Positions 1 through 64,000 of a stretch of DNA of 64,000 nucleotides are shown one piece after another. Under the pieces are notes generated by a model. The model saw only the letters and a list, made by a program, of their open reading frames with translations. It was not told the DNA's origin and ran no database searches. The DNA comes from Ilyomonas limi (GTDB lineage Bacteria; Bacteroidota; Bacteroidia; Chitinophagales; Chitinophagaceae): the NCBI RefSeq assembly GCF_005233845.1, contig NZ_SZQL01000005.1, forward strand, positions 62,001 through 126,000. Direction: 5' to 3'. Within the stretch, counting starts at the first letter, position 1, and each line of letters opens with the position of its first letter. The position numbers and the translations under genes were made by a program.

Positions 1-932
1 CCACTGAAAATATCCGCGACAGTCGCCTGCAAATGATGTTTGCGGTTTGCGATCCCGCTATTGCAAGTGAAGCCCAGATAGCTTTGGCACTTCGCATTTT
101 GTGCGGCTTTGGCATTGATGAAATTGCAGAAGCTTTTTTAACCAATAAAGAAGCGGTTAACAAAAGATTATTCCGGGCTAAAAAAAAATTGAGAACGGAA
201 AAGATGCGGCTGGAAATGCCTTCAGAAAAAGAGATGAATAAACGCCTTGATACCGTTCTCCACATCATTTATCTGCTGTTTAATGAGGGTTATTATTCCG
301 CTACTCAAAACCAGATATTAAGAAAAGAGCTTTGCCTGGAGGCATTGCAATTAGGCTTATTGTTGGCCGAATACGACAAGACCAACTTACCCAAAACAAA
401 TGCATTAATTGCACTGATGTGTTTTCATACGTCGCGGTTTGATGCAAGACAGAACGATGCCGGTCATTTTATTTTATACGAGCAACAGGATGAAGCATTA
501 TGGAATAAGGAATTGATAGCGCAAGGCAAATATTTCTTACAGGCAGCCGCCAGCGGAAGTGATATCAGTTCGTATCACCTCGAAGCGGGTATTGCTTTTT
601 TGCATTGTGTGAAAGAAGAAACAGAAGAAAAGTGGCAACATATTTTACAGCATTATGATCTGTTATTACAAATAAATTATTCGCCCGTTGTGGCATTAAA
701 CAGATTATACGCCTTGTATAAAGTAAAAGGAAAAGTAACGGCATTAAAAGAGGCGGAGCAACTACAATTGACAAATAATCATTTTTACTTTACATTGTTG
801 GGTGAGTTGTATTCGGGCATGGATAATAACAAAGCAAAGGAATGTTTTAAAACTGCCATTTCTCTGGCAAGAACAGCAACCGAAAAGCAAAGCATTGGTG
901 AAAAACTGGGCGCACTGGAGTTTTGTGTATAA
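1..932 (+). CDS. ECF RNA polymerase sigma factor, ECF42/DUF6596-like (5' truncated)
   Basis: The reading frame is open from base 3 with no start, so the gene begins left of the window; the first in-window ATG (33) is internal. Near the visible N-terminus is a sigma region 4 helix-turn-helix (ALRILCGFGIDEIAEAF followed by NKRLFRAKKKLR). The remaining roughly 240 residues form an all-helical, TPR-like C-terminal region ending in NNKAKECFKTAISLA. This arrangement fits ECF sigma factors with a DUF6596/TPR extension (ECF42 group), which in other genomes often sit beside YCII/DGPF-domain genes; such a partner would lie outside the window. No anti-sigma gene follows. The family is fairly sure; the target regulon is unknown. 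Confidence 0.85.
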   Translation, partial: TENIRDSRLQMMFAVCDPAIASEAQIALALRILCGFGIDEIAEAFLTNKEAVNKRLFRAKKKLRTEKMRLEMPSEKEMNKRLDTVLHIIYLLFNEGYYSATQNQILRKELCLEALQLGLLLAEYDKTNLPKTNALIALMCFHTSRFDARQNDAGHFILYEQQDEALWNKELIAQGKYFLQAAASGSDISSYHLEAGIAFLHCVKEETEEKWQHILQHYDLLLQINYSPVVALNRLYALYKVKGKVTALKEAEQLQLTNNHFYFTLLGELYSGMDNNKAKECFKTAISLARTATEKQSIGEKLGALEFCV

Positions 933-1095
933 CGTTGCTACCGTAAATCTATGTTCGTCAATGTGTTCGTCTTTATAAGGCTTCATCTTCGAGGCTTTTC
1001 TGTTTAGCATGTGAACTCTATGGCAAGGAGGTTTAGTATTTAAAAATGGCATAGAATTAAGGGCCTATAAGAGGAGCGTTTAAAATATTTTCAAA

Positions 1096-1326
1096 ATGCA
1101 AAAACTTTATATAGTGCTTCTGTCCATCATGCTATTTGCACTTATTGGTACTGGTTGTAATGGCATGATTACAAATAATGATACTGACACCATCGGTATT
1201 CCTGCTGTTAAGGACACAATGCCGGTATTACATCCCGGAAATATGGACAGTAATAGCATCATTAAAACACCTCCGGTAAATGATAGTAATGCGATAATGC
1301 CGGATTCGGCAATAAAGAATAAATAG
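1096..1326 (+). CDS. small putative lipoprotein
   Basis: A 76-residue product starts MQKLYIVLLSIMLFALIGTGC, a signal sequence with a lipobox (IGTGC), so the mature protein would be a lipid-anchored peptide of about 55 residues. The mature part is low-complexity and rich in Asn, Asp, Pro and Thr, with no recognisable fold. Base composition resembles the neighbours. It stands alone between the sigma factor and ispH. Function unknown; the lipobox is the main reason to accept it as a gene. Confidence 0.5.
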   Translation: MQKLYIVLLSIMLFALIGTGCNGMITNNDTDTIGIPAVKDTMPVLHPGNMDSNSIIKTPPVNDSNAIMPDSAIKNK

Positions 1327-1441
1327 GCGGCAAATGCCTGTGCCTGCCTGCTCTGCTTCAAATGACGTAGCTTTTACAACATTTTGCATTATTAGTGCAC
1401 TTCTCACCTTCTCTTAACAACCCACACTTCCTCCAAGTTTG

Positions 1442-1449
1442 TACCTTTG
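1442..1449 (+). promoter_or_regulatory. TAnnTTTG -7 box of ispH
   Basis: TACCTTTG matches the Bacteroidota -7 consensus TAnnTTTG and ends only 8 bases before the preferred ispH ATG at 1458. No clear TTG -33 element is seen at the usual 19-20 base spacing. If used, transcription would start within a few bases of the ATG, giving a leaderless or nearly leaderless mRNA. Confidence 0.4.
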
Positions 1450-1457
1450 CGTCCTGT

Positions 1458-2684
1458 ATGAAGCATTTTACGGTTCCTAATATATATCGCAGCGGGCTGA
1501 TTTCGGCTATCAAAAGCAAGCGTAAACTGGCCGACCGGCTGAAGAAAGATTTTACACCAACTATCCTCGATTTTGGTACGGTACAGATACTGCTGGCAAG
1601 GCATTTCGGCTTTTGCTATGGTGTAGAAAATGCCATAGATATTGCTTTTAAAACTATTGAGACAAATCAGGGCAGGCGCATCTTTCTGCTTAGCGAAATG
1701 ATACACAACCCGCAGGTGAATGCTGATTTAAAAGCCTTGGGTGTGCAGTTTTTGCAGGATACTTACGGCAGGCAGGTCATCCCTTTCGAAGCATTGACCG
1801 GCGATGATGTTGTAATTATTCCTGCCTTTGGCACCACCTTGGAAATTCAGCAATTATTGGAGGAAAAAGGTATCTCTACCGAGCAGTACGATACAACCTG
1901 CCCGTTTGTGCGCAAAGTATGGAACCGTAGCGAACAGATAGCTGAAAAAGGCTACAGCATTGTGGTGCATGGTAAGCCCAAACACGAAGAGACCCGGGCT
2001 ACTTTTTCACATGCTTCGTCTAACACGCCAACAGTAGTGGTGAATGATATGAAAGAAACAATAGCGTTGGCTCAATACATTACCCAACAAAAGCCTACGA
2101 CCGGGTTTTACACCGAATTTGCCGGAAGGTATTCGCCTGGTTTCAATGCAGAAAAGGATTTGCAGCGTATTGGTGTAGTTAATCAAACTACGCAGTTAGC
2201 TACTGATACCCAAGCTATTTCCGACTATTTGCGCAGCGTGATTATGGAATATTATGGACTGAATGAAACCACTGTTCACACCCATTTTGCTGATACGCGC
2301 GATACCTTATGCTATGCCACCAACGACAATCAAAGTGCGGTCTTGGGCATGTTGGAAACACCGGCAGATATAGCTATTGTAGTGGGCGGTTACAACAGCA
2401 GTAATACCTCGCATTTAGTAGAGCTATGTGAGCAAAAACTGCCAACTTACTTTATTAATGCTGCCGATAAGTTACTTAATGAAAAAGAGATACTGCATTG
2501 CAACTGGCGTACAAAAGAAGAGACAGTAACAGCTAATTATTTACCCCAAAACGAACCTGCCAAAATACTCGTTACCTCCGGTGCAAGCTGCCCCGATGCT
2601 GTAGTAGAACGGGTAATTGAAAGGTTACTAACCTTTTATCCAACCGCTAAAACAGTGGATGAAATGGCAGAAGAATTTGCATAG
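1458..2684 (+). CDS. ispH: 4-hydroxy-3-methylbut-2-enyl diphosphate reductase
   Basis: This is the last enzyme of the MEP isoprenoid pathway, reducing HMBPP to IPP and DMAPP with a [4Fe-4S] cluster. Three cluster cysteines are visible in GFCYGVENA, TTCPFV and DTLCYATN; the conserved HGKPKHEETRATF and NQTTQLATDTQ segments carry active-site His/Glu and Thr positions. At 408 residues it is the longer form seen in Bacteroidota, cyanobacteria and plants, with an N-terminal extension relative to E. coli IspH (about 316). The frame opens at 1395, but MKHFTVPNIYRS at 1458 matches the N-terminus I recall for related proteins. It is monocistronic and converges on yebC. It supplies precursors for any isoprenoid made by the 53-56 kb operon. 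Confidence 0.95.
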   Translation: MKHFTVPNIYRSGLISAIKSKRKLADRLKKDFTPTILDFGTVQILLARHFGFCYGVENAIDIAFKTIETNQGRRIFLLSEMIHNPQVNADLKALGVQFLQDTYGRQVIPFEALTGDDVVIIPAFGTTLEIQQLLEEKGISTEQYDTTCPFVRKVWNRSEQIAEKGYSIVVHGKPKHEETRATFSHASSNTPTVVVNDMKETIALAQYITQQKPTTGFYTEFAGRYSPGFNAEKDLQRIGVVNQTTQLATDTQAISDYLRSVIMEYYGLNETTVHTHFADTRDTLCYATNDNQSAVLGMLETPADIAIVVGGYNSSNTSHLVELCEQKLPTYFINAADKLLNEKEILHCNWRTKEETVTANYLPQNEPAKILVTSGASCPDAVVERVIERLLTFYPTAKTVDEMAEEFA

Positions 2685-2845
2685 CATCTTTATGGAACAC
2701 TGATTAAAGCACGGACTTTTATACACGAATTCTCTGGAGCTTTTTAAACGTTAACTTCAGTAGAGGTAAATCAGTTTTATCAGCGGCTATTTATCAGCAT
2801 TACCCTTATCTCAAAACTTAGCCCGTGTCATTTGTGTGCTATTCT

Positions 2846-3556
2846 TTAGCTTAAGTTATAATATACTTTCTGTACATCTTCGTCCTGTTCCAGTTTGTCT
2901 ACAAGTTCTAAGACATCTTTGGATTGTTCTTCATTCAAGTGGGTGGTGGTGGTTGGTATACGTATCAATTCTGCACTGATGGGTGTAATACCTTTATCTT
3001 CCAGCGCTTTACTCATGTGTCCAAACTCTTCATAAGGTGTGCGGATAATAATATTGCCTTCTTCATCTTCGCCAATCTCCTCCAAACCATAATCAATTAA
3101 ATCCAGTTCCAGTTCTTCGAGGTCAATGCCTTCTTTCTTTACCTTAAACTCACCCATACGGTTGAATAAAAAACCTACGGAGCCGCTGTTGCCCAGCACA
3201 CCATCTCCCTTTTTAAAAATATTACGCAGATTTGCAACAGTGCGGGTCGGGTTGTCTGTTGCTGTTTCTACCATTACCGCCACGCCATGTGGTGCATAGC
3301 CTTCGTACACAATTTCTTCGTAGTTCTCCATTTCTTTACCCTGCGCACGTTTAATAGCTGCTTCCACGCGGTCTTTAGGCATATTTACACCCTTTGCATT
3401 TTGTATGCAGCGGCGCAGTGCAGAATTGGTGGACGGGTCGGGGCCGCCGGCTTTTACGGCAATAGCTATTTCTTTTCCAATCCGGGTAAATTGTTTTGCC
3501 ATTTTATCCCAGCGGGCAAACATGGTAGCTTTTCTTACTTCAAATATTCTTCCCAT
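2846..3556 (-). CDS. yebC: YebC/PmpR family protein
   Basis: The 236-residue product matches the TACO1/YebC family in length and in signature segments: [20 protein letters not shown] at the N-terminus (a variant of the usual MAGHSKWANIKHRK), [28 protein letters not shown] and [11 protein letters not shown]. The family has been described both as transcriptional regulators and, more recently, as ribosome-associated factors aiding translation of difficult (proline-rich) stretches; the sequence does not decide between them. It is transcribed leftwards from its own probable promoter and converges on ispH, about 160 bases away. No operon partner is seen. Confidence 0.93.
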
Positions 3557-3734
3557 GGAGTTGTTGTTATATATTTTATAGTATAAGTTGTCTGTTCAAA
3601 ATTGTCTATTGTTCTTTTTCTTATATGCCTTTTTCAATTAAGCAATATATTACGCATTTTGCCGCAGCTCACCGTTTGCAGCTTATATAACGTAGCCTGA
3701 TTGAAATAGGTAATTTTTTTATAAATAGCGGCTG

Positions 3735-3765
3735 CAAAGGTAAAACAAGCCTTTGATGCAAACAA
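3735..3765 (-). promoter_or_regulatory. Bacteroidota-type promoter of yebC
   Basis: On the minus strand the -7 box TACCTTTG lies at 3742-3735 and a TTG at 3765-3763 sits 20 bases upstream, close to the TTG-N19-TAnnTTTG consensus. The transcript would have a leader of about 170 bases before the yebC ATG. The TTG lies inside the left arm of the preceding terminator hairpin. Confidence 0.5.
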
Positions 3766-3808
3766 CAAACAAAACAGCCGCTCTTGCGGGCGGCTGTTTT
3801 GTTTGTTG
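3763..3808 (-). terminator. intrinsic terminator after the amino-acid permease
   Basis: There is a perfect 18-bp inverted repeat (3763-3780 with 3791-3808), extendable by one C-G pair, with a loop of 8-10 bases. The GC core is CAGCCG/CGGCTG flanked by A/T-rich arms that supply the U-rich tract in either direction. It lies about 80 bases past the permease stop on the minus strand and just before the yebC promoter. Confidence 0.8.
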
Positions 3809-3887
3809 GAGCTACGATTAGATTTATTACACAAATCTTACATCGGCATAAAATCACCTGTCGTACATTTTTAAATGCTGTAATTAT

Positions 3888-5537
3888 TTATGCGGTCTGC
3901 GACGTGCCAATCTTTCTTCCAAACACTACTAAATGTACCGCGGCAAATATCATTGCAATAATCAGCAGTGTTTTATCGGCTGTCCAGCCAACAGTTTGCT
4001 GGTGCCAAAGACCAGAAATGGCAAGCAACACACATAGGCCTAAGCCTGTATAAGCCATGGCATTTAAACCGGTTTTATTAGCTGTATGGTTGCCTAAATG
4101 GCTATTTCTAATACCGTAAGCGGCATAAATATCAAGACCAATCAACATCCACACTACTAGCCTTATCCAGGTATCGGCAGGCAAAAAGACCATCATAAAT
4201 AAACAGGTGCCAATGCCTAAAATGGGTACTAAAGGTACCAGCGGCGTTACAAAAGCACGCGGCGCATCCGGCATTTTTCTCCGCATAATTATTACACCAA
4301 TACACACTAAAATAAATGCGAACAAAGTACCAATACTTGTCATTTCGCCTACTACTCTTGCAGGCACAAAAGCGGCAAACAGGCTTACAAATACCATAAA
4401 AAGCATATTGCTTTTAGCTGGTGTTCTGAATTTTGGATGTACGTTAGAAAATACTTTTGGTAACAGTCCATCTTTACTCATGCTAAAAAATACACGGCTT
4501 TGCCCGAGCAGCATCACCAAAATTACAGAGGCATAGCCACCAAGAATAGCTACTACAATAGCCCTGTTAAGCCACGGATAATCAGGATGTATAACGCCAT
4601 TAGCATCAGGCTTACCCATGTGCTCAATGGCAACCGCTACCGGTGCAATACCATCCTGACCTTTAAACGAAGTATAGCTGGTAACACCGGTCATCACATG
4701 CGCAAACAGGATGTATAGAATAGTACAGATGGCAAGAGAGCCCAAAATACCAATAGGCATATCTCTCTTTGGATTTTTTGCTTCCTGTGCAGCCGTACTT
4801 ACCGCATCAAAGCCAATATATGCAAAGAACACCACGGCAGCAGCACGTATGATACCACTAAAACCAAACTCGCCAAAAGTGCCTGTATTGTCGGGTATGT
4901 AAGGATGATAATTTTCGTTGTTGATGTATTTCCATCCTAAGAATATAAAGATGAATACAACGGCTACTTTTATCATCACAATAATTGCATTTACACGTGC
5001 ACTTTCTTCGGTTCCTTTAATTAATAATAAACTCATCAACACTACGATGAATACTGCCGGCAAATTGAAAACGCCTCCGTCCCACGGGCCTGCCACTAAT
5101 GAAGCTGGCAGATGAACATTAAACCCATCTAAAAATTTTACTAAGTAGCGACTCCAGCTAATACTTACGGTAGCAGCACCAACTGCATATTCCAGAACAA
5201 GATCCCACCCAATAATCCAGGCTATAAATTCGCCCATCGTTGCATAAGAATAGGTATAGGCGCTGCCGGCAACCGGTATCATACTGGCAAATTCGGCATA
5301 ACAAAGACCGGCAAAAGCACATCCCAAGGCTGCTACGATAAAGGATATTGTAATAGCAGGCCCAGCCTGGTTAGCAGCGGCAAGACCAGTAATAGAAAAC
5401 AAGCCGGCACCAATGATAGCACCGATGCCTAATGCTACCAACCCGGTAGCGCTAAGCGTTTTTTTAAGTGTGTTATCGCTGGTATCCTGTGCTTCGGCTA
5501 AGAGGCCGGCTAATGGCTTTTTTACAAATAAACTCAT
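3888..5537 (-). CDS. APC family amino-acid permease (cationic amino-acid transporter-like)
   Basis: A 549-residue membrane protein with about 12-14 hydrophobic helices. The APC superfamily signature GIGAIIGAGLFSITG is at roughly residues 36-50 and CYAEFASMIPVAGSAYTYSY at about 80-100. The layout resembles CAT/YfnA-type amino-acid:proton symporters of the inner membrane; the substrate cannot be read from sequence. The N-terminus MSLFVKKPLAGLL is cytoplasmic, without a signal peptide. It is monocistronic with a strong terminator downstream and is divergent from the dicarboxylate symporter at 5719 across a 181-base shared promoter region. Confidence 0.93.
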   Translation of the reverse strand: MSLFVKKPLAGLLAEAQDTSDNTLKKTLSATGLVALGIGAIIGAGLFSITGLAAANQAGPAITISFIVAALGCAFAGLCYAEFASMIPVAGSAYTYSYATMGEFIAWIIGWDLVLEYAVGAATVSISWSRYLVKFLDGFNVHLPASLVAGPWDGGVFNLPAVFIVVLMSLLLIKGTEESARVNAIIVMIKVAVVFIFIFLGWKYINNENYHPYIPDNTGTFGEFGFSGIIRAAAVVFFAYIGFDAVSTAAQEAKNPKRDMPIGILGSLAICTILYILFAHVMTGVTSYTSFKGQDGIAPVAVAIEHMGKPDANGVIHPDYPWLNRAIVVAILGGYASVILVMLLGQSRVFFSMSKDGLLPKVFSNVHPKFRTPAKSNMLFMVFVSLFAAFVPARVVGEMTSIGTLFAFILVCIGVIIMRRKMPDAPRAFVTPLVPLVPILGIGTCLFMMVFLPADTWIRLVVWMLIGLDIYAAYGIRNSHLGNHTANKTGLNAMAYTGLGLCVLLAISGLWHQQTVGWTADKTLLIIAMIFAAVHLVVFGRKIGTSQTA

Positions 5538-5718
5538 AGAAGATTTTTTATTCTGAATACGTCGGAAAAGTAGGAATTAATTTGTTTGAACAACATAAAA
5601 TCTTAAATCGTAAAATAAAATCCTTACTTATTTATTGTTTTGGTGCTTTATTAATTAGGTGTAATGAAATATATACCTGCATATCTATTTCACCTTATAT
5701 TGCACACCTGTACACTTT

Positions 5719-6951
5719 ATGAACAACAGATTGACTATTTATATTTTGATAGCGATGGCAGCGGGCATCGCATTGGGCTATTGGGTATATGTGGCGGCCA
5801 GTCCTGCTTTTGCGCAGTCTTTTGCCAACAACATGAATCTGCTTACCAAAATTTTCCTCAACCTCGTGCAAATGATTATTGCGCCGCTGGTGTTTAGCAC
5901 GCTGGTGGTAGGTATTGCCAAGTTGGGCGACCTAAAAACGGTGGGGCGCGTAGGCGGTAAAGCATTGCTATGGTTTGTGTCGGCATCGCTGGCAAGTTTA
6001 TTATTGGGTCTGGTACTGGTCAATTTCTTTCAGCCGGGCAAAGGTATAGACTTGGCCATAGCCGATAACGCCGGTGCTGCCGATTTGGTAGGCAAAACAC
6101 AGGCTTTCAGCCTCAGCAATTTTGTGGACCATGTGGTTCCAAAAAGTTTGGTGGAAGCGATGGCCGACAACCAGATATTGCAGATTGTAGTGTTTTCTAT
6201 TTTCTTTGGGGTAGCCACGGCTGCGCTGGGCGAAAAGGGGAAAATAGTAGTAAAAGCATTGGATGCGGTGGCGCATGTAATATTAAAAATGGTGGGCTAT
6301 GTAATGAACTTTGCACCATTGGGCGTGTTGGGTGCTATTGCAGCAGTAATAGCCGTAAAAGGCCCGGCCATTTTTATTTTTTATGGTAAATACTTCCTGT
6401 ACTTCCTCATTGCCGTGGCACTGCTTTGGACATTGATGATATTGGTAGGATATATTATTTTAAAAGAAAAACTGCCCGTTTTATTAAAGCGTATCGTGCA
6501 GCCGTTGATTATTGCTTTCAGCACCACCAGCAGCGAAGCCGTATTTCCTAAGCTAACCGAAGAACTGGAGCGCTTTGGCTGCGATAATAAAATTGTAGCC
6601 TTTGTGCTGCCGCTTGGTTATTCGTTCAACCTTGATGGCAGTATGATTTACATGACCTTTGCCTCTCTTGCCATTGCACAGGCATATAACATTCCGTTAG
6701 ACACCGGCACACAATTGACCATGCTATTGGTGCTGATGCTTACGAGCAAAGGTATCGCCGGCGTGCCCCGCGCTTCGCTGGTAGTGGTTACGGCTACGTG
6801 CGCCATGTTTAAAATTCCACCTGAAGGAATTGCTTTAATATTGCCGATAGATCATTTTTGTGATATGTTTCGCACTGCTACCAATGTGCTTGGCAATGCA
6901 CTTGCTACCAGTGTGGTAAGCAAGTGGGAAGGCGAACTGGAGAATGCGTAA
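5719..6951 (+). CDS. dicarboxylate/amino-acid:cation symporter (DAACS, GltP-like)
   Basis: The 410-residue inner-membrane protein carries the landmarks of glutamate/aspartate/C4-dicarboxylate transporters. STTSSEAVFPKL is the serine-rich hairpin HP1, SFNLDGSMIYM the NMDGT-like break in helix 7, TSKGIAGVPRASL is HP2, and DHFCDMFRTATNVLGNA is helix 8 with the substrate-binding Asp and Arg. These indicate Na+- or H+-coupled uptake of an acidic amino acid or dicarboxylate. The start follows a conserved short hydrophobic N-terminus. It is single, divergent from the permease, and followed after 18 bases by the decayed toxin-antitoxin remnant. Confidence 0.93.
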   Translation: MNNRLTIYILIAMAAGIALGYWVYVAASPAFAQSFANNMNLLTKIFLNLVQMIIAPLVFSTLVVGIAKLGDLKTVGRVGGKALLWFVSASLASLLLGLVLVNFFQPGKGIDLAIADNAGAADLVGKTQAFSLSNFVDHVVPKSLVEAMADNQILQIVVFSIFFGVATAALGEKGKIVVKALDAVAHVILKMVGYVMNFAPLGVLGAIAAVIAVKGPAIFIFYGKYFLYFLIAVALLWTLMILVGYIILKEKLPVLLKRIVQPLIIAFSTTSSEAVFPKLTEELERFGCDNKIVAFVLPLGYSFNLDGSMIYMTFASLAIAQAYNIPLDTGTQLTMLLVLMLTSKGIAGVPRASLVVVTATCAMFKIPPEGIALILPIDHFCDMFRTATNVLGNALATSVVSKWEGELENA

Positions 6952-6969
6952 TTTTGAAAAAAATGCGTT

Positions 6970-7196
6970 ATGAAATTTGACAGAATATCGGTGAGTTCAA
7001 AAGTAATGATGGGTAAGCCGTGTATTAAGGCAGAAGGATAACCGTTGAATTGGTTTTGGAAAAGCGGGGCGGCTATAGTTATGAAGATTTGTTGCAGGCT
7101 TATCCAAAGCTTACAATAGAAGACAGTCTGGAAGTGTTTGAATATGCTCATGCAATATTAACACACGAAAAAATAATTGAAGCTACAGTAGCATGA
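6970..7196 (+). pseudogene. DUF433-type antitoxin gene, frameshifted
   Basis: From ATG 6970 the frame reads MKFDRISVSSKVMMGKPCIK, then hits TAA at 7039-7041. One frame over, from 7035, it continues RITVELVLEKRGGYSYEDLL through LTIEDSLEVFEYA to a TGA at 7194. Joined, this is a standard short DUF433 protein in which the usual KGTRITVE junction has lost one base. DUF433 proteins are typically antitoxins paired with DUF5615 PIN-like toxins. The end overlaps the next ATG by four bases (ATGA), the usual toxin-antitoxin arrangement. A sequencing error could explain this lesion alone, but the partner is damaged too. Confidence 0.75.
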
Positions 7197-7548
7197 AAAT
7201 AATTGTAGATGAAAGAGTGGATTATTTTTTTGTTACAGAACTTAGATTACTGCATTTCACAGTAACATCAATTATTGAAGAATTTGCATCAGCGACAGAC
7301 GAAGACACTCTATCCATGTTGTTAATGCCACCAGCCTTAATTATTACGGAAGAGAACGATTTTTGAGCGCTTTTTTTAATAAACAGCTAAAGGTATTTGC
7401 AGTTATATTGATGCGTTAAGATAAGCCAGAACGTCCAGTTATCTTGCAAAGATTATTAGCGCTGTTATTAGATTATTCACAAGATTTGCCCTATAGTTTT
7501 TCTGTTATCACATTTAATAAAACAAGAACTAGAAAGCTGGACTTTTGA
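7193..7548 (+). pseudogene. DUF5615 PIN-like toxin gene, degraded
   Basis: Starts MKIIVDERVDYFFVTELR with the family's N-terminal KIIVDE motif, then SIIEEFASATDEDTL and ALIITEENDF before a TGA at 7364. Shifting frame at about 7361 restores LSAFFNKQLKVFAVILMR, interrupted by TAA at 7417 where the family has RLSDKPER, then DKPERPVILQRLLALLL to a TGA at 7548. At least one frameshift and one in-frame stop are needed, so it is unlikely to make an active nuclease. Together with the frameshifted DUF433 gene it is a dead type II toxin-antitoxin locus. Confidence 0.75.
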
Positions 7549-7580
7549 TAGGTTCATACAAGTGAAGTAAATAAACAATC

Positions 7581-8243
7581 ATGCTCAACAACTTAATAGA
7601 CTGGGTTATAGAAAACGGCGGCTTATATGTGATGCTGTTTATCATTTTTGCCGAAACCGGCTTATTGCTCGGCTTCTTTTTGCCGGGCGACAGCTTGCTG
7701 TTTGCCGCAGGTATTTATGCCAATAAATTATCTGCCTCTTTTTACAATGTTCATTACAGTGTTATTATCCTGCTCATCATTATTGCATCGGTGTTGGGCA
7801 ACATGGCGGGTTACTGGTTTGGCAACAAAACAGGGCCTTTGCTCTACGAGCGAAAAGAAACTTTCCTTTTCCGGCGCAAGCACCTGATGCGGGCGCACGA
7901 CTTTTACGAAAAATACGGAAAAGCAACTGTATTTTTAGCTAAGTTTTTACCCATCATCCGCACTTTTGCACCTATTGTTGCCGGCATCGTTAAAATGCCT
8001 AAAGCTACTTTTACTTTCTATAATATTTTAGGTAGCATTGTATGGGTTACCTCAATGGTATTAGGCGGTCATTTCCTCGAAAGCTGGGTATTGAATAAGT
8101 ATGGTTTCAGCCTCAAAGAACACATAGATATAATAGCTATTATTATCATTTTAGTTACCACTTTACCCGTTTTATTCAAATTATTTTTGGGTAAAAAGCC
8201 GGTTGTTGATACAAACATAAAAGTGGATACCAATGTAAAGTAA
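7581..8243 (+). CDS. DedA family membrane protein
   Basis: The 220-residue protein has the DedA/VTT (SNARE-associated) core: an acidic ETGLLLGFFLPGDSLLFAAG re-entrant segment near the N-terminus, GNMAGYWFGNKTG, and the basic KFLPIIRTFAPIVAG motif. A hydrophobic helix near residue 190 anchors the C-terminus. Members reside in the inner membrane and have been implicated in undecaprenyl-phosphate or phospholipid translocation and membrane homeostasis. It heads a same-strand run with MFS, DUF4254 and GT9 genes, the next start being 16 bases after its stop, so a cell-envelope context is likely. It begins shortly after the degraded toxin. Confidence 0.92.
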   Translation: MLNNLIDWVIENGGLYVMLFIIFAETGLLLGFFLPGDSLLFAAGIYANKLSASFYNVHYSVIILLIIIASVLGNMAGYWFGNKTGPLLYERKETFLFRRKHLMRAHDFYEKYGKATVFLAKFLPIIRTFAPIVAGIVKMPKATFTFYNILGSIVWVTSMVLGGHFLESWVLNKYGFSLKEHIDIIAIIIILVTTLPVLFKLFLGKKPVVDTNIKVDTNVK

Positions 8244-8259
8244 TTTGCTGCTTATTGCC

Positions 8260-9534
8260 ATGATAAACCAAACCAAACAATACAACATATTGTCTTTCCC
8301 GGTGCTCGTAGCGGCATTGGGTTATTTTGTAGATATCTACGATTTGCTGCTCTTCAGCATTATCCGCGTGCCCAGTTTAAAAAATATCGGGCTTACCGAT
8401 GTGCAAATAACTACGGCAGGCGAACATATCATCAGCGTGCAGATGGTAGGTTTGTTGCTGGGCGGTATTTTTTGGGGAATATTGGGGGATAAAAAAGGAA
8501 GATTAAGTGTGCTTTTCGGTTCAATTTTATTGTATTCGTTAGCTAATATTGCCAACGGCTTTGTACACACCGCCGATCAATATGCATGGACGCGCTTCAT
8601 CGCCGGCATTGGACTGGCGGGCGAGTTGGGTGCCGGCATAACATTGGTTTCCGAATTAATACCTAAAGAAAAGCGCGGCATTGCTACATCGGTAGTGGCA
8701 GGCGCGGGATTGCTGGGGGCGATTGTAGCCTTTTTTACCAAAGAATATTTTGTGCAGCCCGATGGTACCGGCTGGCGCACGTGTTATTTTATTGGTGGCG
8801 GATTAGGTTTTGCGTTGCTTCTCCTGCGTATCTCCGTGTTTGAATCGGGCATGTATCAGCAGATAAAACAAACCGCTGTGCAGCGTGGCAATTTTTTTAT
8901 GCTATTCAGCAGCGGCGAGCGCTTTAAGCGTTACTTATTAAGCATAGCCATAGGTTTGCCCACATGGTATGTAATTGGCGTACTGGTTACTTTTTCCAAA
9001 GAGTTTGGCGCGCACATGCACATAGCCGGGCCCATAGATGCCGGCAAGGCGGTGATGTATGCTTATATTGGTATTGCTATTGGCGACATTCTCATCGGCT
9101 TTATCAGTCAAAAACTTAAAAGCCGCAAAAAAGCATTGTACTTGTTTTATGCAATGGCCATTCTCTTCACCATTTTATTTTTTACTATACAGTACAATGG
9201 CACTGCCAATATGATGTATCTGCTATGCGGTGCATTAGGCTTTAGCATGGGCTTTTGGGCAATCTTTGTAACGATAGGTGCAGAGCAGTTTGGCACCAAC
9301 CTGCGTGCAACTGCTACTACCACTATACCTAACTTTGTAAGAGGTATATTGCCATTGATTATCATCCTGTTCGAGCAGTTGCGCACCTTCTTGTTCAATC
9401 GGTCGCACAACGCCGACAGCAGTTATATAACAGGCGCATGGATAACTGGTGCAATTGTTATTTTTTTAGGTTTAATTGCAGTTATTAATATCCGCGAAAC
9501 CTTTGGAAAAGATTTGAATTTTTTAGAACATTAA
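8260..9534 (+). CDS. MFS transporter
   Basis: A major facilitator with about 12 helices, 424 residues from ATG 8260 (MINQTKQYN); an in-frame TTG at 8245 is less likely. The helix 2-3 loop signature appears as GILGDKKGRLSVL, and ARFIAGIGLAGELGAGITLV-like sequence plus SELIPKEKRG place it near the sugar/organic-acid (SP/MHS-like) MFS groups. The substrate is unknown. It follows DedA closely and precedes DUF4254 by 29 bases, so the four genes are probably co-transcribed. Confidence 0.9.
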   Translation: MINQTKQYNILSFPVLVAALGYFVDIYDLLLFSIIRVPSLKNIGLTDVQITTAGEHIISVQMVGLLLGGIFWGILGDKKGRLSVLFGSILLYSLANIANGFVHTADQYAWTRFIAGIGLAGELGAGITLVSELIPKEKRGIATSVVAGAGLLGAIVAFFTKEYFVQPDGTGWRTCYFIGGGLGFALLLLRISVFESGMYQQIKQTAVQRGNFFMLFSSGERFKRYLLSIAIGLPTWYVIGVLVTFSKEFGAHMHIAGPIDAGKAVMYAYIGIAIGDILIGFISQKLKSRKKALYLFYAMAILFTILFFTIQYNGTANMMYLLCGALGFSMGFWAIFVTIGAEQFGTNLRATATTTIPNFVRGILPLIIILFEQLRTFLFNRSHNADSSYITGAWITGAIVIFLGLIAVINIRETFGKDLNFLEH

Positions 9535-9563
9535 TGAATGAATATCTGTTAAATGATTAGTAT

Positions 9564-10178
9564 ATGACCAGTGAGTATTGCATACAAATATTTCAGCAAA
9601 GCATACACGATTATCATGTAGAGGATAACGTAAATACACCTATTGCTAACCGGTACACCGAAGGTACTTTAGAACATTTGTTGTATGCAAAAAACTGGAT
9701 AGATACGGTGCAATGGCATTTGGAAGATATTATACGCGACCCGACTATTGATGCGGTTACGGCTTTACACATCAAGCGCCGCATAGACGCCTCCAATCAG
9801 GAGCGCACCAATATGGTGGAGCAAATTGATGATTGGCTTTTGGATGAATATGCACTCGTGCAGTGTAAAGAAGGTGCAACTATTAACACCGAAAGTCCCG
9901 CCTGGGCTATTGACCGGCTTTCTATCTTAGAACTAAAGATTTATCACATGCAGATAGAAGCCGATCGTACAGACGCTACAGAACAACATCAGCAGCTTTG
10001 CTTGTATAAATTAAAAGTACTATTAGAGCAGCGTACAGACCTTTCGCTCTCCATCAATCAACTGCTTCATGATATTGCAAAAGGCAACAAAAAAATGAAA
10101 GTGTACAGGCAGATGAAGATGTATAACGATGAATCGCTAAATCCGGTTTTATATAAACAAAAAAGTACTGCACGTTGA
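9564..10178 (+). CDS. DUF4254 domain protein
   Basis: A 204-residue, mostly helical soluble protein rich in charged residues, with the segments LEDIIRDP, KRRIDASNQERTNMVEQIDD and WAIDRLSILELKIYHM typical of DUF4254 as I recall it. No catalytic motif is evident. In Bacteroidota this domain is regularly next to a glycosyltransferase 9 gene, as here: its TGA overlaps the TTG start of the downstream GT9 gene, suggesting translational coupling and a shared role in surface-glycan assembly. Biochemical function unknown. Confidence 0.8.
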   Translation: MTSEYCIQIFQQSIHDYHVEDNVNTPIANRYTEGTLEHLLYAKNWIDTVQWHLEDIIRDPTIDAVTALHIKRRIDASNQERTNMVEQIDDWLLDEYALVQCKEGATINTESPAWAIDRLSILELKIYHMQIEADRTDATEQHQQLCLYKLKVLLEQRTDLSLSINQLLHDIAKGNKKMKVYRQMKMYNDESLNPVLYKQKSTAR

Positions 10179-11212
10179 GTGCACCAAAGCACATATTAGT
10201 CTTTCGTTTTTCCTCGCTTGGCGATATAGCAATGACAGTGCCGGTGATAAAGTTGTTGTTGCAGCAACATCCGCAGGTAGAGGTTACATTTGTCTCCGTT
10301 GCCTTTGTACAGCCTTTATTCAATAACATAGAACGATTGCGTTTTTATGCAGCAGACATCAGAGGTAAGTATAAAGGTGTTGCTGGTTTATATCGTTTAT
10401 ACAAAGAATTAAATTGCCAGTTTAAAATAGATGCCGTTGCTGACTTACACAATGTTTTACGCACACAGGTACTTCGCGTTTATTTTTTTGCCACAGGCAA
10501 AAAAATAGTGGTGATAGACAAAGGGCGGGAAGAAAAGAAAAAACTTACACGCGGGCATAATAAAGTACTGAAGCCCTTAAAATCAACTTTTCAGCGCTAT
10601 GCCGATGTATTTGCGGCATTGGATTTGCCGATAACGTTAAACATTGAAATTGGAATTATTATTCCACAGCACAAAAATGCTTTACTCAATGAATATAAAC
10701 AGCAAGGGTATAAGCTAATAGGCATTGCGCCCTTTGCACAGTATAGCGAAAAAACATATCCTGCCAACAAGATGCAGCAGGTAATACAACTGCTGGCGAA
10801 ACATAAGGATGTAAAAATATTTTTATTTGGGGGCAAAAGTGATGTGCCTGCTTTGCAGCAATTGGAAACTATTAATAGAGATAAAATACAATCGCTTGCT
10901 GGTGCAATGCCGCTTGCAGAAGAACTGGATGCAGTGGCACAGTTAGATATAATGGTAAGCATGGATTCTGCCAATATGCACTTAGCCTCCCTGTTTGGCA
11001 TACCGGTAATTTCTGTTTGGGGTGGCACGCATCCATATCTGGGGTTTTATGGCTGGGGGCAGCCCCTAAGCAACGCCGTGCAGGTTGAACTGGATTGCCG
11101 CCCTTCATCTGTGTTTGGTAACAAGCCCTGTCCGCGTGGTGATCTGGCTTGTATGAACCGCATTGCTCCATTAATGATTTACAATAAGATATGTGAAGTG
11201 CTTTCGCTCTAA
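10175..11212 (+). CDS. glycosyltransferase family 9 protein (heptosyltransferase-like)
   Basis: The 345-residue protein shows the GT9/GT-B layout: ILVFRFSSLGDIAMTVPV at the N-terminus, LIGIAPFAQYSEKTYP at the start of the second Rossmann domain, and the donor-site region MVSMDSANMHLASLFGIPV followed by SVWGGTHP. Family members transfer heptose or other sugars from nucleotide donors to LPS-type acceptors on the cytoplasmic side. No ATG precedes the conserved N-terminal motif, so TTG at 10175 (TTGA overlap with the DUF4254 stop) is the best start. It ends the DedA-MFS-DUF4254-GT9 run. Confidence 0.9.
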   Translation: MSAPKHILVFRFSSLGDIAMTVPVIKLLLQQHPQVEVTFVSVAFVQPLFNNIERLRFYAADIRGKYKGVAGLYRLYKELNCQFKIDAVADLHNVLRTQVLRVYFFATGKKIVVIDKGREEKKKLTRGHNKVLKPLKSTFQRYADVFAALDLPITLNIEIGIIIPQHKNALLNEYKQQGYKLIGIAPFAQYSEKTYPANKMQQVIQLLAKHKDVKIFLFGGKSDVPALQQLETINRDKIQSLAGAMPLAEELDAVAQLDIMVSMDSANMHLASLFGIPVISVWGGTHPYLGFYGWGQPLSNAVQVELDCRPSSVFGNKPCPRGDLACMNRIAPLMIYNKICEVLSL

Positions 11213-11431
11213 TGCAATGCCGGGCTTTTTATCTTTAACGATTTGAATAAAAATAATTTTGGTGGTATATAAACAATTTGCCGTAACATTGCAAACAGAA
11301 ACATAGCTGGTTAATTTTAATCATTATACGCTCAGCTCACCAGGTTTCTTTCAACCAAATTTTATTTTTTCTTTTTACCACAAGATAGTTTTTTACTTGA
11401 CGATTAACCTAATTTCTTACCTGAGATTTTT
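11213..11431 (+). other. rho leader region
   Basis: 219 A/T-rich bases separate the GT9 stop from rho. There is no convincing ORF and no clear terminator after GT9. TAnnTTTG-like strings are imperfect (for example AACAATTTG near 11270), so I cannot place the promoter. Rho genes are often autoregulated through long leaders, which would fit this spacing; that is inference only. Confidence 0.3.
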
Positions 11432-13138
11432 ATGTACGACATTTTGCAATTAAATGATATGTTGGTACCTGAGTTGCAAGATATAGCAGAGCAACTGAGC
11501 ATTACCAATGCAAAAAAGCTGAATAAGCAAGACCTGATTTATAAAATATTAGACAGTCAGGCAGTGAGTGCTACCGAAAAGCCTGCTGCCGAAAAGCCAA
11601 AGCGTAAGCGTACTGTAAAAGCTGCACGTGCTACTGCCGATAACAACAGTTATACTGCCACCGATACGGCACCCGCTTCGGAAGCAGCGCCAGCTACAGA
11701 GCAGCCTGTTGCCGAAAAGCCGCAGCCCCAGCCTGCAGAAGTGCAGGAAGCAATACCCGCAGCCGCAGAAGGAGAGCAACAGCAAAAGCGCCGCAAACGC
11801 AAGCCGATAGCGCCGCCGGTGGAAGAAGTGTTGTCTAAAACAGAAGAAGAAATCCCGCAAATCTCTCCTGCCTTTTTGGCCTTGCTGAATGATGATATAA
11901 GCGACAGCTTTGTAAGTGTAGATGCTGATGAGGAAGAAGATGAAGAGGAGCAGGAGCCAGAGGTGGAAGAAATAGTGCCGGTGCGCCAGCAATATAAAAA
12001 AGAGCCTGCCTTTAATATAGAATTTGATGGTGTGATTATGGGTGAAGGCGTGTTGGAAATGATGCCTGATGGTTATGGCTTCCTGCGCTCTTCGGACTAT
12101 AATTACTTATCCTCTCCCGATGATGTGTATGTATCGCCATCACAAATAAAACTGTTTGGTTTGAAAACAGGCGACACCGTATCCGGCTCGGTGCGGCCAC
12201 CAAAAGAAGGGGAAAAATATTTTGCTTTATTAAAAGTAGAAAGCATTAACGGCAAAAGTCCGGACGAAGTAAGAGACCGTGTGCCATTTGATTATTTAAC
12301 ACCTCTTTTCCCTTACGAAAAACTAAACCTCTTTACTTCTCCCACCAACTTTAGCACCCGTATTATAGATTTATTTACGCCTATTGGCAAAGGTCAGCGT
12401 GGACTGATAGTAGCGCAACCCAAAGTGGGCAAAACGGTATTGTTGAAAGAAGTAGCCAATGCTATTGCTGCCAACCACCCCGAGTGTTACCTGATGGTGG
12501 TGCTGATAGATGAACGCCCCGAAGAAGTAACAGATATGGAGCGCAGCGTAAAAGCTGAAGTAATTGCTTCTACTTTTGACGAACCTGCCGAAAAGCACGT
12601 AAAAGTTTCTACTATAGCGTTGCAAAAAGCAAAGCGTTTGGTAGAGTGTGGTCACGATGTAGTAATACTGCTCGATTCTATCACGCGCCTGGCACGTGCA
12701 CACAATACGGTAGCACCTGCAAGTGGTAAAGTATTAAGTGGTGGTGTGGAAGCCAATGCTATGCAAAAGCCAAAGCAGTTTTTTGGTGCTGCCCGCAAAA
12801 TAGAACACGGTGGCTCTTTAACTATCTTGGCAACTGCATTAATTGATACCGGCAGCAAGATGGATGAAGTAATATTTGAAGAATTTAAAGGTACCGGCAA
12901 CATGGAGTTGCAGTTGGATCGCCGCCTCGCTAACCGTCGTATTTTCCCGGCTATCGATTTGGTTGCTTCTTCTACGCGCCGTGAAGATTTATTGCTGGAC
13001 AGAGAAGTGCTGAAACGCATGAATATTCTTCGCTTATTCATCAATGATATGAATACCGAGGAAGCTATGAATGAATTGCTCAAGCGTATGCGCGGCACCA
13101 AAAGCAACGAAGAGTTTTTGGCAAGTATGAATGGATGA
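11432..13138 (+). CDS. rho: transcription termination factor Rho
   Basis: The hexameric RNA-dependent ATPase of factor-dependent termination, 568 residues versus about 420 in E. coli. Order: Rho_N helical domain (residues 1-45), a 140-residue low-complexity insertion rich in Ala, Glu, Pro, Lys and Gln (about 46-190), the RNA-binding cold-shock domain ([14 protein letters not shown] onward), Walker [10 protein letters not shown] near residue 330, Walker [17 protein letters not shown], then [20 protein letters not shown] and [18 protein letters not shown], the bicyclomycin-site and R-loop region. All catalytic parts are intact. The insertion is typical of Bacteroidota Rho. The gene is monocistronic and ends at a strong intrinsic terminator. 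Confidence 0.97.
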
Positions 13139-13182
13139 TCTGTTGAACCGAAGATTCGAAAACGCAAAGTATTTTTAAATAT

Positions 13183-13224
13183 AAAAGGTTCCGGACTTTT
13201 AAAGAGCCCGGAACCTTTTTGCTT
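13183..13224 (+). terminator. intrinsic terminator after rho
   Basis: A perfect 12-bp stem (AAAAGGTTCCGG at 13183-13194 with its complement at 13208-13219), a 13-base loop and a T-rich tail, 45 bases after the rho stop. Confidence 0.9.
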
Positions 13225-13287
13225 TTGCTCTGTGCTTCTCCGTTGTGTTATAATTCCGGTATATTTTTATACAGTGAAGGCTGTTTT

Positions 13288-13506
13288 CTATTCAAGTTGC
13301 TGAAGGCTATGTTCCAGCCATGCACTTGTTGCTGCTTTATACTTTTGTTGATCTTCCTTTAAATCTGCCGGGGTAAAGCTTTGTTTGAAGCGAACTGTTT
13401 GATAGTAAATAGCAGCCAGCCTTCCAGTGGTGGCAAGTGATAGGATAGCTTTTGATTTGCTGTTGTAATCTTCATCCTGCTTTTTACAAGGTTGAACTGT
13501 ACGCTT
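13288..13506 (-). pseudogene. degraded coding remnant, unknown family
   Basis: On the minus strand an open stretch of 72 codons without a start reads ...SKAILSLATTGRLAAIYYQ, then SFTPADLKEDQQKYKAA and AWLEHSLQQLE before TAG at 13290. The frame is preceded directly by a TAG at 13509. Farther upstream, other frames give plausible peptide (HSLQRLLVRFAVGL, then TAA), suggesting a longer gene broken by indels up to about 13640. The composition looks coding-like but no family is recognised. It fills most of the 500-base gap between rho and the helicase. Confidence 0.3.
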
Positions 13507-13722
13507 CTATACAGTCTTACAATCCTACGGCAAAACGTACCAGCAGCCGCTGTAATGAATGGTGTGCTTCTATAACAATAATAGCTATTTTACTGTACGA
13601 GAACGTGCTTGCAGGCTATTGCTTCCAAAACACATAAGCTGAGCTTTTTGCCGGCAGCCCCTGCCTGTGTTTTGAGGAAAAATCTTCACTTTTACTTGCT
13701 AAAAAATTCCGCAAATTGCTGC

Positions 13723-13730
13723 TATCTTTA
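13723..13730 (+). promoter_or_regulatory. TAnnTTTG-like box before the helicase gene
   Basis: TATCTTTA differs by one base from the Bacteroidota -7 consensus and ends 6 bases before the preferred ATG at 13737. A TTG occurs at 13696-13698, a spacing of 24, wider than usual. If it is the promoter, the mRNA would be essentially leaderless. Confidence 0.3.
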
Positions 13731-13736
13731 CCCATT

Positions 13737-16700
13737 ATGGCAGCTATATCAAAACGCGAGATTCAGCTACAAAAATTTTACGAAATATACAGCAAACTCA
13801 ATGCGGCACAAAAGCAAGCTGTTGATACCATTGAAGGTCCGGTGATGGTCATTGCCGGTCCCGGCACGGGCAAAACGCAAATCCTCGGCGCACGCATTGG
13901 CAAAATATTAATAGATACTGATACTCAGCCCGATAACATTCTTTGTTTGACCTACACCGATGCAGGTGTGATTGCCATGCGCAAGCGTCTCTTATCGTTT
14001 ATTGGTCCGGATGCGTATAAAGTAAATATTGCTACTTTTCATGCATTTTGCAACGATGTGATTCAGGAAAATTTATCCCTTTTTGAAAAGACTTCGCTCG
14101 ACCCGATTACCGACCTGCAAAAGATTGAGTTGTATAAGCAACTGATAGATAGCTTTGGCAAGGCGCATCCGCTCAAGCGCTATCGCGGTGATGTGTATTA
14201 TGAGATACACAATTTGCAATCGCTCTTTAGCGCCATGAAGCGCGAAGGCTGGAGCCCTGCATTCATCAACAGCCGTATAGATGCCTACATTGGCGACCTG
14301 CCCAACCGCGAAGAATATATATGTAAGCGTGCAACCGGAACCTTTAAAAAGGGTGATATAAGAACAGATAAAATTACCAGTGAATGTGAAAAAATGGAAC
14401 GCTTGCGTGCAGCCGTAAATGAGTTTGATAACTTTCAAGCCCTCATGCTCAACCGCAAGCTGTACGACTTTGACGATATGATTAACTGGGTCATCAAAGT
14501 ATTTGAAGAAAATGGAGAATTACTCAACCGTTACCAGGAACAATACTTATATATCCTAGTGGATGAATACCAGGATACGAGCGGTACGCAAAACAAAATT
14601 GTAGAATTGCTCATCAACTTTTGGGACAAGCCTAATGTGTTTGTGGTGGGCGATGACGATCAGAGTATTTACCGCTTTCAGGGTGCGAATGTGGAAAATA
14701 TGTTGCGCTTTGCCGAAAGCTATAAAGAAGATTTGTTGAAAGTGGTGCTCACAGAAAACTACCGCAGTACACAACCCATTTTAGATATAAGCAAATCGGT
14801 TATTAACCGCAATAATGAACGGTTGATAAAACAGTTACCCGGCTTAAGTAAGGAGTTGGTAGCGGCTAACAAGAGTATTAATCACCTCACGCATTTACCT
14901 ACACTTAAAGAATACAATACCTCGCGCGATGAGATGATTGGCTTAACGCTGGAAGTGGAAGCTTTAATTCAAAAAGGCGTAAAACCTAATTGCATTGGCA
15001 TTATTTATCGTGAAAACAAATATGGCGATGAGTTAACGAAGTATTTTAAACTACGTGGTATTTCGCATTATAGCCGCCGCAATACCAACCTGCTGCACGA
15101 GCCGCTGGCACAACAGATTATTAATGTATTGAAATACCTCGCTGCTGAGTATGATATACCATACGAGGGCGATGAAATGCTATTTGAAATATTACATTAT
15201 AACTGGTTTGGCATTGCACCAATGGAAATAGCCAAAATAAGTATGGAGGTAGCCGAACGGCAATACACCGTTAATAAAACTTCTATACGCAAATGGTTGT
15301 ATGAGAAAGCCACTCAGCCGCCGCGCGATTTGTTTTCTAAACCTATGAGCGAAAAGCTGCAAAAAGCATCTGCTTTTTTAGAAAGCCTGATAGCTGCGGT
15401 GCCCAATGTAACGCTGCAACAGTTGCTGGAAAAACTGGTACGCGAAAGTGGCGCGCTCCACTGTATTATGCAAAGCGATGACAAGCATCAGCAAATGCAG
15501 ATTATTACCGGCTTGTACGATTTTATAAAAGAAGAAACGCGCCGCAATCCTTTACTCTCCTTGCAGCAGTTGGTGAACATTTTTGAGTTGATGGAAAAAG
15601 AAGGTATCTCGATGCCTTTAATACAAGTGAACGGCAGCGAAAAGGGGGTAAACCTGATGACCGCGCATGGCAGTAAAGGCTTGGAATATGAATACATTTT
15701 TATGGCGGGTTGCAATGCCGCAGGTTGGGAGAAAAAACGTAAGCCGCGCGATGGCTATGCTTTGCCTGATACGCTGTTTATAAGTGTATCGCGGAACGCA
15801 GAAGAGGAAGAATTACGACGTTTGTTTTATGTGGCGCTTACGCGTGCGCAAAAGCATTTAACTGTGTCGTACCCAATGGTAAAGAATGACGGCAAGCCCA
15901 CCGAGCCGAGTATGTTTATTGCCGAAATGCAGGAAGAGCATACGTTGCAGGCAGAAATGGTGTTGTTGCCAGATGATATTGTAACGGAGTTTAGAGCACT
16001 GGAATTTGGCATAGTGCAGGCGCCGGAAATAGCGAAAATGGAACGGGAAGTAATGCTGCCACTCATTGAGCGTTTTGTAATGAATGTGTCGGCATTGAAT
16101 AATTATCTCCGCTGCCCGCTGGAATTTTACTTCCGGAACCTCGTAAATATTCCTTCGCCGCGCAACGAAGCGGCAGAGTTTGGCTCGGCAGTGCATCATG
16201 CATTGCAGCGATTGTTTGAACAGATGCAACGCTATAATGAGTTTCCTTCGGCGCAGGCATTGGTGCAGGATTTTGAATGGTACATGTACCGCCATCGCGA
16301 GTTGTTTACCAGGGAACAGTTTGAAAGAAGACTGGAATACGGGCAGGAAATCTTACCCAACTATTACAACAAATATGTGCGCACCTGGAATACGCATGTT
16401 GCCATAGAGCGCAATATTAAAGGTGTGGTAGTAAATGGCATTCCGCTGAAGGGTAAAATAGATAAGCTGGAATATTTGGGTGGTGATGAAGTGAATATTG
16501 TGGATTATAAAACCGGCGATTTGGATAAAGCCAAAGTCAAGCTGAGTCTGCCCTGCGATAAAGAACCTAACGGTGGTGATTACTGGCGGCAAGCTGTTTT
16601 TTATAAAATTTTATTAGACCATTATGCCGGCAGAAAATGGAATGCCGTGAGCTTTGAATTTGACTTTATTGAGCCGGATAAAAGCAACGAATACATCCGC

Positions 16701-16904
16701 CGCAAAGTGATAGTGCAACCTGAAGATATTACCACCGTTACGCAACAAATCATTACCGTTTGGAACAAAATACAACAGCACGATTTTTACACCGGCTGCG
16801 GCAAGCCCGACTGTCACTGGTGTAATTTTGTAAAAACAAATAACATGGCTGTTGCCCTGCATGAAATTGAGCCGGTGATAGAGGAGGAGGTGAAGTGGAG
16901 GTAG
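13737..16904 (+). CDS. UvrD/AddA-type helicase with C-terminal Fe-S PD-(D/E)XK nuclease
   Basis: A 1055-residue SF1A DNA helicase fused to a RecB-like nuclease. Helicase motifs in order: Q motif LNAAQKQAVDTIEG, Walker A GPGTGKT (about residue 40), motif II LVDEYQDT (about 275), motif III VVGDDDQSIYRFQGA, motif IV LTENYRS, motif V MTAHGSKGLEYE, motif VI LFYVALTRAQKHL. The nuclease has GSAVHHALQRLF and VDYKTGD. A cysteine at LRCPLEF plus the CGKPDCHWC cluster near residue 1020 match the four-Cys Fe-S arrangement of AddB/Cas4-type nucleases. It probably processes DNA ends in repair, or degrades foreign DNA. The frame opens at 13716, but MAAISKREIQL (13737) is preferred. No AddB partner is adjacent. 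Confidence 0.93.
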   Translation: MAAISKREIQLQKFYEIYSKLNAAQKQAVDTIEGPVMVIAGPGTGKTQILGARIGKILIDTDTQPDNILCLTYTDAGVIAMRKRLLSFIGPDAYKVNIATFHAFCNDVIQENLSLFEKTSLDPITDLQKIELYKQLIDSFGKAHPLKRYRGDVYYEIHNLQSLFSAMKREGWSPAFINSRIDAYIGDLPNREEYICKRATGTFKKGDIRTDKITSECEKMERLRAAVNEFDNFQALMLNRKLYDFDDMINWVIKVFEENGELLNRYQEQYLYILVDEYQDTSGTQNKIVELLINFWDKPNVFVVGDDDQSIYRFQGANVENMLRFAESYKEDLLKVVLTENYRSTQPILDISKSVINRNNERLIKQLPGLSKELVAANKSINHLTHLPTLKEYNTSRDEMIGLTLEVEALIQKGVKPNCIGIIYRENKYGDELTKYFKLRGISHYSRRNTNLLHEPLAQQIINVLKYLAAEYDIPYEGDEMLFEILHYNWFGIAPMEIAKISMEVAERQYTVNKTSIRKWLYEKATQPPRDLFSKPMSEKLQKASAFLESLIAAVPNVTLQQLLEKLVRESGALHCIMQSDDKHQQMQIITGLYDFIKEETRRNPLLSLQQLVNIFELMEKEGISMPLIQVNGSEKGVNLMTAHGSKGLEYEYIFMAGCNAAGWEKKRKPRDGYALPDTLFISVSRNAEEEELRRLFYVALTRAQKHLTVSYPMVKNDGKPTEPSMFIAEMQEEHTLQAEMVLLPDDIVTEFRALEFGIVQAPEIAKMEREVMLPLIERFVMNVSALNNYLRCPLEFYFRNLVNIPSPRNEAAEFGSAVHHALQRLFEQMQRYNEFPSAQALVQDFEWYMYRHRELFTREQFERRLEYGQEILPNYYNKYVRTWNTHVAIERNIKGVVVNGIPLKGKIDKLEYLGGDEVNIVDYKTGDLDKAKVKLSLPCDKEPNGGDYWRQAVFYKILLDHYAGRKWNAVSFEFDFIEPDKSNEYIRRKVIVQPEDITTVTQQIITVWNKIQQHDFYTGCGKPDCHWCNFVKTNNMAVALHEIEPVIEEEVKWR

Positions 16905-16943
16905 AGGAAATTTAAACTGAATTATTGAAATCCTATTGCTACT

Positions 16944-17698
16944 ATGATTCAATTACGTGAGCTAAAATTAAATGCAATTGCTAAAACATATAATGCTGAA
17001 GAAATAAAGAAGCATTATTACATACTTTTAAGAAAAAACAATCAATTCTATACTGTCTTCTCAACTGAAAAAGGCGGTATGATAATGACTGGTGAAACAA
17101 AAAAGATATTAGTTGATTTGCTTTTTGAGCCTTCAAATGAAAATAAAGATTTGGTTGATTGCAAATACCCCGATGAATATGAAAAGTATAGAAGGAAGGC
17201 TATACATCTTCTAATAAATTATGAAAGTAAGCCTAATAAAACGAAGCTTAGCCAACAAGCGAAGGAGGTTTTATCTGAAACGCAAGAGAAACTTTTAAAT
17301 GAACTGTTTAAACTTCATCAAGAGGCAATAACTGCAACTCCAAATAGAAGAAAAAAATATCATCTTATATTGAGCGAGGAGAAATATCTAAAAAAGCTAA
17401 ATGGCTTGCTAATTATAAATGTTTGATTTGCGAAGGACTTGGCAAGCCAACACTCACTTTTAAAAAACGAGATTGTGATGAATGTTATATTGAAACACAT
17501 CATATAGATCAAGTATCAAACCTAAAACAAGGTTCACTTGCATTAGATAATTTAATTACTGTTTGTGCCCTTCATCACAAACAATTTCATTATGGTAATT
17601 TAAACATTATTGATAAAGCAGAAGCTGATTGCTTTTATTTTGAGATTGATGGGCATACCTATAAGACACGCAAGTTGAAAATTAGAAAAGGAAATTAG
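16944..17698 (+). pseudogene. HNH endonuclease-like gene split by a -1 frameshift
   Basis: The first part (16944 to about 17357) encodes roughly 138 residues of unknown type. The second part, one frame back, reads IERGEISKKAKWLANYKC and continues through CLICEG, YIETHHIDQV, LDNLITVCALHHKQFHYG to TAG at 17698, a clear HNH/McrA-like nuclease fold with paired Cys and His ligands. The junction lies at seven A residues (17351-17357) that fall exactly in the phase A AAA AAA of a -1 slippery heptamer. Rejoined, the protein would be about 250 residues. Either an indel, a sequencing error, or programmed frameshifting explains it. A/T content is higher than in the helicase upstream, consistent with an acquired gene. 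Confidence 0.65.
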
Positions 17699-17717
17699 AG
17701 AGTCACCAACACACAAA

Positions 17718-17744
17718 AACAGCCACCCGCAACAGGTGACTGTT
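17718..17744 (+). terminator. possible terminator after the HNH gene
   Basis: A 10-bp inverted repeat with one mismatch (17718-17727 with 17735-17744), a 7-base loop and a short T-rich tail, 20 bases past the HNH stop. Confidence 0.35.
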
Positions 17745-17762
17745 CCATTTTATAATAATCTT

Positions 17763-17987
17763 CTAATACCTATCCTTCCAAAAGTCCCATTCTCTTCCTA
17801 CTTTATCAAATGGATTGGGGAAGTTGCCTTCCAAAATAAGCAATACATTATGCAATGTGCAGCGCTTTTCATGTATATTGATAATACGAGGAAAGCTTTT
17901 TGCCAGTGCATTTTGCTTTACACCATCATTACACTTGTTAAAAGAAAGGGGCTGGTGATTATTGGCACCGTTTTGATACCATAAAGG
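17763..17987 (-). pseudogene. 5'-truncated coding remnant, unknown family
   Basis: The minus strand is open for 74 codons, with no start after the bounding TAA (17990-17988), and reads LWYQNGANNHQPLSFNK, then RIINIHEKRCTLHNVLLIL and NPFDKVGREWDFWKDRY before TAG at 17765. The tidy hydrophobic and charged pattern suggests a real protein C-terminus rather than noise. I do not recognise the family. It faces the HNH gene tail-to-tail, so the two may be debris of one accessory insertion. An overlapping plus-strand ORF (17736-17984) looks like its shadow. Confidence 0.35.
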
Positions 17988-18009
17988 TTAGTTATTAAAA
18001 TTAATTTTT

Positions 18010-18288
18010 ATGGAAAACAGAGCAAAAATGGAAGCAATGGATAAAATGCTTCGCGAACTGGAAGATTTAAAAAACAGCCAAACATCGGTTTTGAAAAAAA
18101 TAGCACAGATAGAAGCAGATAACATGAATGCAAACGTGGCTTTGCTAAACGAAGAATTGCCCGAAGTGCATGAACATGCTGATACCACCGTTGTTACTGT
18201 TACCCAGTTAATAGAAAAACTACAAACACACCGCGACGAGTTTGTAGCGAAATATAACCTGAATGCAGTAGAAGAAGAGACTGCATAA
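18010..18288 (+). CDS. small coiled-coil protein, unknown function
   Basis: A 92-residue, acidic and almost wholly helical product beginning MENRAKMEAMDKMLRELEDL. Heptad-like Leu/Ile spacing runs through about residues 8-45 and 60-80, suggesting a coiled coil. No signal peptide or membrane segment. It has its own terminator at 18298 and no operon partner. Codon use resembles the neighbouring genes. Function unknown. Confidence 0.65.
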   Translation: MENRAKMEAMDKMLRELEDLKNSQTSVLKKIAQIEADNMNANVALLNEELPEVHEHADTTVVTVTQLIEKLQTHRDEFVAKYNLNAVEEETA

Positions 18289-18297
18289 CTTTTTAAG

Positions 18298-18330
18298 ACA
18301 ATAAAGCAGCTATCCTGGTTGCTTTATTGT
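18298..18330 (+). terminator. intrinsic terminator
   Basis: A perfect 10-bp stem (ACAATAAAGC at 18298-18307 with 18321-18330), extendable by an A-T pair, and a T-rich tail, 10 bases after the coiled-coil gene stop. Confidence 0.6.
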
Positions 18331-18411
18331 TTGTTAGCACATTCCTTTTCATAACAACATCCATCATCAATTAAAAGGTATAATAACACTGATGCGCTAA
18401 GATTGTTGCAG

Positions 18412-18678
18412 TTAATTCATCGTATTCAACTCCGCATACGCCTTCAAAATCGCCATTTTCATCTTAAAAAAGAACTCGTAATGCTCATCTGTTTCATCTG
18501 GCACAAAAGGGGCGGAAATAAAGGGGTTGAAACATTTGGTGCCGCCGCTAAAACGCAGATGAAAAATAGTATGGGGGCAGGTGATACACAATTCACCTTC
18601 CGGCTCACCCTGTACAAAGAAATCGATAGTAGTATAGTTGTAATCAAATGAAAGCGCGTATTCAACAGGAAATTTCAT
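18412..18678 (-). CDS. conserved-looking small protein, unknown function
   Basis: An 88-residue protein starting MKFPVEYALSFDYNYTTIDF, with a plausible beta-rich N-terminal half and a helical C-terminus (EHYEFFFKMKMAILKAYAEL). Two closely spaced cysteines (ELCITCPH) and a later Cys are present, but there is no clear metal-site pattern. No signal peptide. It is single and opposite in direction to both neighbours. Overlapping frames on either strand look less protein-like. Confidence 0.6.
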   Translation of the reverse strand: MKFPVEYALSFDYNYTTIDFFVQGEPEGELCITCPHTIFHLRFSGGTKCFNPFISAPFVPDETDEHYEFFFKMKMAILKAYAELNTMN

Positions 18679-18776
18679 AATTGACAGGATTAGTAGATTG
18701 TGAATGAAGCAAAATAGCAGCCAAAAAGAGAGTTATATCCTGTTTACAACTACACTTTTCAGTTCCATCCTTTAGC

Positions 18777-18784
18777 TACATTTG
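18777..18784 (+). promoter_or_regulatory. TAnnTTTG -7 box of the outer-membrane barrel gene
   Basis: TACATTTG matches the consensus exactly and lies 17 bases before the ATG at 18802. The -33 element is weak (TTTTC rather than TTG). Confidence 0.4.
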
Positions 18785-18801
18785 TTGATAAACATAGCTG
18801 T

Positions 18802-19581
18802 ATGAGAAAGCGCTGTATCTTGTTGATGAGTATGCTTTTTACCTTCCCGCTTTTCAAAAGCGATGCACAAGACCTGCAAAATTATATTGGCATCAAGGGC
18901 GGTATTTCCATTCCCAATCTCACTGCAGGCAGCAACAATCCCATTAACACAAGCTTTCGTTCAAGACTTGGTCCGGATGCAGCTATCTTTTGGGAACAGG
19001 CTATTGCACCCAATTTCGCTATAGTGCCCGGTATAGCGTATTCTTCGCAGGGTGGCAAGCGTAATGGTTATCAGGCATTTCCTTTTCCGGAAGAATATGC
19101 GGGCTTTTTTCCGCCGGGTGAAGTGCCGGAGTACCTGTATGCTAATTTTGATAATGAAATAAAGCTGGATTATCTTATGCTGAATGTTCTTGCCAGATTC
19201 AACTGGCACTTAGGCGAATCTTCTCCGGTTATGCTGTATGCCGAAGTGGGACCTTTTGCCGGTTACCTTATTACTGCAAAGGATGTAGCCAGCGGTTCGG
19301 GCATTGTTTATAAAGACGCCCAAATGCAGGAGCCTTTGATTACCAGCGCTATTTCCTTTAATAATACAATGGACATCAAAGACCAGGCACACAAGGGTAA
19401 TGTTGGCGTTGCAGGCGATGTTGGGGTGGCGTATTACTTCCCCAGCGGCAAAATTTTTATAGAAGCTGGCGGCAACTATGGTATGCTAAACATTCAAAAA
19501 GACCCGGCAAACGGTAAAAACGGAATTGGCGCTCTTATTGGAAGGGTGGGTTATGCTTTTAGTTTGGGCCGGGGATATTGA
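18802..19581 (+). CDS. outer-membrane beta-barrel protein (PorT-like)
   Basis: A 259-residue protein with a signal peptide (MRKRCILLMSMLFTFPLF, cleavage near SDA-QD). The mature part begins LQNYIGIKGGISIPNLTAG and shows alternating hydrophobic/polar strands with Gly and aromatic residues (VMLYAEVGPFAGYLI, GDVGVAYYFPSGKIFIEAGG), ending GRVGYAFSLGRGY, the pattern of small 8-10-strand outer-membrane barrels of the OMP_b-brl_2/PorT type. Ligand or role unknown. It is monocistronic with its own probable promoter. Confidence 0.8.
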   Translation: MRKRCILLMSMLFTFPLFKSDAQDLQNYIGIKGGISIPNLTAGSNNPINTSFRSRLGPDAAIFWEQAIAPNFAIVPGIAYSSQGGKRNGYQAFPFPEEYAGFFPPGEVPEYLYANFDNEIKLDYLMLNVLARFNWHLGESSPVMLYAEVGPFAGYLITAKDVASGSGIVYKDAQMQEPLITSAISFNNTMDIKDQAHKGNVGVAGDVGVAYYFPSGKIFIEAGGNYGMLNIQKDPANGKNGIGALIGRVGYAFSLGRGY

Positions 19582-19797
19582 CAGTTTAATGTTGAGCTTA
19601 AAGAGCATGGCGCATATAAAGAGATACAAAGAAGAATAAGAATTATTCAATGGATGCTGCTTTTTATCCCGAAGTGCTCCATGAGCATCGCGTCATTTCG
19701 TACCATAGCTTGTACCTTAAGGCTTACATCTTGTAGCCTGTACCCTGACTTTTGTATCTTGAATCAGCAAATCTGCATCTTTTTATCAAAATTTTTC

Positions 19798-19828
19798 TTG
19801 GCTAAACAGTATAATGCCGTTACTTTTG
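19798..19828 (+). promoter_or_regulatory. Bacteroidota-type promoter of rpmE2
   Basis: TTG at 19798-19800, a 20-base spacer, then TACTTTTG at 19821-19828, nearly perfect against TTG-N19-TAnnTTTG. It would give a leader of about 50 bases before the ATG at 19885. Confidence 0.6.
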
Positions 19829-19884
19829 CGCTTCAAAAAATAATTATTCAGCACGGCAAAATCCGTGCGCTAAATAACAGTAAT

Positions 19885-20136
19885 ATGAAACAAGGTATCC
19901 ACCCCGACAAATACAGGCTCGTCATCTTCAGGGATATGAGTAATGGTCATGAATTTTTGAGCCGTTCCACTGCTGCCTCCAAAGAAACCAGTAAATGGGA
20001 AGATGGCAACGAATATCCGCTTATCAAGCTCGAAATATCGAATATGTCGCATCCCTTTTATACCGGGAAAAATATGTTGGTTGATACCGCCGGACGTATT
20101 GACAAATTCAACAAGCGCTACGCAAAAAATAAATAA
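19885..20136 (+). CDS. rpmE2: 50S ribosomal protein L31 type B
   Basis: An 83-residue type B L31 (the form without the zinc-binding CxxC): [41 protein letters not shown] and [13 protein letters not shown] match the family end to end. The frame is open upstream to 19654, but the ribosomal start is ATG 19885. L31 sits at the central protuberance and bridges the subunits. It is flanked by a good promoter and a textbook terminator, so it is monocistronic. Confidence 0.97.
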
Positions 20137-20152
20137 CCTCTTTTTTCAACTA

Positions 20153-20181
20153 TCCCTCCGGCAAATCGCGGAGGGATTTTT
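20153..20181 (+). terminator. intrinsic terminator after rpmE2
   Basis: A perfect 8-bp GC-rich stem (TCCCTCCG at 20153-20160 with 20169-20176), an 8-base loop and a run of T residues, 16 bases after the stop codon. Confidence 0.88.
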
Positions 20182-20220
20182 GTTTACACCTTTTTCTTCC
20201 TTCGCAAAACCAAATCACCC

Positions 20221-21453
20221 ATGAGCAAAGCTACCAGCTATCCCAAAGACAAAATCAAAATTCTTTTTCTTGAAAACATCAGCGACCGTGCAGTACAGCG
20301 CTTTAAAGACGATGGTTACAGCAATGTAACCAAACTTACCCGCGCCATGCCCGAAGAAGAACTGATAGAAGCTATTAAAGATGTACACTTGTTAGGTATC
20401 CGTTCTAAAACGCAGGTAACGCCTGCCGTACTCGCCGCAGCCGAAAAGCTAATGGCCATTGGCTGTTTTTGCATTGGCGTAAACCAGGTAAACCTTAAAG
20501 AAGCTACGCGCAGGGGCATAGTGGTGTTTAATGCACCATACAGCAATACCCGCAGCGTGGCCGAACTGGTGATTGCCTTAGCAGTCATGCTTATCCGCCG
20601 CATACCCGATAAAAATAAAGCTGCTCACGAAGGCATCTGGATGAAGGAATCCAAAGGCAGCTTTGAATTGCGTGGCAAAACATTGGGTATTATTGGCTAC
20701 GGCAATATTGGCGCACAATTGAGTGTATTGGCAGAAGCATTTGGAATGCGCGTTATTTTTTATGATATTGAAACCAAACTGCCGTTAGGTAATGCAGTAG
20801 CCTGCAAAAGCCTGAAAGATGTGGTAAGCCAGGCAGATGTTGTTTCGCTGCACGTGCCCGAAACCGCACAAACCAAAAACCTCATTAATAAAAACAACCT
20901 CAAATATTTCAAAAAAGGAAGCATCCTCATCAATTATGCAAGAGGACAGGTGGTTGACCTGCCAGCATTGGCTAAAGCCCTGGAGGCTGGTGATTTGAGT
21001 GGTGCTGCTATAGATGTATATCCGTGGGAACCCGAGAAGAACGGCGATAAGTTTGAGACGCCATTGCAGGGTTTGCCCAATGTAATATTAACGCCACATA
21101 TCGGCGGCTCTACCGAAGAAGCCCAGCAAAATATTGGCGACGATGTAAGCGCCAAATTGTTTAACTATCTCGAAAGCGGCGTTACCAATGGTTCGCATAC
21201 AGTGCCTGCTCTTAGCCTGCCGCTGATAGAAGGTGCGCACCGCATTTTGCATATTCACAACAATGTGCCTGGTGTGTTAAGTGCTATCAACAGCCAGTTG
21301 GCTGAACATCATATCAATATTGTTGGGCAATATTTAACGACCAACGACAGCATAGGATATGTGGTGCTGGATGTGGATAAGCAACTCTCCAGCCAGGCAC
21401 TCGATTTGTTAAAAGGGGTAAAAGAAACGATTAAGGTGCGTATGTTATATTAA
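20221..21453 (+). CDS. serA: D-3-phosphoglycerate dehydrogenase
   Basis: First step of serine synthesis: NAD-dependent oxidation of 3-phosphoglycerate. The 410 residues equal E. coli SerA in length. Order: catalytic domain with FCIGVNQVNLKEATRRGI, Rossmann motif GIIGYGNIGAQ (about residue 158), catalytic Arg in NYARGQVVD, Glu in VYPWEPE, His in TPHIGGSTEEAQ, then a C-terminal ACT domain (HNNVPGVLSAINSQLAEH), the serine-binding feedback site in the family. It lies 85 bases after the rpmE2 stop and is followed by an A/T-rich hairpin. No other serine gene is adjacent. Confidence 0.97.
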   Translation: MSKATSYPKDKIKILFLENISDRAVQRFKDDGYSNVTKLTRAMPEEELIEAIKDVHLLGIRSKTQVTPAVLAAAEKLMAIGCFCIGVNQVNLKEATRRGIVVFNAPYSNTRSVAELVIALAVMLIRRIPDKNKAAHEGIWMKESKGSFELRGKTLGIIGYGNIGAQLSVLAEAFGMRVIFYDIETKLPLGNAVACKSLKDVVSQADVVSLHVPETAQTKNLINKNNLKYFKKGSILINYARGQVVDLPALAKALEAGDLSGAAIDVYPWEPEKNGDKFETPLQGLPNVILTPHIGGSTEEAQQNIGDDVSAKLFNYLESGVTNGSHTVPALSLPLIEGAHRILHIHNNVPGVLSAINSQLAEHHINIVGQYLTTNDSIGYVVLDVDKQLSSQALDLLKGVKETIKVRMLY

Positions 21454-21486
21454 ACAAAAGATTCAGGATAAAGTCTCATATAAGTA

Positions 21487-21514
21487 TATAGCTGTTAAAC
21501 TAATAACAGCTATA
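21487..21514 (+). terminator. probable terminator after serA
   Basis: A perfect 11-bp inverted repeat (TATAGCTGTTA at 21487-21497 with 21504-21514), a 6-base loop and a T-rich tail. The stem is A/T-rich, so it is weaker than the others nearby. Confidence 0.55.
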
Positions 21515-21542
21515 TTTACTTTCAGGCTATAAAAAGTTATAT

Positions 21543-22496
21543 ATGAAGAAACTTTTCACTATTTGTGCACTTTTCATGCTCACCGGCACATTTGCCCAAA
21601 CCAAGTTTGGCGCACTGCTCGACCCAGGTATGTTAGCCAATGCCAATGAGCATAAGGTTGATGTAGCAAAAAAACTGGGTATCAAAATAATAAGAGACCG
21701 CATTGTACTCACCAACCCGAAGGATAAACCATTGCTCAACACGGGCTTTGATGTGTTTATGAACATCAACTATGGCAATGTACAAGATAGGTCCGGAGAA
21801 AAATCGCCGGTTCCTTTTCCTACCGATTTAGATAATTACAAAAAATTGCTTACCAATGCAATCAATAGCTTCAAGGGTAAAAAGCCGGTAGTAATTGCTA
21901 TAGAAAACGAAGAAGACAATAGGATATACCACAGCGGTACACCGCAGGACTATCTCAATGAACTAAGAGCTGCTATACCCATTGTACATGCCGCCGGCAT
22001 AAAAGTAACCAATGCCGGTATTACCTGGCGCTCTATAACTTACCTGGTGTACAGCGATTTGTTGGATCAAGGTAAGCGTGCAGAGGCACAGGCATATATG
22101 AAAAGTACGCAGATGCCACTGGATAACCCAGGCTTAGCAAAAAAGCGGCAATTTGCAAAGGAAACCGTAGCTGCCTATAAAGATATGGATATTGACTACG
22201 TTAATTTTCACTGGTATAGCAAGAGCAATGATGTATCGGCTTTGAAAACAACAATTGAATACCTGAAACGCGTAACGGGCAAGCCGGTTATTACCAACGA
22301 AATTGGTCAGTATGACGATTCTCCCGAAACGGTGAAAGCAATTATACGCCTATGCCGCCAGGAGCAAATGCCGTATGTCATCTGGTACAGCGGACTTGGA
22401 AGAGGCCCGGGCAAAGCAGTTTCGTTGCAGGATATTAATGGTGTGCTGAAGCCTAACGGAGAAGCTTTTAAAGAAGCCGTTGCAGAACAAAACTAA
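21543..22496 (+). CDS. secreted TIM-barrel glycoside hydrolase-like protein
   Basis: A 317-residue protein with a signal peptide (MKKLFTICALFMLTGTFAQ). The mature part has the (beta/alpha)8 features of clan GH-A enzymes: VVIAIENEEDNR carries an Asn-Glu pair at the acid/base position, YVNFHWYSKS a strand-6 aromatic/His segment, and PVITNEIGQYDD the likely nucleophile Glu. No GH family is certain and no carbohydrate-binding or T9SS tail is present. A polysaccharide or glycoside substrate is inferred. Its end abuts the upstream region of the esterase, and the two may belong to one secreted set. Confidence 0.75.
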   Translation: MKKLFTICALFMLTGTFAQTKFGALLDPGMLANANEHKVDVAKKLGIKIIRDRIVLTNPKDKPLLNTGFDVFMNINYGNVQDRSGEKSPVPFPTDLDNYKKLLTNAINSFKGKKPVVIAIENEEDNRIYHSGTPQDYLNELRAAIPIVHAAGIKVTNAGITWRSITYLVYSDLLDQGKRAEAQAYMKSTQMPLDNPGLAKKRQFAKETVAAYKDMDIDYVNFHWYSKSNDVSALKTTIEYLKRVTGKPVITNEIGQYDDSPETVKAIIRLCRQEQMPYVIWYSGLGRGPGKAVSLQDINGVLKPNGEAFKEAVAEQN

Positions 22497-22513
22497 TAAT
22501 ACAATACACCTTA

Positions 22514-22521
22514 TACCTTTG
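22514..22521 (+). promoter_or_regulatory. possible -7 box upstream of the esterase
   Basis: TACCTTTG matches TAnnTTTG and lies 95 bases before ATG 22609. No TTG is found at the usual spacing. The leader would contain a short hairpin (CCTGC/GCAGG, 22564-22579). Confidence 0.35.
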
Positions 22522-22608
22522 CTTCTAAGCTTACCTTTTATTCCCTATCTATACTATCACAGGCCTGCTCAAAAGCAGGTTTGTGACTTAATGACAAAAC
22601 GTTTGTTC

Positions 22609-23532
22609 ATGAAATATTTGTTGTACGCTCTTATCTTTATTACGCTCTTTAGTGCCTGCCAAAGAATATTAAACCGGGGTGGCGGTCATTTGCCTACCGG
22701 CAAAAATACACGCAACAGCGCACCAACAGGCGAAGAAACTGACCTGGTAAAAGAGGCGAGCATAAAAAGATATTTCCTGAATGTAAACGGAGACAACCGC
22801 ACTTTTTTGGTGCAGTTGCCCAAGGGATATGACCCGTCGCAAACCTACCCGGTTATCTTTTTCTTTCATTCCATCCATGGTCATGATACCGGCTGGATAA
22901 AGAACCGCGGCGTTAATGAGTATGTAGATAAATATAAATATATAGCAGTATATGGGCAGGGTGCTAATGGTGGTGTTTGGAACATTGGTGGTTATTATCC
23001 ATTGAAAAAAGTAAGTGAACCCAATTATGTAATGGAGATGTATAACTGGCTGAAGCAAAATACCAAAATAGATGCACGCCGCGTGTATGCTGTAGGTACT
23101 TCCAATGGGGCTTTGCTGGCGCACTATTTAGCTATTCAAACCAACATTTTTGCTGCTATCGTACCCATTTCCGGCTCGTTATATACCGATGAAATGAAAT
23201 CCAATGCGCAGCCAACAGCGGTATTGCAGATACATGGCATGCAGGACAGAACTATACCTTACAATGGCGGTTTTACCAAATATCAATATACTTTTTTAAG
23301 TGCCGAAAACTCTGTACAAACCTGGGCAGAAACGAATGGCTGTAATGCACAGCCAACAGTTACCAACCTGCTGGGCGGCAAAGTAACTGCACGCAGCTAC
23401 ACTAACTGTAAAAGCGGCAAGCCAGCTATTCTGTACAGCATTTCCGGCGCTGCGCATAAAGTTGCGGATAGTATTGATTTGGACTGGCTGTTTGACCAGG
23501 TGTTTAGCTTTTTAGCTAAGAATGAAAGGTGA
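22609..23532 (+). CDS. lipoprotein esterase, PHB-depolymerase/feruloyl esterase-like
   Basis: An alpha/beta hydrolase of about 307 residues. MKYLLYALIFITLFSAC is a lipoprotein signal with its lipobox Cys at residue 17, so 22609 is chosen; 22591 (MTKRLF...) is also possible, and 22480 is only the frame opening. The catalytic triad is visible: Ser in the nucleophile elbow VGTSNGALLAHYL, Asp in LQIHGMQDRTIPY, His in GAAHKVADS. VIFFFHSIHGHD supplies the oxyanion region. It resembles extracellular PHB depolymerase/LpqC-type esterases that cut polyesters or acylated polysaccharides. Lipid anchoring in the envelope is inferred from the lipobox. Confidence 0.82.
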   Translation: MKYLLYALIFITLFSACQRILNRGGGHLPTGKNTRNSAPTGEETDLVKEASIKRYFLNVNGDNRTFLVQLPKGYDPSQTYPVIFFFHSIHGHDTGWIKNRGVNEYVDKYKYIAVYGQGANGGVWNIGGYYPLKKVSEPNYVMEMYNWLKQNTKIDARRVYAVGTSNGALLAHYLAIQTNIFAAIVPISGSLYTDEMKSNAQPTAVLQIHGMQDRTIPYNGGFTKYQYTFLSAENSVQTWAETNGCNAQPTVTNLLGGKVTARSYTNCKSGKPAILYSISGAAHKVADSIDLDWLFDQVFSFLAKNER

Positions 23533-23579
23533 TAGTTGGGCAATTTTTGATGGCGGTTTTTAGCTGAAGAATAAAATTG

Positions 23580-23618
23580 AAAAGGACACAACGATAGAAT
23601 ATGGTTGCGTCCTTTTTT
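23580..23618. terminator. bidirectional terminator between convergent genes
   Basis: A 13-bp stem with one mismatch (23580-23592 with 23604-23616), an 11-base loop, A-rich on one side and T-rich on the other. It lies between the esterase stop (23532) and the minus-strand isomerase stop (23626) and can serve both. Confidence 0.8.
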
Positions 23619-23625
23619 ATTGCTA

Positions 23626-24495
23626 TCAAGCCTGCAATTGATGAATATACGTTGCACTATCTTTTAAATTATCTAAATCCATTTCTATAAAAAAGTTTTG
23701 TACGCCGCCTGTTTTTGCAGCAGCAAAAAATGCTTTCCAGTCAATTATCCCTTGCCCAACAGGCACTTGCTTTTTATCGGCAGTCCAGTCGGATAAATGC
23801 GAGGAGATAAACCTTCCGGGATATTTTTTGAAATAATCAGCAGCTTTATAGCCAAGATTGATGACTTCTGTCTGAAACTGCATCTTCACCAGATCGGAAT
23901 CAAACCGCTGCATCAACGCATCATAAATTAACTGGCCATCCAGTGTTGCAAATTCAAATTCATGATTATGAAACCCTGCCTGCATGCCGGCTTTTTTTAT
24001 TTTTTCTGCTGCTTTATTCAGTTTATCGGCAGCGGCATAATAATCATTAATAGTAGCCGTTTTTGGCAGCCAGAATGTAGAGCAAATCATTTGTGTAAGC
24101 CCTAATCCTTGCGCAAATTCAATGCGGTCGTCTATATTATTGTCATCAAATTCACCAAAACCAAAATGGCAGCTTGGACAACTCAAACCCGCATCATTAA
24201 TGATGCTGCGCATATCGGAAGTTTTTATATTTACCAACGGCCCATAACCAATTTGTGCATAGCCTTTAGGGGAGCACATCTCTGTTAATTGGTAGCCTTG
24301 GGCTGCCATCATTTTTAATGTGCCTGCAAAATCTTTTGCCAATATATCCCGTATTGGAAAAGTTTGAAAGCCTATGGGCATCTTTGCGGCTGCGGCACCT
24401 GCAAACACCTGTTTGGGTATTTGCGATAAAACCAAAGCTGCGCCTGCACCTAACGTTGCTTTGGTTAGGAATGATCTCCGGTTCATTATTTTCAT
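23626..24495 (-). CDS. exported sugar phosphate isomerase/epimerase-like TIM-barrel protein
   Basis: A 289-residue AP-endonuclease-2/xylose-isomerase-like barrel. The N-terminus MKIMNRRSFLTKATLGAGAA is a twin-arginine-type signal, so it is probably exported folded. Core segments: IGFQTFPIRD, AGMQAGFHNHEFEF (metal-ligand His/Glu), KMQFQTEVINLGYKAADYFK, ISSHLSDW and FFIEMDL. Family members isomerise or epimerise sugars, or act on keto-sugars with a partner dehydrogenase. It lies 75 bases downstream of the Gfo/Idh/MocA gene in the same direction, a pairing common in Bacteroidota, so they probably act on one substrate. Confidence 0.85.
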   Translation of the reverse strand: MKIMNRRSFLTKATLGAGAALVLSQIPKQVFAGAAAAKMPIGFQTFPIRDILAKDFAGTLKMMAAQGYQLTEMCSPKGYAQIGYGPLVNIKTSDMRSIINDAGLSCPSCHFGFGEFDDNNIDDRIEFAQGLGLTQMICSTFWLPKTATINDYYAAADKLNKAAEKIKKAGMQAGFHNHEFEFATLDGQLIYDALMQRFDSDLVKMQFQTEVINLGYKAADYFKKYPGRFISSHLSDWTADKKQVPVGQGIIDWKAFFAAAKTGGVQNFFIEMDLDNLKDSATYIHQLQA

Positions 24496-24570
24496 GGCTG
24501 GTTATTTTTAATACATTTACATGATAACTTACTTGCAGAAAAACTACTCCATACAATTGTTCAGTACGCT

Positions 24571-26169
24571 TTAAATACTTGCAGGGTCCCAGCCTTGCCT
24601 GTATTCGCGACTTAGGTATTTATTTGCTTCCGGCACATTCGTGATTTTCATATTGGCAGCATCGTATTTTAATAAACGGTTTGCCCGTAAGGCAGCCGCA
24701 TATAAGTTAACAGCTTCGGTAATATATTCTGCTTCAGAAAAATTTCCAGGATATTGCCTGCCGGTTTTACATGCCTGTACAAATAAGGATAAAGCTGCCA
24801 ATGCCTGTTGCCCCTCGTTCTGATTGTCGGCGGAGGAACTGACTAACTTATCCATTTTTTTACCTGAAATAATCTGCGGATCCTGCACGTTAAAACCTGC
24901 TAATATTTTCCCTTCTTCTCCAACGAACATCATTCCTTCTGCAGGCAATTCCTTACCATCGTTTGCCAGCTCTTCCGGTATTTCGGGGCGCATACCACCA
25001 TCGTACCAGTATAAATCAACAGGTCCTCGGTTGCTATTGGCCGGATATTTAAATCGCACGGTGCTTGCCATAGGAAATGAAAAGTCGTTATTCACCCGAA
25101 AAGGAACAGCGCCATTGAAGTCGCAAACATGGCTGCGATGCGGCTCAACAATAGTGGGAGATGTTAATTGCAAAGCATTGAAAACAGTCCATAAACTATA
25201 ATGCCCCATATCGGCCATAGAGCCACCGCCGAAGTCGTACCATCCCCTGAACACCATATTGGTATAGTTGGGGTGATAGGGGCGGTCTGCTTCGGGGCCA
25301 AGCCAGAGATCCCAATTAAACCCTTGCGGCACCTGCGGCTTGTCTGTTGGCAACTCAGGATATTGCGGCCACACCGGGCGGTTCGTCCAGTTATGTACTT
25401 CGGTGAGTTTGCCAATAGCACCACCCTTAATCCAGGCCATCACCTGCTCCATAGAACCATTGTAATCCCACGGTATTAAATGTGTAATAACTTTAGGATT
25501 GTTGCGCGCCATTTCAATTAATTTCTTTCCTTCTGTTAAACGGTTTGAGATGGGTTTGTGTACCAATACATGTTTCCCTCTTTTGATGGCGGCCATTGAA
25601 AGCACGCCATGCAGGTGATCTGGTGTCATGATCTTTACTGCATCGAGGTCTTTTTCTTTATCCAACAATTCACGGGCATCTTCATAAGCCGTACAGCCTT
25701 TAAACTTTTCATTAGAACGAACATTGGCGTAATACGTATCCACAATATCTTTTCCGTTATCCCTTCCACCGGGAATAACGTTATCGCCACCGGGCATCCA
25801 ATCCGGCTTTTTGATAGCTTTGCGAATTTCATCTCTCAGATAAGTAGTACCCCAATCGCGATAGCCAATTGCTTCTTTGTTAGGATCACAAACGGCTACT
25901 ACTTGTATTTCGGGTGCTGACAGCAGCGGCAATAATTCTCTGATGCCTTGCGTACCCACACCTATATACGCCAGCGTAACTTTATCGCTTGGAGGTATAA
26001 AACCCTTGCCTAACACATGCCTTGGAATAATGGTAAAGGCTAAAGCTGCAGAGGCAGTAAGCTCCACAAATTTGCGACGATGCATTCCGTTGTTGTTTGC
26101 AGGATCTGTTTCGCTTTTTTCATTGGAAATAGCAGTGATTTCAACGTTTGGTTCAGTTTCTTTTTTCAT
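24571..26169 (-). CDS. exported Gfo/Idh/MocA family oxidoreductase
   Basis: An NAD(P)-dependent sugar/inositol-type oxidoreductase, 532 residues. The Rossmann motif is AYIGVGTQGIRELL followed by VVAVCDPN; the EKP-type motif appears as VLVHKPISNRL; DFGGGSMADMGHY corresponds to the conserved Gly-rich active-site segment. A Tat-like signal MHRRKFVELTASAALAF begins at residue 29; the 28 residues before it are unusual, so ATG 26085 is a credible alternative start. The large C-terminal part matches the GFO_IDH_MocA C-terminal fold. It heads an operon with the downstream isomerase. The exported location suggests action on sugars in the periplasm, by inference. Confidence 0.88.
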   Translation of the reverse strand: MKKETEPNVEITAISNEKSETDPANNNGMHRRKFVELTASAALAFTIIPRHVLGKGFIPPSDKVTLAYIGVGTQGIRELLPLLSAPEIQVVAVCDPNKEAIGYRDWGTTYLRDEIRKAIKKPDWMPGGDNVIPGGRDNGKDIVDTYYANVRSNEKFKGCTAYEDARELLDKEKDLDAVKIMTPDHLHGVLSMAAIKRGKHVLVHKPISNRLTEGKKLIEMARNNPKVITHLIPWDYNGSMEQVMAWIKGGAIGKLTEVHNWTNRPVWPQYPELPTDKPQVPQGFNWDLWLGPEADRPYHPNYTNMVFRGWYDFGGGSMADMGHYSLWTVFNALQLTSPTIVEPHRSHVCDFNGAVPFRVNNDFSFPMASTVRFKYPANSNRGPVDLYWYDGGMRPEIPEELANDGKELPAEGMMFVGEEGKILAGFNVQDPQIISGKKMDKLVSSSADNQNEGQQALAALSLFVQACKTGRQYPGNFSEAEYITEAVNLYAAALRANRLLKYDAANMKITNVPEANKYLSREYRQGWDPASI

Positions 26170-26570
26170 ACGGCAGTTTAATGATTAATGAGGAACTTAA
26201 ATGTACAACGCATTTTGATATACGTGTTTGCTATAAATAACCACCATTGCTGAATAATGAACATGCGGCGTGTTTTTTGGCAGTGCAGAAAGCTTTATAT
26301 TGATACTTTAATAGAAGGTGCACCTATCTTCTAACCTTCATATTGCAGCATATCTATTACAACAGTTTTAAAACGGGTAGGTACAAGCATTAGATACATC
26401 AGTTGAATTTATAGCGATAAATAATTATAGGTATAAAAGTTTGAAAGATTAAGTCAGCTCAGAATAAGTAATAGCTGTTTTACATTGAGCTTTGTTGTAA
26501 CCGCTGCCACTTTTTACACCGCAACTAATGTTTAAAAATAAGTTTATCTTCGGTAAAACTAATTGCAGCC
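26170..26570. other. divergent intergenic region
   Basis: 401 bases between two divergent genes. No ORF or stable hairpin stands out. TATCTTCG at 26545-26552, a one-base variant of the -7 consensus, lies 18 bases before the plus-strand gene and may be its promoter. A TTGTACATTTAAG string near 26205 on the minus strand could serve the oxidoreductase. Confidence 0.3.
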
Positions 26571-28973
26571 ATGTGTATCCGTAATATCTTTTACCTGTTG
26601 ATGCTCCTGGTGTTTACCATTTCTGCATCGGCACAAGATGCCAGTACAACACAATTAGACAGCTTTTCGGCGAAGTTTATTACCGCCATCAGAGCCAATG
26701 CAAAAGAGCGTGCCTATCTGGTTGCGGATAAATCTGTTTATAAAGTGGGTGATTTTATATGGTTCAATGCCTTTCTTTTAAATACCGCTTCCCAAAAACT
26801 AAGCAGTAAAAGTTCATTTCTTTTTGTGGATGTAGTCGATGAAAACGATAATATTATAAACCGCATAGTATTGGATGCGGCCAATCAACAACTCCATTCG
26901 CGCATACACCTGCCCGATACGTTAGCGGGTGGTTATTATTGGTTGCGTGCCTACACCAGACAAATGGCTGCATATGATTCAAACAATATAGCAGTGAAGC
27001 CGTTGTATGTTTTAGATAAAGCCGGTGCTCCTGTTATAAACAAACCTGTGATGAACAGTGGCAACAAACAGGAGATGCCTATCCTTACTTTTTATCCGGA
27101 AGGTGGCAATATCATCACCGGCATAGATGCTACTGTTGCAGTAATGGTAAGTGACAAAGAAGGTACGCCTCTGAGCATAACAGGCGTAATAAAAGACAAT
27201 AAGGACGCGGTAATAACCAATTTTACTACCAACGCAAATGGGTTAGGCAAGTTTAAATTTGAACCCAGTGGTTTCCGGCAATACAAGGCAGTACTAAATG
27301 ATAATGGCAAAGAGTGGAACTATCCGCTTCCGCCGTTTGATTTTTATAAAGGACAATTGGCTGTTACCAGGCGGCCGGGCGTTTACCAGTTAAGAATATT
27401 ATTGGGCGATTCTATTTACAACAAAAATGTACCCAGTTATGTAGTGGGTATTTCAAAAGATAGTTTGGTGTTTGCGGCTGTCGGCAAAGGACAATATCAG
27501 GTAAACGTGGACGAAAATAAATTGCCACCTGGTATTGTTACTTTTTATCTCTTTGATAAAGATTTTAACATGCTTAGTGAAAGAGCAGTGTATGCAAACA
27601 ACAATAATGTGCAGACAACTATTATTACCGATAAAAGTAATTATACCAAACGCGATAAAGTTAGCCTCCAGGTAGAGATAGCGGATGGTACACAACATCC
27701 TGTTCCCGCACTCATCAGCATATCGGTGCGTGATTCCCTGTTTGCTTATACACAGCCTTGTACTTTGCCCCAAACGGCTGCTATCCGATACATGGATGAC
27801 CTGTTTTTTGCTACCCATAACTGCTTTAGCGATGAGGAAAAAGATTTGCTGATGCTTGCCCGGAATAATACATACACTAAACTTACCACGCCTGTGCACT
27901 CCACTGTAATACTGGCAAATGACAGTCTTTTTTACATAAGCGGAAAAGTGCAAAACGGAAAAAATGAAGTGGCTAATACAATAGTAACGTTCATCTCCAA
28001 TGCCGGCAGCAATGGGCTTTTCTATACCGATACTACCGATGATACAGGCCGGTTTCGTTTTGCATTAGAAAGCTACCCGGATAGCATGCAATATGCTCTG
28101 GAAGTAAAAGACCTCGACAACCGTGTGCTTAACGCAGATATAATACCGGAAGCAATTGCTTTACCGCAATTAAAAACACCCACTTGGCTAAAGCAGCCGT
28201 TAGCAATGCCTAAACCCACAATAGATAAGCTTGCCAGACGATACTATCTGCAGTGGGAGGAAGATGATCATCACTTACCACTGGTTACCGTAAAAGATGA
28301 AAAGGCGGATTATGATGTATCCAAAAGAGTAAGTCCTTTTTCTACTATTCTTTCGGGAAGCGATTTTGATGGCAGAACCAGCGTTGATAATTTGGTACTG
28401 AAAGTAAGAGGGCTGCAATTGGTAAACGGATACCTCGTAATGCGGGGACTTTTTTCAATGAGAGGTTCCGGTGCCAGTTTTGAACCCTTGTTGCTGGTAG
28501 ATGGTGTGCCGGTGTATGTAGCTGCAACTACATCAATAGGCAATACAAGTCCGGTGCTTAGTTATTTAAGTACACTCAATCCAAAAGATATTGATTTTAT
28601 AGAAGTATTGAGCGACGGCACTGCAGCCAATTATGGTGTGCGCGGTGCCAACGGTGTTATTTTAGTGAATACAAGCGCTAAATCGCGCGATTTTCGTCCC
28701 GGCAATAACATGAGGGTATTTTATGCTAAAGGCATAGCCAGGCCTATGCTGTTTCCTGTAAGTATATATAATGAGAAAAATAAGAAAGCGGCAGTTCAGC
28801 AGGACACCCGTTCTACTTTATTCTGGAATGGTCATTTTGTTACCAGCGAATCCGGCGATGCAGCTTTTACGTTTTATACCAGCGATGTTCCTGCAACGTA
28901 CATCGCTACGGTTACCGGTATTACAAGGCGTGGAGATATTATTTATAAAACAATCAGTTTTCAAAGTAAGTAG
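26571..28973 (+). CDS. secreted MG2-like and TonB-plug domain protein
   Basis: An 800-residue protein with a signal peptide (MCIRNIFYLLMLLVFTISASAQ). Residues about 45-140 resemble a macroglobulin MG2 domain (YLVADKSVYKVGDFIWFNAF, LPDTLAGGYYWLRAYT). Further beta-sandwich repeats follow, then at about residues 600-710 a TonB-receptor plug-like region: VLKVRGLQLVNGYLVMRG, FEPLLLVDGVPVYV, PKDIDFIEVL and YGVRGANGVILVNT. No beta-barrel follows. Such MG2/plug proteins recur in Bacteroidota, and their role (surface protein assembly or nutrient uptake) is unsettled. It is alone on the plus strand, convergent with the lytic transglycosylase. Confidence 0.8.
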   Translation: MCIRNIFYLLMLLVFTISASAQDASTTQLDSFSAKFITAIRANAKERAYLVADKSVYKVGDFIWFNAFLLNTASQKLSSKSSFLFVDVVDENDNIINRIVLDAANQQLHSRIHLPDTLAGGYYWLRAYTRQMAAYDSNNIAVKPLYVLDKAGAPVINKPVMNSGNKQEMPILTFYPEGGNIITGIDATVAVMVSDKEGTPLSITGVIKDNKDAVITNFTTNANGLGKFKFEPSGFRQYKAVLNDNGKEWNYPLPPFDFYKGQLAVTRRPGVYQLRILLGDSIYNKNVPSYVVGISKDSLVFAAVGKGQYQVNVDENKLPPGIVTFYLFDKDFNMLSERAVYANNNNVQTTIITDKSNYTKRDKVSLQVEIADGTQHPVPALISISVRDSLFAYTQPCTLPQTAAIRYMDDLFFATHNCFSDEEKDLLMLARNNTYTKLTTPVHSTVILANDSLFYISGKVQNGKNEVANTIVTFISNAGSNGLFYTDTTDDTGRFRFALESYPDSMQYALEVKDLDNRVLNADIIPEAIALPQLKTPTWLKQPLAMPKPTIDKLARRYYLQWEEDDHHLPLVTVKDEKADYDVSKRVSPFSTILSGSDFDGRTSVDNLVLKVRGLQLVNGYLVMRGLFSMRGSGASFEPLLLVDGVPVYVAATTSIGNTSPVLSYLSTLNPKDIDFIEVLSDGTAANYGVRGANGVILVNTSAKSRDFRPGNNMRVFYAKGIARPMLFPVSIYNEKNKKAAVQQDTRSTLFWNGHFVTSESGDAAFTFYTSDVPATYIATVTGITRRGDIIYKTISFQSK

Positions 28974-29030
28974 CTGATAGCAGTAAAGTGTTGGCATGCA
29001 AAAAAGTGATTGCATTTTCAACGGTGTGAT

Positions 29031-29117
29031 TCACCACATACATACAACAGGAACGTAGAAAGAAACAAATAGAAATGCTATGTGAAATCCTATGTTTCTA
29101 TTATGTCTATGTGGTGA
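29031..29117. repeat. inverted-repeat element, copy of a dispersed CTTTGTGG-like repeat
   Basis: TCACCACATA (29031-29040) pairs with TATGTGGTGA (29108-29117), and inner TAGAAA/TTTCTA arms also pair. The right half aligns base for base with many positions of the repeat at 56985-57012. It lies between convergent genes and may also act in termination. Confidence 0.5.
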
Positions 29118-29161
29118 GAACTGCCATCATACAATTAAAAACACTGCCGTATTATCAACTA

Positions 29162-30093
29162 CTATTTTGGTAGTTTAATAATATAATTTTTACCTCCCCT
29201 CACTGTTAATGATCTGGAGCGGAGCCAGGGATTTAATATCTTCAACATCTTATAAGTGGTACCATTGCTAATTGCCCAATCTGCAAGATTTGGAATAGAA
29301 GAAGTAACGATAATATCTCTTGTGTGGAAGCGCTGGTAACCATTGGTGTCATTTACTGTATAACCCATCATTGTGGCATTGCTCATTAATTGTTTAAAAG
29401 CAAGAATGCGGAAGATATATTTGTTGGTTTCGTCGGGTAAATTAAGATCGTAATAATTATATGTTTTTTGAAAAACGGCCTGGCTGTTATAGCCGCCCAT
29501 GCCGCAATTATACTGGCAGCCGCAGCAGTCCAGTTGCCAAACTTTTTGTAAGCCGTTTTTAGATAGGTACAAGCCGCATCTGTTGATTTCAATACATCGT
29601 ACCGGTCATCTACCTGCTCATTTACGGTCAGGTTGTAAGCAGGTGCTGTTCCTTTCATAAACTGCCAAAAGCCCGTTGCGCCTACACGCGAAATAATATT
29701 TTGCAAATTACTTTCTGCCACACATAAGTACTTAAAATCATCCGGAACACCATTGGCTTTCAGCCGCTCCTCAATAAGCGGAAAATATCTTTTGGAAAGC
29801 TTTAAAATATAGCTGATATGCCCTGGCGTATAGTAGTTATAGATCAGTTCCCCGTCAAAAGCTTCTTTTATTTCCCAACGTTCCAAGGGCACTTTTTCTC
29901 CGGCAAAAGTCATTTCATCAGGTACTTCCGGTAAGTAAAACTGTTGGTTGGCGTAAGTGCTGCCCTCTTTACTTCCATCCTTTTTTGGCCGGCCTTCTCT
30001 GAAGGAAAAGTGAGCAATTAAAAGGGTAGCGGCTATAGCGCCTGCTACAAAAATGATAATTGACCTAAATGTATTGGAGGTAACTATTTTCAT
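29162..30093 (-). pseudogene. lytic murein transglycosylase, frameshifted
   Basis: The first frame (from 30093) gives MKIVTSNTFRSIIIFVAGAI, a membrane anchor, then an SLT domain: YLCVAESNLQN with the catalytic Glu, VGATGFWQFMKGTAP, and AYKKFGNWTAAAAS. There the frame goes wrong; the natural continuation, YNCGMGGYNSQAVFQKTYNY, lies in the next frame and runs to the stop at 29162, ending with a short LysM-like tail (LADWAISNGTTYKMLKILNP). One missing T near 29511-29513 explains the break. Repaired, it would be about 310 residues and would cleave peptidoglycan to anhydro-muropeptides. It could be real loss or a sequencing indel. Confidence 0.8.
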
Positions 30094-30196
30094 TTTTTTT
30101 TGCTTTATAAAACAAGAGAATAAGCTAAAAAAACAAAAACGATGCCCCGTAACAGGCTACAGTAATTGCAAAGAATACATACAGTAGATATAACTT

Positions 30197-32182
30197 TTAC
30201 CGCAGTAAAAAAACAGTTCCTTCTTTTACTACTTTCCTACCGGCATTGTTTTGCAATTCCAAATGATAAATATAAGCACCGGCTTGTTGCGGCAATCCAT
30301 TGTAATTGCCATCCCAGCCCTTATCAAAATCAGTAGCTTTATACACTATACTGCCCCAACGGTTATACACTAAAAACCGTACGATGTTATAATTATCTAA
30401 AGGTAATATCCGAAACCGGTCGTTTGTTCCATCGCCATTTGGGGTAAAAGCAGTAGGAATAAACAGATCGGCATACACTTTTACCATTACTTCATCCACC
30501 GCGTTGCCGCAACCAACGGTAGATGTAACCTGTAAACTGTACACCTTATTTTGCGAAGGATATACTTTAGGTTGTATGGCATGGCTGTCATCCATAGCAT
30601 CGGACGGCAACCAATAATAATTAATAGCAGTGCCTTTTACAACAGCATCCAGTACAGCAGTATCGCCACTGATAATTGCCTTATCGGCACCAGCCATTGC
30701 TACCGGCTTTCTATACACCTCAACAGGAAATAAGGCTGAATCCTGGCAACCAAATTCATTGGTAATAACTACTTTGTAAACGGTAGAATCGTTGGGCTGT
30801 GCAACAGGATTGGGAATCGTATCGCTGGATAAACCAGTAGAAGGTGTCCATTTAAAACGCACATTGCCGGGGGCACTAGCCAGCAACACTTCACTCACCC
30901 CTTCGCAAATAGGATGGGAAGGCTGAATAGATAAAGCTGTGCCGGGAAAGATTTGTAAATAAAAAGAATCGAACGAAACACAGCCATAATCGTAATACTG
31001 CTTCAGCGTGTACAAACCGGTATCGGCATACTGCAAATCAGGAACAATCGCGATCACCGTAGTGGAGCCAATTGCGGTTTTATGATACCCGTTGGGACCA
31101 TTCCATTCAATGTTCAGCGCACGCGGATCGCTGGCAGGTAATGAATAATCTTTACCGGTACAGCCCTTTATCATCTGTGGCGGATTATGCAGTGGCACCG
31201 GGTGGATTTCGGTATAAATAGCATTGGACCGTATCCTGCAATTTACCGAGTTGATATTGGCGCGCTCGGCAACTACCATCCGGTATAAAATAATACCCGA
31301 CATTCTGTGTGGAACCGTGTATGTAGCTGTAATGGCACCGGGTATATCCTGCCAGGTTTTGCCGGTATCCACACTGTTTTGCCATTGCGTCGCCGGGTCG
31401 GTAAAACCGGCCGAGTAAGTGCCTTTCATTACAAAGGGATTGGTATAATTGGCACACACATTCTGATCGTCTTTGGTGCCGTCAATGGTTACATCCACAG
31501 CAGGCCCGCATAAGGCTAATGTAATGTCATCTATGGCAAATGCATTACCGCAGCCATATTGGGCATTGGCAGTAATCTTCAATATCACATCGCTTACGCT
31601 TGCAGGTGTTTGAAAAACAAAGCCATATTGCACCCATTTCTTCTCGTTGGTAATAGGTATATCACCGGTGTTATAAGTTGCCAATATGTTACCCGCAAAG
31701 TCTTCCACACTAAAGGTCAGGTTGGGCAATAAAGCATGACCATCGCAGGTATGCCCATCCGTCATTATATTGGTAATATAGGCTGCAAACTGATAACTTA
31801 AGCCGCTGCACAAACCTCTCGCAGTATCTAAGTGTACCAGCCCTGGCGTGCTTTCCGCATCCACCATCATATAATTCCCGTTCAAATCACCCGATGTATG
31901 GTCGCCGGTCATTTGCACCCAATAGCCGCCGCAACCAAAGAGGAAATCATTGATGGTATATTGTCCTTTCGATGGGCAGCCACCCACATAATCGTAGGTG
32001 GTGGCATTGGGTGGCAGCGGTGCATGTACCGTTCCAAAAGTTACATTTATAATAGGATCGCCCAGATTGTTGTTGCACAGTTGTGCCTTGGCAACAAACG
32101 ACAAAAACAAGAAAATACCGGCAAATAGCCAGTATTTTCTTATAGCATAAAGGGATGCCTTATTTGTTAGTTGCCAATACAT
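30197..32182 (-). CDS. T9SS type B cargo protein with gliding-motility (CHU_C) C-terminal domain
   Basis: A 661-residue secreted protein. A hydrophobic signal (YWLFAGIFLFLSFVAKAQ) follows a 15-residue N-terminal stretch. The N-terminal third resembles a jelly-roll/carbohydrate-binding-like region (FLFGCGGYWVQMTGDH, FAIDDITLALCGPAVD), followed by Ig-like repeats and then the CHU_C domain: FIPTAFTPNGDGTNDRFRI, FLVYNRWGSIVYKA, GWDGNYNGLPQQAGAYIY. This domain directs outer-membrane passage by the type IX system. The start overlaps the end of the upstream hydrolase gene by 23 bases, so the two are co-transcribed and perhaps act on the same extracellular polymer. Confidence 0.88.
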   Translation of the reverse strand: MYWQLTNKASLYAIRKYWLFAGIFLFLSFVAKAQLCNNNLGDPIINVTFGTVHAPLPPNATTYDYVGGCPSKGQYTINDFLFGCGGYWVQMTGDHTSGDLNGNYMMVDAESTPGLVHLDTARGLCSGLSYQFAAYITNIMTDGHTCDGHALLPNLTFSVEDFAGNILATYNTGDIPITNEKKWVQYGFVFQTPASVSDVILKITANAQYGCGNAFAIDDITLALCGPAVDVTIDGTKDDQNVCANYTNPFVMKGTYSAGFTDPATQWQNSVDTGKTWQDIPGAITATYTVPHRMSGIILYRMVVAERANINSVNCRIRSNAIYTEIHPVPLHNPPQMIKGCTGKDYSLPASDPRALNIEWNGPNGYHKTAIGSTTVIAIVPDLQYADTGLYTLKQYYDYGCVSFDSFYLQIFPGTALSIQPSHPICEGVSEVLLASAPGNVRFKWTPSTGLSSDTIPNPVAQPNDSTVYKVVITNEFGCQDSALFPVEVYRKPVAMAGADKAIISGDTAVLDAVVKGTAINYYWLPSDAMDDSHAIQPKVYPSQNKVYSLQVTSTVGCGNAVDEVMVKVYADLFIPTAFTPNGDGTNDRFRILPLDNYNIVRFLVYNRWGSIVYKATDFDKGWDGNYNGLPQQAGAYIYHLELQNNAGRKVVKEGTVFLLR

Positions 32183-33623
32183 TTACCAATAACACTTTTT
32201 CGTTTGTTCCTGCCGGTGCATTCACAAGCCCATTCTTTATTGTTGTTTTACTTGTCCATTTTCCTGTAACTACATCCATCCATGCTGCCTCGTAACTGCC
32301 GGCTGGAAGTTGCAGGGTTAATGGTTGTGGGATGGTGGTAGTTGGTTCGTAATAGATTACCCATTGAGAGTGCCCGTTGCTCAATGCCTCTGTAAAAGCT
32401 GCCGGTGCACTTGTAACAACTGAACAGTCTGGTTTTAGCTGAAGGAAGTTGATATGTTCAAAAAAACGCTTTAGAATGCCCAATTGCATCCGTAAATCTT
32501 TACCACCGCTGCCCGGCGCATTGAAGGAGGTATCTTCACCCGTTTCGCTGTTCACTGAAAAAGAATAATCTAAATGATTGAAGAGCCCGCCGCCAGCCAT
32601 CATAAAGCGCCATGCCTGCCGGCGATAAGTAGAGTAAGATTTGCCTGCAAAGCCGGTTTCATTAAAACCAATTACTTTATTCAAATGATAGTTTAATCTT
32701 ACGGCGTCGGGTTTTGCATAATGAAAATTGAAAATAGAAATGTCAGGATCGGGGTTAACAATTGGATAATAAAAGTTGCTGATATTTTGAGAAATGAGAT
32801 GTTTTTTAGGAAGGCTGTTTTCTGCCTCTTTTATCCAGTCGGTTACTTTTTGTTGCCAGTCGTTGGAGCGCTTAGATACTACCTGAATAGTAGAGCGCCA
32901 ATCGCTCTTATCGCCGTATTCATCGCGCACCAGCACGGTATCGGTCTGGTCGGCCCAGGGTTCGTTTTGTATTTCAAAATACATATTGTCAAAACCGTTC
33001 AACTCACGCACTATCTTCTTTACATATGCTTCCTGGTACTTCAAAATATTACCGTTCTCCAGGGTATTGACCATATTCGACGCAATAACATCGGTTTGGT
33101 TGATGTTGTTTTTGGGATTGAGAGCGCTGTAGTTCCAACCGCCGCCGTAATGCGATGAAAACAGATTCACTTCTACAATTACACCATTTTTCGCTGCTGT
33201 TTGTATAAAATTTTTCAGTCGTGCAAAATAGTTTTCATCCCATTGGTTTAGATCAAACTTATTGCCGCCTAATGCATATCCGGCAACCGTACTTCTTTTC
33301 CAGGGCAGGAGCAATCGTTCTGCTGCAGGTGCCAAAGTGTTTTTTTCAATACCAAAATCGCCCTGTTTTTCTATGTAAGCGCCAGTAAAAAGCCGTGTAA
33401 TGTTGAGGCTGTCCTTAGCCAAAGTTTGCAGGTATTTGGTGTAATCAAAATCGGGGTTGATCACCGAGCCATAATGCTCGCCGGAGCCGATGATTACTGT
33501 TGGTTTGTTTTGGTATAAAAAATAATGTGGATTTTGCGGATGCAGTTGTAATATAGTTTGCTGCTGAGCAAAGAGGAAAGTAGTAATAAGTGTAAGCAGT
33601 GTAGTTATAGCAAATGCCTTCAT
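32160..33623 (-). CDS. secreted GH5-like glycoside hydrolase with putative collagen-binding C-terminal domain
   Basis: A 487-residue protein with a signal peptide (MKAFAITTLLTLITTFLFAQ). The TIM barrel starts NPHYFLYQNKPTVIIGSGEH and carries the paired glutamates expected for a retaining clan GH-A enzyme: NMYFEIQNEPWAD (acid/base) and VIGFNETGFAG (nucleophile). The last 90 residues (LQLPAGSYEAAWMDVVTGKW) form a small beta domain resembling the 'putative collagen-binding' domain often attached to such barrels. Substrate unknown. It is upstream of, and overlaps, the T9SS cargo gene. Confidence 0.82.
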   Translation of the reverse strand: MKAFAITTLLTLITTFLFAQQQTILQLHPQNPHYFLYQNKPTVIIGSGEHYGSVINPDFDYTKYLQTLAKDSLNITRLFTGAYIEKQGDFGIEKNTLAPAAERLLLPWKRSTVAGYALGGNKFDLNQWDENYFARLKNFIQTAAKNGVIVEVNLFSSHYGGGWNYSALNPKNNINQTDVIASNMVNTLENGNILKYQEAYVKKIVRELNGFDNMYFEIQNEPWADQTDTVLVRDEYGDKSDWRSTIQVVSKRSNDWQQKVTDWIKEAENSLPKKHLISQNISNFYYPIVNPDPDISIFNFHYAKPDAVRLNYHLNKVIGFNETGFAGKSYSTYRRQAWRFMMAGGGLFNHLDYSFSVNSETGEDTSFNAPGSGGKDLRMQLGILKRFFEHINFLQLKPDCSVVTSAPAAFTEALSNGHSQWVIYYEPTTTIPQPLTLQLPAGSYEAAWMDVVTGKWTSKTTIKNGLVNAPAGTNEKVLLVNVLATNK

Positions 33624-33789
33624 CGTTAGATAACATTAAAGGCGAAAAATAATCAATAATTCTTTATAAAGTATAAGTGTGTTGGTAAAAGGGAGTTGAA
33701 TTAGGTTGCTATAGCGCTCAAGGTGTGTTACACGCTTTGTAAGAACTACTGCCTTTGCCAAATTTATTGTCTTACAAAGTTAATATAAG

Positions 33790-33815
33790 GCTGGTGCGTG
33801 CCTTTACGCACCAGC
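33790..33815 (-). terminator. probable terminator after the 33851 isomerase gene
   Basis: A perfect 10-bp GC-rich stem (GCTGGTGCGT at 33790-33799 with 33806-33815) and a 6-base loop, 35 bases past the isomerase stop. The T-rich tail on the minus strand is weak. Confidence 0.6.
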
Positions 33816-33850
33816 ACAAATAAATCAATGTAAATAACGCTTGCAACACC

Positions 33851-34696
33851 CTATTTCAAACTACGCAAATACGCCAGACTTTTCGGAATCTGTTGCTCCG
33901 GTATAGGAGATTCGTCTTCAATAAAGTAATGCTTAATGCCAATCTTTTTTGCTTCTTTCATCACTGCTGCAATGTTTACATCACCTTGTCCCAATACCAC
34001 ATTGGTTTCATCTGCAGCGCGCCCGTTTTGGTTGCCTTCAGTGCCTGGCCTGCGGTCTTTCAGGTGCAGCATTAAAAAGCGGGTTGGATATTTTTGCATC
34101 AAAGCCACGGGGTCTTGTCCGGGATGTTTTACCCAAAATACATCCATTTCAAAATTCACATATTCAGGATTTGTATTTTTTACTAAATAATCAAACAGGG
34201 TTCCGCCTTCATACGGACGAAATTCATAGCCATGCGGATGATAGCAGAAAGTTAAGCCGGCATCATGAATTTGCTTTCCGGCAGCATTAAACACGTCCAC
34301 TGCTTTTTTGATATCTTCAATCGTAAATTCATCGCCATTGTGCGGTACCCAGGCGCACATGATGTACCGGGCACCAAATGCTTTTGCTTCGTCAATGGCT
34401 GCCTGCGGATTCTTTGCCAGCGTATTAAAATCGGCGCCTACACTTACCATCTTCAGGTCGTTTTGTGCCAGCAGTTTTTTATATTCATCCAGCGGCAAGC
34501 CATACGTGCCGCCACCCTCTATCTCATGAATGCCCCAGCTTTTTATAGCAGCGAGTGCACCCGGTACATCGGTCTTAAACTTGTTGCGGAGGCTGTACAA
34601 TTGAAGCCCTATTTCCTGTGCATATACCGTTTGAAAGGAACAGCAAAATACAAAGAGTACAACGAGGATTTTTGTGATTGTTAATTGGAGTTTCAT
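33851..34696 (-). CDS. secreted sugar phosphate isomerase/epimerase-like protein
   Basis: A 281-residue AP-endonuclease-2-like TIM barrel behind a Sec-type signal (MKLQLTITKILVVLFVFCCS, cleavage near YAQ). Barrel markers: EIGLQLYSLRNKF, TFCYHPHGYEFRP (metal-ligand region), YVNFEMDVFWVKHPGQDP, LMLHLKDRR, GQGDVNIAAVMKEA and HYFIEDES. The pattern is close to exported sugar isomerases that accompany Gfo/Idh/MocA oxidoreductases, and a second member of this class lies at 23626. Here no oxidoreductase is adjacent. Substrate unknown. Confidence 0.87.
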   Translation of the reverse strand: MKLQLTITKILVVLFVFCCSFQTVYAQEIGLQLYSLRNKFKTDVPGALAAIKSWGIHEIEGGGTYGLPLDEYKKLLAQNDLKMVSVGADFNTLAKNPQAAIDEAKAFGARYIMCAWVPHNGDEFTIEDIKKAVDVFNAAGKQIHDAGLTFCYHPHGYEFRPYEGGTLFDYLVKNTNPEYVNFEMDVFWVKHPGQDPVALMQKYPTRFLMLHLKDRRPGTEGNQNGRAADETNVVLGQGDVNIAAVMKEAKKIGIKHYFIEDESPIPEQQIPKSLAYLRSLK

Positions 34697-34808
34697 ACGT
34701 TTTGTTAGTAGTATTTAAAGTGAATAATAACAAGGCAACGAAAGCAAGCTAAATTACAGGTTTACTGTTGAATAAAGCAGGAGAAACTGGTTTAAGAATA
34801 ATTGTTTT

Positions 34809-34857
34809 AACCGCGAAAACACGAAGGCTCAAATAATATAATAAGAATACTTCGTGT
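34809..34857. repeat. dispersed repeat copy with short inverted arms
   Basis: Read on the minus strand, CCTTCGTGTTTTCGCGGTTA is a variant of the CTTTGTGCCTTTGTGGTT repeat at 56985. ACACGAAG (34819-34826) and CTTCGTGT (34850-34857) form an 8-bp inverted pair. It lies between two minus-strand genes. Confidence 0.45.
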
Positions 34858-34950
34858 AACTTGGTTCCTTTAAGTTGCCCAGATTATATTCTTCTACAAT
34901 CTTAATTGAGAAAAAGGACTTGTTATATTCCGGTTTTACAGTAAACTGTT

Positions 34951-35640
34951 TTAAGCTGCATGTACACCAAAGAGAAATCCAACCAAAGCAGTTACAAGCA
35001 TTGCAATAGTTCCCCAAAAACAAATACGTATAATACTTTTGAGCGGACTGGAACCACCGATTTTGGCAGCAACAGTGCCGGAGAGTGCCAGGAAAATAAT
35101 TGCGAAACAATATTGGCTGCCTACCATGTAGTTGAGTGGCGCAAAAATAGAAACCAGCAGTGGCAGCAAGCCGCCCACCAAAAACGAAGCAGCAGAAGCC
35201 AAAGCTGCCTGCAAGGGTTTTGCCTGGGTAAATTCATGAATGCCCAATTCGTCTTTGGCGTGTGCTTCCAAAGCGTTGTGCCTCGTCAACTGAACAGCTA
35301 CCTGCGTGGCTAAATGTTCATCCAATCCTCTCCCGTGGTAAATTTTTGCAAGTTCTTTTAACTCCACTTCGGGCATGGTTTCCAGTTCGTGTTGTTCTCT
35401 TACCAGGTCAGCCGTTTCAATATCTGATTGTGAACTAACCGAAACATATTCGCCTGCTGCCATAGACAGCGCACCTGCCACCAAACCTGCCAATGCAGAA
35501 AGCACTATTGCCTCTCTGCCTGCATTTGCAGCAGCTACGCCTATGGCTATACTTGTAGTGGAAAGAATACCATCGTTAGCGCCCAATACAGCAGCCCTTA
35601 GCCAGCCACTTCTGTTGATATAATGTTTTTCGAGTTCCAT
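34951..35640 (-). CDS. VIT family Fe2+/Mn2+ transporter-like membrane protein
   Basis: A 229-residue protein of the VIT1/CCC1 family: WLRAAVLGANDGILSTTSIA in helix 1, MAAGEYVSVSSQSDIETADL after helix 2 (the conserved Met/Glu metal-path region), a central acidic/His hydrophilic segment (EQHELETMPEVELKELAKIY), then three C-terminal helices, for about five in all. Family members move Fe2+ or Mn2+ out of the cytoplasm. No metal-responsive operator is recognisable upstream. It is a single gene in the minus-strand run. Confidence 0.92.
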   Translation of the reverse strand: MELEKHYINRSGWLRAAVLGANDGILSTTSIAIGVAAANAGREAIVLSALAGLVAGALSMAAGEYVSVSSQSDIETADLVREQHELETMPEVELKELAKIYHGRGLDEHLATQVAVQLTRHNALEAHAKDELGIHEFTQAKPLQAALASAASFLVGGLLPLLVSIFAPLNYMVGSQYCFAIIFLALSGTVAAKIGGSSPLKSIIRICFWGTIAMLVTALVGFLFGVHAA

Positions 35641-35847
35641 GTTTAAAAGTTATTGGCGATATGCTAAAGTATCTTATTGTTTGCTCACAAGTAACATAGA
35701 AATGCAACAATAATAAGGGAGTATTCCTTGTTTTATTTATATAAATCAATGCAATTTGCGAGAAACTGATAATTAAACAGTTGTTGTTAAATGCCCAATG
35801 TCGTATAAAAGTGCGGTTGGACAAAAAGCTTGACAAAGCTCATGCCT

Positions 35848-37431
35848 TTAAAAATATATAGCTTGGCTATAATTATTTGGCAGGCGGTCGTACAGCGTGC
35901 ACCATTCCTGTAATCTGGCTTCTATTTCTGCATTTATTTGAGCCGACGTAATGCGCCAGGTCCAGTTATTCTCACCCGAAGATGGGACATTAATACGTGC
36001 TTTTTCATCTAAACACAATACATCCTGCATAGGCAATATAGCCAGCTTCGATACGGAAGCATACGTCATGCGGCAGAGCAAATCACATACGTTTTTCTGC
36101 GTTATTTTTATACCTGCGTAATCCATAAGATTTTGCCTGCTTTGTTTATCTAATTGTTTGTACCAGCCAACAGTTGTATTGGTGTCGTGCGTGCCGGTAT
36201 ACACCACGCTTACAGGCACGTGGTGGTGCGGTATGTGCACGCTCTGCGGCATACCTTCCCCAAAGGCAAATTGCAACACTTCCATGCCGGGCAGTTCAAA
36301 ATTGTCGCGTAGTTTGTACACGGGTTCATCTATGTGTCCCAGATCTTCTGCTATAAAAGGCATTTCGCCAATTTCTTTTTTTACCAGGGTAAAAAGCTCA
36401 TGTCCCGGTGCGTTTATCCACTCACCATCTCTGGCGGTTTTAGCGCCTGCTTTTATTTGCCAATAAGCTGCAAAAGCGCGAAAATGATCAAGGCGTAATA
36501 CATCAAATAATTGCAGGTTTTTGCGGAGGCGTTTGAGCCACCAGTCATAGTTCTGTTGTTGTAAAACATCCCATTTAAAAATAGGCATGCCCCAAAGCTG
36601 CCCATTTTCATTAAAGTTATCGGGCGGCGTGCCGGCTACGAATTCCTGCTTACCTCCTTCATCTATACTAAAAATGTCGCGATTAGCCCATACGTCTGCC
36701 GAATCGTAGGCCACATAAATAGGCATGTCGCCAAACATGCGAATGTTGAGACTGTTGCAATATGTTTTAAGTTGTTGCCATTGCTTTAAGAAAATAAATT
36801 GCTGCCATTGTACTTTATCAATTGCTGCTTTATGTGCTCCTTCAAAGTGCTTTAAAGCCTTTGCATCGTGCTGCTTATAAGGTGTTTCCCAATCGCTCCA
36901 TTGTCTACCTTCGTGCTCCTTTTTCAAAACGGTATATAATGCAAAATCATGTAGCCAGTAGCTTTCTTTTTTAATGAAAGTTTTGTACTCTTTTTCTAAA
37001 GCTGACGGATTATTAATATAGTTTGTATAGGCTTTGTCCAACAATGCCTGTTTGGTTTTTTCTGCCCTTTCGTAATCTGCTTTATCACTTTCTTCCACCT
37101 TGTATTTGGCTATGTCCTTTTTACTTAACAATCCATCTTTTACCAATAATTCGGGACTAATGAGCAAGGGATTGCCTGCCATACTTGAGTTGGCACTATA
37201 AGGCGAAAAACCCTGCCCGGCAGTGATAGGATTGAGTGGCAATAGTTGCCAGAAAGTTTGTTTACTGCGGTGCAGAAAATTGGCAAAAGCAATTGCTCCC
37301 GGTCCTAAATCGCCAATGCCGAAAGCGGATGGGAGTGAGGTGATGTGTAATAAAATACCAGCGCTCCGCTGCAACTGTGCAAATGAAAAGGACGCCTCCT
37401 GTTGTTGTGTAGCAGGTCTTTTTTGTTTCAT
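35848..37431 (-). CDS. malQ: 4-alpha-glucanotransferase (amylomaltase, GH77)
   Basis: Transfers alpha-1,4-glucan segments between maltodextrins. The 527-residue protein has the standard GH77 layout: GILLHITSLPSAFGIGDLGP at the N-terminus, GFSPYSANSSMAGNPLLIS, catalytic nucleophile Asp in VLRLDHFRAF (about residue 313), acid/base Glu in FIAEDLGHID (about 362) and the third carboxylate in YTGTHDTNTTVGWY (about 415). The final residues (ENNWTWRI) match the family end. The first 20 residues are not conserved, so an internal start is possible. No other maltose or glycogen gene is adjacent. Confidence 0.95.
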   Translation of the reverse strand: MKQKRPATQQQEASFSFAQLQRSAGILLHITSLPSAFGIGDLGPGAIAFANFLHRSKQTFWQLLPLNPITAGQGFSPYSANSSMAGNPLLISPELLVKDGLLSKKDIAKYKVEESDKADYERAEKTKQALLDKAYTNYINNPSALEKEYKTFIKKESYWLHDFALYTVLKKEHEGRQWSDWETPYKQHDAKALKHFEGAHKAAIDKVQWQQFIFLKQWQQLKTYCNSLNIRMFGDMPIYVAYDSADVWANRDIFSIDEGGKQEFVAGTPPDNFNENGQLWGMPIFKWDVLQQQNYDWWLKRLRKNLQLFDVLRLDHFRAFAAYWQIKAGAKTARDGEWINAPGHELFTLVKKEIGEMPFIAEDLGHIDEPVYKLRDNFELPGMEVLQFAFGEGMPQSVHIPHHHVPVSVVYTGTHDTNTTVGWYKQLDKQSRQNLMDYAGIKITQKNVCDLLCRMTYASVSKLAILPMQDVLCLDEKARINVPSSGENNWTWRITSAQINAEIEARLQEWCTLYDRLPNNYSQAIYF

Positions 37432-37790
37432 TGTATGTGTAATAGGTTAGCGATAATTGAATATGCGATGCCTTTCATTTAAACAATTTTTACACCATTT
37501 GTACCGGGATTATTTAAAAGTTGATTGAACCATACAATCAGGAAGACCAATAAATTTTATAAGGTATATAATAAAACCTACTTTTTATATAACGTCTTCT
37601 CTTCGCGCCTTTACCGGTTCAATCCACTCTTTAAAAGATTTTTGTTTCCCTGTCTATTGTAATTCCGATTCATAAAATACAAGTTTATAAACCTATCATT
37701 CCTAAACTATACAACGGTTGATTGAATGCAAAGCGGAGTTTGCCGAAAATCCTAACCCAGAGTAGGCACAAAAAAACAAATCAATTTATT
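37432..37790. other. intergenic region between divergent genes
   Basis: About 360 A/T-rich bases between malQ and the 37791 gene. The frame of the next gene is open back to 37722 but looks non-coding there. I see no hairpin, repeat or convincing TAnnTTTG box. Confidence 0.25.
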
Positions 37791-39653
37791 ATGGCTTACA
37801 CATTCAGAGGTAACCTGTGTGGTTATCTATGCGAAAACTATTCAGAACCCTTGGAAGGCGTCACCGTACTGCTTTATTTGCCCTGGCAAACCGAACGGGT
37901 AACAGAAACCGCTGTTGCCAGCACCAAAGACACCTTCAGGCTGGTGAGCGAACAGGAGCGAAAAGACAGAGAACAATTGCTTATTGGCAAAGCGCAGGCC
38001 GATGCACAAGGCAATTTTGAAATTGTTGTGGACGAACAATATTCAAAAACAGCTTTTGATATTGACTTTGTTTGCGGCACTGTTCCACACCAACCACCCA
38101 AGCCGCGTCAGAATGAGGTACAGTTTCATCTTACCACTGTTTATCCGCAGTGGCGTACTAACCGGCAGGAGGAAAATAGTTATTATTTTCAGTGGAACTA
38201 TTGTATCGCCTCCAGATGGTGGTGTTACATAAGAGGGTATTATTATGATGCCTGGGTGATTATGGGATATATGTATGTATGCGGTACAAAAACGCCTATT
38301 CCCGGTGTAAAGATAACAGCCATGGATGCCGACTTTATTACCGATGATAACTTAGGTACTGCTGTAACCGATGCATCAGGATTTTTTAGAATTGATTATT
38401 CCTCCATTGATTTCAAACAAACATTCTTATCGCCCTGGATAAAAATAGAAACCAATCCCGGCTGGCCGCCTACGTTTGTGAGTGGACCGGATGTGTATTT
38501 TAAATATGAATACAACGGCGTAGCTATACAAAGCGAAACGCCTGCCAACCGCCGGAATAATGTGGGCTACTGCCTGTGTGTTACGCTGTGCCTTAAAGAT
38601 ATTGTAGTTACACAACCGCAAATTCCGGCATCCTTTACTAAGATTGGTAACCTGGGTAATTATTTTATAAATGAAACCGTTGCCGGCGGCAACCCGAATG
38701 TAATTGCAGCCGCTACGGGTAAAACGCCAGCCAGCCAGGCATTTTATAGCTGCATCAAACTAAGAGGCAACCTAAGCCAGAAGCTGAACGGCGTTGCAAT
38801 GGAATACAGCTTTGATACAATAGAAACCACTGGCGCAGGTGGCAGTGAAATTGGCACCTGGACAAAAGTAAAAGCAGCACAAATTTGCAATGCAGTAATT
38901 GGTACTTTTTTCACGCTTACCGGCGACCCGTCCAATCCAGTGATTATAGAAGATTATGTGGTGGGGCCTGCTAGTGGTATGGATGCTAATGGCTGGATTG
39001 CCGTGCCGCAGGCTGGCAACTTTGCCCCGCATATTGATGGTGAAATTTTAGGATTGAATACTACCACCTTAAATGGCAATACGGTAAATATGTCCGGGCT
39101 TGTGCAAGGACAATCTACTACTACCAAAGCGCCGTTGCAGCAAAACCGGTTCTTTAAAATACGCATGATAAAAAGAGAAGCCGGCAACCCGGCAACAGAA
39201 GTAGTAGCTGGTGTTTCCAATCCGGTAGCGATGTTTAATACCACATATAACAATGTGCCTAAATACGGCTCGTGGATGCCGCAAACAGCCAATGAAATGG
39301 GTGTTGCCTGCATAGATATACAGGAAATGATTGGCGGTGGCGGCGGAACCGGCTGCACACCTATTACTAATGCCATACATGTGAATTATACCGCAGCTAA
39401 CCCTAATATGGGTAGTGTAAGTCTGGTGTTGAATGGGCCGGGCGGACCTTACACCCTTGAAAATGCAACACCCGTAAGCAATGTGGCAGAAACATTTGGA
39501 ACAGCAACAGAATTGCACAATCCGGCTTTGGTGCCTATTAATACTTTACCCAACTGTGCCTACACGGCCATACTTTCGGTTGAACTGAAACTAACCAACG
39601 GCGAAGGTCAAATCAGTAATATTTACGACTGGATGTCTTTCTGTAAAGATTAG
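37791..39653 (+). CDS. large protein of unknown function with carboxypeptidase-regulatory-like repeats
   Basis: A 620-residue product from ATG 37791 (MAYTFRGNLCGYLC). There is no signal peptide, lipobox or sorting domain. At least two segments look like transthyretin/carboxypeptidase-regulatory beta sandwiches: GNLCGYLCENYSEPLEGVTV near the start and MYVCGTKTPIPGVKITAMDA followed by TDASGFFRIDYS near residue 170. Between them is a striking aromatic/Cys-rich stretch (FQWNYCIASRWWCYIRGYYY). The C-terminal half is Gly/Asn/Thr-rich, beta-type, with IDIQEMIGGGGGTGC as a linker. I do not recognise the family. It has its own strong terminator. Confidence 0.75.
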   Translation: MAYTFRGNLCGYLCENYSEPLEGVTVLLYLPWQTERVTETAVASTKDTFRLVSEQERKDREQLLIGKAQADAQGNFEIVVDEQYSKTAFDIDFVCGTVPHQPPKPRQNEVQFHLTTVYPQWRTNRQEENSYYFQWNYCIASRWWCYIRGYYYDAWVIMGYMYVCGTKTPIPGVKITAMDADFITDDNLGTAVTDASGFFRIDYSSIDFKQTFLSPWIKIETNPGWPPTFVSGPDVYFKYEYNGVAIQSETPANRRNNVGYCLCVTLCLKDIVVTQPQIPASFTKIGNLGNYFINETVAGGNPNVIAAATGKTPASQAFYSCIKLRGNLSQKLNGVAMEYSFDTIETTGAGGSEIGTWTKVKAAQICNAVIGTFFTLTGDPSNPVIIEDYVVGPASGMDANGWIAVPQAGNFAPHIDGEILGLNTTTLNGNTVNMSGLVQGQSTTTKAPLQQNRFFKIRMIKREAGNPATEVVAGVSNPVAMFNTTYNNVPKYGSWMPQTANEMGVACIDIQEMIGGGGGTGCTPITNAIHVNYTAANPNMGSVSLVLNGPGGPYTLENATPVSNVAETFGTATELHNPALVPINTLPNCAYTAILSVELKLTNGEGQISNIYDWMSFCKD

Positions 39654-39681
39654 CCATATTACACAGGGAAAATAGCATATT

Positions 39682-39732
39682 AAACTGCAACCCTGTTTTC
39701 AGATAAAACTGATTACAGGGTTGCAGTTTTTT
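39682..39732 (+). terminator. strong intrinsic terminator
   Basis: A perfect 15-bp stem (39682-39696 with 39715-39729), an 18-base loop containing a smaller TCAG/CTGA stem, and a run of T residues, 29 bases after the stop of the 37791 gene. Confidence 0.9.
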
Positions 39733-39876
39733 GTGTAAGGCACTTGTACTACTTGCGACAAAAAATTTTTCGCTGCACACGCTTACACATTAATCGGGCT
39801 GCATTTTTGTTATAATAGCTAATAAGCGATTGCTTATACTATACATTGCCATTACAATTTCAAATACCTATTCTTT

Positions 39877-41297
39877 ATGAAAAAGCATTTCTACACTGTA
39901 TGCACGTTACTGGTGTGTATGAGCTGTTTGCATGCTCAAAATGGCGTGCAGCTCATTCCATTCTCCAGCGGTTACAACTTACCGCTTGGGCTGGAGAATT
40001 GTGGCGACAGCCGTCTTTTTGTAGTACAAAAAACAGGGCAAATTATGATATGTGATGCTGCTGGCAAAAAACTAACAACGCCTTTCTTAGACATTAGCGA
40101 CCGCGTAAAAACCAGGCAGAATGAGCAGGGATTGCTGGGCTTAGCCTTTCATCCCAATTATTTGAAAAATGGCTTTTTTTATATCAATTATATCAACCGA
40201 AATGGCAATACGCAGATTTCGCGCTTTAAAGTATCTGCGGGTAATAAAAACATAGCAAACACATCCAGCGAGAAAAAGATACTGGAGATTGTGCAGCCTT
40301 ATACCAATCATAATGGTGGTTGTACACGTTTTGGCCCGGATGGTTATTTATACATTGGTATGGGCGATGGCGGCAACGCTGGCGATCCGCAAAACCGGGG
40401 ACAAAATCCATCGAGTTTGCTGGGTAAAATGCTGCGCATTGATGTTAACAGCGGCAGTGCTGCTTATACCATTCCCCCTACAAATCCGTTTGTAAATAAA
40501 GCGGGTTATCAACCGGAAATCTGGGCCTTGGGCTTGCGCAATCCCTGGCGGTGGAGTTTTGATGATGTGTCTGGCGCACTGATTATTGCCGATGTGGGGC
40601 AAGACCTTTGGGAAGAGGTAAACCTACAGCCAAGTGGTAGCAAAGGGGGTGAAAATTATGGATGGCGCTGCTACGAGGGCGATCATACGTATAATACCGA
40701 TAGTTGCAAAGCACGCGCAAACTATACCTTTCCAAAGTACGAATACACACATTCTGATGTAACAGGTGACTGCTCTGTTACCGGTGGTTTTGTGTACCGC
40801 GAAGTACTTATGCTGCTATGTATGGCAAATATTATTTTACTGATTGTTGTAGTGGTATCATCCGCTCGCTTACGTTGCACAATGGTATAGTATCGGTACA
40901 GGATGAGTATAAGGGCGATGCTAACGCGTATGTTTCGTTTGGCGAAGACCGTAACAAAGAATTGTATATAGTAAACATGGCAAATGGCAGTATTTACCGT
41001 ATTGCAGCCGCAACTCAAACTGTTACAACCGCACCACAAAGTGCAGTGTCTCTGCAGGTATATCCCAATCCGGCAAAGAGCTACTGCACCGCCAGCTATA
41101 CAACTGCCAAGGCAGAAACCTGCACCATCGTGTTGTACAATGCAGTAGGCGTGCAGGTATTTACGGCAAACAAGATGAGTATAGCGGGTAAAAACAACTG
41201 GCAAATAATAGTGCCTGCCAACGTAAGAGGGAATTGCTACATTACCGTTACCAGTGCATCGGGCACGCGCATAAGGCAAGGTATTTTAATAGAATAA
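39877..41297 (+). pseudogene. PQQ-dependent aldose dehydrogenase-like protein with T9SS type A tail, frameshifted
   Basis: Signal peptide MKKHFYTVCTLLVCMSCLHAQ, then a six-bladed soluble glucose/aldose dehydrogenase propeller: LGLAFHPNYLKNGFFYINY, PYTNHNGGCTRFGPDGYLYI (with the catalytic-His position), GMGDGGNAGDPQNRGQ and ALGLRNPWRWSFD. After GGFVYR the frame is lost at about 40801-40803, where CGCGAAGT would be expected as CGCGGAAGT. The next frame continues STYAAMYGKYYFTDCCSG to the end and finishes with a sorting domain (VYPNPAKSYCTASY). One missing G explains the break. Repaired, it would be about 473 residues and exported by the T9SS. Confidence 0.82.
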
Positions 41298-41362
41298 AAC
41301 AGGCAGTGAATACTAATAAGTAAATCATTTACAGCATTGATGTGTCTTCAGGTGTATTAGTA

Positions 41363-41494
41363 CTGTATTACTTGCTATTGCAGTACGTGAAAGAGATACA
41401 CCGATTGGTGGAACTGTTTGAATTGTGTGAATAGCTGCAATTGACACAGGAAACGAATGAGCATTTCAGCTACTTAAAAAACAAATCCAGCTAA
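41363..41494 (+). pseudogene. possible short coding remnant
   Basis: In one frame this reads LYYLLLQYVKEIHRLVELFE, LCE, a TAG, then LQLTQETNEHFSYLKNKSS and TAA. The helical, protein-like pattern on both sides of the stop suggests decay of a small gene. No family is recognised. The rest of the 41298-41690 gap shows nothing else. Confidence 0.25.
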
Positions 41495-41690
41495 CAGTTG
41501 GTTGATAACGAGTGATATATTCTAAGGAGGATTTCAGAATTTGGATACCTGCTAATATTTAACAATTAGCGACAAATCAATAGTAGATGTCATTACGCTA
41601 AAAACTCCTTTCGTCAAGAAATAATGTCACATAATGTAATTTTTTAGCGCTGCGCTTCATTCCCTTTTAAGTTTGGGAAAAGTTTTTATC

Positions 41691-42209
41691 ATGAGACAGA
41701 TAAAAGTACTCCTGGCAGTTACCTCATTGGCAGCATGTTTTACAGTTACCAACTCTTGCTCACAAAAAACCACACCGGATACGGCATCTGTTCTTGGTGT
41801 TTTTGTGGCCAGTACTCCTTGTAGTGAAGGCACAAGACCCTTGCCGGAAATTCCGGTACATGCAGACTGCGAGTTGATCCGGTGGAATCTCACACTTTAC
41901 CAAAACCCTAAAACATTCACACCAACCACTTACAAACTTCGATACACGTATGGATTAGCCCAGCAAGGCACACCCGGATTTACCGGCGGAGGAACAACTG
42001 TAGAAGAGCAAGGAGTGTGGAAAATGGTGAACGGAATACTATCAAAACCCGATGCAATTATATACCGCTTAACCAACAATAAAACAAACCAAACAATCGC
42101 TTTTTTAAAACTCAGCGACGATCTTCTTCATTTGCTGGACACCGATGAGCACTTGATGATAGGAACGGCCGCATGGACCTATACCCTGAACAGGATAAGC
42201 AGTAAATAA
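41691..42209 (+). CDS. NlpE-like small lipoprotein
   Basis: From ATG 41691 (MRQIKVLLAVTSLAACF) a lipoprotein signal leads to the lipobox Cys in TNSCSQK; the frame opens at 41673 but that start is less likely. The mature 150 residues, with SVLGVFVASTPCSEG, HADCELIRWNLTLYQNP and TYKLRYTYG, recall the strand order and Cys spacing of NlpE/copper-resistance N-terminal domains (G-x-F-x-G-x-x-P-C ... D-C). It ends AAWTYTLNRISSK. The next gene is a divergent tandem relative. An envelope stress or metal role is only a suggestion. Confidence 0.7.
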   Translation: MRQIKVLLAVTSLAACFTVTNSCSQKTTPDTASVLGVFVASTPCSEGTRPLPEIPVHADCELIRWNLTLYQNPKTFTPTTYKLRYTYGLAQQGTPGFTGGGTTVEEQGVWKMVNGILSKPDAIIYRLTNNKTNQTIAFLKLSDDLLHLLDTDEHLMIGTAAWTYTLNRISSK

Positions 42210-42248
42210 ACCAGGCAAAATGAAGTCTAATTTCAAAAACAAAATAGT

Positions 42249-42803
42249 ATGAAATATATCATAATTATGCTTGTTACGTCATTTTATTCACTGTTTGTGA
42301 ATTTTTCAATTGCGCAAACGGCAGCAGTAGATAATAAGCTTTCACAAACCATTACTTCACGGCCCATACCAAAAGGAGCTTCTGTTGTAGGTGTATTTGA
42401 AGGAAGGCCACCTTGTCCTGGAATAGCAGAACAACTGAGCATTGTAACGGATGCCGACTGTGCGAAGTTAAAATGTGATCTTACCTTTTATCAGGATTCT
42501 GTCACGCTTCAACCTGCAACATATACCCTGTCTATTGTTGGAGGTGGTGATGTAATCAAACAGGATGGAGGCTCGTACCGTCAGAAAGTTCTGGAGGGAA
42601 AGTGGGCAATCGTGAAAGGCATAAGTTCCAATCCGAATGCGGAAGTTTACCAGTTGTAGTTAGACAAACCGGGAGCTTATTTTTATTTGCTGAAAGGAGA
42701 CGATAACGTTCTGTTTATCTTAAACGAGAACAAAGATTTCAGAGTAGGTAATGAGGAGTTTAGTTATACACTCAACAGGGTTGAATTGATCTCCAAAAAA
42801 TAA
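42249..42803 (+). pseudogene. second NlpE-like secreted protein, interrupted by an in-frame TAG
   Basis: Starts MKYIIIMLVTSFYSLFVNF with cleavage near SIAQ. The body parallels the previous gene: SVVGVFEGRPPCPGI, TDADCAKLKCDLTFYQDS, ATYTLSIVGG. The frame stops at TAG 42657-42659, but the same frame continues LDKPGAYFYLLKGDDNVLFIL and ends FSYTLNRVELISKK at 42803, closely matching the end of the upstream paralogue (WTYTLNRISSK). A single substitution to amber, or a sequencing error, therefore splits a 184-residue gene. It is a tandem duplicate, 39 bases after the first copy. Confidence 0.72.
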
Positions 42804-42818
42804 GCGAAAACAACTAAT

Positions 42819-42842
42819 GTTAGCAGGTGGCCAGCCGCTAAC
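42819..42842 (+). repeat. small hairpin after the NlpE-like pair
   Basis: GTTAGC (42819-42824) pairs with GCTAAC (42837-42842) around a 12-base GC-rich centre containing TGGCCA. There is no T-run, so terminator function is doubtful. It lies 15 bases after the extended stop. Confidence 0.35.
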
Positions 42843-42964
42843 GAAGAGGTTGAGAAAAACTGATTGACCAAAGCCAATCGGCCTTTAATTCCATTGATCT
42901 TTTCTATAATCACGTCCTTTTTATACCGCTGAACAGAAGCTGAATTATAGTGTATTTCGACAAT

Positions 42965-43105
42965 ATGATAAAAATATGGAAAGGCTTAGAAACAATTATT
43001 ATCACCTTTGCGATTACAGCAATTTTGGCAGGATTAACCATTTTATTTTATGATCTTGCTCAAATTGACTGCACTGCTAACGCTTATTGTTATAATGCGG
43101 GCTGA
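42965..43105 (+). CDS. possible 46-residue single-pass membrane peptide
   Basis: ATG 42965 opens MIKIWKGLETIIITFAITAI followed by LAGLTILFYDLAQIDCTANA, a basic N-terminus and one clear hydrophobic helix, ending at TGA 43103. It is too short to call with confidence, but it has the same strand and style as its neighbours in this run of small genes. The rest of 42843-43225 holds nothing I can identify. Confidence 0.35.
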   Translation: MIKIWKGLETIIITFAITAILAGLTILFYDLAQIDCTANAYCYNAG

Positions 43106-43225
43106 GTACTATTTTTAAGCTGTAAATCTTCACTTAAAATAGAACGAGATTGAAGCTATAGGAACATAGAATGCGACCACCTCCTAAAGCCTGAGCCGTT
43201 ACACAAAATACCTACTTGCTACAAA

Positions 43226-43537
43226 ATGACAGACCTGCAAATTGAATTGACTTTTATTACTTGTATAGTTCTATTGAACTTTGTAATAAGTTTTCTTTAC
43301 AGAAAATATAAACGTTTAGAACAGAAGGAAAATAAAAAATTTCACTTCGGTAACGAAACGCCCTTCTTAGGTTCAATTGCATTTTCGTTCATGCCGAGAA
43401 TTCCTTTCCTGATTGTACGCCGCTCAAAAAATAATTCCATCAGGCGGCTTATTATTACCCACAACGTTTTGTGCTTAATTGTTTATATTTTGTTTTTAAC
43501 AGCATTTATAAGGTTCATAATACAAAACCCAGATTAA
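43226..43537 (+). CDS. small membrane protein, unknown function
   Basis: A 103-residue protein with an N-terminal helix (IELTFITCIVLLNFVISFLY), a basic linker (RKYKRLEQKENKKF), a short hydrophobic patch around PFLGSIAFSFMPRIPFLIV, and a second clear helix near the C-terminus (VLCLIVYILFLTAFIRFII). It probably spans the inner membrane twice. No family recognised. It belongs to a run of same-strand orphan genes. Confidence 0.6.
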   Translation: MTDLQIELTFITCIVLLNFVISFLYRKYKRLEQKENKKFHFGNETPFLGSIAFSFMPRIPFLIVRRSKNNSIRRLIITHNVLCLIVYILFLTAFIRFIIQNPD

Positions 43538-43690
43538 CACTTTGTATGACCAATGCTTTATGTAACAGCAGCTTTCGTAAATATGCTGAACGCTATATCT
43601 TTAACCAGCTTTTGTACAAGTTTGGACAGATGAAGAAAAATACAATTATTGCAAAAAACGTTGCGCGTCAAGATAAATAGTAGTATAAGA

Positions 43691-44056
43691 ATGAAAAGGA
43701 TAGTTATCACTTTATTTTTTGCCTCATTAGCTTATGCCAGCTCTGCACAAAAAGTGGAGAAATTTTGCGAAATTTCAACGACCTGGAAGTCTTTTAACAG
43801 AGGTGTGAACATCTCCATTGATTTCGGTAAAGACAGCAGTTTATTCTCATTTAAAGACAAGACAATCAAGAAGAAATTATTGTTGGTGACAAAATACACC
43901 AGCGTGGTTGATGCTTTAAATTATATGAGCGCATTAGGCTGGTCGTTGGTAAATACAACCTCATACGAAAGTTCCGGCTCAACATACCGCAACAACTTTT
44001 ACTTTAAAAAGGCATTTGATGAAGCAGAAATTAATAATAAGAACCCGGAAGATTGA
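43691..44056 (+). CDS. small secreted protein, unknown function
   Basis: From ATG 43691 the product starts MKRIVITLFFASLAYASSAQ, a standard signal peptide; the frame is open upstream to 43649, but that start lacks a signal. The mature 101 residues include a Cys (EKFCEISTTW), SIDFGKDSSLFSFKDK and ALNYMSALGWSLVNTTSY, the last resembling helix-strand segments of small Bacteroidota secreted proteins in which a '...LGW.L...' motif recurs. Function unknown. Confidence 0.65.
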   Translation: MKRIVITLFFASLAYASSAQKVEKFCEISTTWKSFNRGVNISIDFGKDSSLFSFKDKTIKKKLLLVTKYTSVVDALNYMSALGWSLVNTTSYESSGSTYRNNFYFKKAFDEAEINNKNPED

Positions 44057-44157
44057 ATAGTGCTGCTATATAAAGCTTTTGCACGTTAGCAGTCGTATAG
44101 GGAACTGTTGGAGGTTGGAGTGACCGTATATAAATTGGACAATAAAATTTTGCATTT

Positions 44158-44676
44158 ATGCCAATAAATAGGCTTTTTTCGGAGCGGCAGCATTTCAAAC
44201 AAACGTGGTTGTGGGTTTTACTAATTGGCGTCAACGTACTTTTTGTTTATGGAATAATCAGGCAGGTTTTCTTCGGAGTGACTTTTGGCGACAAACCAAT
44301 AAGTAATGGGCAACTGATTGTTGTAGCTTCGGCAGTTTTACTGCTCACCTTTTTGTTTGTATTGCTGCGTCTTGATACAGTTATTCAACACGACGGAATT
44401 TGCTACCGCTTTTTCCCACTTCAATGGAAGTATAAAAAAATAACGTGGGACAGCATTTCAAAAGCATATCTGCGACAATATAACCCAATAACAGAATATG
44501 GCGGTTGGGGATTACGCACCGGGCTTTTTGGTAATGGACAAGCCTTTACTATCTCTGGCAACAAAGGGCTTCAACTTGTTTACAACAATAAAAAGAAGTT
44601 TTTGCTGGGAACACAGCGACCGGAAGAAATGGAGCAAGTATTAAAGCAACTGGGACGACTTACAACAGGCAATTAA
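44158..44676 (+). CDS. membrane protein with PH-like C-terminal domain (DUF6141-like)
   Basis: A 172-residue protein with two N-terminal helices (WLWVLLIGVNVLFVYGII; LIVVASAVLLLTFLFVLL) and a cytoplasmic beta-rich domain: VIQHDGICYRFFPLQWKYKK, ITWDSISKAYLRQYNPITEY, GGWGLR, KGLQLVYNNKKKFLLGTQRP. This is the pattern I associate with DUF6141/bacterial PH-type membrane proteins. Role unknown. It ends the run of small plus-strand genes. Confidence 0.75.
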   Translation: MPINRLFSERQHFKQTWLWVLLIGVNVLFVYGIIRQVFFGVTFGDKPISNGQLIVVASAVLLLTFLFVLLRLDTVIQHDGICYRFFPLQWKYKKITWDSISKAYLRQYNPITEYGGWGLRTGLFGNGQAFTISGNKGLQLVYNNKKKFLLGTQRPEEMEQVLKQLGRLTTGN

Positions 44677-44804
44677 TGGGCAGCTCCCGTTTTTCAGAGT
44701 ACGCTATGCTAACACTCCGAGGCATGTATAACTGATTTTATAATTGATGAAACATTGCATTTATTTTCTCTCATCAATATCCCAATAATCACCTCAAACC
44801 TCCA

Positions 44805-46526
44805 TCAGATGTTTCCTTTCTTCAGTTCATCTGCTGCATAGTTTGCCGCTCTTGCAGCTAGTGCCATAAATGTAAGTGATGGATTTTGTGTGGAGGTAGA
44901 AGTCATGCAGGCACCATCTGTTACAAACACATTATTGCAATTGTGAAACTGATTATGCGCATTCAGCAATGATGTTTTTTGGTCTTTACCCATGCGGCAG
45001 CCACCCATTTCGTGTATATCCAGGCCGGGCGCCTGGTGACTGTCGTTGGTCTGAATGTTTTTGCAGCCTGCTTTATCAAACATCTCCTGGGCAACCATAA
45101 AAAAGTCATTCATACTTTTCACATCATTATCATCATAATCAACAGCGGTAATGAGTTGCGGAATGCCCCATGCATCCACTTTATCTTTACTCAACCGCAC
45201 ATGATTGCTTTCTTTTGGGATTGTTTCGCCCTGCATCATAATGCTTACATACCAGTTGCCGGGTTCGCTTATTGCATCTTTATATGCCCCGCCAATACCA
45301 TCGGCATATGCACGACCTCTGCCAGCGCCAAAAAACACCATATAGCCGCGCAAGAAATCTGTTTCCTGCTTATGCACGTTGCGGAAGTTGGGCATCATTG
45401 GTTGTGTAGGCCTTCTTCCATAATAGTAACTGTCTGGCGGGCCATCATAAGTAGCACCGGCAGTGCCACGATAGTTGTGAAAAGCTACATATTTGCCCAG
45501 CAAGCCATTGTCGTTGCCCAAACCATTTGGAAAACGGCTGGAAGTAGAGTTAAGTAAAATTAAATTGCTGTTGAGACAGGCGGCATTTACAAAGATCACC
45601 TTTGCATAATACTCCGTTGCTTTTTTGGTGTGTGCATCTATCACGCGCACGCCGGTTGCTTTTTCCTTTTTATCATCATATATAATTGAATGCACTACAC
45701 TGCCGGGTTGTATAGTTAAATTGCCGGTTTTTAACGCCCACGGAATGGTAGAAGCATTGGAACTAAAGTAACCGCCATATGGGCAGCCCCGCTCGCAAAG
45801 GCTACGTGCCTGGCACTGGTTGCGACCTTGCTGAATATGTATTTCTTTGGGTTGTGTAAGATGTGCGCAACGCCCCTGCACTACATAGCGGTTGTTATAA
45901 GCAGCATTTATTTTCTGACTGATAGTTTTCTCCACACTGTTCATTTCCCAGGCAGGCAAAAACTCGCCGTCAGGCAAAGTATCCACGCCGTCTTTATTAC
46001 CGCTGATGCCTGCAAAGGCTTCCACATGCGAGTACCAGGGCGCGAGGTCTTTGTAGCGGATAGGCCAGTCAACTGCAAAGCCATCGCGGGCAGGACCTTC
46101 AAAGTCGTACTTGCTCCAGCGTTGCGTTTGGCGCGCCCACAGCAGCGATTTGCCGCCTACCTGATAGCCGCGAATCCAGTCGTACGGCTTCTCCTGTATG
46201 TAGGGATGTTCATTGTCTTTTACAAAGAAATGCTGCGTGGCTTCGTTAAAGGCATAACATCTTTTTACTATTGGGTTTTCTTCCTCCATTTGTAGTGGAA
46301 TTTGGAGGTGATGCGGAAACTCCCAGGGCGCTTTGGTAGCAGTGGGATAACCTTTTATATGCACTACGTTTTCTCCGCGTTCGAGCATCAATGTTTTCAA
46401 ACCACGGTCGCACAATTCTTTGGCAGCCCAGCTACCGCTTATGCCGCTGCCAATAACAATAGCATCAAAAGTATGTTTGTCAATGCCGCCTGCATTGATG
46501 TTGATATGGGAAGAATCGCCTGGCAT
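44805..46526 (-). CDS. GMC family oxidoreductase
   Basis: A 573-residue FAD flavoenzyme. The dinucleotide-binding motif is IVIGSGISGSWAAKEL with MLERGENVV at the end of strand 2. GYQVGGKSLLWARQTQRW is the FAD-covering GGxS/T-type segment, and HEMGGCRMGKD then STSTQNPSLTFMALAARAA form the C-terminal catalytic region (His of the HEMGGCR motif; Asn in QNPSLT). It resembles glucose-methanol-choline and gluconate-2-dehydrogenase-like subunits that oxidise sugars or polyols. No signal peptide is visible and the usual small gluconate-dehydrogenase subunit is not adjacent. It is monocistronic. Confidence 0.9.
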   Translation of the reverse strand: MPGDSSHININAGGIDKHTFDAIVIGSGISGSWAAKELCDRGLKTLMLERGENVVHIKGYPTATKAPWEFPHHLQIPLQMEEENPIVKRCYAFNEATQHFFVKDNEHPYIQEKPYDWIRGYQVGGKSLLWARQTQRWSKYDFEGPARDGFAVDWPIRYKDLAPWYSHVEAFAGISGNKDGVDTLPDGEFLPAWEMNSVEKTISQKINAAYNNRYVVQGRCAHLTQPKEIHIQQGRNQCQARSLCERGCPYGGYFSSNASTIPWALKTGNLTIQPGSVVHSIIYDDKKEKATGVRVIDAHTKKATEYYAKVIFVNAACLNSNLILLNSTSSRFPNGLGNDNGLLGKYVAFHNYRGTAGATYDGPPDSYYYGRRPTQPMMPNFRNVHKQETDFLRGYMVFFGAGRGRAYADGIGGAYKDAISEPGNWYVSIMMQGETIPKESNHVRLSKDKVDAWGIPQLITAVDYDDNDVKSMNDFFMVAQEMFDKAGCKNIQTNDSHQAPGLDIHEMGGCRMGKDQKTSLLNAHNQFHNCNNVFVTDGACMTSTSTQNPSLTFMALAARAANYAADELKKGNI

Positions 46527-46825
46527 AATGACTATGATATGGTTGAAGTGTGAGGCTCAAATGTATGGGATTTGTAAGAATGAGCAGTAAGCGATGTAAG
46601 GATATTTTTAAGCAAATAATTGTTTGCTGGTGAAGAACACCAACAGAGGCGAAAAGACAGGTAATAAAACCATCAAATTAATGATAGTTATGAAAAAGTA
46701 TAAAACTTTATACATAAGAATTCCCTTACATAAGTTTTTGAGACTAATCGGGCGAATGTTTAAGAATCTTTACTACACCCGCTAATTGATAGATATAGAG
46801 GTCTTTGTATTAGTTTGATTTTGTG

Positions 46826-47329
46826 CTACCTCAATGTAATCAGCAAATACCTCATCAAAAGGGGGGGGGTAATAATACCATCCCCGTTGGTATCCAAAAA
46901 CTTTGGCGATCCTATAATGGGTGCCGGTATTTGCACCGGACTTGCATCAATTTGGGCTTGTGTTTGAAATATGCCTTTTTTCAGCAAGCCATTAATGGTG
47001 TTTGCAGCATTGCCTTTTTCAACAGTAAAAAAATATTCGCTTTTATATTCTACCAGTATGCTCGCGGTTAAGGCGCCATTTGTTATGGCTGTATATTCCG
47101 GAGCTTTATTACTCATTATATCGCTTTCCGAATCATAAAGCTTTACTATAGCGCCGCTTACCACATCTATTGCAGTGTTGAATGCAGCCCAGCTATTGCC
47201 ATCTTTTACAGTGATTTCAACCCTGGTAGCAGGAAGCATTACTGTACCGTTTCTGGTGCAGGAAAATAATGATAAGGTTATAAAAAATCCCAAAAGCTGA
47301 ATGAGTATGGCCCGTTGCATAGCATACAT
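46826..47329 (-). CDS. lipoprotein of unknown function with homopolymer-shifted C-terminus
   Basis: Lipoprotein signal MYAMQRAILIQLLGFFITL with lipobox FSC. The mature part has a beta-sandwich-like segment (RVEITVKDGNSWAAFNTAID, GAIVKLYDSESD, VEYKSEYFFTVEKG) and a calcium-loop-like motif, FLDTNGDGIIT. As written it ends PPLLMRYLLITLR, which looks unnatural. With one more C in the run at 46861-46869 the frame would read PPPFDEVFADYIEVAQNQ and end at 46792, a more convincing terminus. Single gene on the minus strand. Confidence 0.7.
   Translation of the reverse strand: MYAMQRAILIQLLGFFITLSLFSCTRNGTVMLPATRVEITVKDGNSWAAFNTAIDVVSGAIVKLYDSESDIMSNKAPEYTAITNGALTASILVEYKSEYFFTVEKGNAANTINGLLKKGIFQTQAQIDASPVQIPAPIIGSPKFLDTNGDGIITPPLLMRYLLITLR
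46861..46869. repeat. nine-base G homopolymer inside a gene end
   Basis: A run of nine G (nine C on the coding minus strand) lies within the lipoprotein gene just after its DTNGDG motif. Its length sets which C-terminus is made. Runs of this kind are prone to slippage in replication and to sequencing error. Confidence 0.85.
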
Positions 47330-47609
47330 TTTTAAGGGTGGATAGAACAGGTTTGTGACCTTGACAGAATGCCCAAACCTACCATTTGAATGTTACGGCA
47401 ACAATGAGAAAAACACAGTATTATAGCGGTATCATGGTAATGCTTATACCACAAATAATACAAAAAATGCATTAATGCATACAAAATGAGCAATAAACAG
47501 GAGCGTAATAATGAAATACCGGGATTGCGGAAGGATTATTTATAAAAAGTATCACATACCTGCGCAACTAACAGGCAGGTCGTTTAATTTTAATCCCTAA
47601 AAATAACCA

Positions 47610-48080
47610 ATGGCTGTAAAAATTTTACGTACACATAAGCGCATAGCAATGGTAGCGCACGATCATAAAAAACAGGAACTGATAAACTGGGCGGTAAAAA
47701 ATAAAGCAATATTGGCCCGGCACGAGTTGATTGCTACCGGTACTACCGGCCGCCTGCTGGAGGATGCTATGGACATGCCTGTACGGCAAATGCTGAGTGG
47801 TCCGCTGGGCGGCGACCAGCAAATGGGATCCATGATTGCCAGTGGCGCTATTGATATGATGATATTTTTTTGGGACCCGATGGAAGCACAGCCGCACGAC
47901 AGCGATGTGAAAGCGCTGCTGCGTCTTGGTGTGGTGTGGAATATACCTATGGCTTGCTGCCAGGCTACCGCCGATTTTATACTAACATCGCCGTTTATGC
48001 ACGGTGAGTATGAAGCCCTTGTACCCGACTACAGCGATTACCTGCATCGCCCGATAGCAGAAGAGAATGGTGTAAAATAA
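47610..48080 (+). CDS. mgsA: methylglyoxal synthase
   Basis: Converts dihydroxyacetone phosphate to methylglyoxal and phosphate. The 156-residue protein carries the family's landmarks: MVAHDHKKQELINW with the conserved HDxxK, ATGTTGRLLEDAMDM (phosphate binding), LSGPLGGDQQMGSMIASG with the catalytic Asp, and MMIFFWDPMEAQPHDSDVKA with the His-Asp pair. The length is near that of E. coli MgsA (152). It offers a bypass of lower glycolysis under phosphate limitation. It is followed after 91 bases by an aldose epimerase on the same strand. Confidence 0.96.
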   Translation: MAVKILRTHKRIAMVAHDHKKQELINWAVKNKAILARHELIATGTTGRLLEDAMDMPVRQMLSGPLGGDQQMGSMIASGAIDMMIFFWDPMEAQPHDSDVKALLRLGVVWNIPMACCQATADFILTSPFMHGEYEALVPDYSDYLHRPIAEENGVK

Positions 48081-48171
48081 TAACCATATTTTTTAGTTGA
48101 TTAAGTTTGAACGATTATTGCAAGTGATTAACTGTCTATTATTTAACTTCATTTATAAAAACCAATAACCT

Positions 48172-49125
48172 ATGTCTTTTGAAGTTTCGGTTGCCGGAAA
48201 CGGAGGGGAAGAAAAAATTGTGTTGAAAGAGTCTTTTACAGGCACACAGGCAGAAATTTATGCGTTTGGCGCTTTGCTTAATTCTTTTTGTTTGCAGCGC
48301 AGCGATAAAACCATAAATGTAATGTATGCCTATAAAAGTGTAGAAGACGCAAAGAAGAATCTCACGCCGTTGTTTCAGGGGGCTAAGCTAAGCCCTTTTG
48401 TATGCCGGATGCGCGATGGCAAATACACATTTGAAAACGAGAAATATCATATTGAAAAATATTACCTGAAACAGGATGCCATCCATGGTTTGATCTTCGA
48501 TAAGCATTACAAAATAAAGGAAAAAGGCGCCACAGAAACGTATGCTTTTGTAACGCTTGCGTATGAATATCGCCTGGAAGACAAAGGCTATCCGTTTGTT
48601 TATAATACCGAAGTAACGTACCGGTTACAAAGCAGCAACCATCTAAGTGTAACCACAGTAGTTACCAACGAAACAAGCCGCGATATACCACTTAGCGATG
48701 GCTGGCATCCATACTTTCATTTAGGCAATACCATCAACGATCTGGAGTTGCAATTTCGTAGTATATACAAGGTAGTGTTTGATGATCGTTTGTTACCCAC
48801 CGGCAATTATGAGCCTTACACCCGCTTTAATACCCCGCAACTGCTGGGCGATACACAATTGGATAACTGCTTTGTGTTAAGCAATGATTTTTCGCGGCCA
48901 GCCTGTATTCTGCGCGATGAAAAAGCAGGTTTACAATTAAGCATTATACCCGAACCGAGTTACCCATATTTGCAAATATATACGCCCGATAACCGCCGCG
49001 GTATAGCGGTAGAAAATTTAAGTAGCCCGCCGGATGCTTTTAATAATGCAATTAATCTTATTATTTTAAAACCTGGCGAAAGTGCCAGTTTTACTACAGC
49101 CTATCAGTTACAATGGATAGGGTAG
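48172..49125 (+). CDS. aldose 1-epimerase family protein
   Basis: A 317-residue galactose-mutarotase superfamily protein. Segments typical of the fold: IYAFGALLNSFCLQRSD near the start, DAIHGLIFDKHYKI with the substrate-site His, LSDGWHPYFHLGNTINDLEL (second His), DNCFVLSNDF and AVENLSSPPDAFNN with the C-terminal catalytic Glu. No signal peptide, so it is probably cytoplasmic and interconverts sugar anomers. Likely in one transcript with mgsA, although the 91-base gap leaves room for a separate promoter. Confidence 0.9.
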   Translation: MSFEVSVAGNGGEEKIVLKESFTGTQAEIYAFGALLNSFCLQRSDKTINVMYAYKSVEDAKKNLTPLFQGAKLSPFVCRMRDGKYTFENEKYHIEKYYLKQDAIHGLIFDKHYKIKEKGATETYAFVTLAYEYRLEDKGYPFVYNTEVTYRLQSSNHLSVTTVVTNETSRDIPLSDGWHPYFHLGNTINDLELQFRSIYKVVFDDRLLPTGNYEPYTRFNTPQLLGDTQLDNCFVLSNDFSRPACILRDEKAGLQLSIIPEPSYPYLQIYTPDNRRGIAVENLSSPPDAFNNAINLIILKPGESASFTTAYQLQWIG

Positions 49126-49145
49126 AGGATACGAGGTGGTACTTT

Positions 49146-49300
49146 CGTCATTGCGAGCGCCAGCGAAGCAATCTGTGCTATACCTTAAGTAATCATTGAT
49201 GGATTATTTTAACCTTTAAGGTTATAGCAATAAGGAATCTATAAAGGTATTGTTGATTGTATTTTCATTTACAGATTGCTTCGCCACGCTCGCAACGACG
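49146..49300. repeat. inverted pair of REP-like sequences
   Basis: Arms of about 29-30 bases at 49146-49175 and 49272-49300, both variants of CGTCATTGCGAGCG...CGAAGCAATCTG, face each other around a spacer of about 96 bases. They differ at only a few positions. The spacer has no ORF. The layout resembles REP/BIME-type mobile elements; no RAYT transposase gene is in the window. Confidence 0.75.
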
Positions 49301-49390
49301 GTGCATATACTGGTGTTTAAGAGCGCAATTATGAGCGATGACAGTATATCAAATATTCAATGGAAGTAAAATAGTTCTTTACCAAAAACA

Positions 49391-49421
49391 CCAAAGCCAC
49401 CGCATAATGCGGTGGCTTTGG
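49391..49421. terminator. bidirectional terminator, near-perfect palindrome
   Basis: A perfect 15-bp inverted repeat around one central base (49391-49405 with 49407-49421), GC-rich in the middle and A/T-rich outside. It sits 24 bases from the M1 aminopeptidase stop (minus strand) and also faces the aldose epimerase, so it can end both transcripts. Confidence 0.85.
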
Positions 49422-49444
49422 CATAGTATAAAACGAAAGGCTTT

Positions 49445-51928
49445 CTATTTCAGTTTGCCTTGTAAATAATTAATTTCTTCATCTATGCCTGCCGGTGCAT
49501 TGCCAGGCGTTTTCAGCCCTTGTTTATATTGCAGCAATGATTGCAACTGCGCTTCCATGTCTTCGGCGAGTTTGGGTACAAACATACCAACCCGGTTTTT
49601 TAAATTCACTGCTGCATCTACTGCTTTCTTAAAGTGCGCTACATCCTGCACCCTGCGCAGGTACAGCACCAGGTTACTATACATATCTATTTTATCCATT
49701 GGTGCTGCAGTGGCAAAACTGTTATAAACTGTATCAAAATCAGCATCGGTTTTAGTAAGATAAGACAGCGATTCTACTGCTTGCTCCAGCCTGCCTTTGG
49801 CATCCCGCGAAAGTGTAGGCAGCAAGGATAAAGCTTTTGCTTCATCAATCCCTAAAAGCGCTTCCAAAGCAGCACCAGCTATGCTGTAGGAAGAATCCTT
49901 AGTGTTTTGAATAAAAAAGTCTTCATCACTTTTTCTTTTCAGCGTACCCAATACATCTATTGCTGCAGCACGGTTGGGACGATAAGCATCTGTATGTGCA
50001 ATTGTTTCAATAGCAGGTATCATTTCAGGTGTTGGCTTTACCACCTTTATAATCTGCAAAGCCGTAGTACGAATGTCGTAAAAGGCATCTTTCAGTGCCG
50101 TATTCAGCAGGCTCATGGCACCGGCAGTATCGCTGTGCTGTGCGGCATATTGCAGCGCCTCTATTTTATCTACATAATTACCTGCATGGTTGTACTGAAA
50201 TACATATTCTGCCAGTGTTTTATTGTCTTGTTTTTCTGCCAGTAAATATTTATCGGCATCTACGTTTATCAAGTCGGGTTTGCTCCCTGCCGGAAAATAA
50301 AACGTATCTGCGCGATCTTTCATCCACACATTGTAGCGGGTTTTATTGCTGCCATTATACACGTCTATTGCAAAAGGTAGTTGAAATACCGTATCCTGCT
50401 GTTGCACCTGTTTCATAAATACTTTGGCGGTCTTATTGTTTGCATCATAATCGTAACTGATGCTGAGCATAGGATGCCCGTGACCAAAGTACCATTGATT
50501 AAAAAACCAGTTTAAATCTTTGCCGCTTACCTGTTCCAGTGCCTGGCGCAACTGGTGCGCTTCGGCATTGCCGTATTCATACGTATGGAGGTATAAATTC
50601 AAGCCTTTGAAAAAAGCACTGTCGCCCAGGTAATGACGCAACATATTCAGTATGCGACCACCTTTTTGATAGCTTACGAGGTCGAACATATCTTCCTGGT
50701 TTTGATAATAAAAACGTACTAAATTTTTAGTATCCGACTGCGGCGAACCTAAGTATTGCTGCATGTCTTCATAGTTCTTTCGTTCGCCTTCTTCTTTGCC
50801 ATATTTGTGCTCGCGCCACAGCACTTCGCTGTAGTTGGCAAAGCTTTCATTAAGCGTCAAATTGCTCCAGCTTTCTGCTGTTACCAAATCACCAAACCAT
50901 TGGTGAAACAACTCGTGCGATACATAATCTTCATACTTATTACCATCTACCAATTGCCGCGCATTTTGCTGTACTGCATCGGTATGCAAAGTGGCTGTTG
51001 TGTTTTCCATAGCACCACTTACATAATCGCGGCCGGTCATCTGCGAATATTTTTGCCATGGAAAATCATAGTGCAGCAGTGTGGAGTAAAACTGGATCAT
51101 CTCCGGCGTTAAGCCAAATATTTTGCGGGCTACCGGCGCATATTCTTTTTCTACATAATAGTTTACTTCTTTATTGCGCCATTTGTCTTTAACAATTGCA
51201 AAATCGCCCACGCCCATAAAGAACAGATAAGGGCTGTGTGGCTTATCCATCTTCCACGTGTCGGTGCGTGTGCCATCGCTGTTTGTTTTTTGAGTAACCA
51301 ATAAACCATTGGACAGTGTAACGTATTTAGCCGGCACCGTCATCGTGATTTCTTCGGTTGTTTTTTGGTTGGTTTCATCTATTGTTGGAAACCAAACAGA
51401 GTTGGCAGATGTTTCACCTTGCGTCCATATTTCCGTTGGCTTATTTTTCTCTGTTCCTTTTGGATTGATAAAATATAAACCTTTTGCATCGGTAATGGCA
51501 GCGCTGCCTTCGGTCTTTAGTTCATTAGGTTTAGAGGTGTAATCTATATACACAACATAGTTTTCATTAGCCTTATAGGTTTTATCTAAACGGATGTTCA
51601 GCTTCAGACTGTCATAAGTATATTTTAGGAGTATATTTTTGCTCCCTTTTACCAGCGCAACCGTATGAATATCCATGCCTTTTGCATCAAGCGTAAGTGA
51701 GTCGGTAGGATAAAAATGCGGATGCAGCGTGAGCCACGCCTTACCATACAGATACGCTTTGTCGAAGTCGAATTTTACATCCAGCCTGGTATTGATAACA
51801 TCGTTAATTTTTGTGGCAGAGGCCCGGTATTCTTTTTTCCATGAATTATCTTGCTGCCCATTGCCAAAATGCTGCGCCTGTGCTGCCATGCAGGAAAGCA
51901 ATAGCAAAGCGGTAACTATTTTTTTCAT
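49445..51928 (-). CDS. M1 family aminopeptidase
   Basis: An 827-residue zinc metallopeptidase from ATG 51928 (MKKIVTALLLLSCMAAQAQ, a signal peptide); the upstream ATG at 51952 would bury the signal. Motifs in order: exopeptidase motif SGAMENTTATLHT, zinc site VSHELFHQWFGDLV (HExxH) with the third ligand Glu 18 residues on in LNESFANYSE, and a catalytic Tyr region LVSYQKGGRIL. The C-terminal 250 residues form HEAT-like helical repeats. It removes N-terminal residues from peptides in the periplasm or at the surface. Monocistronic, with a strong terminator. Confidence 0.95.
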   Translation of the reverse strand: MKKIVTALLLLSCMAAQAQHFGNGQQDNSWKKEYRASATKINDVINTRLDVKFDFDKAYLYGKAWLTLHPHFYPTDSLTLDAKGMDIHTVALVKGSKNILLKYTYDSLKLNIRLDKTYKANENYVVYIDYTSKPNELKTEGSAAITDAKGLYFINPKGTEKNKPTEIWTQGETSANSVWFPTIDETNQKTTEEITMTVPAKYVTLSNGLLVTQKTNSDGTRTDTWKMDKPHSPYLFFMGVGDFAIVKDKWRNKEVNYYVEKEYAPVARKIFGLTPEMIQFYSTLLHYDFPWQKYSQMTGRDYVSGAMENTTATLHTDAVQQNARQLVDGNKYEDYVSHELFHQWFGDLVTAESWSNLTLNESFANYSEVLWREHKYGKEEGERKNYEDMQQYLGSPQSDTKNLVRFYYQNQEDMFDLVSYQKGGRILNMLRHYLGDSAFFKGLNLYLHTYEYGNAEAHQLRQALEQVSGKDLNWFFNQWYFGHGHPMLSISYDYDANNKTAKVFMKQVQQQDTVFQLPFAIDVYNGSNKTRYNVWMKDRADTFYFPAGSKPDLINVDADKYLLAEKQDNKTLAEYVFQYNHAGNYVDKIEALQYAAQHSDTAGAMSLLNTALKDAFYDIRTTALQIIKVVKPTPEMIPAIETIAHTDAYRPNRAAAIDVLGTLKRKSDEDFFIQNTKDSSYSIAGAALEALLGIDEAKALSLLPTLSRDAKGRLEQAVESLSYLTKTDADFDTVYNSFATAAPMDKIDMYSNLVLYLRRVQDVAHFKKAVDAAVNLKNRVGMFVPKLAEDMEAQLQSLLQYKQGLKTPGNAPAGIDEEINYLQGKLK

Positions 51929-52081
51929 TTGTTTTTTGTATAAAGCGAGCAAATGTAAAAGGTGAACAGAGGAAAGAAAACTTTTTGGGAGGAAAGATTG
52001 ACAAGGGTTTGTTAAGGATGAGCCATTAAAAACTATTATGATCTAAACGAAGTGCCGGACAGCATTGGAGGCATGTGTAAA

Positions 52082-52097
52082 CCTGTTTATAAACAGG
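52082..52097. repeat. 16-base perfect palindrome
   Basis: CCTGTTTATAAACAGG, 63 bases downstream of the minus-strand gene at 52160 and 154 bases upstream of the aminopeptidase start. It could be a weak terminator (6-bp stem, TATA loop) or an operator for the aminopeptidase; the sequence does not decide. Confidence 0.4.
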
Positions 52098-52159
52098 CTT
52101 CTTTCAATCCTGAAATTAAGTTAGTACAATTTAAGTGTTATACTTTTATCTAAGATGCG

Positions 52160-52849
52160 TTAATCTTTCAAAAAAACGATTATTGCTTTTAGGTCTGCTT
52201 CTTTGTTAAAGGCAATTTTATTATCCTTACAATACTGCTCTACCGCTGCTTGCTTTTTCCCAAACAGTTTAATAATATTTTTCTTGTTTGCAGGCAAAAA
52301 GTGATTATAGGTATCGCCTATATAATAAGCTGTTTGTTTGTTAATAACGAGTTCCTTATCCTCGGTAAGATTGGTTACCCGGTTTTGTAAACGCACCGAA
52401 CTAACAGTAGTAATGGCTGAAGTAGAAGAAACCTGACCATAGCCACCCGCTTTCTTTACATCGCCCATCGCCAATGTTTCCCGCTTTGCCAGTTTTGCCG
52501 TGGCATTGCCGGCAACTAATTGCAAGTAATTTTTATCATAAAAGAAAGTATCGCTGCCAATTGCGATGTATTTAATAGTGACTTCGTTTGCTACAGCCAG
52601 CGTATCTCCATTAGGTGCAATGAACTGCATTTCGCTGGTGAGTAAATTATAATCCATTAAAGCATGCGATGTAGTACCATCTCTAAAAAAAACACCGCCG
52701 CTTGTAAATTGCGGATAAAGAAACTTTATGCTGGCGGGAAGTGTTGCGTTTACATCTTCTCCAGGCTTTATGGTATAGGAATCAGCTTGTGCATAAGCGG
52801 TATAAGTATATAGAAGTAAAATAAACAGGGTAAGCAGAATGGTTTTCAT
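52160..52849 (-). CDS. secreted protein, unknown function
   Basis: A 229-residue protein with a signal peptide (MKTILLTLFILLLYTYTAYAQ). The mature part is beta-rich to about residue 150 (ASIKFLYPQFTSGGVFFRDG, EMQFIAPNGDTLAVANEVTI), with a helical C-terminal 60 residues rich in Lys (FLPANKKNIIKLFGKKQAAV). The last region looks like the 'K.F...K..V..Y...N.I.F....DL..I..F' tail common to Bacteroidota secreted orphan proteins. No catalytic motif. Single gene. Confidence 0.75.
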   Translation of the reverse strand: MKTILLTLFILLLYTYTAYAQADSYTIKPGEDVNATLPASIKFLYPQFTSGGVFFRDGTTSHALMDYNLLTSEMQFIAPNGDTLAVANEVTIKYIAIGSDTFFYDKNYLQLVAGNATAKLAKRETLAMGDVKKAGGYGQVSSTSAITTVSSVRLQNRVTNLTEDKELVINKQTAYYIGDTYNHFLPANKKNIIKLFGKKQAAVEQYCKDNKIAFNKEADLKAIIVFLKD

Positions 52850-53056
52850 TTAAGGTTGTTTTGTTTCAAATTTACCCAAAAAGAACAGCGTGCAATAAAT
52901 TATGTTTTAAAAGCAGCGGGGACGCTGGCTTAACACATAATTCCATTGATACTCAAACATTTTTTCTATTATTTTATTTTGAATGCTTACATTAGCACTG
53001 GCTAACAGCTTTCTTCGTTTCTTTCTTCTATACTAATTATCTTAAAAATCTCTCTT

Positions 53057-54847
53057 ATGCCAAAGGTCGTTGTATTGGGCGGCGGCGTTGCGGGAATGAG
53101 TGCTGCTCATGAGTTGATAGAACGTGGTTTTGCAGTAGAAGTATTTGAGCGCCATAAACAATATGTGGGCGGAAAAGCACGCAGCGTGAATGTTGCCGGC
53201 TCCGATAAAACAGAGCCGGGCAAGTTTCTTCCCGGTGAGCATGGCTTCCGCTTTTTTCCTGGTTTTTATAAGCACATTATAGATACGATGAAGCGTATTC
53301 CATTCAGGCGCGCTGACGGCACTATGGCTACTGTGTTTGATAACCTGGTAGAAGTAAACCGTGTACGTATTGCACGCTTTGGAGCAGCTTCTATTAATTC
53401 TATAGTAAACTTTCCGCAGTCGTGGGCAGACGTTAAAGATGCTATTAACGCCTTTCATGCAAATACCGGACTAACGGAAGAAGAAAAAACCTTTTTTGCT
53501 GCTCGCGTATGGCAGTTGATGACCAGTTGCATGGACAGGCGGGTAAATGATTATGAAAAACTTGGCTGGCGCGAATATTTGCAGGCAGATAAATTTATAC
53601 GAAGAGATGCAGATGGAAAACCAAGTAAAGAACAGCCTTACGAATCGCTGCTGGTAGATGGCTTAACGCGCACGTTGGTAGCAGCAAACGCAAAATATGC
53701 AAGCACCAAAACCGGCGGCGATATTTTTTGCCAGTTACTCTTCAATATGGCTGATCCGAATGTGCATACAGACAGGGTATTGAATGGACCCACCAACGAT
53801 GCCTGGCTAAATCCATGGATAAACTACCTGGCTTCAAAAGGAGTTCAGTACCACTTCGACAGCGAAGTGCAAAGCATTAGCATGAAAGATGGACGCATAT
53901 CGGGGGCCACCATCTTGAACAAAACAACCGGAGCAACAATACAAGCAACCGGCGATTATCATATACTGGCTATACCGGTAGAACGCGCGGCACAACTTAT
54001 TAATGCCGATATGCTGGCTGCTGATCCAACAATGCAAGGCATCTTAACACTGGCGCCAAGCGTAGCCTGGATGAACGGAATGCAATTTTATTTATCGCAC
54101 GAAGTAGATGTAGTACACGGGCATTGTATTTATGCCGATAGCCAGTGGGCACTAACGTCCATTTCGCAACTGCAGTTTTGGAATAATTATGATATACAGG
54201 TGAGGGGAGATGGTAACATCAGGAGTATTTTATCGGTTGATATATCTAACTGGGAAACGCCGGGCTTTAATGGTAAAAAAGCAAGCGAATGCACTTATGA
54301 GGAGATAAAAGAAGAAGTATGGCTGCAATTGAAAACAAGCCTCAATGTAGATGGGCAAACGGTTCTGAGTGATGATATGTTGCAGGAATGGTATCTCGAT
54401 CACGACATACATACTGTAAAGCCGGATGATGACACTGATAAAGAACCACTGCTGGTAAATACTATTAACTCCTGGCCCTTACGCCCCGAAGCCAGCACTT
54501 TTATACCCAATTTATTTTTAGCATCCGATTATGTGCGCACCTATACCGACCTCGCTACTATGGAGGGCGCCAATGAGGCAGCACGCCGCGCTGTAAACGG
54601 TATTATTCACGCATCTCAAAGTAAAGCGGATGTATGTAAAATCTGGAACCTGCACGAGCCTTTATTGCTGACACCGTTCAGAATGCACGATGAGAAGCTG
54701 TATAAGCAAGGTATTCCCTGGGAGTTGTACGAACCGGAATGGTTGCAGGTTGGTTTGAAAGCAGTAGAATTTTTAGAGCATCTTTTTACTAAAAAGCATG
54801 CAACAACCGAAGCAAAAAATACCGAAATAAATCCTCCTGTTAAATAA
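53057..54847 (+). CDS. FAD-dependent oxidoreductase, phytoene-desaturase/hydroxysqualene-dehydroxylase-like
   Basis: A 596-residue flavoprotein with the N-terminal FAD motif VVLGGGVAGMSAAHELIERG, ending the second strand with VEVFERHKQYVGGKARS, the NAD(P)-binding-8/amine-oxidase arrangement used by carotenoid desaturases and HpnE-type enzymes. The C-terminal FAD contact is LFLASDYVRTYTDLATMEGA. PGEHGFRFFPGFYKHI is a further conserved active-site segment of this group. It starts an operon: the seven-helix gene follows after 5 bases and a cyclase overlaps that. With the neighbour's resemblance to terpene cyclases, a hydrophobic isoprenoid substrate at the inner membrane is the best guess. Confidence 0.85.
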   Translation: MPKVVVLGGGVAGMSAAHELIERGFAVEVFERHKQYVGGKARSVNVAGSDKTEPGKFLPGEHGFRFFPGFYKHIIDTMKRIPFRRADGTMATVFDNLVEVNRVRIARFGAASINSIVNFPQSWADVKDAINAFHANTGLTEEEKTFFAARVWQLMTSCMDRRVNDYEKLGWREYLQADKFIRRDADGKPSKEQPYESLLVDGLTRTLVAANAKYASTKTGGDIFCQLLFNMADPNVHTDRVLNGPTNDAWLNPWINYLASKGVQYHFDSEVQSISMKDGRISGATILNKTTGATIQATGDYHILAIPVERAAQLINADMLAADPTMQGILTLAPSVAWMNGMQFYLSHEVDVVHGHCIYADSQWALTSISQLQFWNNYDIQVRGDGNIRSILSVDISNWETPGFNGKKASECTYEEIKEEVWLQLKTSLNVDGQTVLSDDMLQEWYLDHDIHTVKPDDDTDKEPLLVNTINSWPLRPEASTFIPNLFLASDYVRTYTDLATMEGANEAARRAVNGIIHASQSKADVCKIWNLHEPLLLTPFRMHDEKLYKQGIPWELYEPEWLQVGLKAVEFLEHLFTKKHATTEAKNTEINPPVK

Positions 54848-54852
54848 TATAT

Positions 54853-55560
54853 ATGCCTGTTTTAGGAACAACTATTTTTCAATATTTAAAAGAGCCGCAC
54901 CCGTGGATAGATCTTACGAGATATACATGGTGGCAGGTAACCCTCTTTTTTGCCGGCTCCATGCTGTGGCTTGCATGTTATATAGCTACACTAAGAGATA
55001 TCAGGAAGAAAAAAACGGTTGACATACCGGCATCAGCCGTAATTCTAAACTTTGGCTGGGAAATAGCCGCATGTATATTTTTTGTGCCCGATATGGGTAA
55101 ACTGCTGGTTGCAGCATACTGGGCATGGATGCTTTGCGATTTATTTATATTTTATTCTCTGTTTAAATATGGCTACAAGCAGATGCGCATAGATTACTTC
55201 AGGCGGAATGCACATTATTTTATCCTTTCCGGTATTATTATTTCTTTTTTATCGCAGGCTGCATTTATGGTTCAGTACGATTTGCCTATGGCGCCCATTT
55301 CCGGTTACATCATCAATCTTATCATGTCCATAGCTTTCCTGTACCTGTTGTTTGTGCCCGGTTTTACAGGCTATTCACGTGTTGCAAAATGGAGCAAATT
55401 TTTAGGTACAGGCATTATCAGTATTATGTTTTTTACAAAGTACCCGTCCAACTATTTTCTTACTATTATGTATATTGCTGTAGCGTGCTTTGATGTGTTG
55501 TATATTATCCTGATGGAGAAAAAATTGAAGGGTACGCTCTCTTTATCTGTAACAGAATGA
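54853..55560 (+). CDS. seven-helix membrane protein resembling Pyr4/PaxB-type terpene cyclases
   Basis: A 235-residue protein with about seven hydrophobic helices and no signal peptide. It resembles Pyr4/PaxB membrane terpene cyclases in length and in motif order: AVILNFGWEIAACIF in helix 2 (Glu70), YWAWMLCDLFIFY in helix 3, NLIMSIAFLYLLF in helix 5, then GYSRVAKWSKFLGTGI before helix 6, and VACFDVLYI in helix 7 (Asp214). In Pyr4 an essential Glu in helix 2 and Asp in the last helix protonate the prenyl substrate; both have counterparts here. This is recognition by eye, not a search result. It is tightly coupled to the FAD enzyme (5 bases) and the nucleotide cyclase (4-base overlap). Confidence 0.6.
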   Translation: MPVLGTTIFQYLKEPHPWIDLTRYTWWQVTLFFAGSMLWLACYIATLRDIRKKKTVDIPASAVILNFGWEIAACIFFVPDMGKLLVAAYWAWMLCDLFIFYSLFKYGYKQMRIDYFRRNAHYFILSGIIISFLSQAAFMVQYDLPMAPISGYIINLIMSIAFLYLLFVPGFTGYSRVAKWSKFLGTGIISIMFFTKYPSNYFLTIMYIAVACFDVLYIILMEKKLKGTLSLSVTE

Positions 55561-56813
55561 GGAAGTTTCAAAGCTGGCTTTATACCTATTTTATTCCACA
55601 AAAGTATCATGAAGATGAGCTGCTCTTCAGAAAGGCGCGTCTTTTTGTTAATACAGTTGCCATCACATTTATATTCTCGCTCATTTATGTCGTTAACTCT
55701 ACTTTGCTGGCAATGAGTCATATCATGTGGCAAATAGGGCTTTATAGCATATTATTTTTATCATTGTTGTTTTGCCTGAGAGGCGGCCTTAGCTTATTTG
55801 CCTGCGGAAACATTTTTAGCTTTTTATTCTACAGTTCCGCTATCTACGATATTTACTACTCCGGTGGTTTGTATTCCAGCGTATTGCCCTGGTTAGCTAT
55901 CGTTCCTATACTTGCTTTACTTATTACGTCCGTTCGCAACGGGGTTGTATGGATGTTTATTTCACTGGTATCAGTTATCGTGGTTGGAACATTACAGTTG
56001 ATGCACTTTCCATTTCCTACAGAAGTTAAACAGGAATATATGGACCTGTTATTCTTCAATAGCTTTCCCGGCTTTATTGTTATTGTTTTTGTGATAGCTG
56101 CTGCAATGGAAACGGCTTACACCGGCTCAATGAAAAAACTGGAAGAGAAAAATAAAATTATTGAAGAAGAAAAGAAGCGCTCCGATGAACTGCTGCTGAA
56201 CATCTTGCCTGCAGAAATAATGGAAGAGCTAAAAGAAACGGGCAAAACCACGGCACACAATTACGATTTGGTTACCGTGCTTTTTGCCGATTTTGTAAAT
56301 TTTACAAACATTATTGAAGAACTGCCACCCGAAGAACTAGTAGCTGGCATTGACACTTACTTTGGAACTTTTGATGCGATTGTTGAAAAATTTGGTGTGG
56401 AAAAAATAAAAACGGTGGGCGATGCTTATATATGTGTTTCGGGGCTGCCTTCAGTAAATAGTAGCAATCCAACACTCATGGTGGATGTTGCGCTGGAGAT
56501 GATGGAGGCAGTGGAGCAGCTAAAAAAGCAATGCAGGGCAGCGGGCAAAATCTGTTTCGACATTCGCATTGGTATTCACTCCGGCCCTGTGGTGGCCGGC
56601 GTGGTAGGAGTGAAGAAGTTTGCGTACGATATTTGGGGCGATACCGTAAATACGGCAGCCCGTATGCAGCAATGCAGCGAGCCGGGTAAAATAAATATTT
56701 CCAATACTACCCACGATCTAATAAAGCACCGGTTTGCATGCACCAAACGCGGCAAAATAGAAGCAAAACACAAGGGGTTGATAGATATGTATTTTGTAGA
56801 AAAACGAAAGTGA
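55557..56813 (+). CDS. membrane class III adenylate cyclase
   Basis: A 418-residue protein: an N-terminal membrane region of about six helices (residues 20-180), a coiled-coil linker (KKLEEKNKIIEEEKKRSDEL) with the signalling-helix element LLLNILPAEIMEELKETG, then a class III cyclase domain. Metal Asp residues lie in LFADFVNFTNI and TVGDAYICVSG, the purine-specifying Lys in KIKTVGDAY and Asp in YDIWGDTVNTAARM, with the transition-state Asn/Arg in the same segment. The Lys/Asp pair favours ATP over GTP. ATGA overlap with the seven-helix gene implies co-translation. The membrane domain may sense a lipid product, but this is speculation. Confidence 0.92.
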   Translation: MRKFQSWLYTYFIPQKYHEDELLFRKARLFVNTVAITFIFSLIYVVNSTLLAMSHIMWQIGLYSILFLSLLFCLRGGLSLFACGNIFSFLFYSSAIYDIYYSGGLYSSVLPWLAIVPILALLITSVRNGVVWMFISLVSVIVVGTLQLMHFPFPTEVKQEYMDLLFFNSFPGFIVIVFVIAAAMETAYTGSMKKLEEKNKIIEEEKKRSDELLLNILPAEIMEELKETGKTTAHNYDLVTVLFADFVNFTNIIEELPPEELVAGIDTYFGTFDAIVEKFGVEKIKTVGDAYICVSGLPSVNSSNPTLMVDVALEMMEAVEQLKKQCRAAGKICFDIRIGIHSGPVVAGVVGVKKFAYDIWGDTVNTAARMQQCSEPGKINISNTTHDLIKHRFACTKRGKIEAKHKGLIDMYFVEKRK

Positions 56814-56984
56814 TGGATAGTGATATCCTTGCAAAAATCGGGTATGCACTTACAATCAACCTTCACCAGTTTTTATTTAGAATCAATTAAGAATGCAGAA
56901 TGTCTTAACTATTAAGGTTCAATTCTACTTGTTAAAGTCCAAAAAATAAGATACATAGCCTATTCTTTATTAAACTTCAGCGAA

Positions 56985-57012
56985 CCTTTGTGTTCTTTGT
57001 GCCTTTGTGGTT
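56985..57012 (+). repeat. dispersed CTTTGTG repeat
   Basis: Three tandem variants of a 9-10-base unit (CCTTTGTG, TTCTTTGTG, CCTTTGTGG) followed by TTCAAA. Related copies lie at 34809 (opposite strand) and 29076-29117. The surrounding 56814-57215 gap holds otherwise only the secA promoter candidate. Confidence 0.55.
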
Positions 57013-57097
57013 CAAACAACTCTTTTAACCAACCTTTTATGGCTTTTCTTAACGCCGCTTTAGTGCAATAGCCTATACAATCCTTATACAAATACGC

Positions 57098-57105
57098 TAC
57101 ATTTG
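57098..57105 (+). promoter_or_regulatory. TAnnTTTG -7 box of secA
   Basis: TACATTTG is an exact consensus match, 110 bases before the secA ATG. No TTG at the usual upstream spacing. The leader would be about 100 bases. Confidence 0.45.
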
Positions 57106-57215
57106 CCAGCCGCTCTCTTTTTTGCTGACAATTTGGCTATTCACCGATTGGTAGCATTTTTTTTGAGCGGTGTTTTATTCTTACAAATCAATTTAAATAA
57201 TATCAATCATTTTAT

Positions 57216-60200
57216 ATGATAGGTTTTTTAAGTAAATTATTAGGTGGCAACAAATCTGAAAAAGATGTAAAGCAAATGCTGCCGCTGGTAAAACAGATAA
57301 ACGAGCATTTTCAGCAATACGAGACCCTTACCAACGACGAATTGCGGGGTAAAACGGTGGAGTTTCGCCAGCGCATTCAGGAGTATGTAAAACCCGTAGA
57401 TGACGAAATCCTTTCGCTGCAAAAGCAAGCCGAAGAATTGGATGAATCGGACATTCAGACCAAAGATGCCATTTACAAAGACATAGATGAACTGAAGAAA
57501 GATAAGGACAAAAAGCTGGAAGAAGTTTTAGAGCAAATATTGCCTGAGGCTTTTGCAGTAGTAAAAGAAACAGCCCGCCGTTTTACCAATAATACAGAGT
57601 TGGTTTCTACCGCAACAGAATTGGACAGGGAATTGAGCGTTCGTAAAAATTACATTACCATAAATGGCGATGAAGTTACCTACAAAAATAGCTGGGATGC
57701 TGCCGGCAGTACTATTACCTGGAACATGGTGCACTACGATGTGCAGTTGATTGGTGGTATGGTATTGCACCAGGGCAAAATTGCCGAAATGGCAACCGGC
57801 GAAGGTAAAACGCTGGTATCTACGTTACCTGCTTACCTCAATGCATTGGCCGGTGAGGGCGTACATATTGTAACTGTAAACGATTATCTTGCCCGCCGCG
57901 ATAGCGAGTGGAATGGAACCATCTTTGAATGGCTGGGCTTGCGCGTAGATTGTATTGATAAGCATCAGCCTAATACTGCTGCCCGCCGCAATGCCTATAT
58001 GGCAGATATCACCTACGGCACCAACAACGAATTTGGCTTTGACTACCTGCGCGACAACATGGTGCATAACCCCAGCGAAATGGTACAGCGAAAGCACCAT
58101 TATGCTATGGTGGATGAAGTGGACAGCGTGCTGATTGACGATGCACGTACGCCGTTAATCATTTCTGGTCCTGTTGGTCACAGCGACAATACACAACAGT
58201 TTTTTGATTTAAAACCACGTATAGAAAAACTGGTAGAAGCACAACGGCGTGCTGTGAATAATTTCTTAAACGAAGCTAAAAAGAAGATTGCCGAAGGCAA
58301 CGACGACGCGAAAGAAGGTGGTGGTCTGGCACTCTTCCGTGCATACCGCGGGTTGCCAAAAAACTCTGCTTTAATTAAATATTTAAGTGAGCCGGGCATC
58401 CGCGTAAAACTGCAAAAAGCCGAGAATTATTTTCTTGCCGACCAGCAGCGTGAAATGCGCAAAGCAGATGAAGAGTTATATTTTTATATAGATGAAAAAA
58501 ATAACTCCGTAGAGCTTACCGATAAAGGTATCCAGATGATTACCGGCGCCGGTGAAGACCCGAATTTCTTTATTATACCCGATATTGGTGTTGACCTGGC
58601 TGCAATAGATACAGATAACCTGGAAGATGCGGATGTAAAAAGGCATAAAAAAGAAGCCTTGCTGAATGACTATTCTGTAAAGGCAGACCGCATACATACT
58701 GTACAACAGTTGCTAAAAGCATATACCCTGTTTGATAAAGATGTGGAATATGTGGTAATGGATGGTGGTGTAAAAATAGTGGATGAGCAAACAGGTCGTA
58801 TCCTCGAAGGTCGCCGTTACAGTGATGGCTTGCACCAGGCATTAGAAGCAAAGGAGAATGTAAAGATTGAAGCTTCTACACAAACGTATGCTACCATTAC
58901 GCTGCAAAACTATTTCCGCATGTATCACAAGCTGGCCGGTATGACCGGTACTGCCGAAACAGAAGCAGCAGAGTTGTGGGATATTTACAAATTAGACGTA
59001 GTGAAAATTCCAACCAACGTCCCGGTTACCCGCAATGATGAGCAGGATTTGGTATATAAAACACGCCGTGAAAAATACAGTGCGGTAATTGAAAAAATAG
59101 AAGAGCTGCGCAATGCTGGTCGTCCGGCACTCGTAGGTACAACTTCCGTGGAAGTAAGTGAATTGCTCTCGCGTATGCTTCGCCAAAAACAAATTCCCCA
59201 TAATGTATTGAATGCAAAACAGCACGCCCGCGAAGCACAGGTTGTTGCGGAAGCTGGTTTGGCTGGTGCAGTAACTATTGCTACCAACATGGCTGGTCGT
59301 GGTACCGATATTAAGCTGGGACCAGGTGTAAAAGAAGCCGGTGGTTTAGCAATTTTGGGTACCGAACGGCACGAAAGCCGCCGTGTGGACAGGCAGTTGC
59401 GTGGTCGTGCCGGCCGCCAGGGTGATCCCGGTTCTTCGCAGTTTTTTGTATCGCTCGAAGACGATTTGATGCGCATGTTTGGCAGTGAGCGTATTGCCAA
59501 AGTGATGGACTTTGCCGGTTATAAAGAAGGCGAAGTGATACAACACAGCATGATTACTAAAAGCATTGAACGTGCACAGCGGAAGGTAGAAGAAAACAAC
59601 TTTGGCATACGTAAGCGGTTGCTGGAGTATGATGATGTGATGAACAAACAACGCACTGTTATTTATGCTAAACGCAACCACGCTTTGTTTGGCGAACGCT
59701 TAGCGTTAGACTTAGACAATGCCTTTTATGATGTTGCAGAATCATTGGTTGCCAACTTTAAAGAAGCAAATGATTTTGAAGGTTTCAAGCTGGAAGTGAT
59801 TGTGAACTTTGGGCTGGATACCAGCATCAATGAAGAGGAATTTAACAATGGAAATGAACAGACGCTGGCTGAGAAACTATATAACGAAGCATTTAACAGT
59901 TATCAGGTACACCGCGCCGAACTGATGAAGCAAGCATTGCCGGTCTTCCAGAGTCTGCGCAAAGTGCAGGGACCGCACATCGAGAATATTGTGGTGCCTT
60001 TTGCCGATGGCAGGAGGGCTATACAGGTGCTCGCACATTTGGATAAAACCATAGGTACCAAAGGATTGGAATTGGTACAATCACTTGAAAGAACGGTAAC
60101 GCTGGGCTTTATAGACGATGCCTGGAAAGAGCATCTGCGTGCGATGGACGATTTGAAACAAAGCGTGCAAACGGCTTATTATGAGCAAAAAGATCCGCTG

Positions 60201-60560
60201 GTTATTTACAAGCAGGAAGCATTTACCTTGTTCAGGCAAATGGATAGCACAATAAATAAAAGTATTGTCAACTTTCTCTGCCATGCCGAAATTCCGGTGG
60301 AACAACAGCAACCGCAAGCGCCTATACAAGTACAAAAAGCGCCGGCTGAGCAAAAGACCGACATGAGCAAAATGCGCAGCAACAAAGCGCAGGTAGAAGC
60401 TGCCGGCAGCGATTATGCTACTAACGAAAACGATTATTTCGAACCTTCCACTTCTGTAAAACAGGAGCCGATAAAAGTAGGTCCAAAAATTGGTCGAAAC
60501 GATCCTTGTCCTTGCGGCAGCGGCAAAAAATATAAGCAATGCCACGGCAAAGAAGCATAA
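57216..60560 (+). CDS. secA: preprotein translocase ATPase SecA
   Basis: The motor of Sec export, 1114 residues against 901 in E. coli. Domains in order: NBD1 with Walker A MATGEGKTLVSTLP (about residue 191) and DEVDSVLIDDART, the preprotein cross-linking domain, NBD2 with LVGTTSVEVSELLS, GRGTDIKLGPGVKEAGGL and GRAGRQGDPGSS, the helical scaffold and wing domains, then a linker and the zinc-binding tail CPCGSGKKYKQCHG. Extra length comes from a charged insertion near residues 65-110 and another near 330-420, as in other Bacteroidota SecA proteins. Complete and undamaged. Monocistronic. Confidence 0.98.
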   Translation: MIGFLSKLLGGNKSEKDVKQMLPLVKQINEHFQQYETLTNDELRGKTVEFRQRIQEYVKPVDDEILSLQKQAEELDESDIQTKDAIYKDIDELKKDKDKKLEEVLEQILPEAFAVVKETARRFTNNTELVSTATELDRELSVRKNYITINGDEVTYKNSWDAAGSTITWNMVHYDVQLIGGMVLHQGKIAEMATGEGKTLVSTLPAYLNALAGEGVHIVTVNDYLARRDSEWNGTIFEWLGLRVDCIDKHQPNTAARRNAYMADITYGTNNEFGFDYLRDNMVHNPSEMVQRKHHYAMVDEVDSVLIDDARTPLIISGPVGHSDNTQQFFDLKPRIEKLVEAQRRAVNNFLNEAKKKIAEGNDDAKEGGGLALFRAYRGLPKNSALIKYLSEPGIRVKLQKAENYFLADQQREMRKADEELYFYIDEKNNSVELTDKGIQMITGAGEDPNFFIIPDIGVDLAAIDTDNLEDADVKRHKKEALLNDYSVKADRIHTVQQLLKAYTLFDKDVEYVVMDGGVKIVDEQTGRILEGRRYSDGLHQALEAKENVKIEASTQTYATITLQNYFRMYHKLAGMTGTAETEAAELWDIYKLDVVKIPTNVPVTRNDEQDLVYKTRREKYSAVIEKIEELRNAGRPALVGTTSVEVSELLSRMLRQKQIPHNVLNAKQHAREAQVVAEAGLAGAVTIATNMAGRGTDIKLGPGVKEAGGLAILGTERHESRRVDRQLRGRAGRQGDPGSSQFFVSLEDDLMRMFGSERIAKVMDFAGYKEGEVIQHSMITKSIERAQRKVEENNFGIRKRLLEYDDVMNKQRTVIYAKRNHALFGERLALDLDNAFYDVAESLVANFKEANDFEGFKLEVIVNFGLDTSINEEEFNNGNEQTLAEKLYNEAFNSYQVHRAELMKQALPVFQSLRKVQGPHIENIVVPFADGRRAIQVLAHLDKTIGTKGLELVQSLERTVTLGFIDDAWKEHLRAMDDLKQSVQTAYYEQKDPLVIYKQEAFTLFRQMDSTINKSIVNFLCHAEIPVEQQQPQAPIQVQKAPAEQKTDMSKMRSNKAQVEAAGSDYATNENDYFEPSTSVKQEPIKVGPKIGRNDPCPCGSGKKYKQCHGKEA

Positions 60561-60593
60561 GCTTCTTTTTATAAAATTGGATATTATTAAATT

Positions 60594-60632
60594 AAAATCC
60601 CCACTTCATAGTATTTGAATCGGGGATTTTTT
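60594..60632 (+). terminator. intrinsic terminator after secA
   Basis: A perfect 9-bp stem (AAAATCCCC at 60594-60602 with 60622-60630), a 19-base loop containing a small TTCA/TGAA stem, and a run of six T residues. Confidence 0.85.
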
Positions 60633-60974
60633 ATATAGGTAATTGAACAAATAAATAAGTGTATAATATAGATTTATATTAACGGTAAACTGCTGTTTCA
60701 AAGAATATAGTTTGTTCTATTATTCTTTAGGGTATAAGGGCATTTCATTAATGATTAACTGCTAACATCCTATCAGTTCTTCAGGCTTTCTGATTTTCAA
60801 AGTGATACAATACTTACCATATTATATTTTAGTGCTACATCACTCAACCCCGAAGTGGTAAAAGGTATCGTGTTGTACAGGGTTTTCTCCCTATTAAAGG
60901 TTCTTAAATTAAAGTCCTGAGTTTTTTCCCTGGTAAATTATTCAACAAATAAATACACAGTAATATCTCCTTTT
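60633..60974. other. intergenic region with a possible repeat fragment
   Basis: 342 A/T-rich bases between the convergent secA and kinase genes. ACCCCGAAGTGGT (60847-60859), an imperfect palindrome, resembles the AACCCCGAAGGGGT core of intergenic repeats I recall from Bacteroidota genomes. No ORF is convincing. Confidence 0.3.
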
Positions 60975-63900
60975 TCACACAGCAATTAATGTATTTGTGC
61001 TGAGCGGTAATTCCACATAAAAAGTAGTACCAATTCCTTCTTTGGTGGTAAACCATATTTTGCCGCGTGCCTTTTCTACAATGCCTTTGCAAATAGCTAA
61101 GCCCAGCCCGGTACCGGACGATTTGGTGGTGAAATTAGGCTCAAAAATATGCGCTTGTTTATCAGCCGGAATGCCAGTGCCTTTATCAGCAATGGTAATC
61201 ACCACACTTTTATTAATGCTGTGTTGTTTTATTTTTACTTCGGCCACTTCGCCCGAGGATGCTTCTTTTGCATTCTTAATCAAATTGGTAAACAAACGGT
61301 TAATCTGGCTTTTATCGGCATAAATATAACAAGGTTGTGCCGGCTGTATATACGTAATGCGTACATGGCTGTCTGACTCATGGAGCGTTTCCAGCGACTC
61401 CAGCATTTCAGATATATTAAAATGCACCGGCTGCACATGATTAATATTAGCAAATTGGCTGAAGTCGCCGGCTATTTTTGCCAACTGGTCTATTTGTTCT
61501 ACCAGGGTTTCTGCTACCCGTTGTGATAGTTCCTTTACGTTAGCTGCATTGTTATTGATAGCCCTTTGCAGGTATTGTATGCTTAGCTTCATGGGCGTAA
61601 GCGGGTTCTTGATTTCGTGGGCTACCTGCCGCGCCATTTCCTGCCAGGCACCCGCTCGCTCGCTGCGTGCCAATGCCTGTGCACTCGCTTCCAGCTCGCG
61701 TACCATTTTGTTATATTCGTTTACCAATACGCTTATTTCGTCTTTGCGGTGCCAGGTTATCTGCTCGTTTTTTCCACCCAAATGCAAGGCTTTTAGTTTA
61801 TTACCAATCAGTGCCAGCGAAGAAGTAATACGGTGTGTAAGCAATAATGCAATAATGCCTGCAAGCACAAAGATGACCGCATTGGAAAAGATAAGCGTAA
61901 CGAGTAAATTGGATATTTCGCCGTTTACTTCAGTTTGCGAGTTGAGATAAGGAATGTTGAGATAAGCCATCACTTTACCATCATCGCTCTTGACAGGTTT
62001 ATATACACTTTCAAAAGAAAAATGTTTGATGTATTCTTTTTGTGTAAATAAAATATTATGCAACTGATGCAGGTGATAAAAGGCAGTAGGATGCATTTTA
62101 TTGCTTAATATCTGCTTATTGTAGATGTCGGGTTGTGTACTTATCTGCAGGTCGCCATTGGTTGCATAGAGGTTTACATCGGTGTTGTTGAGGTTGGCTA
62201 TTTCTATTATTCTTCTTTCAAGATCGCTGTTATTGTCAAGGTTCTCAAAGTTATCAAACAGCATATTACTTTGTATGGCTTCCTGCACTTCATTTACCAT
62301 TATCTGCACCGACTTTGCCAGCTTTGCTTTGGTGGCTTTGTTGAACTGGTTAATGAAAAAATTGATGGTGACAGCACCAATTACAATAAAAGAAAAAATA
62401 CTGATGCCGATGATGGTAATCTGTACCTGGTTGCGGATGTTTAGCGAGACTGCTTTTTTAAAATCCTTCTTCTCAAACCGTGCACGCAAAATAAAAGAGC
62501 CTACTTCAAGCAGTATCAATAGCAAAACAATAATGGTAAACAAAGCTGCAAAAAGCGTAAGAAACTCTGCAAAAGCAGTGTTGCTGCTTACGATGATTAC
62601 TATTTTATTGTTGCCGCTTTTGTACCATAATTGATTGTTTTCGCGGTCTTTCTGTTGCTCAAACTGCAAGATAGGTATCTGCGAAGGCCGCAAGGTATCG
62701 GTAAAAGGAAAATCATTGTAATAATCCAACAGGTGGCGCCCCTGGTATATGGCATACGAAGTGCCTGCCAACGCATCATCGGCAGCATTTGGCTGGCGGA
62801 ATAACTCGGGGTAGATGGCTTCTCTTTTAAATGGTTTGGGGCGTGCACTTATTACAAGGCGCCCCAACAAGCTGCTGCCTGCATTCGTAATATCCTTTAC
62901 ATACACATACCTGAAATCGGATGATTTATCATCAATAAAATACAAGCCTGGTATATCAGTACTTTTTTGTTTTACCGATAAATTGTGCAGTAGTTTATAA
63001 AAAGTAGAATACGCAATATTATCATCATTGTACAGCGGCTGATCGGTGCTGTCGTAAGTATAAATATGCGTATCGTATTTGCTGAGGTAACCCGAGAAGT
63101 TAGTGTTGATAAGGCTGTCTTTGAATGCCCTGTTCTCATCCTCATCATACAGCCGTGCAATATTTGCTTTTAAAAAATCGCCCTTTAGCCCATTTGTTGC
63201 CATTTTTAAACCGGTTTCGCTGTAAGGATCTATTTCTTCTGCCAGTTGGGTGGCTAAATTTTTTCGTTGTACCAGCTCATAATCTTTCTTTAGCACTACA
63301 AATAAGGCCGATACCGAAAACGAAAATAACATTACCCAAATAAGAAGAAAAGGAGACCTGATAAGAGCAACGCGTTTATCGGACTGACGATATTCCTGCA
63401 TAATTAGCAATATCGAAAGCCATATAATAGCTACTATTTTTTGGCTTAAAGTGCTGGATTGTATAGAAAAGCTAAGCATCAGTAAGCCCGCCGCAACCGT
63501 AATGACAAGGCGTCTGAAAAGACTAAAACCTGCAAGCAAAGAGGGGAGTACCATCAGCCACGAAAAGTGGTAAAAACACAGTACAAAGACAGCAAGAATA
63601 AACAACCCCGTTATGGTGTAAATGCTGAGGCTAAAGAAATTATTAACGTCAAAAGAGATGTTTGAATTGTCAATTAAACTTTTTACTATATCGCAAAACA
63701 AGATAGTTACCAAAACCTGTACTGCAAGGCATACTACCGCTACGACCTGCATTTGTTTTGGCTTGATAAAGTTTGGCTTGGTACGGTAAAAGAAAATAAA
63801 AGATAATACCTGAAAAAGTAAAACCAGGTTGAGCAACAGGTCGCCCAAAGACATCTTAAAAATAACCAGATTATCTGCCGGCGGTGTAAACAGGCTGAGT

Positions 63901-64000
63901 GTATGCAGGTAAAAAGGAAAGGGGCTGTAATAGACAAACAGCCTGAAAAGCAGCAACGTACTTACTAAGAAAAGTAACCCTCGATAAAACGATAGCCGCA
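60975..64000 (-). CDS. NtrY-like sensor histidine kinase (5' truncated)
   Basis: The frame is open to the right edge (RLSFYRGLLFLVS precedes the TTG at 63956), so the start lies outside the window. The visible part has several N-terminal helices, a long periplasmic domain, a second membrane stretch, a HAMP-like linker (LIGNKLKALHLGGKNEQITW), the phosphoacceptor box MARQVAHEIKNPLTPMKLSI, and an HATPase: N box NLIKNAKEASSG, IADKGTGIPADKQ, F box IFEPNFTTK, GTGLGLAICKGIVEKARG. HEIKNPLTPMKLSIQ is characteristic of NtrY-type kinases. No response regulator is in the window. The signal is unknown. Confidence 0.93.
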   Translation of the reverse strand, partial: RLSFYRGLLFLVSTLLLFRLFVYYSPFPFYLHTLSLFTPPADNLVIFKMSLGDLLLNLVLLFQVLSFIFFYRTKPNFIKPKQMQVVAVVCLAVQVLVTILFCDIVKSLIDNSNISFDVNNFFSLSIYTITGLFILAVFVLCFYHFSWLMVLPSLLAGFSLFRRLVITVAAGLLMLSFSIQSSTLSQKIVAIIWLSILLIMQEYRQSDKRVALIRSPFLLIWVMLFSFSVSALFVVLKKDYELVQRKNLATQLAEEIDPYSETGLKMATNGLKGDFLKANIARLYDEDENRAFKDSLINTNFSGYLSKYDTHIYTYDSTDQPLYNDDNIAYSTFYKLLHNLSVKQKSTDIPGLYFIDDKSSDFRYVYVKDITNAGSSLLGRLVISARPKPFKREAIYPELFRQPNAADDALAGTSYAIYQGRHLLDYYNDFPFTDTLRPSQIPILQFEQQKDRENNQLWYKSGNNKIVIIVSSNTAFAEFLTLFAALFTIIVLLLILLEVGSFILRARFEKKDFKKAVSLNIRNQVQITIIGISIFSFIVIGAVTINFFINQFNKATKAKLAKSVQIMVNEVQEAIQSNMLFDNFENLDNNSDLERRIIEIANLNNTDVNLYATNGDLQISTQPDIYNKQILSNKMHPTAFYHLHQLHNILFTQKEYIKHFSFESVYKPVKSDDGKVMAYLNIPYLNSQTEVNGEISNLLVTLIFSNAVIFVLAGIIALLLTHRITSSLALIGNKLKALHLGGKNEQITWHRKDEISVLVNEYNKMVRELEASAQALARSERAGAWQEMARQVAHEIKNPLTPMKLSIQYLQRAINNNAANVKELSQRVAETLVEQIDQLAKIAGDFSQFANINHVQPVHFNISEMLESLETLHESDSHVRITYIQPAQPCYIYADKSQINRLFTNLIKNAKEASSGEVAEVKIKQHSINKSVVITIADKGTGIPADKQAHIFEPNFTTKSSGTGLGLAICKGIVEKARGKIWFTTKEGIGTTFYVELPLSTNTLIAV

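What the first reader, a model, noticed from the sequence alone, without database searches (positions are those of the whole stretch)
53057..56813. Three-gene operon linking an isoprenoid-type FAD enzyme, a Pyr4/PaxB-like membrane cyclase and an adenylate cyclase
Seen: gaps of 5 bases and a 4-base ATGA overlap; the middle protein has about seven helices with NFGWE in helix 2 and CFDVLYI in helix 7, and the segment order of Pyr4/PaxB membrane terpene cyclases, including the G-x-S...KxLGT stretch. Known: that family makes fungal meroterpenoids, and bacterial members such as DmtA1 of the drimentine pathway act on prenylated substrates; phytoene-desaturase-like flavoenzymes act on isoprenoids. Inferred: a compact lipid-modifying pathway whose product or state may be sensed by the cyclase's membrane domain. 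A class III cyclase in such an operon is unexpected.
Basis: partly seen in the sequence, partly recalled or inferred. Interest (0 to 1): 0.68.

Follow-up and report, generated by a model that had tools for sequence, protein, structure and literature searches.

The report
Terpenoid-enzyme operon paired with cAMP sensor
Some soil and water bacteria carry a compact operon that couples two predicted isoprenoid-lipid enzymes to a membrane adenylate cyclase, and its relatives in other species swap the cyclase for a histidine kinase while keeping the same membrane sensor, so it may be a self-made lipid signal wired directly to its own receptor.

Summary
In detail: three same-strand genes (53057-54847, 54853-55560, 55557-56813), a 5-base gap and an ATGA overlap. 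The middle protein scores above Pfam's cut-off for Pyr4-like transmembrane terpene cyclases and keeps the family's conserved acids (E70, D96, D214). The third is a class III adenylate cyclase with an intact catalytic hexad and a membrane domain resembling Rv1625c/Cya. The first is an HpnE/phytoene-desaturase-like flavoenzyme, below those families' cut-offs.

The linkage is real and wider than reported. Gene order recurs in Bacteroidota at 37-67% identity. The 6-TM sensor domain occurs 13 times in 284 related genomes, always beside this flavoenzyme, with output swapped between cyclase and histidine kinase. The middle gene is a Pyr4-like protein, an unrelated membrane protein (DUF6989), or absent. 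Signal-linked Pyr4-like proteins form one clade (100/98), in which an MpaB/Lcp-like oxygenase can replace the flavoenzyme.

Best explanation (0.5, inferred): the enzymes make an isoprenoid lipid that the 6-TM domain senses. No activity, substrate or ligand is shown. Main rival: the Pyr4-like protein, whose model resembles SWEET/KDEL-receptor folds, is itself a 7-TM receptor subunit. I found no published description of this system.

The parts
53057..54847 (+). FAD-dependent oxidoreductase, 596 aa, amine-oxidase/HpnE/phytoene-desaturase-like
   Evidence: PF01593 47.6 bits over cut-off 19.8; TIGR03467 HpnE 76.8 bits, below cut-off 283; 138 near-invariant residues in 21 homologues
54853..55560 (+). 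Pyr4-like transmembrane terpene-cyclase family protein, 235 aa, seven predicted helices
   Evidence: PF25129 53.3 bits over cut-off 27; all 13 scanned signal-linked members hit the same family; model m8dd9700a51b1
55060..55062 (+). codon of Glu70 (NFGWE, helix 2), predicted acid residue
   Evidence: 17 of 17 operon-type and 29 of 34 relatives; replacing it by Ala in a homologue costs 5.7 bits against PF25129
55138..55140 (+). codon of Asp96 (helix 3)
   Evidence: 34 of 34 relatives; 5.1 bits
55492..55494 (+). codon of Asp214 (CFDVLYI, helix 7)
   Evidence: 34 of 34 relatives; 5.3 bits
55557..56813 (+). class III adenylate cyclase, 418 aa
   Evidence: PF00211 185 bits; D245, K285, D289, D358, N365, R369 all present
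55557..56156 (+). N-terminal 6-TM sensor domain (residues 1-200), MASE6/MASE11-like below Pfam cut-off
   Evidence: model matches Rv1625c/Cya Z 16.6 and human AC9 Z 12.6; the same domain is fused to histidine kinases in L100, L105-L107
56157..56252 (+). signalling-helix linker (residues 201-232) with LLLNILP motif
   Evidence: sequence; motif used to split the ten cyclases compared
56253..56801 (+). cyclase catalytic domain (residues 233-415)
   Evidence: PF00211 match 233-415

Best explanation
The operon is a self-contained lipid-signal cassette. The flavoenzyme oxidises (dehydrogenates or otherwise activates) an isoprenoid lipid, and the Pyr4-like membrane protein protonates and cyclises or isomerises it using E70/D96/D214. 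The resulting lipophilic molecule stays in or near the membrane and binds the 6-TM domain of the co-encoded adenylate cyclase, changing cAMP output. In relatives the same sensor domain drives a histidine kinase instead, so the fixed part is 'lipid in, signal out' and the output is exchangeable. SHOWN by computation: gene order and its conservation; family membership of the middle and third proteins; retained catalytic residues; exclusive association of the sensor domain with the flavoenzyme in the sampled family; output swapping. INFERRED: that the two upstream proteins are active enzymes, that the substrate is an isoprenoid, that their product is the ligand, and the direction of information flow.
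For: The operon is conserved across distant Bacteroidota. All 13 copies of the 6-TM domain found in 284 family genomes sit beside the flavoenzyme, and its output is a cyclase or a histidine kinase. Pyr4-family membership holds with conserved acids. Cyclase catalytic residues are intact in 17 of 18. Signal-linked Pyr4-like proteins are one clade (100/98). The replacement upstream gene belongs to the MpaB/Lcp family, whose Lcp members cleave polyisoprene (PMC5522427, abstract), so isoprenoid chemistry may recur although the enzyme family changes. Between congeneric L049 and L050 the flavoenzyme is 91% identical, while both the Pyr4-like protein (31%) and the cyclase membrane domain (21%) are replaced. 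Precedents: lipophilic CAI-1 drives Rv1625c through a grafted CqsS 6-TM domain (PMC4821796), and C18:1 fatty acids inhibit Rv1625c through its membrane domain (PMC12505454).
Against: No substrate, product or ligand is known, and no prenyltransferase or prenyl synthase was recognised in the operon. Some loci have flavoenzyme plus sensor with no middle gene (L100, L105, L106) or with the unrelated DUF6989, so the Pyr4-like protein cannot be essential to the principle. The Pyr4-like model resembles SWEET/KDELR/cystinosin, which are transporters and receptors. The correlation of Pyr4-like protein with sensor divergence (r about 0.9) is not significant once one four-member cluster is collapsed.
Confidence: 0.5

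Rival explanations
1. The Pyr4-like protein is not a synthase but a 7-TM receptor or regulatory subunit that contacts the cyclase's membrane domain directly; the flavoenzyme makes or modifies its ligand.
For: The model's only clear structural neighbours are KDEL receptor, cystinosin and SWEET (Z 10.5-15.0, next unrelated row 6.8). The protein co-varies with the cyclase membrane domain and not with the flavoenzyme (with the caveat on sampling). In L048, L054 and L150 the partner cyclase has no predicted membrane segment, so the Pyr4-like protein could be the membrane input. PMC4821796 itself proposed that an accessory membrane protein may be the true sensor.
Against: Acids shared with the wider Pyr4 family, including Streptomyces and Nostoc relatives outside any signalling context, are retained. 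Several loci lack the protein or have an unrelated one. A shared fold shows no function, and Z up to about 13 can arise for helical bundles.
Confidence: 0.22
2. Information flows the other way: the cyclase or kinase senses membrane state (for example quinone pool, lipid packing, redox) and its signal adjusts the lipid-modifying enzymes encoded with it.
For: cNMP-binding proteins lie next to the operon in several loci (L045, L050, L052, L099, L104). A precedent for a bacterial cyclase responding to respiratory quinones is CyaC of Sinorhizobium (PMC10463352, abstract).
Against: Exclusive pairing of this one sensor domain with one flavoenzyme subfamily fits ligand-receptor better than a general membrane sensor. 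The window locus has no cNMP-binding gene beside it.
Confidence: 0.15
3. An ordinary secondary-metabolite operon with a cyclase that merely travels along.
For: Bacterial Pyr4-like cyclases characterised so far serve meroterpenoid and related terpenoid pathways (PMC13307353).
Against: No prenyltransferase, polyprenyl synthase, P450 or epoxidase was recognised beside it; the link to signalling outputs recurs with different output classes; the signal-linked proteins are a separate clade.
Confidence: 0.05
4. The terpenoid product acts on the cyclase's catalytic domain, as the diterpene forskolin does on mammalian cyclases, rather than on the membrane domain.
For: A terpene-cyclase-like enzyme next to an adenylate cyclase; forskolin is a diterpene activator of adenylate cyclase (abstract of PMC10056624).
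Against: In other loci the same membrane domain carries a histidine kinase and no cyclase; bacterial homodimers use both sites catalytically (general knowledge), and all six catalytic residues are present.
Confidence: 0.03

Closest known systems
CqsA/CqsS and LqsA/LqsS autoinducer synthase-receptor pairs
   Same: A gene that makes a lipophilic signal is linked to a 6-TM sensor; a CqsS membrane domain can drive a class III cyclase (PMC4821796).
   Different: Different enzyme chemistry (flavoenzyme plus Pyr4-like protein rather than an aminotransferase-type synthase, general knowledge); native outputs include a cyclase; whether the ligand is exported is unknown.
Rv1625c/Cya-type membrane adenylate cyclase
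   Same: 6-TM domain plus catalytic domain; membrane-domain model matches 7YZK at Z 16.6, rmsd 3.8, 184 aligned.
   Different: Co-encoded with predicted lipid enzymes; its membrane domain is also found on histidine kinases.
Pyr4-like transmembrane terpene cyclases (fungal Pyr4; bacterial XiaH, TylF, ZigF)
   Same: PF25129 above cut-off, compact 7-helix protein, conserved acids.
   Different: Sits in signalling operons without a recognised prenyltransferase or epoxidase; separate clade from non-signalling relatives; activity unknown.
HpnE / phytoene desaturase flavoenzymes
   Same: Dinucleotide-binding motif and overall superfamily match.
   Different: Far below the equivalog cut-offs; a distinct subfamily tied to the sensor.

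Membership tests
Pyr4-like transmembrane terpene cyclases (PF25129) | Profile score above curated cut-off | tested here: met
   53.3 bits vs 27; 13 of 13 scanned relatives match the family
Pyr4-like transmembrane terpene cyclases (PF25129) | Compact protein with seven membrane helices | tested here: met
   235 aa; helices 26-53, 60-76, 83-106, 120-141, 144-165, 176-196, 201-225
Pyr4-like transmembrane terpene cyclases (PF25129) | Conserved acidic residues in helices 2 and 7 | tested here: met
   E70, D96, D214 conserved and weighted by the family profile. Equivalence to Pyr4's essential Glu and Asp is from memory; no fungal sequence was aligned
Pyr4-like transmembrane terpene cyclases (PF25129) | Acids line one cavity | not testable with these tools
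Pyr4-like transmembrane terpene cyclases (PF25129) | Cyclisation activity on a prenylated or isoprenoid substrate | not testable with these tools
   needs an assay
SWEET/PQ-loop/KDEL receptor fold | Fold similarity to solved members | tested here: inconclusive
   Z 15.0, 3.3 A over 176 residues to 6i6b, well above unrelated rows, but model pLDDT 74 and no Foldseek E below 0.001; no PQ-loop or MtN3 profile hit in any of 13 members
Class III adenylate cyclase | Two metal Asp, adenine Lys and Asp, Asn and Arg | tested here: met
   D245, D289, K285, D358, N365, R369
Rv1625c-type 6-TM membrane domain | Fold match over the whole domain | tested here: met
   7YZK Z 16.6, AC9 Z 12.6; next distinct rows 9.6 and 6.1
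MASE6 / MASE11 | Profile score above cut-off | tested here: not met
   window protein 15.9 and 17.1 bits vs 27.4 and 27.3; one relative, L107, reaches 27.7 vs 27.4 for MASE6
Hydroxysqualene dehydroxylase HpnE (TIGR03467) | Equivalog cut-off | tested here: not met
   76.8 vs 283 bits
Phytoene desaturase (TIGR02731) | Equivalog cut-off | tested here: not met
   46.3 vs 569 bits

The most novel reading that the evidence does not exclude
The Pyr4-like protein is a bacterial 7-TM receptor (or enzyme-receptor) with a SWEET/KDEL-receptor-like fold that couples directly to adenylate cyclase, histidine kinase, Ser/Thr-kinase-cyclase or SpoIIE outputs, with an isoprenoid-derived ligand supplied by a flavin or heme oxidoreductase: a prokaryotic analogue of a 7-TM receptor-cyclase pair, built on a terpene-cyclase fold.
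Probability: 0.2. Interest if true: 0.93.

Novelty: new variant of a known kind. Interest (0 to 1): 0.77.

Why it matters
What the membrane domains of adenylate cyclases do is described as still an open question (PMC12414865), and the nature of their ligands was called impossible to predict (PMC4821796). Here a Rv1625c-like membrane domain is genetically tied to two candidate ligand-making enzymes, and natural swaps of enzyme, sensor and output provide ready-made tests. If right, it would give a biosynthetically paired ligand for this receptor class and a signalling role for Pyr4-like terpene cyclases, so far characterised in natural-product pathways.

Tried and rejected
DUF6989 as a diverged Pyr4-like protein: no profile-profile similarity (hhalign probability 0.3%). 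Solved structures by sequence for the Pyr4-like protein and DUF6989: none. The flavoenzyme subfamily outside the family in a 394-genome phylum sample: found only in the window's own genome at E 1e-60, although Algoriphagus carries it. Pyr4-like protein/sensor co-variation: strong (r 0.89-0.90) but driven by one four-member cluster; r 0.36-0.42, p 0.12-0.20 without it, so it is treated as suggestive. Plasmid-borne relatives in Streptomyces and Nostoc: no adenylate cyclase or kinase next to them and no clear terpenoid cluster. Literature searches for the cyclase-terpene link and for DUF6989 found nothing relevant. sigma-70-type promoter scan: not informative for Bacteroidota, and no TAnnTTTG motif upstream.
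Full report
OBSERVATION. The three frames, the 5-base gap (TATAT) and the ATGA overlap are exact. The middle protein is a Pyr4-TMTC family member by profile (53.3 bits, cut-off 27). The third protein is a class III cyclase (185 bits). The first is a flavin amine-oxidase-superfamily protein (47.6 bits, cut-off 19.8), closest to HpnE and phytoene desaturase but far under their cut-offs. The window lies in a genome of 5.88 Mb; a named relative with a 62% identical flavoenzyme is a Chitinophagaceae MAG (L045).

CONSERVATION. tblastn of the three proteins on fetched loci gives the same order in L044 (Algoriphagus aestuarii), L045, L046, L047 (two flavoenzyme copies), L049, L050 and L051, and in L043, whose contig ends 36 residues into the cyclase. 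L052 has flavoenzyme-DUF6989-cyclase-Pyr4-like-cyclase. Identities are mostly 37-67% (33-36% for the middle protein of L049 and L051), so this is not recent copying.

THE CORE IS FLAVOENZYME PLUS SENSOR. The flavoenzyme subfamily is in 16 of 294 sampled family genomes. In 15 of them a cyclase or kinase sits beside it; the exception is L101. Its neighbours are: (a) Pyr4-like protein plus cyclase; (b) DUF6989 (PF22497) plus cyclase (L099, L102-L104) or, in the convergent locus L107, DUF6989 plus histidine kinase; (c) a histidine kinase or hybrid kinase directly (L100, L105, L106); (d) Pyr4-like protein plus a 1716-residue Ser/Thr kinase-AAA-GAF-cyclase (L048, L136). The N-terminal membrane domain of the window's cyclase is homologous to that of the histidine kinases (BLAST E down to 7e-26; hmmsearch 57-158 bits). 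A profile of this domain finds 13 copies in 12 of 284 family genomes, and every one is in the flavoenzyme locus (coordinates compared). A naive hypergeometric probability, worked by hand, is of the order of 1e-18, but shared ancestry is ignored; by genus it is 9 of 9. DUF6989 hits in the genomes tested are likewise only at these loci.

THE WIDER CLADE. Pyr4-like proteins elsewhere in Bacteroidota sit next to an MpaB/Lcp-type oxygenase and a kinase-AAA-GAF-cyclase (L054, L055, L150), a SpoIIE phosphatase (L056, L148, L149) or histidine kinases (L065, L066). In a maximum-likelihood tree of 40 proteins, the 23 found beside an oxidoreductase and/or signalling gene form one side of a branch with 100/98 support. 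The 17 others, including the second copy in the window's own genome (G000:C23), the f38 set of the phylum sample, Streptomyces and Nostoc, form the other side. Shuffled labels need 13.1 changes on average, and 0 of 500 need as few as one. Labels were assigned from neighbours. L059 and L147 have only the oxygenase visible (L147 at a contig end). 20 of the 23 have a cyclase, kinase or SpoIIE gene within two genes, against 27 of 626 background genes in the same loci.

ACTIVE-SITE EVIDENCE. In 34 relatives E70 is kept in 29 (all 17 operon types), D96 and D214 in 34, and N66 in 33. Replacing W69, E70, D214, D96 and N66 by Ala in a homologue costs 7.6, 5.7, 5.3, 5.1 and 3.6 bits against PF25129; the other conserved positions tested cost 0.9-2.8. 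These are therefore family-wide positions. The cyclase has D245, K285, D289, D358, N365 and R369; 17 of 18 proteins compared keep all six, and Lys plus Asp indicate ATP preference (general knowledge).

STRUCTURE. The cyclase membrane domain model (pLDDT 74, four sequences) matches Rv1625c/Cya at Z 16.6 (3.8 A, 184 residues) and human AC9 at 12.6. The Pyr4-like model (pLDDT 74, five sequences) matches KDEL receptor, cystinosin and SWEET at Z 10.5-15.0, after which unrelated rows start at 6.8. Foldseek ranks the same proteins first but with E above 0.01. I know of no published link between Pyr4 and this fold, and one search showed none. It needs a deeper alignment and a fungal Pyr4 control.

CO-VARIATION. 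Across 9-10 operons the divergence of the Pyr4-like protein tracks that of the cyclase membrane domain (r 0.89-0.90, p at most 1e-4) and not the flavoenzyme (r about 0), with a weaker link to the cyclase catalytic domain (0.05-0.39). Collapsing one cluster (L044, L045, L046, L050) removes significance. Individual comparisons remain striking: L049 and L050 share a 91% flavoenzyme but 31% Pyr4-like protein and 21% membrane domain; L044 and L046 share an 86% Pyr4-like protein and 68% membrane domain but only 51% flavoenzyme and 55% catalytic domain.

MECHANISM. Membrane domains of class III cyclases can be receptors for lipophilic molecules: CAI-1 through a grafted CqsS domain (PMC4821796) and C18:1 fatty acids on Rv1625c itself (PMC12505454). 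A cassette encoding two putative isoprenoid-modifying enzymes with such a receptor is most simply read as ligand synthesis plus ligand sensing, with exchangeable output. The strongest alternative is a direct 7-TM partner, a possibility named in PMC4821796 as an accessory membrane protein that acts as true sensor. The variants without a middle gene show that flavoenzyme plus sensor can suffice.

DOWNSTREAM. In L045, L050, L052, L099 and L104 the operon is followed by a membrane-HEAT protein and a small cNMP-binding protein, with an HD-domain protein as well in L050, L052, L099 and L104. In the 18 genomes tested, five of six homologues of the HEAT protein lie at such loci, one of them at the MPAB-type locus L054. 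The window's genome lacks that HEAT protein, so its cAMP effector is unknown.

KNOWN OR NEW. A 2026 survey of bacterial Pyr4-like cyclases kept 264 of 1107 sequences by terpenoid neighbours and does not mention signalling partners in the main text read (PMC13307353; supplement not read). I found no description of this system. I rate it a new variant of synthase-receptor signalling cassettes.

Noticed in passing
L048 10694-15844, L054 4072-9243, L055 10219-15225, L150 977-6046: Giant Ser/Thr kinase-AAA-GAF-cyclase proteins (1668-1723 aa) with little or no predicted membrane segment are encoded directly after Pyr4-like proteins.
   Followed up: partly
L055, L056, L059, L078, L147-L150: An MpaB/Lcp-type (PF09995) oxygenase takes the flavoenzyme's place beside the Pyr4-like protein in a wide range of Bacteroidota.
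   Followed up: partly
L052 7501-8184; L099, L102-L104, L107: DUF6989 (PF22497) membrane proteins substitute for the Pyr4-like protein beside flavoenzyme and sensor; conserved Asp/Glu/Trp suggest an enzyme, unrelated by profile comparison.
   Followed up: partly
L045, L050, L052, L054, L099, L104: A module of membrane-HEAT protein, small cNMP-binding protein and usually an HD-domain protein sits next to the cyclase and may be its effector.
   Followed up: partly
genome G000 contig C23:80204-80716 (L060): A second Pyr4-like protein in the window's genome, outside signalling context and in the other clade.
   Followed up: yes
L070-L077, L079: Genomes of family f38 in the phylum sample (probably Chlorobia, by gene content) carry a Pyr4-like gene, several of them close to ATP synthase beta; some are near a geranylgeranyl-reductase-like gene, and five lack the helix-2 Glu.
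   Followed up: no
model of window 54853-55560: Predicted SWEET/KDEL-receptor-like fold for a Pyr4-family protein, possibly an unrecognised structural relationship.
   Followed up: partly
L101 7798-9591: The flavoenzyme alone, with no sensor or membrane partner beside it, in genome G253.
   Followed up: partly
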